This document shows, piece after piece, positions 1 through 64,000 of a DNA stretch of 64,000 nt. The position numbers and the translations under genes are program-made. Position 1 is the first letter of the stretch. Each line of letters opens with the position of its first letter. The notes below the pieces were generated by a model. That model searched no databases and had not been told where the DNA came from. It worked only from the letters and a program-made list of their open reading frames with translations. This stretch comes from Tubulanus polymorphus (taxonomy: Eukaryota > Nemertea > Palaeonemertea > Tubulaniformes > Tubulanidae): assembly GCF_964204645.1 (NCBI RefSeq), contig NC_134029.1, forward strand, positions 21,780,450 through 21,844,449, given 5' to 3'.

Positions 1-600
1 TCTACGTCGGTGTATAGGCCTACGTTCACTAACTAATATAAACTCCCGCCAACGAGAACTTGAATTTTAATTTCCTGCCGAATTTTGCCGTATTTCCGGA
101 TTAATAACGCGGCGCGGTGTCGACTGGAATATCGTCGGTTGAACAATCCCGACGCTCTTTTCATATACGCAAGAGATTTTGAGCAAACAATATCCGGTCG
201 AAGGTTCGGATCCCGATGTCTTCATTCTTAAGAAGACTCGAAAAAGAGCAGTTAATGAAACTTTTTTAAACTGAACTGAAGAGTTCATTAACACTTATTC
301 GAAGCGATGAATCTAGTTTCAATTCGAGTACATGTTATACTCTTCCTTCATTACATGTAAAAAATGAAGATATATATCGGAAAATAACAGTGAAAAGATT
401 TAATAAATTCCAAATGTACTCGATATTTGTGTCAGGCTTGTTTAAACAACATTATTAGTTATCGGTATTAAGTATCAATATTCATACATAGGCCAATATA
501 TGCCGTAGCCTTAAGCGGCAGACGCATTCTAGACGAAGCCAGATTGAACCGAAAGAAAATCGATATTTAACTTTTTTCATTCGTTTACCGTTTTTTAAAC

Positions 601-960
601 AGTTCCGTCGTCGTCGTTGGGTGTGCCGGTGATTTGTTCGGAGCCGTTTCAGTTTTAACGGAGCTATTAAGTATTAATGAAGGCGGAAATAACACAATAG
701 CCACGAGCGAGAGAGAGAGAGCGGTATCGACAACTTGCGTTGGAAGAAGTAGTGAAAATGAACCAAGGCGTCGTAGAGGGACTCGTGCAGATAAGAAAAT
801 GAGCAGAGAAAATGACAAATTGTTTCTGTTACGAATTCGGATAAGAACCATTTCGTACATAGATGAAATACTCGGAAGAAGCTTAATAAATGCCCAGAGG
901 TATTCGTTATTACTTAATTTCCTCGAGAGAATGCTAACCAAGTACATAGCGATCTATCGA
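601..960 (+). other. Possible 5' exon or promoter patch, unproven
   Basis: This patch is richer in CG dinucleotides than its surroundings and carries a GTC triplet run near 605 and a (GA)n run near 707-720. One plus-strand frame stays open from before 634 to 1032, but it has no early ATG, no domain I recognise and low-complexity composition. It could be a 5' UTR exon or a promoter-proximal segment of a gene to the right. No paired splice sites or protein similarity support a coding call. Confidence 0.2.
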
Positions 961-1519
961 ATTCACCTTACAGCCATTTTATCATCGGAGTTTACTGGAA
1001 CTATTATACAAGGAGGGAATAAGCTGCACTGATCATCGTGAAACTCTATCACATTCATGTCCGTCATTAATGTTTGACCAGTTTTCCACTTACCTCCTGG
1101 TATCAAGTAACACAGCAACAGCGGCGTACGGAAAGATGAGATTATAAAGCTCGAAAAAGACCGCTCAAAGGGCCATTTCGAGCTAGTCTCTCGGGGATGT
1201 TAAAAATTCTCTTACGATAAATCTTTAGGCTTCGCAGACATGCATATGATAGAAACTTGCAGCATTTATACTAAACATAGAGATATAAGCTGTAGTTTAT
1301 ACATCGATGCACTGAATTTCCTTAATTTCCTTTTCGGCGACTTTCAATTCCTTCGTGAATTCCTCGATCAATCGAACTTCTATCACTTATATGTGACTGT
1401 GTATATTTACGAATCAATCGGTTCGATAACTTACGGTACACAAGTCTATTATCCAATTGACACGGTGTGTGTACATACAGGAGGCAGTTCGACCTGTTTT
1501 ATGTTCAAATTTGACTCCA

Positions 1520-1650
1520 GGGCCCAGTTTCACAAAAAAGTGAAACTCAAATTTTTGGTGTAATTGCCATTGGTTACTTCATTTCTTCAATGAGGACAAC
1601 AATTCAAACTTAACCGTTTAAGCCTTAAACTTGTTCGTGAAACTGCACCC
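1520..1650. mobile_element. Short inverted-repeat element (MITE-like)
   Basis: The left end reads GGGCCCAGTTTCAC and the right end, reverse complemented, reads GGGTGCAGTTTCACGAACAA, giving imperfect terminal inverted repeats about 130 bp apart. No coding capacity is present. The shape fits a non-autonomous DNA transposon; the superfamily is not assigned. Confidence 0.55.
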
Positions 1651-1929
1651 AGGAATGAACTATTTTACTCTCAATTCATATCTATAAGAGGCCTAACTGT
1701 AGATTCGTATAGAATTGTTTGAGGCCTTTTTGTAATTACTTTGAGTACTGATTTTTTCAAGAAAAAAATGGAAGGGCGAAAAAATAATTATTTTGCAATA
1801 AGCATTTTAATATGGAAGGAACCAGGAAAGAAAGAAAAAGATTTTAAAAATATTTGAACATTTTCCCAGGACTCAGGACTGCAGAAAAAAATAAAAAAGA
1901 GTGAAAAATCAAGACACGCCTAAAAATTT

Positions 1930-1942
1930 GGGGGGGGGGGGG
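1930..1942. repeat. Poly-G run (13 G)
   Basis: Uninterrupted run of 13 G in AT-rich DNA. Two similar runs occur at 43541-43555 and 51466-51477. Run length may be unreliable in sequencing. Confidence 0.9.
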
Positions 1943-3789
1943 AAGATTGTGACGAAAACAAGGACTGAAAAACCAGTGTTTCTAATTTGATGGTTTTTGC
2001 AAATCCATTCTTCAAGTAATAAAAAAAGCTGTAGAGTGCGCCTCATGAGCGAGTTTAGTCATTGACTCGTTGATTAGAACAGCAACGACAACCTGCTAAC
2101 TGAGAGCCACTAAATTGAATTCGTCCTGAAGCAAATTAAACCACATGCCAGCCAAATATAGCGAACTCTTGGTGCGAAAGATGACGCTAAGGTAATTTTA
2201 AACCAGATGGAATAAGGAACAGCCCGCAGCAGGTTGCCTGATGACTGCTATATTTAGAATATATAGACTATCACGCTAAGGGCAATAATATGGATAGTGT
2301 TATTGTATTTCTGATAAGTCGTTGAAAATGTGGTAAATTCTGTATTCATATCCTGGATATATCGAGGATTCTGCACACCGAATTAATCAATGACTCCATG
2401 GAATAACGCCAATAGAGAGTTTGAAATGAGAGAGAAGAAAATATAATCCAGCTTAACCAAACTCTTACAGCTCTAATTACCATTAACAAGATAGGAGTCG
2501 TCTACGTAAGTCTGTGACTGTGTCAGGTGCCCACCAAATCATCAATATGGGAACCTAAGCCTCTTATCACTAGCGTTGCCCACAAATAGCGCTAAAGCAC
2601 CTTCGGCAAATTAGATCGGAGAGGTTTTTGGAATTAATAGTTAAGACGGTTATTGAATCTTTATAGACCTTTTTCTGATTGACTTTAAAGCCACGATCGC
2701 ACGAGTGTTTTTGGCCACCCCTTCATGCAGATACCGAATGCGCCCGTGCCTGTTTGGCCCATGCCTAATTTTGGCCCGACCAAAACATCAGATCAGACTT
2801 GAGCTGAATATTAGCCTAGGCAAATTATTGCATATGAATTGCAACTAGTTCCAGATGTAACACTTCATTTTGTCACAGCATTGTTTAGTGGTGTACGTGA
2901 GTGGTTTACATGTAAATGCGCTAACTGTAATTGAGCACGGGCCAAATTTGACTCTGATCGGGACCAATTTGATCTGGGACAAATTGACTCTATGTGATCA
3001 TCGCTTGAGACTCACATTTGAATGTTTTCTATAAACTACATATGTATTCAGCAGTGTAGATGACGTGATCGAACGGTCGGTAATTGAGTGTCAATCGATC
3101 GATCGCGCGATCAGAAATATTTCCGATTGCCGCGGCGGAATTTTCAGCTACATCGACCTCGCGGGATGCCTATCGCTAAAAAACGTCCCAAACGTCGTAA
3201 AATTATGATTTCGATCGACGTCAGAAACAAATCAAACGCGTAATTGAGGCGAATATCGAGGGACTGCGCGCGCAGGCAGGCAGCATCAGACTGTTTGTGT
3301 TAACCCCGATGGATTATTAAACTTCTATAAAAATCTGACGATTGATCTTATTTCGATGGTTAAAAGCTCGAAGATTCGAATAATGACTGATGATTGAACG
3401 GGGCCAGCCGGGGAGCAAGAATTATTGCTGATCTCTTGATTTCCCCAAGTATTTAGAACAGCGAAGAACAAGACAGAATTGATCATCGATATATCATCTG
3501 TTGAGAATACCAAGTGTTGTAAGTGTCTAAGTAGAAATGTATTCCAATACACAACTAGAATACCATTTTTTCGAAACACCAGTAAATATACATGACAATC
3601 TGCACTTCTATTCCAATGAATTGAACGCATTTAGTTTTAGTTGCCGTTGGAGAAATTACGCGCAATATACGGTCTGAATAAGGAAATATTTCTGAAAATC
3701 TCCATTATGGGATAAAATCTAATAATTCCCCACAACTGACTGAGACAACTTCACTGAGATAAATGGGAAAGTCGCAGAATACCACGGAT

Positions 3790-4175
3790 GTTGCCCAGGT
3801 ATGTTATAGGGTATGGCGGCCATTTTGAAAGAGAGACTACCTGTCATTTTAAGTGTGTAGAGCGCTAATGAGAAATTAACCTGGCACCTTGGCAGCCATT
3901 TTGGGAAAGCCAGAAACCAAATTTTCAATAGGTCTAATAATCCATGGACCTACCATATCAAACCTACTAACTTTTAAGAAAATCATACACATTTTGTAGT
4001 GTCTAGAGCATTAACAAAAAAATTCAAAATAGCCACAATGGCGGCAACATTGGAAGAGCGAGAAAACATTGGAAGAGCGAGAAACAGGTGTAGTAGTCAC
4101 CTACCCCATTACACCTACCATGTTTAGAAGAAATCACACGTAATTTGAAGTGTTAATTTAGAGTGCTAACGAAAA
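3790..4175. repeat. Degenerate tandem repeat, about 150-bp period, three copies
   Basis: Three diverged blocks share a core of the form AAGTGT..AGAGc.CTAA at about 3849, 3992 and 4144, and each is associated with a GCCATTTT or GGCGGC-type segment. Spacing is about 143 and 152 bp. A nearly perfect 21-bp direct duplication (ACATTGGAAGAGCGAGAAA unit) sits near 4050-4090. This looks like an old tandem array. Confidence 0.5.
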
Positions 4176-5175
4176 CTGCATGATGCACAATGCAACGTGA
4201 ACGGCACAACACCGGAGTGACATAACTCATGCAACAATCCATATCAGGCTACGAAAATAAACCTGATCGATACCAATATACATAATACCATATATTCTCA
4301 CAATCAGATCACAAATATCAATCTATACCGGTATAAACCGATATATACCGCATCCCGGGCTAGATTGACAGTCGTGAACCATGAATGGTAAGGAGCCCTA
4401 ATGGTACCCTAATTTGAAATCAACACGAAAAAACTCCTTCAAAAGATCTTTATTCCTCGATCATTTTTTGGTGTTTTTTTTAAGTTGAAATGTTGATGTT
4501 ATTTGTTGAAGAATGCTTCAAAGACGTTCAGTTTTGTCTGTTCAGTAAAATCTCTTAATGTATCGACGGGTGCCATTAGTAGCTATCACCATTTGATGAG
4601 ATGATAGGACAACGACGGGAGTTCGTTTAATGTCAATGATTCACGGTAAATTTGCGATAATCACCTCGCGCGCACTCACGAGGCTCTAGAGAGTGAACTA
4701 CAAACGAATTTCACCGATGTTTAATTGCGTCGGTTCAACGCGATTTTAACGCGAACTCCTTTTTTTTGCGAGAAGACGATTGATCAGGAAACCGATCCAC
4801 TTAACAACAACACCTCCGTGGTGAATTGATTGAAAATCACTGAACTGAAATACTGGAAACGTGACCAGAAGTACTCTTATTCGCAGTTTCAAGGGTAACC
4901 CACACTGATTCTTTCCACAAATATATCGTTATGATTCAATCATGGCATCATTGAAATCATTGAACTGCAAGTCTAAAATGTTTTTCTCCTGCCCCGGGTC
5001 AGGAATCGATTTTGGCCGCATCCCAGTGTCCTGAGGGCACGAGCTTTTTGTTGGGATACAAAAACTATCCAGACAGGATACAACGAATTTCTGAGCTCAA
5101 CATTCGAAGATGTTCTAGCAAAAATTCTGCCCTGTGTTTTCTCGATTAGAAACTAAATTCAAAGTCAAACTCACT

Positions 5176-5323
5176 CAGGCTCGTATATCAGAGTTGCAGG
5201 TAGGCCTACTGTAAAAACGATAATCTGTTAACCCAGTGTCTATGATATATATAAAATTACACAGACACTGAATTAACAGCATTATCGTTTTTACGGTACC
5301 TACAACTCTGATACGAGCCCCTG
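5176..5323. mobile_element. Foldback (palindromic) element
   Basis: Two arms of roughly 65 bp are inverted copies of each other around a short AT-rich loop (about 5245-5260). The left arm starts CAGGCTCGTAT and includes TAAAAACGATAATCTGTTAA; the right arm is its imperfect complement ending ATACGAGCCCCTG. No reading frame of note. It fits a foldback MITE. Confidence 0.7.
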
Positions 5324-8300
5324 GGCAGAGGGGGGATAGGTACTAGATATTCTCTAAACTCTCTAGTGCATAAATCAAGCCTTACTAGTTCTAAATGCTC
5401 TATTTTTTCGCAAATTTTTTTCGCCAGAATTTCACCCGCCCGGAATAAAACGGAATACGTACCCATGTTTCTTTCTTGCCAGCGATATCGACGAATATAA
5501 GATGCGTTGCGGTAAGATATAACGTTCCGATCGACGGTTTCTTCGTATTAAAACGCTCCAACAGCCGAACATTCTCCACCTGAAAGTATCAAACAACGAC
5601 GGACCATTAACTCAGTGAGAAAATCATACGCTACTAACTGAGAAACTGCATAACGCTTAGGTCACTATTTCACAGTATAGAAATTGAGTGTGGAGGGAAA
5701 AGGGGTGGAATAGATGGAATAGATTTGTCCTTCACTTCTTTGTTTATACACCAGGCCCTTCACTCCTTCAGTTAGACGGTAGGACACGTGCTTGTTGCCA
5801 GATTTACAAAAATGACACTTTTACTATAAATCTTATCATTATCGTAGACATTCCCCTTTTTTGCAGGACAGATAAACCATGTACACCCCTATTCATGGAA
5901 TTATGTATAGAAGACTTGCACATCGATACTTCTTATAGCATATTCATAAGTGATTGTCCTCCTGGTCCTAAATGATTTCTAAGCTATGCCCTATGACACA
6001 GTTGAAACATTACCCTTTATAAAAAAAATCAGTCTATACTAAAATCCCTTTTTCTATGATTTCTAGGATCTCCAGTACATCTAATTTGCTGCCCCTTTTT
6101 TCTGCGATTTCGCAGATGTGCCCTGCTTGGTAAAGTGAGTGAAGAGCCCGGGGTTTATTCTTTTGAAATCGAGGGACCCCCAAAACTAGCCATTCCTTTA
6201 GAATGGCAAAAGATCAGCTTAGTCCATTTGAATATTTCTCTAAATCTCATTTCATTGTTTTATCACTAATCGTTTACAAATCCACAGCAAATCTGAATTT
6301 AAAAGTTGATTATATAGATTTTTCTGCATTTCTTTTATACCCGGAGTCACTAGTCTAGAGAAGAGCGCCGCAAGAAGAGCGTCGCGAGCATCGCCGTATA
6401 GTTTTTTGACATGGATATCTCATGACGCGCGGGCAACACGAGTGTCTTTAGTATCAAACATCATCATCAATTGATTGGTGTCTGAAAGATCCATTTGATC
6501 TTAAATCAATACATGTACACGTGGCGCGGCCCCTACTGATTACTGTTACTGGCTAAATCAAACCTATTCCGAATAAGAATAGGCAAGGTCAAACTCGGAG
6601 ACTGTGTACTTGCGTCGCCGGATATCTTTCAATCGAAACTTCTGATCGGCGAATACGTAGGCCGACCTATGATAGATCAACTGGCGCTCTTCGATATACG
6701 CGGAATCGCGCTAGAAAATCAATTCGATATCACGCCTCATTTTTAATTCGATATCACGCCGAATATTTAAACTCGTCTTCAGCAAATACCGATATTCACA
6801 AGAATAAATCAATTCTAGTTCGCGCGCTCAAAGAAGTTTTTTGAAAGCTCATTTCGCCAAGATTCACCGCTAATGGGGTAGATGAAAAGCGGTGATTGGC
6901 AAATACGCGACGTTTTGAAACGCATCGATCCAGGAACGCACGAGCGGTTGATGAAATGTACACAACATCAACGTCGGCTCCAGTTAACACAAAAAAAGCA
7001 CCTCCGAGGGGAAAATCAACGGTGAATACTCGAGCACAAGCCCTCGATCATATCTTCAATTATAAATTGAAGCGGATCTGATCAGTCATTCTCGCCGGTG
7101 ATTCTTTCAATGATTGATCTCGACGAGATATTTCTTAAGGGTCGGCGCGGGTTAATGTTGGCGAATTCATCGACAAGACCTGCGCCAAACACATGCCCTT
7201 TAAACGTTTAAGCTCCGTTTCTAATTTCGAGCAGCAGAAAAAGGATCCATAATTCGACGCAGGAATTCAGTATTCCCAGAAATGGTACGAAATGTTCAGT
7301 TTTTCAAAAATTCTCCATAAATCTTTCCCAAGGATATTCACCTGAAAACAATTCATAGTTCTAGCCAGCCATGCTGCTGTAGTCTTGTTTACAAGAATAG
7401 CCTGTAAATCAATTATTCATCTAATAAAATGCAGCCGTATTCAGTTTCAAGAAAACAAATCTTCTGAAGAACTTCTCAAAAGTAACATTTACGCACTATT
7501 TGAATTTATCGTTTATTCACGCCAAGTTGTCAGTAATTGGTAAACTCTGATTTGTCCAGCCACGTGTGTCTGTATGTTTTTGTGCTTCATACTAGTTTTC
7601 TTGATTAGTTGGATTCGAAATGAAGTTCTCCGTTGATTTGCGACGCGAGGAGTTGATTAATTTCGGCTCGACCGTTCTCCCGAGAGAGATCAGGCAACTA
7701 ATTTACCGCAATTCAACGCAGACGCTTATTATTCCGCCATTTTAGATTTCAATGAAATTAATTCGGGTTTCGCTAATTAACGGCTGGAAAGAAAGTTCAA
7801 ACGGACCAGCTGAAAATTCATTTCGATAAGATGAAGGGAAACTTTAGCAGCGATATTGAAAAGACCTTAAAGCATCGAAGACGAATTCTGATATTTCACA
7901 TGCAAGGAAATTTTCCCTCCAACGATTTCTTTGATTTCGGAGCAATAAAATCAAACCTATTACTCCAAGCTTTGATATTGCTCCGTTTAAATATGTTGTT
8001 AAAGCGCCATGCACATTCTTACCAGATAATTTTGCTTTACACGCGAAATTTTCTACAAATTCAAAAACAGAGATTACCATTAATCAAAATAAATCTTCAA
8101 GAATTATTGGCCATTTGAAAATAGCTAATTAGCTTCATCAGTTTCGGTTAACAAAAGCAAAAGGCTAAAACACACGGAGAATTTGATTTCTATGTTTGTA
8201 ATGGGTTTACTTTGTTAGAAATAAGATGTAACAAAATTCATCGTGATTCTTATACTTAAATAAGAATTTGTTCGAGAAATCTTCTAATTGAAGGACGTAT

Positions 8301-8584
8301 ATAGTGGTGAATTGAAAGGCAATGACAATATATTAGTCATATGGACAACATTATATATTAATGGATGCAAGCAGTGCGTCAGCGATGAGTCGGTTATTAG
8401 ATTATGCACTGCAAACAGTACCTCAGGCTGTTTCTCTACAACACTGGAACGTGTCCCAGAGAAATCTTGACGCGATAGTTTAGATATGACACATCACTGA
8501 GGATTAACTGGCACGATACCAGTTGAATTACAGGTTAAACAAATAGTAGTGGTACTTCTGTAACGTGTCTACGATCGAAAGGAA

Positions 8585-8689
8585 AAAATATGTTCCTTTA
8601 AAACACGGGTTTGACAAATAAAATATGTTCCTTTAAAACACGGGTTTGACAAATAAAATATGTTCCTTTAAAACACGGGTTTGACAAAT
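8585..8689. repeat. Tandem repeat, 35 bp x 3
   Basis: Three essentially identical 35-bp units (each starting AAAATATGTTCC and ending GACAAAT) lie head to tail. The motif ACTTCTGTAA..GT.TCTA occurs on both flanks, so the array may have expanded inside a larger duplicated segment. Confidence 0.95.
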
Positions 8690-10167
8690 ACTTCTGTAAG
8701 GTATCTATGAGAGAAAAATTAATATTTTAGAAAATTAGATTTTGAGGCTTAAAAATGAAGCAGTTTCCCAGTGAAAGTAAAGTTTTCTGAAAGTGAAAAT
8801 ATCGAAATTTGAATAAAGAGTTTAAAGCAAGCACGAACAAAACAGCTATCGAGGTACATACCACTAGAGTTCCATCGGGTAAACTTTCTAAATCCTGTAA
8901 ATTCCCCATATTCTAAATCCCTAAAACAATTCTAGGTCTTTCGCACTATAAATAACCATAACTACTACATCCACGCGTCGAAAGCGACCTTTTTCAATGC
9001 ACATGCACAAATCATTCATGAACTACGGCTGGATATGTCACTTCGCAACAAAAGTATTACAGAAAATCGCCTAATCAATACGATAACACGAATACATAGA
9101 TTTTCCATTCATAACGAATCAGTAACGATGGAACGCATCATAAACAGCCAGTGGTTATTATAACACAGCCGTCGTCTGCTGCTGTTAAACCCTCACTGAG
9201 CAGACAACGTACTAGCTCTACCCATAATCCTCTCTGCTCAGTCGTTAACCAATACAGACGCAGCTTTTGACGGATAGCGTGAAACTTCAGTCAGACAGTC
9301 ACCAGTTACAGAGTTTACTAATCTCCCAAACGTCAAATGTTGATAGTTTATAACGGATTAAATCGGAAATTGCATCAATTGATTAGAGACCAGATGATAG
9401 CTTAAATATGTGAAATATCAATGGATTTAAATGTTGACAATTGGTAACTGATCAAATCGGAAATTGTGCTTGACAGCTTATATCTCAATTTTTAGCTAGT
9501 CTACGGTACTAGCATTGAGTAGGCTACAGTGTAGATAGGCCTACCTGAAATATCGAAGAATTTAAAGTGACAACTAATCAACTAATTTGAGTTTATATAG
9601 TTGAACATTCTTTATTGTAGATATCTATTTGAACTGGTTGATATGATACCAAATATCTTCAATTCTTATTTTGGACGATATGTTGAACTTAAGCAAGGAG
9701 GGGCTTTTTATACTGAATCAACATTGGAAGCTACAAAACATAATTTTCATTTTTCCATCATATTCAACCTTTATTCTCACCCTGCCTTTTTAGTCAATCC
9801 TTGATAAGACTATAATATCACCTTTCTATGTTCACTAGTATTATTAGATCTAGAGGAAGGTGGGCCAAACTGTGGTGACAGTGAGAAATTTTCATTTGAA
9901 AATTGACAAACAGGCAATCTTTATGTCGCCATAAAAAAACTATACCAGCGACAGTTACAACACTATTACGATAACATAAATAACATTAACATAATAATCA
10001 GGGATAGGGGCCTATTAAATTTTGGGTTAGGACAGGAGCGTCGGAGGATATAGAGGCTTGGGGTAAGTCAGATTTAGGGTCTGTATTAGTTAAGGCTAGG
10101 GTTAGGTTAAGGTTAAGGGCTATATATATAGTTGAAATAGTGACAGGATTAAAACGAGCCTCAGTCG

Positions 10168-10245
10168 ATGGTGCCGGTGGTCCAGTTGGAAGACGCTGCA
10201 CTAGAGGGTCAGGGATCGATATGCTGGCCCGAGTTTGAATACCAC
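10168..10245 (+). repeat. tRNA-derived SINE head, degenerate
   Basis: The segment has an A-box-like GTGGTCCAGTTGG followed about 50 bp later by a B-box-like GAGTTTGAATACC, the spacing of an internal Pol III promoter. The stems do not close into a proper cloverleaf, so a functional tRNA is unlikely. A tRNA-derived SINE remnant is the best reading. Confidence 0.35.
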
Positions 10246-11001
10246 GCTATCCACTCTTAACCCTTTCCTTCATTACTCTATATCCATTTTTAGAAATGAT
10301 TGTACAATTGTTCTGTTTTGGAAGGATAGCTGTCTGTTATGTCACAGTTTTTCAGTCAGACTTTTTTATAACAATTTAGTCTTCATTTTTTCATTTTCGA
10401 TTCGTAGATGCGAAGAAGAAGCCGAAGATGGACACTTCTTGAGTCCTGACATATGCAATAACAACAAATAAACGATACTGAATACATACCTTTGGGGTCC
10501 TTATGTGCTCCATAGTGAATTGACAAATTATATCGTGCCAGGGAATGCGCTCAAGATCTCAAAATCTTTGATTTTCCAATTCTTTTTTTTCCGAAACGTC
10601 AAATATGTTTACTTCCGGGTTAATGGCGGCTATATTTGGTCGAATTTAATCAATATTTTATCACATATAACGACGTTTTTCTCTTGAAAAAAATTTTTAA
10701 TGCAATTATCAACATTGATTTTTATTTATTAATAAAGTTGCAAAATAAAACTAAAAATATAATTTTTGTAGTTGAAATAGAAGGAGCAACAATAAATAAG
10801 TATTTTGACTAGCAAATATTATGCAGGATGTACTAAGTACCGAAACGGACCGTTAACAGTGTAATCCGGTTTTTCCTAGGAGATAAAAGGAATGATTTGC
10901 AGAACATTTAAGACCACTGGGCGTATCGACGTGTTGAATGAAAATCCATTTAAGCCGAAAAAGTAAAACAAACTTCAAACAGATTTAGTACAAATGGTTC
11001 C

Positions 11002-11007
11002 TTTATT
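11002..11007 (-). terminator. Polyadenylation signal for SMARCA5
   Basis: TTTATT on the plus strand is AATAAA on the coding strand, about 440 bp beyond the SMARCA5 stop codon, with no clear competing gene in between. Confidence 0.5.
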
Positions 11008-11447
11008 CATCCAGTTCACATACATACAGAATGGCAACATAGATATACATGGGCATACAAGATAGATTTTCCGTCAATAAATGCTTCAACACCTTGTAAC
11101 CCAGCTCTTAAGTGACAGCACAAACCAAGCAGAAAACTGAATACATATCTTATAGTATTACTTCAATTCACACAACACATCATCTAAAAGTTACTATTAC
11201 AATTAAGCAATTTTGCATTCCAGTCGAATTGAGTTAGTGCTAACCAAATTATTCTCAGACGTATTCAGGATCTTTCAAATAAAATATTCTGCTCATTCAG
11301 ACGAAAGACATACTATAAATTACAAAAATATATACATGAACATTGTCTTAGGTCATCAGAAGCGATGATGTTGTGATTTTGTTGATAGATGAGTACGCCA
11401 GATCTACTCGCGATTAATTTTGTTCAGAAACACGAACTGACGACCAT

Positions 11448-17296
<5,849 letters not shown>

Positions 17297-17582
17297 ACTG
17301 GTGGTTTAACGGTGATATCACTAATTATCAATCATTAAAATCACTTTAAACAAGAGAGAAAGAAAACAACAGCATTCGCGCAAATTTTATTTTCGGTTGC
17401 CACTAAACTTCGGAAGTGGTTTTAGTCCGCGACCGCGGCCGTATTTTAGATAATTCCCCGGAAATGGTTCAACCTATGGCAAGCGTTTATTATGGTTTTT
17501 GTTATAGTTACGTCAAACAATTTTGTTAAATTCCAAAATTTGTCACTTGCTCATTCGTTCGTCCTGCGCAAAAAGCTTAAAG
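17297..17582. promoter_or_regulatory. Divergent promoter between SMARCA5 and C18orf32
   Basis: Only 286 bp separate the start codons of two genes read in opposite directions, so both promoters and 5' UTRs must lie here. Visible motifs are an ETS-like CGGAAGTG at 17411-17418, a GC-rich CCGCGACCGCGGCC block just downstream, and a CRE/ATF-like TTACGTCA at 17518-17525. No TATA box is placed convincingly. Shared regulation is an inference from spacing. Confidence 0.7.
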
Positions 17583-18044
17583 ATGGTGTGCGTTCCGTGT
17601 ATTGTCGTGCCCTTCTTACTGTGGGTATTTCACAAGTTCATTAGACCATATCTACCAAGTTTCCTGACCCCATGGAAAAAAACTGACGCAGTAACGGCGG
17701 GCCAAAGTCAAGAAACAACAACAACGAATGAGCATAATAATTCCAAAAATGAAAAATCAGAGGTGTGTAATGTATATGTCGTTCGGTTCACTTTTGGATC
17801 ATCCACCTATACCGGGTTTTTATGGCCTCCCGTCAACGCAAACCCTGCTCGCCCTTCCGTCCTCGGACTTTGTTAGGAGGCAACCATTCAAACCCTGGCA
17901 AGCGAGGATGCTATTTAGATAAAAATCGATTCAAGATCCTTTACCATTGTTGTTCTTTTATGTTTGTAACAGATGAATGGTCATATCTCAAATGGGACAA
18001 CAAATAAAGAAGAGATAACAGTGTCAGATAAAAAGACCGATTAG
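17583..18044 (+). CDS. C18orf32: UPF0729 / C18orf32-like small membrane protein
   Basis: Two coding exons, 17583-17762 and 17973-18044, give 83 residues (human C18orf32 is 76). The N-terminus MVCVPCIVVPFLLWVFHKF closely follows the family, with a Cys-Pro-Cys-containing hydrophobic start. The second exon begins MNGHISNG and ends KKTD before TAG, matching the family's conserved tail. The exon junction GAG|GTGTGT...ACAG|ATG keeps phase. One hydrophobic helix near the N-terminus suggests a small membrane-anchored protein; the family has been linked to endoplasmic reticulum and lipid-droplet membranes, but its biochemical role is unclear. It lies head to head with SMARCA5. Confidence 0.92.
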
Positions 18045-18885
18045 TGGCTTTGTGACATGTGGGATGCAAAAGGCGGATGATGTGATACTAAACGTGCCGC
18101 AATGATGCACAGTATTGATATAATAAGAGCACCACAACTTCAGGATTTCAATTGGATGATTCATTGTGTAGTTCATGAAAGTGATTTAAGAGAAAGTGCA
18201 ATAATGATAAATTTTGTAGTTTTGGCAGCTGTTACATTTGATAAAACTAAGGGGTTAATTATGATTGAATTATATCATCGACAAATTTTCAAGTACCGGT
18301 AATGCTAAAAGAAATTGATACCTTGTTTCTCATTAAGTTGACCCGGCCAGCTGCATATCTACCCTGTACATAGCTTATAAAATCTTGATCAAGCTAACCA
18401 TAACAGATCCTGTAGCTATAGAAATGAACTGATAACAAATGACCTGGCCGATGAGGAGAAACAAGGTTCCATTATATTTTAGCCTGAACTTTCTGTTCAA
18501 TGCACAGTTTGGTGAAAATATTTATTGCATGTTTTTATGATAAAAATTTTTTTCAATTGAAATTTTGTTTCTTTTAATTCGTTTATGTCTTGACCAACCT
18601 CGTTAAAAATTGCAATAACAAAGAGCAGAGCATGTCTTGAATTTTATGCAGAAATGAAAAAATCTTTATGTTGTAAATTTCAGTCAATACACTTGAAATA
18701 TATTGTTATAACTTTCCAGTTCCGTTCAGTTTATTTAAAGGAAATTCCTGTAGCTCATCGTTGCAACTCTAGTTGATTAAGACTAATCAAATCTTTGTCA
18801 AAATTTTGATGGACTATGCATAAAAAACCGAAGTAAAAGGCAAAGAAAACTACATTTTCCAATGTGAAACCTATGATTTTATTGA
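18045..18885. other. Convergent 3' region of C18orf32 and RIOK2
   Basis: AT-rich and without a supported gene. It probably holds the C18orf32 3' UTR, but I could not fix its polyadenylation site. Confidence 0.5.
18878..18883 (-). terminator. Polyadenylation signal for RIOK2
   Basis: AATAAA on the coding strand begins only 2-3 bases after the TGA stop, implying a very short 3' UTR if it is the site used. Confidence 0.55.
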
Positions 18886-21489
<2,604 letters not shown>

Positions 21490-22083
21490 TGTAGAGTAAA
21501 TCCTTATGAACGCTACTGTATCAGAGATAAAACGGAAAGCATTTCCTGGTAGTAGAAAAAGGGAGATGTTGCTGAAACTAAATTCAAACAACGGATTTGG
21601 ACTAATTTTGGCCCAAAATGACAATTAATTTAGATAATTCGTATCATTTTTTATTATCTTATACAATTTGGGTAATAAATTGAAATACTAACATCGCTAT
21701 TTATTTCTTCGTTCCATATATCGAAAATGTTCGTTTCGTTTTTCCATTTTCCCGGAAGATGGCGCCTTAATCGATAGCAGACCGCAGCAATTTAGCCGAA
21801 TGTTTTTGTTTATTTTTTGACACGCTTTTTTTCTTGATTATCCCAAAATAAGATCAGATGTGAAGACGGGGCTTTGGTGGTACATATAAGAAATCCGTGT
21901 ATAGGAACGTGACTCGAACAGGCGATGAAATTCCCGATTTTTCGCGTTTGTCTCTCCAGGGGACGCGACACTGACGCCACCTGGGTTTGACCCCTTCAAC
22001 AAAGGGCTTGTGAAATATTCAAGATGGCGTGTATCCCCCAGCAATTCCGAGGATCGCGGAGGCCATTTTAAGGACGTAGAATT
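21490..22083. promoter_or_regulatory. Divergent promoter between RIOK2 and THAP-BTB gene
   Basis: The start codons are 594 bp apart in opposite directions. The interval contains overlapping CCGGAAG (ETS-like) and AAGATGGCGCC (YY1-like) at 21762-21776, a second AAGATGGCG at 22021-22029, and a reverse YY1-like GGCCATTTT at 22061-22069, just upstream of the THAP start. TATA elements are not evident. YY1/ETS sites are typical of housekeeping promoters; function is inferred. Confidence 0.6.
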
Positions 22084-25000
22084 ATGGGGCACAAGGACTA
22101 CTGCTGTGTGCCTGGTTGTGGAAATAGGAGGGATGAAAAAGCAGGGTTTTCATTCTACTCAATACCCCTGAAACCACATGAGAGACATAAATCCTGGCTG
22201 GGAGCTATTGGTAAAGGTTTTGATTGGGTACCCACTGCCCACACACGGATATGCAGTCTACATTTTGTGGGCGGTAAGAAAAATAACGATCCGGACAGTC
22301 CTTCGTACATTCCTACGCTACACCTGGATTTACCTGTAACCGAAGATGAAACCCGTCGTCGACGACGGCGACCACCTGTTTCCGCGAGTCTCATCGCTAA
22401 CATTCGCCGCGACGTCGAGGGTAACATTTACACGTCGACGAGAACGATTCCTTCGACGCCGGACGTGATGAAAGCTAAAACCGTCAGATCTCTTCTGTAC
22501 AACGACGTCGTTCACATGGAAAACGGATTTCAAAACCAACAACAACCGCAACCGGATCAGGTCGTCGCGGTAACGCCGAAACCGGCGGAATCCGGATCGT
22601 TTTCGTCGTTTATTCGTTCGTTGAGTAAAGAAAATACGTTGAATTTAATGAAACAAAGTTACGTGAAAATCGGAGCCGAAACGAACACAACGCCACCTAG
22701 CGCTACAGTATCCGTCAATCCGGAATCAAAACCTAATTTCCAAGATGTGAGTTAACTGTACCGAAAACCTGCAATCAGTTGCTCAAAAATTGGTTAAAGT
22801 TTGATTAAAGTACCATGGTAGTTAGTTACCTAATCGTTGGTGGTATTTATCTACTACATGTAGGCCTATTTAACTTTTGCCAACTTTTAAGTAACTGACC
22901 TCTGTTTGTTGTAAGTCGCCGAAATTGCCTGTCAATCTTTACAATTACCTGTTGTCATACGTTTTACAGAAGAGTGTATTTGGATCAGGTTCGATGTGGA
23001 AGGATAGTAACCATAGTAACAAATTACTGAAGAACCTAGCTCGCTTGTGGAATGACCAGACTTTTGCCGATGTTGTGATAAATGTTGGTTTTGAAACATT
23101 CCATGTAAGTTTTGAATTCTCAGTTTATTCCGTAATTAGGCCTATATTTCCCATAGAAAAATGGTTCTTGAAATGCAATTAGTAATGATATGATTTAAAT
23201 ATTATTTCAGGCACATCGCATTGTTGTCGCCGCAGCCAGTCCTTTCATGGCTAGTTTACTGTCAAATGTTCCGTTACAAGATAAGTGTAAGTACTTCATT
23301 TAACCCTTTCAGTGCGTCTACACCGTAGTGCGGTGTATGAATTGGTGATTTATTTTGCTAGTACACTGCACTGCGGTGTATCGATGTAATAACTAATTAG
23401 TAATTATCTCTATTGAAAGATGGCAACACCTGTCAAACATAGTGAAATATTGATAACTGATGATACACAGCACCGCAGTGTAGACGCACTATAGTGGTAT
23501 TCCGGTTATTCAACATACTAGGGTGGAATTTTTTCAAAATTTTCTAATCTCCAACACTATGAGGTATTATTGAGTCAGCACTGAAAGGGTTAAAGCCATC
23601 ATTGAAATGATTTCAGGCTAGCTGAAAATTTCAGACAGGTCTCATTTTGATGTCTAAGATTATGTTTTTGTTTTCAGGCGTGAGCATTGAACTTCCGTGC
23701 GACCCTCGAGCGATGAAAGAAATCCTCAATTTCATGTACACGGGAACTCTAACACTGAAAGACGAGACGGTGTATCCGATACTGTACTCGGCTCAGATGC
23801 TGAACGTCGAGAAAGTGCGATACATGTGCGAAAAATACGTCGATATTAACAAACTGCCGAATCCGGAAAAAGGCGAACACGAAAATGACACCGATATGGC
23901 GGAGGCGTACGAAAATGACAACAGCGTAAATAGCGACGAGAACGACGAGTGGAATAACGGACCAAAAATCGAATCGTGTTTCACATTGACGAACGGAGAT
24001 TCAAAAACTGAAAACAATTTCGAATCCAGTTCGCAGACGAAACGTCGCAAACGAAAAGCCGAAGTGACGATGAAACTACAGCCGAAACTACGCGTAATCG
24101 CCGAGGATGGCCTAGACGAGGCGGTCACGGTGAAAGAGGAACCGGATTGGGAATGGGATGACGCGCCGGAAGAAGATCCTCCGATGGTGCCCCCAGATAT
24201 CGATGTCAAAACCGAAAACGCGCAAATCGATACGATTGATGAGATTAGACGAGAAGTCGACGAGGAACTCGTCGCGGAATCGTCGTCGAAAAAGAGCCGC
24301 AAACGAAAGTCGAAACCGTTCCGAGCTGCGTGCGTCGAAACCGTCAAACTCGAAGAACCGAAACCCGAAGAGATGAAAGATTTATTAGGTTTGTTCGGAG
24401 GCGGTGATTCGGAGGTACAGAATACCGACGTCGGCGAGTTTATCAATAAATTACTGAACGTACACGACATAGTATCGCCTTCTGATCTCAATCTACCTGA
24501 AGATACTCACGACGGACTCGGGTTCATGGGCGAAGGAATCTTAGCTCCGTACAGTTCGAAAAGCGTCAAATCGAAGAAAAATCCCGACGAAGTGAAAAAA
24601 CAACAACAGGGACCGTTTTCGCGTATTTGCGCCGTTTGTTTCTGGCGTTTTCCGTCGGACGAGACCGCCGAAAAGCATATACGCAAAAATCACCCGGAAG
24701 TGAGCGAGGCCGAAATTCTGAGCAAAATCAAAGAAATGCGAATGCTGAACGCTAAACAGGATAATAGGAACTCGTCGAAGAATCAAAACGCGAACGCGAA
24801 GTCATCCGACGCGAAACAGAAAACGTCTGAGATTCTGCCCGACGATATCATGATATCTCGACAGTTCATCTCGAGTAACGATCGCACGGTGAGTAGTGAC
24901 GGAATCAAACAAAAGGCGGCTCTAGCGTACGTGTGTTGTCATTGCGATTCGAAGCACGAGTCACTACCCCTGTGTTTGGAGCACGTTCGCGATTGCCCGG

Positions 25001-25764
25001 TTCGTCAAACCGGGAAATCGCCGCGCGAACCGGCGCCGCCGGCGAAGATCGCGCAGCAGAGCGCCGCGAATCTGTACGGCGAATCGGCGAAGTTAGATTC
25101 GCTGGATCGCGTGGAACGCGACGAACGCGGTCGCATTCTGTATCACTGCGACGAGTGTCAGTACAAAACAACGCAGAAATATTACCTACCATTCCATCGT
25201 TATTATAAACATAGCATACCACTACCGGACGGTATCGACGTCTACGAGTGCGAAGTCTGTCATAAAAAACACCCGAGCGCCGGCGCGCTACGCGATCACA
25301 TGCTTTATCACAGCACGTCGAAGGATCATCAGTTCGTTTGTAGTTTATGTAAAGAAGTATTCAAAACCGTAACGTCGCTTCGCGATCACACGCGTCGCAG
25401 TCATCACCTCACAAACTCGGATACGCCGAAAAAGGAGAAACAGTATTATCAGTGTGACTATCCGAATTGCATTTATCGCACGCGCTATAAGAATAAGCTG
25501 TACACGCATTCCGTGCGACATTCGGGGGCGCAGCCCGAGTGGTTGAAACCGAAACCAGAGCCCGACCAAGACGGCACGCTTTATATCGACGAACTCGACG
25601 ATATGAACAGTAGCGCATTATCGAATCAGGACGAAGGGAATACTAGCGCGGCCGCCGCTGGCGCGTCGGTTCAAGATGATCCGAACTCGAGTGATTTATC
25701 TTCGCACGAGGTAGCAACCGGTACGTCGGATATCGTGTCCAAACAATCGGAAATTCCTGAATAG
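22084..25764 (+). CDS. THAP + BTB + C2H2 zinc-finger protein
   Basis: Four exons, 22084-22746, 22970-23104, 23211-23286 and 23678-25764, splice in frame to 986 residues. Residues 1-85 form a THAP domain: CCVPGC, a Trp in KSWLGAIG, RICSLHF and the YIPTL motif in AVPTIF position, a zinc-binding DNA-binding fold. Residues about 236-345 form a BTB/POZ domain (LWNDQTFADVVI, FHAHRIVVAAASPFM, LNFMYTGTLTL), which normally dimerises or recruits cofactors. An acidic, basic-patched linker follows, then isolated C2H2-like fingers near 609 and 709 and four in a row at about 780-905. Likely a nuclear DNA-binding regulator. I do not recognise an orthologue with this arrangement. Alternative: a 223-residue THAP gene ending at the TAA inside intron 1 plus a separate BTB gene starting at ATG 22997. 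The good donor GTGAGT and matching phase favour one gene. Confidence 0.8.
23300..23593. mobile_element. piggyBac-like MITE with TTAA target site
   Basis: The element lies in intron 3 of the THAP-BTB gene. It starts TTAACCCTTTCAGTGCG and ends ACTGAAAGGGTTAA, so it is flanked by TTAA and has inverted CCCTTTCAGT ends. Inner inverted copies of a CGTCTACACCGTAGTGCGG-type segment follow. TTAA duplication with CCCTTT ends is typical of piggyBac elements. About 294 bp, no coding capacity. Confidence 0.75.
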
Positions 25765-26047
25765 ATTTAATAGATATGCAAGGTAGTAATTCATAGTGTG
25801 TTCTTTTCCTACATACCGGTATTTTAGCGGTCACAGGCGGTTTTTTGTACTTCAGAAATGATTTGTTTCGATGTTTTTGATGTACAATCAATTAGTAAAA
25901 CCATGAATATTCAGTGATTATTGTAATACGTACATTCAGCTGGACTGAGGCATGTATTTCAGTTTTATTTCTAGGTAACCAATCATAAAATTTTCTAGAA
26001 CCGTGGACTCAAAACCAAAGTTATATAGCCTTAAAGATAAAACCTAG

Positions 26048-26212
26048 CTACGTTGGAACCTTATTACAACGAACTTGAGGGGACCAGAAAACCTGTTCAT
26101 TATAACCGATAGTTTGTTATATCCAGTATGGAGTTATTAAAATTGGCCTATTTGAAATGAAAATCTAGGTTTGTGATAACCGATGAATCAGTTATAACAA
26201 GGCTGCCCTGGA
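26048..26212 (+). mobile_element. pogo/Tigger-like MITE, copy 1
   Basis: Ends are inverted copies: GGAACCTTATTACAACGAAC on the left and GTTATAACAAGGCTGCCCTG on the right. The sequence matches, in opposite orientation, the element at 44115-44292, sharing for example TTATAACCGATAGTT and ATCCAGTATG. It lies in the putative 3' UTR of the THAP-BTB gene. Confidence 0.65.
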
Positions 26213-27126
26213 TTATTACCCCCAAACCTGGATATGTGACAATCCAGAAAATGTTATTGTACTGCTGCCACCAAGGTTTTGTACTGGTGGCCTGCAAGAT
26301 CAATAGCGAATGACGAATTCAATTTTAGTGAAAAAATGCCGTGAATTGCATTGTAAAAATATCGTAAATAATGTACATATTATTGTCTAAGTAAACAATA
26401 ATACCATAATGATTTGAATGAACAAAATGATGCATTTTACAGCGTAGTGATCAGGATTTTACTAATTAATCATATACGCTTTATTTACAATATGACATAC
26501 TTAAATGTGCTACATACCGTAATGTCATACTCTACTATATGATAGACTACGTTAATTGTTGTTTGTATTATCATTATCATCAATGGATTAATAATCAAAC
26601 CATAAAACTGTAAATACGATGTAGACGTTTGATAATAATAATGATGAATATCTGCGCATGTTATTTGTTTAAAGTTGTATAAATTTCTACGTAGATCATG
26701 AATATTGATATTCCACTAAAGAAATTATGAATGAATATATACGTTATTGATTACTTCAAACTATTCCACATATCTACTAGCCCGATCAGTAGCTGGTGTA
26801 TATTTCGAATCTATCTTTTTCACCCTCGCCCGATGTAAAATATGTTTTTATCAAATTTAGATGTTCTATGAAAAAGTTTATATGCATATCACATTATGCG
26901 TGTGTAAGTATGTGTATTAAAACGGCTACAAATCAGTGTCACAATTTCTTCACATATTAAGTTGCTGTGATCAGATAGAAAGATAGATAAATCGTGCACG
27001 TATTCTCACTATAGTTACTGATAGGTTTCGATGATATTTCAATGATATTTTCCTATGATATCTATGATATTTTACTGGCGTAAAATTAGCTGCACATTTA
27101 ACTATTATCATTTCATCTTCTCATTC

Positions 27127-27132
27127 AATAAA
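27127..27132 (+). terminator. Candidate polyadenylation signal for THAP-BTB gene
   Basis: AATAAA about 1.36 kb after the stop codon and about 500 bp before the next start codon on the same strand. Confidence 0.35.
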
Positions 27133-27485
27133 TCATGTATGTAAATAGAAACACGTATAATGGTTGTTGTATTCGTTATTGGATGATGGCTGGTTTTCTC
27201 TACTGGAGTCAAATTCACGGACGGAGGACTTTGAGTTTCTTGTCGTTGGTTCTGATGTGATCATTGGTTGCTAAGGTCATTGTTGCCTGGAGGCATTTCA
27301 CTGAAAATTCTCGCGTACCAGAGGAAATAACTGTACAATACAATACGATACAGTACAATACAATACAGCAGTATATCACTCCCTAACCAAGTATTGGTAT
27401 GTATAGGATACCATATTTCATATTCAAAAATTATTGCGAGTAAGGTGCTGCTATGATATTGCTGTGGCAGATGGATGAACTATGT

Positions 27486-27528
27486 CAGCTGAAAAATGGC
27501 TGGCTGTGTCAGCTGCAATAGCCAGCTG
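27486..27528. promoter_or_regulatory. Cluster of three CAGCTG E-boxes upstream of ANO8
   Basis: CAGCTG palindromes occur at 27486-27491, 27510-27515 and 27523-27528, about 100 bp before the proposed ANO8 start. CAGCTG is a bHLH E-box; use as such is inferred. Confidence 0.4.
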
Positions 27529-27627
27529 CACCAGTATGCTGTTATTACAGCATTGACTTGCATATATTGAACCTCGCTGTTAGGCTACTGCACAGTGTGA
27601 CCCAGCGATGGGTTTGCGGTGACAGTC

Positions 27628-30600
27628 ATGGAAACTAAGGACAATACAGATGTACGACAAAGAAAGAAGACTGATGCAACACCATCAACATCGGGTTAGT
27701 GAACTAAATACTGTGCAATACTGCTTTACATTCACTCACTACTGTTGCAGTCAGTAATAGCAGTAGATTATGCTAGTATTAGCTTCACATTCGCGAAGGA
27801 TTTCAATGCCAGCATGTAGCATTGTTTTTTTTATGTTACAATTGTATAAAAATGCATGCAGAAGTTTATTTATCATGATTTGTGATACATAGGCGCAGAA
27901 GGTGAGCAACGAATTCAGGAATTGATGGCTACATAATCATTGCAGTCTTCATATTTCAGCCGAAGCCTTGGCCAATCAAATCAGTATTTCTATAAAATCT
28001 AGTATAAAAGATTCCCTGCAATGTAACCTGCAGAAATTTCGTGAATGGTCTTATTTTGTGAAAGATACGTTGAAGTCCAGTAAGTTGGATACCTTTAGAG
28101 GCTTACAACGGTGAACGTGTTATATCGAGCAATGACAGCTTTGCCCCATTTGTGGAGTTGTCATATAGACTAGAATTGTGTTTTTGTGAATGGTGGATTT
28201 GGGAACATCCCTAACTCTGCATAACCCTGGTAAAGATATCGGTAAACCATGGCGCAACATTTTTCCTTACCCATGCTTTTATCCTTCTATCAGTTTTGTG
28301 TGTTAAGTAACCTTATCCATCAGCGGAGGTTGGACAGTACCATGACATAATAGGAAGTAGTTTGATTCGAATGTTTTTCAATATTTCATTTCATAAACCT
28401 TGTGAGACATAGGGTACAAACTGAACTTTTGAAACCCCTGTTGGAATCGGCTGTTACGTAGGGCCTAGTTGAGGTTAATAAAGGCATTTTAATGCTCACT
28501 TTCTCTCAGGTAATGATTAGTATCGTAGACCTATTTACCTCTGTTCAGTGATTTATATCTGAAAATGAGTTAAACTGCAGTTTCTCTAACGGAGATTTCT
28601 ATTAAATCATTGCCAGTACCCCAGTACTGGTAAGGTACCTCATTCTATTTAGATCAAGGTGTTGATAGGATGCTTGTACTCTTAGGGTAGGGTATCTACC
28701 ATTAAACCATCAATTCTAAACTTAAATTGTGAGACAAACTACAAAACGAACAATTATATACTATACATGTAACTTAAATTTGCAAGTGTAAAGCAAATTG
28801 ATATACATCCATACATTGTAACTTATGTATTGCAAGTGTATCAATATACATCCAAACAGTTAATATACATGTTAGTACTGTAACTTATTTGAATTTTTTA
28901 AGGATATTAGAATGTTGTTTTATCTAGTTCTGATTGGTGTTCTATGTTTGTTTGTGCATCATGCTGCTCCATGGACATTACTCCATCGGTCCTTAGAGTG
29001 TTCCAAGCCTAGAGATTCTCCCCCTGTTTTATCAAACTCTAAACATGTATTTCGTAAGAAAGGTAGGCAAAAAACCGCGTGGATTCAAATCTATTTCTCT
29101 GACTTAGTCGATATAAAACCCTTGTAATACTATCATATTTCAATCTGGATTTTTTGAATGATTTATAGATGGAATGTCAATTATCATTCTATCCACCGAT
29201 CTCGGGCTGGAATTCGTAGTGTCGTTAATCATACACTTATTTGCACATTTCAGTTATTCCGTGTCAAGATATTATGTTTATTTAAGATATAGATACACCT
29301 TAGCATTTATTTATACCAACTAGTATATTACTTAGAATGTGTACATAAAGCAGGATACTTTTATTGTAACATTAGCAGCAACAACAGTAGTAGATTAGTA
29401 GAAACTAGGCTATGGAAGATGCCTAATTCTTTGCTTTCATCTTTATTTCATATTTACCTATCAAATGGTGAGGCTTTTTTCATGATATTTGTATGATTTC
29501 ATGCGATATTTGCTCGTATATTTCTTGAACTATTTGGATTCAGAGATTTCGAAAATTGACGATCTGAACGCATTTAAACATCAGCCTTTCTGTATAAGCA
29601 TATGGAGCGTAAATGCAGTTTTCACAAACCGTAAAGCACATTTTCTATATGAAACAGGGGCTACACAAATTTACAGATTATTAGTATATTGTCATTCATG
29701 TGAATAATAGATTTCGTTTTACCGAATAAAATGCCATCAATTGGGTTGAATTTCAAGTACAGTTTTTTGCGTACATATTGATTAAACTATGAATTTCGAT
29801 TTTAGGAGGAGAATCCACCGGAATATTTGGGCGTAAATTCGCGAGTACCAGTCGATTTGTAGTATCCAGTAAAGTATGGATGAACACGATACCGACTCGA
29901 GACTGCGACGTACTCCTGACATTCCCGGCGAAAACCGACGACCAAACTCTGATGTGGGTCCTCGCGCGCTTGCGCAGTCGTACACCGGAACTAGAGGTAC
30001 ACGTACGTCACCATAGTAACACTGGAGTTTATGGATTTTATATGACGTCATCATACGAAAAGTAAGAAAAATTTCTATAAAACATCGTTTATTGAATTTA
30101 AAACTGTCGGTGAATTGAGTCAATGAGATCATTTATTTAGAATAGTTCGAACATGAATCAAATGTCAAATTACTTGATTAGAGATTTCTATTGCTTATTC
30201 AATATATAATTCTGTCTTGTACCTATTGACCTTTATCAGACTAATGAGAGTTGAATTCAGATATTTCTTCATGAACAGCAGCAGATCCAGGGGGACATAT
30301 GAGACTCGTACAAGTCCATCAAATTATTTTGACAGTGCCCTTTTCTACTTTGTTGACAAAAATAATTGATACATTTCTGTGCAGTAGTGACCCTGATATT
30401 GCCTTTGTGCCCTTTTGGGATGTGACAAGCTTTGAACACTGACCCCTCAGTGCAGGAGTACACATGATATCAATTGCCTTTTTGGACATCAAAATGCCCT
30501 TTTGGGACTTGAAAAGTTCTTCAAAATTGACCCCTCTGTTTAGGAGTACACATGATATCAATTGCCTTTTTGGATATCGAAATGCCCTTTTGGGATGTGA

Positions 30601-33600
30601 CTAGTCCTTCAAAATTGGCACCTGGATGCGCCTGATGAATCGGTTAATACTCAAAAAGTTTTAATTTGTCCTGCTTTTTGTGCAGTCTGCTGAAAGGTGC
30701 TGAGGAAATCAACTTGAAGAAAGAACTAAAAATGGAATACGGCGGCGGAATGAAAGATTTCGAATATGATGACAAAGAATATTATAAATATATCGAAGAG
30801 GAAAGATTATTCTTCACGAGTCAAGAACGTCAGAGTATCGTTAAACATATGATGCATAATCTCAGAGCTATACAAGGTGATGAATTGAATAAAGTGCATT
30901 TCATCGAAGGACAAGCCATCAGTAAGTTAGAAATATGATTTTTTTCAGATTCATTTCGACTAGTTTTTTAATCACTCTAGTTTAAAAATATGAATTTTAT
31001 TTTGTGTAGAGACTATGTAATTCTAATTTATATGGAATTCATTATTTCAGTACAGTTGAAAATATAGTTTTCAAAATATCCAGGGTAGCTTTTTACCATA
31101 ATCTGCACATTGTACCGGCAGATATTCATACGCATGAATATATTCATGTGAGCTTTTTTTTTTGGTGATAGTTAGGAGTCCCTCGAGCGCTACGTCGAAT
31201 GAATACGAAATGAATCACAGATCCTTCTGTTGTTTATGGACAAATTTCACATCGCATGATTATATAGATGCATATAGCAGATTGTTTTGAAATACCGCTA
31301 TACAATTAATGCTGCTGTTTTATTACACAGTACCGGCGGCAGGTTCCGCCCGCGCTATATGCGAGTGATCGTGTCACAGACGTTGAAACAATGGATGATC
31401 GTTCCAGTTGTTAATCAGCGCGCCGTTGCCAACAACAGCCCGCTGATAGTAATCCCACAAAAATTAATTCGCTTTTGCGATCTTGATGGGGAACTACCAA
31501 CGCTCCTGCGGCAAGCAAGGATCCGCCAGGTTCGCTAGTAGTTGCTTGGTCTTTCGCGGTCTATTTCTATATTTCAATGAAAACTGTATAGACTTTTCTC
31601 TTAAATAGATCAAATATTATGAAAACTGCACCGATATCTAAGTAGAAAAATGAATTTAAAGTATATTTGTTGGGTCATATCATAATGTATGGATTCGGGA
31701 GCCTAAAAATTCAATTTGAAGTTCATTGGAAATGAACTGATTTTGACAACGAAAGGATTTAGGATTTAGGATTTTATTTACACTCCAACCATTTCTATGG
31801 TACATGGAGGGAGACTTATACAAAGTATACAATATTTACAATTAACAGAAAGGAAGACTGAGTATTCGTCACGCAATCTGGCGGGAAAACCTGGCGTTGC
31901 ACCTCCTCATTGATACTGGAAATTTTATGTCCAAAAAACAATATCGGTATTAGATTTCCTCTTGAATTATGTGACAGTGACAGTTTACGAGCCTGACATT
32001 GATGGCTACAATTTCAACGCAGAATTATGCCCACAGTGAAGTGGCAAAACTGTCATTCCAAGTATGATGGTTGCTACTCGGATATTATGAAATTCATGTT
32101 TTGAGATTCGTGGGTTAAAGCTCCATATAAACGTTTGGCGTAGTGTGGAATTGTCGCAATAAATCCAATATTGTAGTTTCTACGATATTAAGTTCTGATA
32201 TACTGACGGACGTAATATATTCCTATATATTAATTCATACTGCATATGATCGACTATATGTGATGGAGATTTAATCTCAATCGCATTACATACGCATACC
32301 AGTTAAATCAATTGAGTAAAGTGTTTATGTTAACCTGTTACTCCCTGAACCACGATTATGGCAGACGTTTCTAATTTAAATTTGTCGAGATCAGTTGAAT
32401 TAACATACGTACATGCGGATATTAATTGCGATTTAATTAGAATCCAACGGCAATTCTAAAATGTTTTAGTCTAATGTCAAGTTCAATAATTATGTTTTTT
32501 TAGGGTTGCGCTATAATATGCAAATGAATCATAATTATTATTATTCAAAACGTTTGAAAATAATGAATTTCTGAAAATTCTATTATGATATATTTTCTAA
32601 ATTACTTAATTGGATATTTCAGTTCCTTTTTTGGAATCACGTAAAATCATCTCACGAGTTCTTCCTCTTCACAACAGTGAAGACCTTACCAAGCTGAAGA
32701 GGACCTGGGTGCAAGCGTTTTTCAAAAGACAACCTCTAGGTACGTTTGCATCAATAGACTCTGCGTTTTCCATTCATTCATACTTTCTTATGGAAGCGCT
32801 TTATCAACCAACAAGTTGTAGCTGTTTCAAGTTTCATTTAGCTACTAATTCGTGTTGACTGATGTATTTTTATCTACACTGAACGATACACAGCTGAATA
32901 GTACTGAACTCCTTCGCGTAAAACCGAAGAACAAGATATTTTCTCAAATGTTTATATAGAAAATGTTCATTTTCCCGTATCTCCCTGAATTTCATCTTGT
33001 TTCATATAGTGATGGTTTTAGTTTCTTATGTTGTACATTTTTAGACAAAATCTGTGATTATTTCGGAGTAAAGATAGGCTTGTATTTCGCATACTTGGGA
33101 CACTACACGAAAGCTTTAATTCTGCCGGCGTTTTTAGGAGTCATGATGTGGTTTTCCACTGGAAAAGATCAGGTAAAAAGAGAAGTACTTCTGCTTAAAT
33201 TCTGGAGAAAATATTGCGACGGCTTATTTATACAGAAATTCAACCATCTCCATTCATTCAGGAAATAGACGACTTGTGTTTTATGTTGTTTGCGTTGTTC
33301 AATATTGGTTGGGCAACGTTGTATTTAGAGCACTGGAAAAGACAGAGTTCTGCCGTCGCCTATCGTTGGGGCACGTTAGACCGAGATCCAGACCTTCTCG
33401 TTGAACCAAGACCCTTATTCAAGGTTAGTTCTAACAAATGTTAGAAGATTTTCTTAAATCATATTTCTCGGTGCTAGTGAAATTATTAATTAGTAATTAG
33501 CAATTCTGTTAAAAATGGAAATTAATGTGTAAGTGTCATACGTTATATTTGCCAATAACCAGTTATCAACATTTTTCGTGCATTCGTATACCGTATGTGA

Positions 33601-36600
33601 ACAGTGCCATGTGTTACGCTCACCAGACTTTCCTATCATTGTCGTAATGCTGCCGTCGTTCTGCTGAGAGTCCTATTTAGAGAGTCAAATGAAGACCAGA
33701 CGACGGCGTAATGAATCATAATTGATTTTTGATAGACAGCAATGAATGATTTATCTGCATTGATTGCATGAGATGCTGATATTCGTTAATCTCTATGGTC
33801 ACTCATGTCCGATATGATATATTGTTATATCGTTTAATGTCACCCAAGATGTCACCATTTCATAAGCTTACAACTATCAATACCCCGGTATATGTCAGCT
33901 GAGCTAACACAAATTCTTTGATTCAGCCAGTCTAATTTATATGATCATTTGTTTGCGTGATATGTTCACACTACTCTTACGTCGCCATTTTCAATGAATC
34001 AATCATCTTCACATCTTGTATTCCATTTTAGGGTCAGTTGAAGGTTAGTCCTGTATCCGGTCGCCAGGAGCCATATTACCCGCCGTGGAAACGAAATCTT
34101 TTCCGCTACCTAGTCAGCATGCCGATCATCATCATTTGTCTCATGATCGTGTTTGCTTCCATGTTACTTATCTTCCAAGTAGATGGATACGTCACGCAGA
34201 AGGTGAAAGCCGGTGAACTGTGGAAGATTGCGAAGTTTGGCCCGAAGATTCTGCTCGCAATTACAATCGGCATTTTAGATGATATTTACAAGAAGATCGC
34301 ATTCTGGCTCAATGATAAGGGTGATTATTTGAAATGTTTGATTATTTCAAGAAGAATCAATTTGTATCGCATTTCGTGAAACTTTTTTGCTTTTTCCAGA
34401 GAATTACCGTGAAGATAGCTCTTACGAAAATCATCTTATCATCAAACTAGTCCTTGTAAGTGGAATCAAACGCAGTACTTATTTGGGCATCTATAATATA
34501 CGTAATTGACAAATGTTGCGACATGTTTCTCATATTTTTAGTTTCAGTTTGTGAATTCATTCCTTTCGTTGTTCTACATTGCATTTTACCTCAAAGACAT
34601 GAATCGCCTTAGAGAGGTAAAGTAGTAATTAAATTTGTAACAAAATTAATGCAACCTTTAGTTTAGAATTCGTTACATCGTTTTTCAAAGGCTCTTGTAA
34701 ATTCAATCTTAGCCTCAATTACCTAATATCGACATATCGCGATATTGTATCATTACCTCTTTTCTAGCAATTAGCAGCTTTGCTGATTACGCGGCAAGTG
34801 ATAGGAAATATTAAAGAGGCGCTAGTTCCGTATATAATCGAGAAAGTAAAACTCTTCCAAGTAGGTTATAAAATGACTGCAAATATGAGTCCAGACACGC
34901 TCGATCGAGAAGCTAAAGAGATCTTACTGAAGAAACAAGCCGAGCGAAAAGGTAAACCAGCCATTTTCAACATAACATTAAAGATATGTGAATGTTAAAT
35001 CCCACACAATAATTAAAAGACTAAAAAGTTTATCAAAATATAGAAATATTTCGGGTGGTTCCTATCACCCTCCTTCAGTCTAAGATGATATGTCGAATAA
35101 ATACACAGTATATAGATATGAAATCAGAAACAAATTTATTTATTTGACATATTTCTGTATTTTGATTAACTTTTTAGTCATTCAATTATTGCGGAATTTT
35201 ACATTCATTGTTTCCATGGATATTGTAATCTACTAATTCATTCAAGGCATATGTATAGAGATTTTTTTGTTTGCAGTATTTGTAAAATAGTAGTAGCTAT
35301 TCCCATGATTGAAAAATGCGATAATCTTTTATTTTGTGTACCGGTACATGTATTGGTGAAGGGTAATACCTCCTAGGATACACGGAATGTACTGAATTCT
35401 GAATTGGTTAATGTTTTAAGCTTTGTTTTATAAAGGTCTCATAAAGGAAGGCATACAAGAGACCTGCGATGCGGTCGTAGCTTCTGGACTTCAAGATGTC
35501 AATAAAGAAAAGGTACACCTGAATGCAGCACATAGTGGACCTACGCTAACCCAAGCTGAGGTTGAAGCTGCCATGAAACCTGTAAGTTTCAATACGTAAG
35601 ATATATCCTTCTCATGAAATTAAACTGAAATACATAGTAATAATGATATTAGATAAGTCTTATATAGCGCAGGTATCCTATAAAAACAGTTCAGATGCGC
35701 TCCACTAGTTAATATTGTCTGAATAGAAGTGTCTTTAGATGAGTCTTGAACTGCTCCGGAGAAAACGATTCAAAATCGGTGAAACTATGCGAGTACATGT
35801 GATTAATAACCATATCGTTCTGTATCTATTTATAGTACGAAGATACATTTGAAGATTACCTCGAGATGTTTATTCAGTTTGGTTATGTGACACTTTTTTC
35901 GTGTGCTTTCCCGATGGCTGCTCTTTGCGCATTGACTAATAACATTATAGAAATACGTAGTGATGCATTTAAGCTTTGTATGACCTCACAGAGACCGTTT
36001 GGTCAGCGTGTTGCTGACATTGGGGTTTGGCAGGTAGGATGGTGTACTTAGTCGCAAGAACCGTTCTTCTTTATTTTTGTATACATACATCTTTTAAAGC
36101 CATATCTTTTATTTCTTCAGGATGCATTAGAGTTGATGGGTGTGATAGCTGTGATTGTAAACAGCGCTCTGATCGGTATGTCAGGGCCTGTCCACCGAAT
36201 GTTCCCCAATATGGGACCAACAGAAACTGTTGTCTTCATAGTAGTCTTAGAGGTATGTGATACAACTTTAAAGGGTTCATTTCTTTTTGTGCATTACCCT
36301 GGTATTACGATAGCTAAGAAAGGTTCTGAATATTCTTCCGTATTTCAGCACTTGGTCTTGGCAATGAAGTGTGGAATAGCATACGCAATTCCAGACATTC
36401 CTCATTGGGTCGAACAAGAAATGGCTAAGTGGGAGTTTAGGAGAAGAGAAGCGTTTAAGGTATAGTATCCCAAAAAGTAGTCTCAGTTTTGTTGATTTTA
36501 TTTTTATGTTGTATGATAGGTACATACTACGCTGCTTGTAATTTTTCTATTTTAGCGAATCCAGAAGAAAAACAGTGATCGCAGTCAATCACATTCCAGG

Positions 36601-36678
36601 AACAACCAGTCATCTAACCATTCCCGTACTAACACTGTTCCATTAGATGAATGTGCACGGCCAGTTGGAACTTCCTAG
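27628..36678 (+). CDS. ANO8: Anoctamin-8 (TMEM16H) orthologue
   Basis: Fifteen exons in consistent phase give 759 residues: 27628-27694, 29806-30061, 30686-30921, 32623-32739, 33045-33172, 33262-33423, 34032-34320, 34400-34455, 34542-34616, 34768-34951, 35436-35581, 35836-36033, 36121-36252, 36349-36459, 36556-36678. ANO8-specific stretches are clear: VWMNTIPTRDCDVLLTFP, RFFTSQERQSI-type LFFTSQERQSIV, ICDYFGVKI, YRWGTLD, EPYYPPWKR, FQFVNSFLSLFYIAFYLKDM, RSDAFKLC, RPFGQRV and AIPDIPHWVEQEMAKWEFRRREAFK. The anoctamin core has about ten membrane helices. ANO8 acts at endoplasmic reticulum-plasma membrane contact sites in mammals, tethering and modulating Ca2+ signalling. The protein is far shorter than human ANO8 (1232 residues) because the acidic loop between helices and the long C-terminal tail are reduced. 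The first exon is the least certain part. Confidence 0.95.
28912..29062 (+). other. Alternative first coding exon of ANO8 (candidate)
   Basis: A segment with an acceptor-like ATTAG before it and the donor AAAG|GTAGGC after it encodes about 50 residues, beginning MLFYLVLIGVLCLFVHH, and ends in phase 1, exactly as ANO8 exon 2 requires. Splicing exon 1 into it would hit a stop at once, so it could only be an alternative start. Its product would give ANO8 a hydrophobic leader. No homologue was recognised. Confidence 0.3.
30408..30625. repeat. Tandem repeat, about 87 bp, 2.5 copies
   Basis: Copies begin TGCCCTTTTGGGA at 30408, 30495 and 30583 and share AGGAGTACACATGATATCAA. Located in ANO8 intron 2, whose acceptor is 60 bp beyond. 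Confidence 0.85.
31754..31860 (-). mobile_element. 3' end of a non-LTR element (reverse orientation)
   Basis: Read on the minus strand, an AATAAA motif is followed directly by a short tandem tail (TCCTAAA)n, the usual 3' finish of SINE/LINE copies with microsatellite tails. It lies in ANO8 intron 3. No reverse transcriptase sequence was seen. Confidence 0.4.
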
Positions 36679-38584
36679 AGTTAAATAACATATTATATAT
36701 AAAAAAATACATATAAATATCTTAATATATTTTTATTGATGCATCAAATATTCTGTGGCAGTGTGGGTCTGTGAAGGGGCTTAATCAAAATTTGTCATTA
36801 CGCAAATGTATTTTGTTATGTATGTTAATTTTGCACTTATTTATGCTGATGTTAAATGTGTTTATTTTGGTGACTTTTTAAACCAACTCTGTGTTATTTC
36901 TCAAGTTATGTGTTGTATTTTGGAATCACCTGCCGTATATACTGGTGTATTGTTGGCTGTCGATACATTGAATATTTGGCCCAGGAATATCATGCCTTGT
37001 TGACATGCCATGCGACTCAAATGTATTTTCTAGGCAACTCTTAAGCAGTAATTGTTCACATTTATTTTAGTGCAGGGGGACTTGAACTATCTAAGTTGTC
37101 AAGTATTTCTTTCATAAGGAAGGATATTTCCTGATACACTTATCCCGGTATTCTACATAAGTTGAAATACATACCTAGAAATGATATTTTACATCATTGG
37201 AAATATGATAATACTTGTGGTGACATTAGCAATTTCATCTTCATGAATATTCGGCAGTCTTTTTACATGCCTGTACATCCCATGCTGTGCATCCCATCTT
37301 TATCCTACCCATTAGGCAAAATTGATGGACTAAGAATCTGAAACTGCTAACACCATTTCGGTGCAATGCTTCATTGATCTTGGTCTCTCACATGAATTAT
37401 TTTTTGAAATGATTTTCTTGTGTGTTTTCTCCATACTGTTAGTCAAATGTGCTTTGCATTGGTGATAGCAATAATTACGGTAGCTGAGATTTTGTGTAGA
37501 ATGGTTATTCTAACAAGGCTGTATACATATGTTTATATTGCTGATATTTCACCCATTTTATGTTATCTTTTTCTTTTGCTTTGTTGACCATCTGTACAAT
37601 TTTTAGGTTATTTGCTACATTGATATGTTTGCCTTTATGTGATGATCCTAGATCTAAATAGTGATAATAATTTGTATACCGGTATGCATGGTTGAAATTT
37701 CATAAAATATATGTGTGTATGTTGTCTGTACATTGTACCCATCTCATGAAGTCTTTCAGTTTGATTCTAGATTATTTTTAAACATTGATGTATTCAATTC
37801 TTGCCTTTCGTACAATATGTATTGCACAGTGATGGCTCTGAATCTTTCACAGTGAGAGTATTTTTGATTGTGCCATTGTGATTGAAGCTTAGTTAGATTG
37901 TTGTGCCAACGACTGTAGTTTTGAACCATCAAAGTAGTTTGTTGCTCAGAATGTGTCCCTTAATTCACCAGACTAATTACATTTTGTATCATTGCTCATT
38001 TTTTCAAATCACATGGTGGATAAGATAAATGATGATATGTACTAGTGAATAGAATTTGAACCGATCAGATTGAAGTGATGTCAGTTAGGTAGTTGTCTGA
38101 AACCGATTGTATTTTTTTCTACTCTAAAGAGATTTCTATTTTTACATTTTTCTTGTGCTCATAAAATGTTGCTTGCACGGAGTTGTATCTGCATATAAGT
38201 GTTTCGCTCATGAAGGAAATGTAATTATACAGGCAAGTTTAGCTCCTTGTAGCGAAGTACATTGGTTTTGAGGTTCTCATTTACTTCTTTCATGAGTATT
38301 ATTTTATCCAAGATTTACTGTTTGATGGATTATATGTATATACATATTATAATTGTTTACTAATAATCCATGTTATCTTTCCTAATAATCACGTATGGTA
38401 ACTACTTTAATAGTGGAGTTTTATCCTATTGAGGTAAACTTCCATTTCATTGAACTATGATAATTTTCAGCTATTCTGTTGTATGTGAGACTCTGTGAAG
38501 GTCATTATATTTTACCTACATCTCTTTGAATGTCGAATGGTGACATCGTTTATCAAATCTCTTTGCAGAAAAAAGTCTTAGTGC

Positions 38585-38590
38585 AATAAA
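38585..38590 (+). terminator. Candidate ANO8 polyadenylation signal (proximal)
   Basis: AATAAA in the context GTGCAATAAAATG. Confidence 0.4.
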
Positions 38591-38736
38591 ATGAAATCTC
38601 TATCAGACTGCGATCTCCTATAAAAATCTGCGTTATATATACTTCTCTAACTATACAATCTTGTTATTAGTATTTTCATCTTGTTGATTATTTTGGTGAA
38701 GCTTTTTCATTGTCCATTACTCTCCTCTACAAAACG

Positions 38737-38742
38737 AATAAA
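38737..38742 (+). terminator. Candidate ANO8 polyadenylation signal (distal)
   Basis: AATAAA in AACGAATAAATTATG, followed by T-rich sequence. Confidence 0.45.
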
Positions 38743-39660
38743 TTATGAATCTTTTTAATTTACACACATAGCTTTTGGGATGTTTCTTTTTTGCTGTTCT
38801 TGGCAATTTTTTTCATTATGAGACTTGGCGACAGGTTATCAATTCGTCGTCGTTGCAGATACCAAAGCACTAACAATTCAATGCTCCTCAACAACAGAAG
38901 AATGACGATCCAATCTCGCCTTGGAATTCATGCTGTGGAACGATCGTTCTGACGAGCCTCTAGGGGGAAAAGAATAACGAGGTTGCTAGGTATCTTGTGT
39001 TTCGTTGATAGTTATTACTTCTACAAAGATCATTTTTGAAATTTCGACTTATAACCTCGAATTAATTAGACTTTATGTATCGAAATTTCAACTAAGAAAA
39101 ACTAATACCATATGGCCACAATGCTCTTCCGTCGAGACAGTAAAAATTTAAAGAATAAAAACATAGCAAAATGTACATTGATTCGTATAATATACACTAT
39201 TGGCCAGGCACTCAGTGCACTAAGCCGCGGGAGCTGCAACGATTCGCGCACGTTTTATTTTCTGCGTCTCTTCTCAGTCCCAAATCATTTCTAGCCACGA
39301 TTCAAGACAAACAACAAAGAACGAGCTTTATTTTTTGGAACATAACTTCAGACTCAATGACACCAGTAAAACTGGTATTGTCATAAATAGAAGTTCAAAT
39401 CATGCTAATACAAACAAACATCAATAGTAATAGCACTTTATATCATCTTTCAGAATCTCCAGACTCATTGAAACCGGTTTCATCACAAATAAGAGGTTTA
39501 AATCATGCTCAATACAAATGAACAACATTACCGAAAAACTAAGAATTGAACTAAGTTTTAGTTTGTTTGCACGAAATCGTTTTAACCCAAAAATTTATCA
39601 TTTTACGCTTTACGCTAATATATATTGGATAACGTCCTAACTCCGCGTTATACTATAAGG

Positions 39661-39760
39661 TTCAAGTTCAAGTTCAAGTTCAAATTTATTTCACAGAAAG
39701 CATGACAGGCTATTTACACAGGTTGAGAGAAAAACAAACAATAAAATTTACAATTTTTAA
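39661..39760 (-). mobile_element. 3' end of a non-LTR element with (TTGAAC)n tail
   Basis: On the minus strand, GTGAAATAAA-TTTGAAC leads into four TTGAAC hexamers (39661-39684). This matches the pattern of a SINE or LINE 3' end with a hexanucleotide tail. The body upstream is undefined. Confidence 0.45.
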
Positions 39761-39763
39761 AAA

Positions 39764-39957
39764 AGGGATTTGCGGTGAAACTGATTTCATCTACCGTAAG
39801 GTGCTGCTGCTATGCTCATCGTTAGCGGAATTTTCATACACTAAGATGAATCTAACCTTGGCACGTAGCTTGATATTAGTGTATGAAAAATCCGCTAGCG
39901 ATAAGTATAGCGGCAGCACCTTACGGTAGGTGAAATCAGTGTCCCGCAATCCCTGTG
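39764..39957. mobile_element. Near-perfect palindromic foldback element
   Basis: Arms of about 80 bp (39764-39843 and 39877-39957) are inverted copies with few mismatches around a loop of about 33 bp. Both arms include CTACCGTAAGGTGCTGC and TTTTCATACACTA in complementary form. Non-coding; best read as a foldback MITE. Confidence 0.85.
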
Positions 39958-40510
39958 TTCCGTTCACCCCAGTACTTTTGGTATTATTGTTGGTCTGAGC
40001 TCTGATACTTGACGGTTTATGCGATGTCTATCATTGTTTCTTAAGTTGGAAACTTAGCTGGTGAGTTCAACTAACTTTAAATCAGATAACGTTAATCTTT
40101 TGACTTCATGCTTAGAAATTCAAATCTTTTTTATTGACTGCTTTAAAAGTTAACAAAAATTTGAATAAAAGTATCAGCATATGCAGTGTCAATAGGACAA
40201 CACAAAATGTAATTGCAATTAAAACAGTTTTCATTATAAAGTGAGTGAATACTGTCTAATATGATTATATTTTTCCTTTCTAGAATGAAAAGTCCAAAAA
40301 AAGGGCCGTGGCAACTACTGCATATGGTGTCCTGTCATCTACAATGGACATCGGGAATGGATATTATGATTGATGGGTCAACTTTAATTTGAACAGTAAC
40401 AAATTGGATAATCAACCAAAAGTCACAGCAAAAAAAGAACAAAGGGAGAAGACATCCGTGTATAGTTACTAGCATTGATTTTAACGGATAAGATTTTATT
40501 GTTACTTACT

Positions 40511-41914
40511 ATGGATAGTAGAAGAGAAGATGCTAGTAGTACGAGTAGTTCTGATGATCGATTTATAATCGATGGTATAGACTACATGCAACAAGGAAGA
40601 GTTAGTCCAAAAAATGGTGAAAATATTGAAAAAACTGACTGTACAAATGGTGTATATTATTTCGAGACTGATCACTGCGCTCTTCAAGGAAACAAGGATT
40701 ATCAAAAACTCTTGAAAACTCTAGCGATTTTAGAATCGCAGCGGATCAAAGCGTTGACCGATTTGGAGAAATTGATGGACAGCGAGGAAGCCGCGTTGAA
40801 AGAGCCGTTGGTATTCGTACAAAGACTGCAAAACAAAGAGGATTTAGGTTTGCCGAAACCTCTTTTCATTCCAGAAATACCAAAAATTGCGTGGGATGAA
40901 TACACGTATTGCGCTGCAGAGTTTAATATGAGTTTAAGCGGAGTGAAAACTCGCGGAAAACGCGTTAATCTTGACAATTTGAAACCGACAGCGTCAAATT
41001 CTATTTCAAATGATTCTTCTATCGCTGAGAAAGTTCGCGGTCGCGTGAAAGTTGGAGATAAATCGGATACTTTTAATAAGCTATGGACGGTTGATGAACA
41101 AAAACAATTGGAAGACTTATTAGTTCAGTATCCACCTGAAGCAGTCGAAGTGAACCGGTATAAGAAAATTGCTAACGCTCTGGGTAATAGGACCACTCAG
41201 CAGGTCGCAAGTCGAATTCAGAAATACTTCGTGAAACTTCATAATGCCGGTCTTCCAATACCCGGGCGACTTCCCAGTAAATTAACTATATTGCATAATA
41301 CTGCGAAGACCACTCACAAACATCAAAAGCATAATCGTTTTTATTGGAAACCATCAACGTTCATGCAATCATACGATCCTCCTGTTTATATGTCCGATGA
41401 TGATTGCGTTGGGGACGAGGATGATGATAACGATGATGATAGATTTGATGAATCATTTTCTCATATTAAGCCGGCAGTGGTTCTCGATTCGCGGCAAGAA
41501 AACGCATCAGTGTCGGACGATGAAAGCATACCCGTCGAACTGCGTGCATCCGACGAATATACAGAAATAATGCGACTGAAAAAATTGAAAAGAAAGAAAA
41601 TACGCACGGAAACAAGTTCCAATTCACAGCAACTACAGCACATTGGTTACAAATGCGATCGTTGCGATTCTGAACCAATAATCGGTATACGGTGGACTTG
41701 CACGGATTGTCCTTCGGGTTCAACTGTTGACTTGTGTGAAGAATGTATCCACAGTTCATTTGAAACAGTCTCGCACCACGCAACTCATCGCTTCAAAGCT
41801 GTACATAGACCGACACCAGCACTCGCCATCGACATGGATTATACTAAACTGACTCCGAGTGGATACGATTATTTGGACCCGAACTATATGCCTGCTTGTG
41901 AGACTGAACATTGA
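40511..41914 (+). CDS. ZZZ3: ZZZ3-like SANT and ZZ zinc-finger protein (ATAC complex)
   Basis: A single uninterrupted frame from ATG 40511 to TGA 41914 gives 467 residues, about half of human ZZZ3 (903), lacking the long N-terminal region. Residues about 50-105 match the conserved YYFETDHxALxxNKDYQxLL coiled-coil segment. A SANT/Myb domain (about 188-245) has FNKLWTVDEQKQLE and GNRTTQQVASRIQKYF. An FYWKPSTFMQSYDPPVYM segment, an acidic stretch and SDDESIPVEL follow. The ZZ finger (about 378-435) shows CDRC, CTDC and CEEC cysteine pairs with terminal His residues. It ends YDYLDPNYMPA as in vertebrates. In mammals ZZZ3 is a subunit of the ATAC acetyltransferase complex, its ZZ finger binding the histone H3 tail. 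Intronless coding in an intron-rich region suggests retroposition or complete intron loss. Confidence 0.95.
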   Translation: MDSRREDASSTSSSDDRFIIDGIDYMQQGRVSPKNGENIEKTDCTNGVYYFETDHCALQGNKDYQKLLKTLAILESQRIKALTDLEKLMDSEEAALKEPLVFVQRLQNKEDLGLPKPLFIPEIPKIAWDEYTYCAAEFNMSLSGVKTRGKRVNLDNLKPTASNSISNDSSIAEKVRGRVKVGDKSDTFNKLWTVDEQKQLEDLLVQYPPEAVEVNRYKKIANALGNRTTQQVASRIQKYFVKLHNAGLPIPGRLPSKLTILHNTAKTTHKHQKHNRFYWKPSTFMQSYDPPVYMSDDDCVGDEDDDNDDDRFDESFSHIKPAVVLDSRQENASVSDDESIPVELRASDEYTEIMRLKKLKRKKIRTETSSNSQQLQHIGYKCDRCDSEPIIGIRWTCTDCPSGSTVDLCEECIHSSFETVSHHATHRFKAVHRPTPALAIDMDYTKLTPSGYDYLDPNYMPACETEH

Positions 41915-42093
41915 TCGCGCCGCATAATCTTGTGTTACGTCGAATCCTCAGTAGTTCAAGTCGCTCCGATTACTGTTTCAAATGGAGTAGATCAAACAAC
42001 TTCAACAAATTGAAAGAAATTTTGATATACAAATGTTTTTGAATTTATTCTTTCAAGTAAACCAATTAATCCCATATAAATGGAACAACTAGG

Positions 42094-42103
42094 AATAAAT
42101 AAA
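42094..42103 (+). terminator. Overlapping polyadenylation signals of ZZZ3
   Basis: Two overlapping AATAAA motifs (AATAAATAAA) about 180 bp after the stop codon. Confidence 0.65.
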
Positions 42104-42412
42104 ACGATTTAATTTTGACGAAAGGTTTAAAATATCTATTGCTATCAAAATAGTTTTTGTTCCTAAAAATGGTTTTTGGATAGAAAAAATTAAAAGCAAA
42201 TACTCTAGAAGTGTTGGACTTTATTAAGTACATTGTATAGAGGACCGGTATACAGAAGCCTAGAAAAAGTAGGCTGGCCGCGACTTAGTCTTGTTCATCA
42301 AAATAAATAAATACACAAACATAAAGTAAAGTATTATAATACTATTTGGATAGATACACCAAGCCACAAAAATACACCTAAAATTGTACCTTATAAAATA
42401 TACGAATCAAAA

Positions 42413-42604
42413 TACAGTAGAACTCGCTTAATTCAGATGACTATGGACTTCACCCAGATTTCTCCGAAAATCACATGGTGAAAGTAAAATCAGAATTATG
42501 AATAATAAAGTTTACATAATTCCAGGTTAAATCGGACCAAATATTTCATCTGAAATTAATCGAAAATCTGGATAAAAAATCCAAATTGAGCGAGTTCTAC
42601 TGTA
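42413..42604. mobile_element. pogo/Tigger-like MITE
   Basis: Terminal inverted repeats TACAGTAGAACTCGCTTAAT (left) and AATTGAGCGAGTTCTACTGTA (right, shown nearly in full) bound a 192-bp non-coding element with TA at both ends, as in Tc1/mariner-pogo insertions. Confidence 0.75.
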
Positions 42605-43105
42605 CGCATCATGGAAGACTAACAATTTCATACACATGGTAATAAGTACATAAACATGTAATGCGATATTTTTCCAGGCTTTTTGACTGAAACAAGTTGA
42701 TAAACCACTTGATTTGTGTTGTAGTAATTGAAAAAATATACAATCTCCAGTCTAATCTTTTTTATTTTTTTTTTCACATGTGGAATCTAATAATTCATTG
42801 AATCGGGACTGATATTAAAAATGCAAATCACGCAAGTTTAGGGAGATTTCTAAGGTCTAAGAAAACAAGTAAATCATGATTTTCTAGCAAGAAATAGGAT
42901 TGTGGATACTTAACATTACAAAGAAGAAAACACGATTGCCATGATATCACACATAATCAATATAAATAACACATCTTAAAATAATCAATTTTTCAACACT
43001 AAGAATTATACTATGAAAATAAGATCCCTTTTATCCAATTACAGTAATAATTGTAGAGCTTATAACAATTCTTTTATGCATCACGTCAAATAAACACTAG
43101 ATATT

Positions 43106-43195
43106 TGGCTAGTGGATCGTAGTCAGTTGATCGAGCATCTAACTACGAAGATTTGTGCTTAGGGTTATAAAATCTAAAATGCGCTAACCCTGGTC
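43106..43195 (+). repeat. tRNA-derived SINE head
   Basis: GTAGTCAGTTGATCGAGCAT resembles a tRNA D-arm and A box. It is followed by an anticodon-stem-like CTAACTACGAAGATTTG and a degenerate B box GGGTTATAAAATC. The decayed B box argues against a live tRNA. Confidence 0.4.
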
Positions 43196-43501
43196 TCAAC
43201 TCTTGTCGAGTCACATCTTGGATTTCATCTGTTCCTCATACTGAGACGGAGAATAGCCAAATATAGAATTTTATTTAGCTGAATCAATAGATATGTCCCA
43301 AATATTGTACTTAAATGATATGACATTATTCTTGCATTAGAATATTAAATTAAAACAATATTAACTGTGTCTACTAATTTATCAATGAATTTTGAGGAAG
43401 ACTGTTGACAATATTATAGAAATACGGACCACAAGGCAAAGAAAAATAATTTTGCTCTAAGGGCCTGAATAAGCATTCCCAGTATACTCCGATATCAGTG
43501 A

Positions 43502-43507
43502 TTTATT
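43502..43507 (-). terminator. Candidate SLC35A4 polyadenylation signal
   Basis: AATAAA on the minus strand about 210 bp beyond the stop codon. Confidence 0.45.
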
Positions 43508-43540
43508 ATTTTGGTGGCAAAGAGAGTACGGCCCTATATC

Positions 43541-43555
43541 GGGGGGGGGGGGGGG
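43541..43555. repeat. Poly-G run (15 G)
   Basis: Uninterrupted 15 G following ATATC, in the 3' region of SLC35A4, upstream of its candidate AATAAA on the transcribed strand, so a transcript would carry a 15-C run. Confidence 0.9.
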
Positions 43556-43716
43556 TCTAATTTTGTTTAGTTCCAAGACAAAATACAGATGTACTGCTGT
43601 CTGTCAGAAAAAAACCTGGCATTAGACGGGGTGGCAGTATATCGGGGGTTGACTGTAACAGAATAGTTGTGTTGATCATGTTAAAACTTATAAAGAATCG
43701 TCTGCATTTGCATCGG

Positions 43717-46700
43717 TTATGTTTTGTGGTACATGGCGAGGGCGCCGATAACCAGCACGAACGATATACAGAAATAGGTGTTGAGCTGTAAGTTGAATAT
43801 GATCATGGAGAGAATCGTCGTGACGACCATCGCCGTTGAAATCAAAAACAAGCGAGTGATATTGCTGGCGTGTTTCATTATTGCTGACATTATCAAACCG
43901 GCGAATGTCTGAAAATTAGAAATAAACATTTACACTAAGTTTCAAGATGACAGATCTTTTCATACTGCATATAATTGTGGTAGAGGAGCTGTGTTAACCT
44001 GGTGACAAGTCAGTTAACATGAAGACTGGTAGTACTTCAGTAAACTTGAAGAATACAAGCTATCGCTACTAGTGCATCATCTCAACTCATTTATCTAATA
44101 AAGCTACGAGGCACTATAGCGCAACCTCGTTATAACGAACTCGGATACTATGATTCATCGGATAAAACAAATATAGAATTTCGTCCCAAGTAAAACAATC
44201 TAATTAATTTCATACTGGATAGAACGAACTATCGGTTATAACGAACATATTTTCTAGTCCCGTGAAGTTTGTTGTAACGAGGTTCCACTGTAGAAGCAAA
44301 AACTTGTACTTTCAATAAAAAGCAAATTGAAGTTTTGCCATTATTACTACTTCGATGAGAGTGTTTACTTTATACACACTAACCTGACTTATCACAATCG
44401 CCCACGTATAAATAGAGAATCCTTTTATCAGATTAAACGAACCATCTGAAAAACATTGAATTAAATCATCAGACGTATGAAATTGATTCAATAAACAACA
44501 GTGACACGAACAGTGTGCGTTTACTTACCCTCGGATGATACTACACCAATAAACCACGACGACCCATTCAGCAGTATACCAAAACTATATAATAATGCAT
44601 TCTGAATATGTATTGACATCTGAAAATGGGAGAACATAACATCAGGACAAGATGATAAAAATATATAAATACCTGTAATTTTTTCAAATCAAATTACACG
44701 TCATAGGTGACAATGGTTCTTTGGCTCAGGCTCGAATCTGTTGTCACTGATGTATGCATCAGATGCATGAGACAACTCTGAAATTCCCATTGCATTTTAG
44801 ATATGATGTATCTAGGGCCAACGGCTAAATTTTGTCAGGACAACTTCACAACTAGTCCCTCATTCTAACATTGCACCAAAGTTTCATCAAGATCAATCCA
44901 CTATTAACGAAGCTAAGTAGCTGAAAGACACACATGCAGACAGTACGAAAATAAGGGTCTCGTAACAGAAGCCGGAGAACCAAAAATACTGTTAGTCTAA
45001 CTGAGAATCGTAACAGACTTACCTGATAATGACGCTTCAGGACATATTCACAATAAACTCCCGACATTCCAGATATAAAGCAGTAACCACTTATCATTAT
45101 TAATCCCTGAAGTGTTATATGTACGACACCGGCTGATGAAGTTAGCGGTTTCGCTTGTAAACCACCATAACTGGAAAAGTACGAAACAAGTCAATAATCG
45201 TACATTCAGATGTTAAATAAAACAGACAGATAATACTGGTATGCAAGACAGTTACCTATTACAGATTCCAGCTACAGCCAAAATTCCTAACGATACCCAT
45301 TGTATCGGTGAAATAGGTCTAAAATACACAAAATAATGGCTTACGTAAGCTACAAGTCTACAAAACTTTTTAAATCCATTGCAAATAACAATTTACATTT
45401 ACCAGGTAGAATTTATTTCATGTTCAACTAACCTTTTTATGATTAATCTGTACAAAAAAGCAGTTGACAGGATCTTAAAATTACCGAGCACCTACAAAGT
45501 GGTAAAATGACATTTGATGATATCAACTGGAAAAGGTGAGCTATGACGATGAACGGGTCATTTTCCCCCATTTACATTCCCATGATATAAGACAAAATGT
45601 TACAATTTATTCATTTTAATTCAAATTATATATCCAAATTCCCTATCTTTCAGATTTTTGGCAAAATTTGAACGTAATTGTGGCACGGCCAAAGTTTGGT
45701 CTTTTCTTACATACGTGGCTCTAAATGAACGTATGCTTGCGTAAAGGGGGGGTGGATGGGGTAGTGTGTGCCGTTAGAAAATCAGAATTTCACGCGCACG
45801 TAATAAATGAATGGTGCCTTAGCAGGTTACCTGATACGTTGCGGGATCCATTTGAGTTTGCATGTGGATACCGAGGTTATTGTTGATCAGGTACAAAACA
45901 GCGGGAACAGAAAAAGGCAACGCGTAACGTAAGGTTGGCATCGTAAAGCCGTGTGCTTTAGCCTCTGGAATGAACATGCATATGGAGAGCATCAGCTGAA
46001 ATAAGAAATAAACTTATATAAATTCTATTAACATGATTCGTATATTTCTGCATTCATAGACTGAATAAGAAACACGAGGATCGATTGTAATTGCACGATA
46101 AAAATCATTTGTCAGCGGCTGGCTATACTTGATCTAAATTGACACATGTTTGATATTTCAGGCTAGATACACTGCTTGTTACAGTACTACTTCATGAAAT
46201 GTGAAAACGAAAATTTTTCAAACCGTAAAAATCTTGATACTAACCTTCGAAAATTCTGTTAATAAAACTTGTGACGCTGAACTGAAAGGTATTTTTCCAT
46301 CGACTTCGCACAAATGTACAAGTATCGTATACGAGCCATATAGAATTACCCTGGAAATAAATTCAGCGAGTTTTTTGAAGCATTTTCTTTAGTAGTGGAC
46401 AGAATCAGCGGGGAATTTCAGAATCGTATTTTCTATATCTTACCCGACAAGTAACAGTAGTTTCCATACTAATGGACTGAATGGTTTCACTGGTTCTTTG
46501 ATGAGTTCATTTTGACCTTTCTCCACATCATCTGGCTGCAGAAAAATATATTTTCTAATGATCATCATATAACACGGGCACTATCAATCTACAGCCAATC
46601 TAACACTGACAAAAATCTCACAATCTACGATTTTCAGGGTTCAATATTTCTAAATCTACATGTATTTGTAAATCCAGTACCGGTACTGGTTTATCCAACA

Positions 46701-49700
46701 CTGCCTGGGTTGAACTATCTGAGTGCCAATCTATATGATCGGCAAAATTATTAAGAACCAAAGCATCATTTAAAATCTGCTATCATGCTTGATTAGGCGC
46801 AGATTTTGCTGCGATTGTGTTATGAATCATTTTATTAAATATTGTGCACGATTAACAATGGAGTGGTCTAAAAGCAACTAAATCAATACTACAAGGTTCA
46901 ATCAATACTCCTCGATAGACCAGCCTTGATAGAGAGCCAGGGCACGAGCCAACAGCTGGTATCTATTGACGACAGCTGCGCTGGGGGTTATTACAGCAAC
47001 AGCTGGTGACAATGGTCAGTACACAAACATCCCGTTTAACTCTTGATGATCATGTCTGATTATCCCATCGCAAATTATCTTCGAAGATCAACTAATGTCG
47101 ATTCGTTTTTCTTTTCATTAGAAATGATAGTAATCAACTGTTGTCCCTGGTTGCATGATAAAACAACCAGTAACTGTACATGCTGATGAGTATCTTGTGG
47201 TCCGATTACGATAATAATTGTGGATAAAATACCCCAATCAGTCGCTTGCCGCTTCGGGCTGTTTGGGCGATTGTTTGAATGAAGCGGAATTGAAATTTCC
47301 CAAAAAATTCTGTAAATTCGACCGCTGATCACGCAACTTAATCTGTACTTCAAAATCAAACCCCCTGTTTCGCTCCCGGCAGGTGTAATCGGTTTGTAAG
47401 GGAAGCCAAATCAAACGAAATCTACCAATCAAAAAAGCAAGAGGGTCAATCCCTAATCTAAGATATGAAAAAATATCACTATTAAGTAAAAGTGATTACA
47501 GATTACAGAACTATTATGATTTAAATAAAAATGATGTTGTTAATAAAATCAACAGGGTTATCATGATTAGGAAAGTAACATAAAATTCAATTTGTTCATG
47601 CACAGCAATAGAATGCAATATAAATACCGGGTATAGAGACAGATTTGAATGCTAACTCAGGCATCCAGTTGATATGGTTTTGATTACTTCGTTGTTGAGA
47701 TCATGCAGATACAACATAACAGGAACAATTATCTTGCATCGAATACGGATTGAAAACTTATGAAACTCAGCGAAAGAATAGAAATCATAGCAAAGCGAAG
47801 CCTGAATGCGAAGATACACAAATTTACCTGTACTTTCGTTTCCATAATCCGCGAAAGACTGTAGCTGTAACCAGTAAACAGAGTTTAGACAACTTTTGAT
47901 CGACGACACAAAAGCTGAACGTCTGCTCCTTACAGCACGGTTAGTATTAAAGCATCGATGTGGCATTTCAACGATCAATATAAGCCTACATATGCGACCG
48001 ACTGGTCACATCAGATATATGCAACCGCACACCGCAGTTTAAACAATAACAGTTGCACATGTCACAAAAATATAAAATGCGTTGAATTTTATCTTACACT
48101 TCATAATTTAGTGTACGAGTACAATGACCTATTGTCAGTGTTCTAATGAATGACAATTACACTGATTGGGGGTAGGCAACAGGTTCTGATGACAAGGTAT
48201 TAACATTAAAAGTAGAAAATCTACGGACAAAATTTGTTTAGTTGAACTCATTGTATGAGTTGTTTGTTCAGTTTTTTTTTAATCTGTGGTTATTTTTCAG
48301 CGGACGATACGAGATCGCTTGGATCTACGTATGAAATCATAAATGTATGTGCGCGATCACTGCTGGTAGAAAAAAATCTTACCATAAAAGAAATCTGAGA
48401 TCTCTTTTGAATCATGGCGCACATGTGTTACAGCAACGGGTGACAGCTTTTCAGCTATGTAGTATAATGAATATACTGCCTGATGTAATATAGAATATCT
48501 GCCCGATTTTAATAAAATGCTATTAGGTTAGGTGCTTTCCAAATGAGCAGAAAAATATGTCAGTACATGGAGATATTTGCAAGGGAAATAAATCGGCTTA
48601 TGCACTGGCTTTTGAAATTGGGTTAAGATCATAAACCTCCGGGCTTTTTAACCACAGTAACATGAACATACTAATGTAGAAATTACTACAAATGATCCCT
48701 AGGACCACGTACAATTCAGAGGCGGACCGAGGGGGTAAATGTGGGGGTCTAGATATTGCCCCTAGAATTTTGAGGTCCTTTATAAATTCCATCTTTGAGA
48801 ATTCTGGACTGAATATCTTCTGAAGAAAAATCAAAATTCAGCTCGAACATTTGGAAAAATATGATATACATGATAGTGTAAGCTTGGAGTAATAAGGCAC
48901 TCAATATCTTGATAACTCAATAAGTGGACACCCCTTTCCTTTGACCCAGGATCCATCCGCCAATGACAATTACTAAGTCTATTAGCTAGGCTACAAATTT
49001 GAGTCAAAAGCAGGAAATAGTAAAAGCCTTGCTTGGTAGAACTAGACAGATAATACTAACCTAAATTTTTCAGACATTTTGAATAAAGTTGTCTCGAGCT
49101 GCCTTTGTAGCCAGGAAAGTATCTTCTAAAATCACTAACTGAAAGAAATATTTGAGAATAAACATCAAAATTGAAATAGCAGATTTAGATTCTGTTAGAC
49201 TAGGTGGCCTATAAAATTTTATCAATGGTATTTTGTGACCTTTTCAATAAAATTCTATAAAAAACTACACCGCAGGCCAGTTGAGTTACGTAAACGGACT
49301 AATTTCACAATCCGTAAACACAGTCTCTAGGGCCTTGTTTTATAGACTGGTTTTTAACTTTAACCCGGGGGCTAACTCATTCATTTTCAGTTGAGTTAAC
49401 CCCTGGGTAGGGTTTTTGACACCAGAGTCTATAAAACTGTGCCCTTTTTTGCCTTGTGTTGTGGGGTGGCTTCACTAAACTTTAGCTAGTCTAGTACCTA
49501 GCCGTTGTTCCTGAAACAACGTTGTACGGAACCGTAACAACGACTGGTATTCAGACTAAACTTTAGCTCGAGTCTTCTCTGTCTCGTCTAGGCCTCTCCC
49601 CTCCCCCTCACTCTAGCCATTTTTGGTGTAAAACGCTGCTCGATATAACATGAGGAACGCATAACAACGACTGCTACAAAATATATATGGTGTTTATTTT

Positions 49701-49714
49701 ACCTTTTTCTCCAT
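43717..49714 (-). CDS. SLC35A4: SLC35A4-like nucleotide-sugar-transporter family protein
   Basis: Exons in coding order: 49703-49714 (tentative), 46444-46535, 46245-46350, 45831-45995, 45433-45491, 45256-45318, 45023-45170, 44529-44619, 44384-44445, 43717-43908, about 329 residues (human 324). Conserved blocks: VILYGSYTILVHLCEVDGKIP, NNNLGIHMQTQMDPATYQVLGNFKILSTA, SGMSGVYCEYVLKRHYQ, SIHIQNALLYSFGILLN and GLIMSAIMKHASNITRLF; the last distinguishes SLC35A4 from other SLC35A members. About ten membrane helices, Golgi or secretory pathway. SLC35A4 has been implicated in CDP-ribitol transport in mammals. The first four codons (MEKK) come from a separate phase-0 exon ending AAG|GTAAAA. Alternatively translation starts at ATG 46568, directly upstream of the 46535 boundary without splicing. 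Internal exons are secure; the start is not. Confidence 0.9.
44115..44292 (-). mobile_element. pogo/Tigger-like MITE, copy 2
   Basis: TIRs: left TATAGCGCAACCTCGTTATA, right GTTGTAACGAGGTTCCACTG. Same family as 26048-26212 in the opposite orientation. It lies in the last SLC35A4 intron. Confidence 0.75.
45715..45818. mobile_element. MITE related to the RIOK2 intron element
   Basis: Contains TGCGTAAAGGGGGGGTGG and CGTAATAAATGAATGGTGCC, matching the right half of 19616-19779. It is in an SLC35A4 intron just before the exon at 45831. Confidence 0.55.
49061..49138 (-). other. Candidate alternative (poison) exon of SLC35A4
   Basis: A 78-bp segment has CTTTCAG acceptor and TTTAG|GTTAGT donor. Joined after MEKK it would add VILEDTFLATKAARD-type residues and then stop at TGA, so inclusion would end translation early. 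It could instead be a 5' UTR exon. Confidence 0.3.
49330..49444. mobile_element. Short inverted-repeat element
   Basis: Left end GGGCCTTGTTTTATAGACT; right end, reverse complemented, GGGCACAGTTTTATAGACT. Inner arms contain CGGGGGCTAACTCA and TGAGTTAACCCCTGGG. About 115 bp, MITE-like. Confidence 0.65.
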
Positions 49715-51465
49715 CAAAATGTCAAAATGATCTGTGCACGAAGTTGTCAAGTTTTACAATCTTTGTTGCTCCGTAAGCGACTACTGTATCGTGGCGCCAC
49801 CAACTAAGTACCGGTATGGCTGACATTATATCCATGACGGGAGAGACCTTTGGTTCCAATAGCGGGTTGCTCCGATTTGTTCTTATGCCGAGCTTGTCCG
49901 CAGCCTGAGCGAGATACATCGGATAACAAACAATGGGAATGCACCCAGTATTCCTGCAAGTAGATAGCATCCCCAGTACATTAATTTAATACTGAATTGA
50001 ACACTGAATTTAAAATTTAAACTTGCTGGATGAGTGCAAACCACTGACACGGGTTGAGCTCATGGGCATGGACCGGGCACCAACTCCTAGAAATGATAAA
50101 CCTTTTCTGTAGCCGTAAGAATTCTACATCTATCGTTCCTTTCGTGTGAATCCGGTTTGAATATATAGGTTGAATAAGTTGGCTCTGTGAAGAGCTAATC
50201 GAATCTAGCGTCCAGTCCAGGTTCACTCTCGATCAATTCATGACAATCTGTTTTCACATTTTACCATTTCCATTCATCAAATGCAATTCCGTCTCAAACT
50301 ACTTTGAAGACTTTGCCAAACGACTTCAAATTTCGCTTTAGAAATGGGTAAGACATAATCAAATTCGACGATTTGTTGTAAAGTTTCATCGACCTATAGC
50401 AACAGCGGCCCTTTGGAGTCAAAAGAGCTAGAACCTTGTACGGTATCACATGCCAAACGGATGAATATTGAAAATTTTCAGAGGTGATTGCTATTCAAAA
50501 AAATATTCAATTAAGCGTCTGCTAAAATCCAAATGTCAAATTAAGACTGTAGGTATTGGCATAGATATACCACATGCCAAATTTCAGATAGGATCAGAAT
50601 TGTAGGACATTTTTGCATATGGACATTGTTTGTGTGAGTTGTGATAAATCTAACAAAGTTACTTATGTAAATTCCTATTAGACCTTTTCATTAACAATCA
50701 CTAATGCCATATGTAGAGAGAATCCCACAATGATAGGGAAAAAGTCCGAAAGTGTAACTTTGAGATAGTAGTTTATTCAACGTTTAGACTATATCCTTAT
50801 AGTCATCTTCAGGAATAAAAATGCCATATGTAGCATTTTCAAATTTGATGGCCCATTGTTAGAAGAAAGTGCAAAAGAAACAACAGGCGTGGTGTTACTG
50901 GTGTTACTGGAACTGTGTGAATAACAAGCCTCACGTAGTCACAGTCTGTTCACTTTCCAGTTATAAAGGGCGGTTCATTAAACATTGATGGTATGTGTTA
51001 CAAACAACGAGTAGAAATTACAGCTCAGAGCAGCATAGAACAACGGGAACCTTAAATAGTGAACAAGGTTCTAAAGACTGGGAATGTTATATACTTTAAA
51101 GTAGTTACAATTGGATTATTCAGAGAACATAATTTAAAGGTAAAAGGTTCTTAAAGGGAATGAAATAGTCTTGATGCATCAGAAATATTATTTTGAAAAT
51201 CTATTTTGTTTTTCGATTAACTTTTATAGCATAGAATATAGATTTCCAAACTTTAATCAGTTTGGGTTCATAGTTTTGCACATTTTTGGACCCGGTTGAA
51301 CAACAGGCCTTTAGCTGTGTTACACTTGTCTTAGCCATTACATCATTTCTTTGTAATGATGTCCTAGAATATAACTTCGGGGAGGGCAGAGAAACCCAAA
51401 AAGGACATGTCTAAAGGATATATGTAGCAATGATATTTGCAGAAAGGGCACTTTTCCAAATTTCT

Positions 51466-51477
51466 GGGGGGGGGGGG
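51466..51477. repeat. Poly-G run (12 G)
   Basis: Uninterrupted G homopolymer between TTTCT and CAATG. Confidence 0.9.
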
Positions 51478-52879
51478 CAATGCTCCGTGTAAATGAAAAT
51501 AAATTTCTTTCTCTATTTCTTATAAAAATGTTATAAAAATTATATTTTTGCAAAAATATCTAATCGGTAGAAATTCAACCTGTTAATTTCACCACTAAAA
51601 TTATATAAACCTTTCATCTTTGATTCGGCTTTTTCAAACAATTCAATATTTTATTCTCAATAAGTTTCAAAACAACAAATACAACAAATTGAGGATTGAT
51701 TATTCAATTATTTCAATTAATCAAATTCCATCTGAATGTTCACATTAAGTGAATTATTGAATAAAAAAAAATTTGGCACGTGTTATCTATCAACTTCTCT
51801 AGCACAGTCCCATATTCATTGAAAATAGAAAAGAGACCGGCGGCATAGCAGTAGCGGCGTCGGTAACTTGGCAACACCCATCAAAGTCAGGCTAATGATT
51901 AAATGATGAGGTATACGTATGGTTAGTATTGATTTCCTTGAGACACGGTGTAAGCCACTTTAGACCGAACACGGTGTCCCGGAATCATATACCGGTGAGT
52001 TTCATTAATGATTGATTTGACTCCACGATCCCGACGATTCACTGGGGTAATTATTCTATTAAGATTCATACGCATGATCGGTTATGGTTTTATTAGGCGT
52101 ATGTAAGGGAATTTTTTGCGGCGATATATCGCGCGCGCTCTGCTACTTCACAGGTCTAAGTATTGTATGCAATATTGATAGTATGCATTGATTTATGATT
52201 GTGATCTGAAGATGTCTATAACACGATTCCTCAACTGGTTTTCTATAGGGCTACTAACCGTCTCTGAATTACTACATTACAAATACGATGTTCCGAATTT
52301 AACATCAAATTTTCATGTTTCAGAATATTTATTGTACGTACTGAAAGTCAAAGTGAAAATCATTTGATTTAGGCTATAGTTTTTTCTCTTTGCGTTTGCC
52401 TTTCTGTTTTCTATAAAAAATTGATAGGTATATTTCATTCTCTCTTGTATCTACTTCTTATTCTGTGATTTAATCATTTATGATTTTTTTTCAAAAAATA
52501 ATTCCAATGGTATATAATTCTATAATTCGATATAATATATTTAATGCCATTTGTCTTACGGTTTGTAGGTTGCCATTATTCAAATAAAATGTGCTTTTGA
52601 TATTGGTTGAAGTGAAAAACTATCAAGGTAGGATACTTCTTCCTTATTCAACTAATATTTAAGCATTTATTCATTCCTGGGTAGGCCTATTTATTAGTAA
52701 TATTATGTGCCTTATTTCTTTATCACTTCCACTTGTTTTCATAACCCACCTTTCGAATTTTTGGAAAGTCAAGCGCCATTGGAATATTTAGGTTAAAGGA
52801 TGTTTTATAAAAAGAAACATCAGAACGGTCTGTTTAACATCAAGTTGATCGGACTGATTGATTTTTGAGCCAATATGTA

Positions 52880-52940
52880 TTGATTTCTATCGTTTCTATT
52901 GATGAATCAGATTTCTATCGATTCTATTGATGAATCAGAG
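52880..52940. repeat. Tandem duplication, about 28 bp x 2
   Basis: GATTTCTATCG.TTCTATTGATGAATCA occurs twice in direct succession with one difference. Confidence 0.85.
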
Positions 52941-54111
52941 TTGGGGGTAAAAAACATACAAATCAGCAATTATACTACTATAGGATGAATTCCAACTTGA
53001 TTAAGAAACATTTCATACAGAAAAAATGAACTAATTTCTCTGCCTTGGAAATATTGTACCAGTAAACAGATATTTGGCAAGATTAGGATTAAGATTTTCA
53101 ATTTGATTGAAATTCATGTTTAACATCAACAGTAGTCTGAATCTGCAGCCCTTACGCTGCCATCCATAACTCAGTGCAATTGGGGCAACCGAAAAGTGCG
53201 CCAAAACGGATATGCCAACATATATATTTTCAACAAGAGAAACTAATTTTATAGAAAGTTTCAGACAAAACCATGTACAGAAACATGAAATAAAATATTT
53301 TTATGGCACCCTCATAAAGAACAAAATATGGAAGGTACCCTTAAGCACCTTCTTCAGAAAGGAAACTAAATATCAAAACTATAAGAGGCTGTCTGTGATT
53401 AGACCTAAGGCTTTCTTTGATGGTAAATAATGATACGCATTATGTTGGTATCCTTTTCTCTGCAGCAAAGTATTGCATATTGCACAATTGCAGGATTATT
53501 TACCTAGTAAATGTTTGAATACAGTTTTGACTCACATGCAGAAAATTCAGAAAAACTTGGCTAAGTGAGTGTAGTGATATCTGTTTGTCGGTGTCGTCAT
53601 GACAACCCGATAATTACCGGTACTTGTACTTGTCGACAAAAGTAAAAGTGGAGTTTTTAATCAATAGTTTGACATGAAAAACATGATTGGAGCTGTTTAT
53701 ATATATATAGAAATGATATTTCTACTTGCCTGAAGGATGAACCTTGCTGTTAGATATATGAAAAAGATCCCCCTAAAAAAATGAGAATATTTTGATCAAA
53801 ACCTATTTATTAAAACTTTTGACTTTCTTTTAGTATTGACATACTAAAGGAATGTCAAGAATATCAAATAAGGAATATCAAGTTTTATGATTAATCTTGA
53901 AGATTTCAAGTGGAATGGTGATGTTTATGTGTATAGAGTTGTTCTATATACTGATAGTATTGTAAAAGTCAACCTGTCACCAACAAGATTTTCCGCGATA
54001 ACAACAGCTTTTCATGTGTACTGAGAATTATACATCAAAAATAGAATTCGTTAGAAATCAATATCAGTAAAAAAATCTGTTCATTAAGAGATATCTAATT
54101 CTATCAGGCTA

Positions 54112-54205
54112 AATGGATATTCGATATAAGAAAAGTGTTTCATAGCAATGATTTTTTGGTTAAATGGATATGATATAAGAAAATTATTTCATAGCAATGA
54201 TTTTG
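54112..54205. repeat. Tandem duplication, about 50 bp x 2
   Basis: AAATGGATAT..GATATAAGAAAA followed by TTTCATAGCAATGATTTT is present twice with small indels, 360 bp upstream of ADGRV1. Confidence 0.8.
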
Positions 54206-54568
54206 TTTTGTTGAGTATTTAAGAAAATCTAAAAAACAGGCCTGCTTTTGTTTTTGAAGACATTTACATATGAGTGGACGCCTATAAATCTGAGTTTAAG
54301 ATAACAATGAATATTGGTTTCAGCGAACATGTCCCTGTTCAGTAAAGCAATCATCATGATATGATTTATTTCCCAATGGCGCGTGAATTTTATTGGTTGC
54401 TTGTATTCAATATTGATGTTTTCATTAATTGCGCATTCATTTCCCGATGAGAGAAGGAAATTGCTGTTAGACATACGGTTTCGTCTTGGAAATTGACTAA
54501 AAATGTCATCCATGACTTCTTCGCGCTGGAATCTCATAAAAAACTGACTTCTTTTGAATAATTTCAGG

Positions 54569-57500
54569 ATGAAGATGAATCTATCGGTGCTATCGTATTG
54601 TCTCATTGCGGTAGTTTGCTCGTTAAGCGAAGCCGCTGTCATTGTTGATATGGTGGACTCCAGCATCACTGTCAAAGAAGGGGCACAATTTTCGATTAAG
54701 ATAAGAAAAACTGGTATTCCCGCTGCAGATGTTTTCGTAGTTGTTGAGGTATGCTTAAAACTAATCAGTATACCAACAATTTTATTCATCGTGTGATTTA
54801 TACTTACGGTATTGATTTTTTTTACGTGATATTTTTCTTCAGTTGACGGGCCCGCAAAATACGAGTGATTTCGTCAGTAATAGTCAGCCCCATGTTTTCA
54901 AGAAAGGCGACACGACTACGGAAGTGTCTTTGACGTTGACCACAACCGATGATACCGTGCCGGAAAAAGCAGAAACTTTCTTGTTTCAATTGCGCGTAAC
55001 GTTAGGTCCAGCGATTGTCGGTAATGTACCGACCGTACCGGTCACCATACAGGCTAATGATGATGCATTTGGTGTATTTGGTTTTGATGTGGTCAGTGTT
55101 TCTTGTCCAGTTTCCTTAGATTCTACAATTTGAATGTTTCGGAAAAATCCAGTTATTAGAGTTAATATTTTTAGGTTTCACCTGTTGTGGTAACTGAACC
55201 ACAAAATATGAACCAGGCACCAGTTTCATTGGCTATAAAACGATCTGGCGGACAGTTCGGGAAGGTCATCTTAAATTTCCAGGTAAATCCTTGTTTACGA
55301 CCAAATAAACTATCTCTTCCAATTCTAAATCGTCATTTCGGAAAAGTATTTGAAAATCTGTTTATTGATTAGATGAATGCATTATCGTTTTGTAGGTTAC
55401 ACGGATATCTGGAGACACAGGGCCAGTGACTGATGATATCGCACCAGTATCCGGCACTATCATATTCACCGAACTAGAAAAACAGAAGAGTCTTGATCTC
55501 AATATTCAACCAGATTTAGTAAGTGAATTCATACTATAGCAACATTCACACGAGATCCTGGGCTTCTGAAGTACCATACTTGTGTGGTGCTGAATTTGCC
55601 AGAATACCGCACTTACAGAGCGAGTTGTGTTCACCATGATTTGGCCTGCTTTAGTTATGCCGATATTGAGGGTGATTTCAAGATGGCGTTTCCATCATCG
55701 TTTTCTTGTGTATATTTCAAATCCATTCTTAACCATTCTTAACCAAATGGCAATTTGAATTACCAATTTGATGTTACATTTGTACAACTGTAAATGTAGC
55801 TAATGTGAGTGAAATATATTGTTAAAATTGAGCGTCAAATCATGTGAATACAACCGCCCATATATCTTCATTCTTTTTAGTGGCTTCTCATGTTAAAAAT
55901 GTTGGGTGCGGATTCAGTTTCCACACTTAGTAAGTCCGGTAATTCAGTACGGTACTGAATAAATAGGCGTTGAATAATGCAGCCGTATGATTGCTCAGTA
56001 CCATACTGAAGTAGTCGTGGGGACGCCGCTTATGACAAACACCGCTAGTATATGGTCAATAGTGAACGTGACAATGTTTGGATATTTTTTTTCAGATACC
56101 CGAAGGAAATGAAACTTATTCGGTGAACCTTTCTCTAGCTACTCAAGGTGCAAGAATCGATAAGCCATCAGCGGAAATTATCATACTATTTAATGACGCT
56201 CCAATTCATCTGGGCAAGGTGTGTAGATTTGCATGAAAATATTAAAGAAATCGGTCTAAGGTGTTTGAAAACTTGTCAGGCCTTTATTATTTTACTATTC
56301 ATTTTCAGGATGTGTACATCGTCAATGAAGCCCAGACCGGTACAGTGCCGGTGAATGTTTTAGTTTATCGAGGTCTGGCGGCGGACACAATTACTCCGAT
56401 AGGACCGGCTAAAGATGTCGCCACCGTTAATTACTTCGTACTCTCGGGTTCGGCGGTGTATGGTCAAGATTTCGTCGCGTCGAACGGAACCGTGCGTTTC
56501 GATCCCGGAATCCGCGAACAAGTCATCCAAGTTTATATACAACCCGACGCGATACCCGAAAACACGGAAAAGTTCAGCGTCGTCTTAGCGAACACGATCG
56601 GCGACGTAGTTCTAGTTTCTCCGAACGAGACGACGATCATGATCAACCCGAACGACGATCATAACGGAGTGATCATGCTGAAGTCGTCTCAGAGAGCGCC
56701 ACCTGTTGTTCGCGTGAATGAGGATATTACATCAGTCGTGAGACCATTTACGGTCGAACGGAAAGGCGGCGTATTCGGAAATGTTACCGTTAAATGGCAG
56801 CTTACTGCTGCGTCTACCGTCTCCATCACTGATTTTACCCCGCTTAACGGCGTCGTGACATTCCTACAAGGAGAGAGAGAGAAAGTTATAACGTTGAACG
56901 TCATGCAGGACGTGTTACCCGAGGCGGCCGAACTGTTTACATTCTCGTTGTTGAATATGAGCGTAACGGGCGGCGCTCGCGTTGAACATCCGTTTCACGG
57001 TAGTTTGATCATCGAGGATAGCGACGCTATGTACGGCGTCATTGAATTCGGACCTAACAATCAACAAAAACTCTCAACTGTAAGTACCGAGTAGCTGATA
57101 TCTTAGTCGATTTATTAACTATTTCATTTGATGGAGTCTTTTCTTCTCTTGAAATTATCATCAAATTATTACCTATACGATCATGTAGCTTGAAATTCTT
57201 TCTATCTTATTTGTAGCAATCGAAATTAAGGAAAATAGAAGTTTCTTTCCAAAGAACTGGAGGACTCAACGGCGAAGTTGAAGCAAATATTTCGGTATCG
57301 TATACCTCGACATCGGCTAATAAGATTTCCATCCAAGGTCAGTGGCAACATTTCTAATTTGATAGCATGTATATGTATGTACCAGTTCAATTTCGTTGCT
57401 TAACTTCTACAAAATGATGAATTTGATTTTCAGATATTCTGTTAAATGGATATAACGACACTATCGTATTTGCGAATGGTATTTCACAGCGGACGGTTGT

Positions 57501-60500
57501 CATGCAGATTAAGTCATCTGCCTTCCTCAGTCTGAATTCCTATTTCACCATGAAGATCCTCTCAGTCCGACTCCTAACATGTATGTATTTTCTTCAAAAT
57601 CCCTTGAATCGTCTATCTACGCGGTATTTTGTGTTAACACGTGAATATTTCTGCCCTTTCAGCTGTTTCCTTGGGTCCATATAATAGCCCTATGGTTGGC
57701 TCAGTTTCATCGGTTACGATCAATGTAACTGCTGCTGATGCAAATGGCGAAATTGGATTCGAAAGCACGAAAGATATCGTAGTTGATGAACCAACAACAG
57801 GACCTTTATCGGTAAGAAATTATTCTAATTATCAATCGTTATATTTAACTAGTAAATTTGAAAAGATTTCCTTGGAATTATAAAGCTAGCTTCGAGATTC
57901 AAGAAGCCCGGTTTATATTAAACATGTTGTCACTTATGTTGTCACTTCAAAGTATTTTGAATTTTAAAATGGAATCAATTTACAGTTGAAACTTAAGATA
58001 GTTAGAGCTGGTACTAATGGAGACTCGATTGTCTATTGGACAATGGTACCAACAGGATCAAATTCTCAATATGTGACTGCTCAAGATACGGGAGCCACAT
58101 CTGGATCGGTAACATTAATTTCTAGTAAGTGAATGAAGATAACTTATCACCTTCGGATTCTCATAATGAGTTTATCTTATAAGTTCATCATAATTGCACT
58201 TTTGAACAGGTAATCATGAAGCATTCATCGATGTTGCCATTATGCCGGACAACGTTCCGGAAACGAATGAAGAGATTTACATTACTTTGACGTCTGCTGA
58301 ACCATCGGCCGTGCAAAAACTGAGAGTCGGTGCGACGCAAGTTAAAATCATCATCCGCGAGAACGATAACCCAGGAGGAATCTTTCAATTCAGTCCAGCT
58401 ATGCAAAACACGTACAGCGTTCAGGTTCGTAGTGATGTATTTCTTATTTCTCTGAGAAACCGTTTCCTGCTGACTCAAGGATGCCTTTAATGTGGCTGGA
58501 CCCTTCACAACGTCTGGAAAAATTGCTTTTTCCTGAAGAAATTTTTAGAAACGAAAATTAAATCCACATAGGCACTGAAAAGGCCAGAAGAGTCCTTTGC
58601 CCTGAATTTTTGTACAATTTTAAAATTTGTAATGATTGTGCCAATGCCTTGCGCCTGCAGTGTGTTCACCTTTGCAAATCAAGTGCCTGTTCCAATTTTC
58701 AGGTCCAACCCTTTGAAAATTCCAAAATACGCCCTCGTGTCTTTTTTATCTATCATCAATCTACCCATCGTTATATTTCATAGGAGGGTCAGACGCCGAT
58801 TTTTATAAGCGTCGTTCGAACCGGAGGTTCGCTGGTCACTCGTTCGGTCCTGTACGGAATGACACCGGATGGAAGTAAAGATTTCTACGGTGCGAAAGAC
58901 GTGCTGGTTTTCAAACCGGGCGAAACTGAAAAGAACGGAACCATCTTATCGGTTGAAGACCAGATTCCAGAGGTCAGTCATTCGGTCATGTTTTGATATT
59001 GTGTGACATCATTATTACAGTGCATAAAACTTGGATTTATTTCTAATTACTTTTACCGTTGAATATTTCAGTTAGCGGAAAATTTCTCACTTATTCTCCA
59101 ACCCTATGGAAGTACACCAGGCACTGTTGGAGCTCGTAACAAAATAAACATCACCATTCAACCGAGTAATGATCCTAATGGTATACTGGAGTTTGATCCT
59201 CAAGTTACTTCAATTTCAATAGGTATTTAATACATTTGAATCTTATGTGCCAATAACTGGTGACTAAAGGGTTAAGCGAACATGGTTTTCCTGGATTTAA
59301 TTTTTCCAGCTGAAAGTAAAGGACAACAAATAGCTGTAGCTGAAGTTCCAGTGGTTCGCGGCGGCGGAACGTTCGGCCAAGTAACGGCGCAATGGGCCTT
59401 GTCCAATCAGAATACAAACGACCTAACTCCTGTTACTGGATCAGCCCTTTTTCAAGATAAACAAAAGACCGCTTTGATTACCATACAAAGTGTCCCAGAT
59501 CAGGTAAAAATAATCAAACAAGAATGATTTTGTCTGACTTATATGTACCCGGTACTGTTTGTTAAAAGTTTTAAGCTTGTCTATGTTAAAGTTTATTTTG
59601 TTGTTTAGTCTTCAAAACTACGAGTTAAGGTTTGTAAAATACTTTTTGAAACTATGGTAAAGGTTTGATCATAGTAGGCTACTGGCAATAACTTTACGAT
59701 AACATGACATTGATTCTGGATGTAGGCTACTTCAGTTTTGGGATTTTGTTTCTTTCTCCCTTGGGAAGTAGTGATAGCAAACAATCTTGATTGCATTTAG
59801 CATGATTCAATTAATAGATCATAGGTCTTACATTTCTCTTTCTATGTTATTTTAGATACCAGAACCTGATAAAGTACATGTATTAACACTAACTGCAGCG
59901 ACTGGAGGTGCAAAAGTCGGAGTCAGGAAAACAATTCAAATAATCATTCGCCAAAACGATGACGCGATATCTTTCAAAGGTAAGTTTTATTCCCTAACAA
60001 TTTAATTGTGCCGTGTCCATGAGAAATTCTTAATCGAATAGCTGTATTAAATTTGCAGAACCTTTTAACATCGATACTGCTGAACCCAGTATCGCGAGTT
60101 TGACAATCATGCGTAAAGGCAATGCTTCGACGACGGCCTCGGTTAGCTATCAAACGGTTGATGGATCGGCGAATTCCACGACTCTCGATTACACGCCGAT
60201 TGTTAAAAGCACTGTCACGTTCGCTGCCGGTGAAACCGAGAAGGTAATCAACGTGACGATCCTCGACGATGGATTACCCGAAGCACGCGAATCGTTTTAC
60301 GTCGATCTTTCGGAACCGACCGGCGACGTCGTATTGTTCGGAGTTCGACGCGCGACCGTCACGATTCTACCGAACGACGTATCGGCGGGAATATTCAAAT
60401 TCGCTCCTCCGCTGTCGGTGACAACTCAAGAAGGAAAACCAGCAACTTTTAAGTAAGCATTCATTTCTCTTTCCTCTATAACATGGTCGTTTCATCTAAA

Positions 60501-63500
60501 GCATGTTGATTTTCATTTTCTTTCAGCATTCTACGCGAGGGTGGAAAGTTTGGCGCTGTCGCGATTGCTTATTCAATTTGTGACAACAACTCGATTCCAC
60601 TAAAACCGGACAACGTGGACTTCGTATCGGTTTCTGGATCGGTCACGTTTCTGCAGGGCGAAGACTTGAAAACATTAAATCTGATTCCGGCTGCAGACGG
60701 CATACCGGAATTTCAAGAAAATTTTCGAATTAAGCTTGATAACATTACGGGTAAGAATATTCAAATTTAACGTTTTACATAATTTATGCAGAGAATGTTG
60801 AAATGATGTTTCGCTTCTGTAAATATTGCGTTTTAGTCGTTAATGAAACCGACCAAACATTAGCAGTGTTGAATACGAAAGATCTGATCGCTGAAATTAT
60901 TGTCACGCAAAACGACGATCCAAATGGTGTGATCGGATTCCAAACGCAATCTCGCGAACTTTCAATCGCCGAAGATTACTACCCGGGCGAACAGACGAGT
61001 TCGGTTGCAAACTTCACTGTCGAGCGAGCTATGGGGCTGTATGGGTCCGTGCAAGCTGTATGGATGATATTCTCCGATAAAGGATCAAATCTTCCAAACA
61101 TCTATGACCTTCTGTTCTTATGTTCGCCGGCGCCGGCTTTGCAACCTACTCCGGCTAAAGCACGTCCGAGTACGGGCACTGTTGTGTTGGATTTCAATGG
61201 ATCACAAGGTAAGCAATCTTTAAAATCAAATGCTCGTCCATCAATGTACATGAACAATAATATTCCATGTGCATGTGCATCATATGCAATAGATTTGTCA
61301 ATATGTAACTTTGGGAATGAAGTTCCTGAGTCTTTGAACGGTTCTCTTTGGTTTAGGTGCATTTTGTACACTAGCTGCTGAAGCTCAGCCTCCGTCTACT
61401 GATGTCATAAATGGGTTCTCTATCAGTGTTTGGATACAGCCAACTCTCACTACCAAAGGATACGTCGTCGCGAAAGTTGACGCTAATGACAGATTATACT
61501 TCGGCATCAAAGTTATGACAACAGCAACTCAGTTGATTGTTACGTATATGTACTCAGTTTCTGGGAATCAGGTATTTCAACATGTGACTTTTGATACAGA
61601 TGAATTGGTATGCATAAGATAAGCATCTTGATCGAATTGTCATTTCAAATTTTGCAGAATATTCAGACAACAGCACTGACTGCTACTGAAAGTATTGTTG
61701 ATGGGGCATGGCATAATATTATATTGACTGTTGGTGGTGGTGTCGGTACTATGTATCTAGATGGCCGGAAAATAAGCAGCAGGTAATATTGACAAAAGTT
61801 ACCACACATGAACAATAAAAATGGATTAAATAGTGTTTTTATCATGGCAAATATTTCCATTTCAGCAATCTTGGTGTTTTCACCGTGCAGTATGGTAGTG
61901 GCAAGTTTTATGTGGGAGCTTCGTCGCCCAACGATACCGAGAAGTTTGTTGGTCTGATGCAAGATCTTCTGTTCTTCAGTCGAAAACTTGAAGCTGGGTC
62001 AGTCATGAGCAAAACAACAGATTATTCTCTTCTGTATCTTGACTTAATTTCTTAAAAATGTTGTTTTATTTGTTTGCAGGGAAATAGCTGAAGTTTACTC
62101 GATGCCCAGTCGTAAGGATCTAGTTGCGACATCGGGTTACGTTACCTTTGACAAACAAGTCAGCAAACGATACATCTCGACGTCGTCTGTGCAGGATACC
62201 GAGGAGGAGAATGACGAGGTTTTCTCGGTTCGACTGATATCCGCTAAAGGCGGGGCTAGGATCTCTAAGGTTAATTATGCCGGCATACTGAAAAGTGAGT
62301 ACTTGATAATAACTTTAAACAATCTTTAAAGAAATTGTTTGAAAATGTAGAATTTTCTTGAAATCTAGTACTGAAAAGTGACAATGCGAATGGATTGTTC
62401 GGATTCAATGGTTTGTGTTCGCCGGCTGTATCAACTACGGAAGCGGATACTCTAATGTGTACTGTCGTTAGAACTCGAGGTAACCACGATACGGTGACAG
62501 TTACCTGGATGATTACTCTATCGAATCAGATAGATGTCGCTGCTGAGACTGACTTTGTTAATAATACGGGAACTATCACATTTTTACCCGGAGAAAGACA
62601 GAAGGTAAGTTTCTTTCTTAATTGATCGATTTTCATGGTTCCTCCTGTACCGGAAAATTGGGAAAAACTTTGAAATTTTGAAATAATTTTCCCAGTTTGG
62701 AAATACTTGGGAATTAGAAATTTTCCTTTAATGCAGGAAATATTTGGGAAATTGATTTAAATTTCAGGCATAGCATTTGCCAAGGCTAACTTTCTTCAGC
62801 AATTTCTCTTGAAAATCATTTCCATTTAGGAAAACTGAAAAATTAGCCATACTTGGGAAAAACTTGGGAAAAATTGTGATTTGTGTAACTGTAGGAACTA
62901 CGGATTATGATAAAATAGTTTTGCGATATAAATCGACATTTGCCTGTACCTTTATGCATATATACATAAATTCTTGATAGCTAGAATTGTCCTCTTTGAT
63001 TTCAGACATTCGACATAAAAGTTTTTAATGATAATATTCCTGAAGTCGTTGAGAAATTCGACGTTGTGTTGAAATCTGCGTTATCGGCTGACCAAAAAAT
63101 CGGTTCTACAAACACCAGTGGTGCGAGCATCGATCCCGCAAAACAGATCACCCAAATTACGATTGCCGAAAATGATTTTCCATATGGATTGCTTCAGTTT
63201 AGTGAGAACACTACGGCCCCGGTACCAGGATCAGTTATTCAGCCTATCGATAAACAACCTCAGGTTCGTTGAATTAAAATTTGATTAAGTTGTCGGTAGT
63301 TGTTGTCAAAATGCTATTTTAGTGATAGATTTGAAGTGACAAGCATATTTCAGACCAGACTAGTAACTACTCTTTTAAGAGTAGTAACTACTCTTTTGAG
63401 AGGTCAAATACTCCCAAAAACATCAAAATACTCCGAATCCGAATGACTTCCAGTTCATTTTCAATTAAACTACTCATTTTGATGTTACAGTGCTCTCAAT

Positions 63501-64000
63501 TTGATGGAAACTATAATTAAATATTTCAGGTAGCAGGTCTGATATTTGATTTGTACATGAATAATGTTGTACATATATTGCACATGTTTCTAGAACTGAT
63601 TCTGACTACAGTAATTGAATGTTTCTGTTGTAGATAAGAGTAGCTGAAGAAACTGGTTTTGTAAAACTCATGATCGTTCGGTCGCAAGGTTTACGCAATA
63701 TCGTCACTATTGAATGGAGAACTGTAGACGGCACGGCAAAAAGTTCCGGAAATAATCCTGATTTCAAGGTTAGTGGTAGATGCTCCAACTCGTACTTGCA
63801 AATGCAAAAGAGTATATATTCTGAATACTAATGGGATACATATGAGTTGCCTTTTGCTTCTATCAAAATTAAAATTTGGTTTGCTACTATTACATGCATG
63901 CCAACAATCACACCAATCATTACCTTTTGATCGATACAAATTGAAATAAAACATATTTTCTATGAAATCTGTATTATACAAGGTATGACGATTGACACTG
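54569..64000 (+). CDS. ADGRV1: ADGRV1 / VLGR1, N-terminal part (gene continues beyond window)
   Basis: Twenty-five coding exons, all in phase, give the first 1763 residues: 54569-54748, 54843-55091, 55175-55282, 55396-55518, 56096-56218, 56309-57079, 57217-57337, 57434-57580, 57663-57811, 57986-58124, 58210-58424, 58784-58972, 59072-59222, 59310-59503, 59856-59979, 60059-60452, 60527-60750, 60837-61208, 61357-61571, 61658-61782, 61866-61997, 62080-62294, 62369-62604, 63006-63263, 63634-63768. A signal peptide (about 1-22) leads into Calx-beta repeats, whose ends show the NDDxxGxxxF motif about ten times before a LamG/pentraxin-like domain (roughly 61357-61997), then at least two more. This order, including GASIDP and YGLLQFS after the LamG domain, matches human ADGRV1 (6306 residues). 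Known role: giant adhesion GPCR forming ankle links of hair-cell stereocilia and neural contacts. The GPS/GAIN and seven-helix parts lie outside the window. Confidence 0.96.

Follow-up and report, generated by a model that had tools for sequence, protein, structure and literature searches.

A predicted gene joining THAP, BTB and C2H2 zinc-finger modules in Tubulanus polymorphus

The window, i.e., the whole stretch of 64,000 nucleotides that was analysed, comes from an animal-type assembly of 268 Mb in 77 contigs, at least 12 of which are chromosome-sized. The genes neighbouring the one of interest look ordinary and are listed below together with the adjoining intergenic stretch; unless stated otherwise, protein types were assigned by domain search.

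11921-15858, minus strand: SNF2/ISWI-type helicase
17508-17873, plus strand: DUF4512 protein, presumably C18orf32-like
within 20694-21071 and 20233-20502, minus strand: further RIO exons of a RIOK2-like gene (RIO1 E-values of 1.9e-12 and 1.8e-15)
21409-21490, minus strand: first coding exon of the RIOK2-like gene, read as an ORF with approximate ends, presumably RIOK2
21500-22083, no strand assigned: intergenic stretch, a probable shared divergent promoter judging by its motifs and CpG content
34032-36462, plus strand: anoctamin
40466-41911, plus strand: Myb and ZZ-finger protein, presumably ZZZ3-like
54816-63269, plus strand: Calx-beta repeat protein, presumably ADGRV1-like

A feature encoding a THAP domain, a BTB domain and zinc fingers is confirmed at 22084-25764, and the RIO-kinase neighbour (20233-21490, minus strand) lies divergent from it. 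Its parts, all on the plus strand, are the following.

22084-22746: exon 1, with start codon, THAP domain and a tail of 137 codons; open frame, GTGAGT donor at 22747
22102-22317: THAP domain, residues 7-78 (Pfam PF05485, E-value 6.7e-10; PDB matches to THAP11 and THAP1; pattern)
22747-22969: intron 1, 223 bp in length and of phase 0; a single ATTAAA occurs at 22804
22970-23104: exon 2, start of the BTB domain; internal Met at 22994 in a poor start context (TTCGATGT)
23045-23844: BTB/POZ domain, residues 247-347, its coding sequence divided among exons 2-4 (Pfam PF00651, E-value 5.5e-21; PDB matches)
23211-23286: exon 3, middle of the BTB domain
23678-25764: exon 4, end of the BTB domain, acidic/basic linker, six finger motifs and stop codon
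24628-24693: C2H2 motif 1, residues 609-630 (pattern)
24934-24996: C2HC motif 2, residues 711-731 (pattern)
25147-25212: C2H2 motif 3, residues 782-803 (pattern)
25249-25311: C2H2 motif 4, residues 816-836 (Pfam search and pattern)
25339-25407: C2H2 motif 5, residues 846-868 (Pfam search and pattern)
25453-25521: C2H2 motif 6, residues 884-906 (pattern)

GT-AG splicing of the four exons would yield a protein of 986 residues with one terminal stop, and the donors of the three introns are of consensus type (GTGAGT, GTAAGT and GTAAGT). This layout and length are the same as those claimed in the preliminary description. The junctions, also said there to keep phase, indeed have phases 0, 0 and 1; taken alone, phase-keeping is nevertheless weak evidence, because 32 GT-AG combinations near the chosen splice sites keep the frame open as well. 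The gene is single-copy in its own genome, and two scans of viral contigs, in which sequences related to exon 1 and to the finger region were sought, returned none, as expected for an animal gene. Intron 3 houses an element of about 296 bp (23299-23594) which ends in a perfect 17-bp inverted repeat (TTTAACCCTTTCAGTGC / GCACTGAAAGGGTTAAA), includes a second inverted repeat of 28 bp, and resembles a short non-autonomous DNA transposon (MITE).

The THAP domain of exon 1, described previously as full, bears this out: the PF05485 profile scores 40.0 bits against a curated cut-off of 23.9, the zinc ligands C7, C12, C57 and H60 satisfy the C2CH pattern C-x2-4-C-x35-53-C-x2-H, the predicted domain can be aligned to THAP11 and THAP1 in the PDB, and it is followed immediately by the AVPTIF-like end SYIPTLHL. 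A pattern scan of the predicted protein found no HCF-binding motif [DE]HxY. Single-sequence structure prediction of the THAP exon gave a mean pLDDT of 39, too low for use. Two basic clusters, RRRRRR at residue 91 and KRRKRK at residue 413, are consistent with a nuclear location of the product.

The BTB domain assembled from exons 2-4 was likewise verified, with 75.3 bits for the PF00651 profile against a cut-off of 20.5 and with PDB matches to BCL6, PLZF, SPOP and ZBTB17; the alignment with BCL6 covers the whole domain including its first helix, with just a one-residue gap. If exon 1 is joined, the domain begins at residue 247, and not N-terminally as in proteins of the ZBTB type. Further downstream, the ‘several C2H2 fingers’ mentioned earlier amount by pattern to six motifs (five C2H2 and one C2HC) irregularly spaced over residues 609-906. 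We call them divergent, because most score under the Pfam cut-offs: zf-met is the sole finger model above its own (22.1 vs 21.2), the other finger models falling below theirs.

As to the origin of the THAP exon, its closest relatives within the genome share approximately 40-44% identity over about 60 residues and mostly belong to ISL2EU-like transposases, and it is possible, if on balance somewhat improbable, that the exon was captured by a BTB-C2H2 gene from an ISL2EU-like DNA transposon in a host-transposase fusion. A same-strand DDE_Tnp_4 domain lies 1.1-1.4 kb downstream in 4 of the 6 best THAP relatives, as compared with 18 of the 60 examined. Among these relatives, L009 (G000:C2:17279500-17287500) encodes THAP, a weak HTH_Tnp_4 and DDE_Tnp_4, and L011 (G000:C5:16208500-16214500) encodes THAP, HTH_Tnp_4 and DDE_Tnp_4, both with a YqaJ gene alongside; this corresponds to the gene set of ISL2EU transposons (PMC4482050), and by their domain content both loci look like ISL2EU-like DNA transposons. 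Besides, the tail motif DPLSPDYVPSVF of the transposon relatives has its counterpart DPDSPSYIPTLH in the predicted protein. Against the capture, comparisons over 60 residues rank poorly, the THAP domain of the gene lies within one exon whereas an intron following HF-x-SG seems to divide those of L009-L011, no transposase remnant was found at the locus, and conserved cellular THAP genes are a possible source as well, the comparison having covered the relatives in one genome. Pfam and profile searches detected DDE_Tnp_4 neither in the predicted protein nor near the locus, so that the protein itself does not qualify as an ISL2EU transposase. Considering the transposase-linked relatives and the common tail motif, a transposon origin of the exon seems plausible but unproven; it concerns where the exon came from and is compatible with a single gene. 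Other THAP/DDE_Tnp_4 families in the genome comprise a dozen or so copies each with identical profile scores, suggesting their recent spread.

Apparently, the THAP, BTB and finger exons form a single fused gene with one transcript, the join of exon 1 to exon 2 being very probable on the combined evidence. No stop interrupts the frame of exon 1 over the 137 codons beyond the THAP domain, compared with 9 and 7 stops in the two other frames; the synonymous codon score of this tail (0.108 in frame 0 vs 0.136 in frame +1) gives frame 0 no advantage and is too weak to discriminate between frames. The in-frame THAP stop (22753-22755) is located six bases past the start of the GTGAGT donor. The start context of the THAP ATG (AATTATGG) is good, with A at -3 and G at +4, whereas that of the internal BTB Met is poor, with T at both positions. 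Upstream of exon 1 (21500-22083) the observed/expected CpG ratio reaches 1.38 vs 0.70 in intron 1, and this upstream stretch contains an ETS-like CCGGAAG at 21752, the YY1-like AAGATGGCG at 21756 and 22021, and GGCCATTTT at 22061, none of these promoter-like motifs being present in intron 1. Finally, chance alone would give about 0.03 THAP-BTB pairs on the same strand and no more than 2 kb apart in the whole genome, on exon-wise counts of both domains that are lower bounds, and one was seen, which is the gene itself; the next nearest pair in the 268-Mb genome is 97-98 kb apart. It is the open tail, the donor ahead of the stop, the start contexts, the short gap, the promoter features and the uniqueness of the pair that favour one gene, and this reading is better supported than that of two genes.

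A single gene could still give two products, namely the fusion protein from the spliced mRNA and a shorter one with THAP only, generated by polyadenylation within intron 1, the latter competing for THAP sites without BTB-mediated pairing. The ATTAAA lies 49 bases past the in-frame stop, but a lone hexamer among 223 AT-rich bases carries little weight, and we regard the second product as unlikely; it is compatible with the fusion gene and does not exclude it. Less likely still is a pair of neighbouring genes, namely a short THAP gene that terminates at 22753-22755 and a BTB-C2H2 gene starting from the Met at 22994, the promoter of which would have to sit in the 223-bp gap. The THAP frame does meet a stop right after the donor, a GT-rich stretch follows the ATTAAA, the stand-alone product of 227 residues would be of normal size for a THAP protein, and the Met shortly ahead of the BTB domain agrees with the usual arrangement in BTB-C2H2 proteins. 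Yet the gap is very short, low in CpG and devoid of the promoter-like motifs, the BTB Met stands in a poor start context, and the GTGAGT donor and its acceptor coincide exactly with a frame-keeping junction. An assembly chimera, i.e., a THAP exon misplaced beside a BTB gene, is highly improbable and was rejected, the sequence being unbroken within a chromosome-sized contig of 24.9 Mb and the junction showing neither runs of N nor tandem repeats.

Read as one gene, the locus would encode a product with the THAP domain at its N-terminus; a basic stretch separates it from a BTB domain similar to those of BCL6 and PLZF, after which an acidic/basic linker leads to the divergent C2H2 fingers. By analogy with its relatives, the BTB domain would pair two chains and may recruit corepressors; since two chains are paired, each dimer would bring two THAP domains and two sets of fingers to DNA. 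The protein would thus presumably act as a sequence-specific transcriptional regulator, probably a repressor. The single mRNA, the dimerisation, the DNA binding and the repression are all inferred from what is known about the THAP, BTB and C2H2 families.

Each part of this protein has known counterparts. The N-terminal C2CH THAP domain is common to THAP1, THAP2, THAP11 and the ISL2EU-type THAP-DDE_Tnp_4 transposases; the predicted protein differs from this group in having a BTB domain and C2H2 fingers in place of a transposase domain, and it is without the HCF-binding motif. The succession of BTB and C2H2 fingers is that of the ZBTB/BTB-C2H2 family (BCL6, PLZF, ZBTB17), BCL6 and PLZF being the closest to its BTB among solved structures; unlike in this family, there is an additional THAP-bearing N-terminus of about 220 residues, and the fingers are divergent, widely spaced and without TGEKP linkers. 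A similar N-terminal extension is found in ZBTB11, a known ZBTB member that comprises an integrase-type zinc module, a BTB domain and zinc fingers in that order (PMC12062965). Both proteins therefore have an N-terminal zinc module resembling those of mobile elements, followed by BTB/POZ and C-terminal zinc fingers; the module is an integrase-type zinc-binding domain in ZBTB11 and a THAP domain in the predicted protein.

The nearest precedent comes from octopus, in which Mukherjee and Moroz (2023; PMC10027918) reported THAP proteins that carry BTB/POZ domains; there, as here, both domains occur in one predicted protein of a non-vertebrate animal. C2H2 fingers, which our protein has, are unmentioned in that study, the comparison being one of descriptions only; the study treats BTB as a transposon component, an attribution we find doubtful. 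A survey of sea cucumber THAP genes names other partners of the domain, with no mention of BTB (PMC13228809), and no description of THAP, BTB and C2H2 in one protein was found in the open-access literature. The earlier proposal of a single three-module regulator gene thus stands in part: one gene is favoured and its product is most naturally read as a regulator that binds DNA as a dimer, while the novelty is reduced because octopus proteins with THAP and BTB/POZ have already been reported. The more specific claim of a previously undescribed three-module regulator that arose through the capture, by a BTB-C2H2 gene, of the THAP domain from an ISL2EU-type transposase appears doubtful, and the protein is best regarded as a mix of known parts that is unusual but not unprecedented. 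A three-module protein of this kind would overturn no current view. If expressed as predicted, it could be a self-pairing protein reading DNA with two different zinc modules, and would be one more regulator for which mobile elements supplied a DNA-binding domain, as in ZBTB11 and the octopus THAP-BTB proteins.
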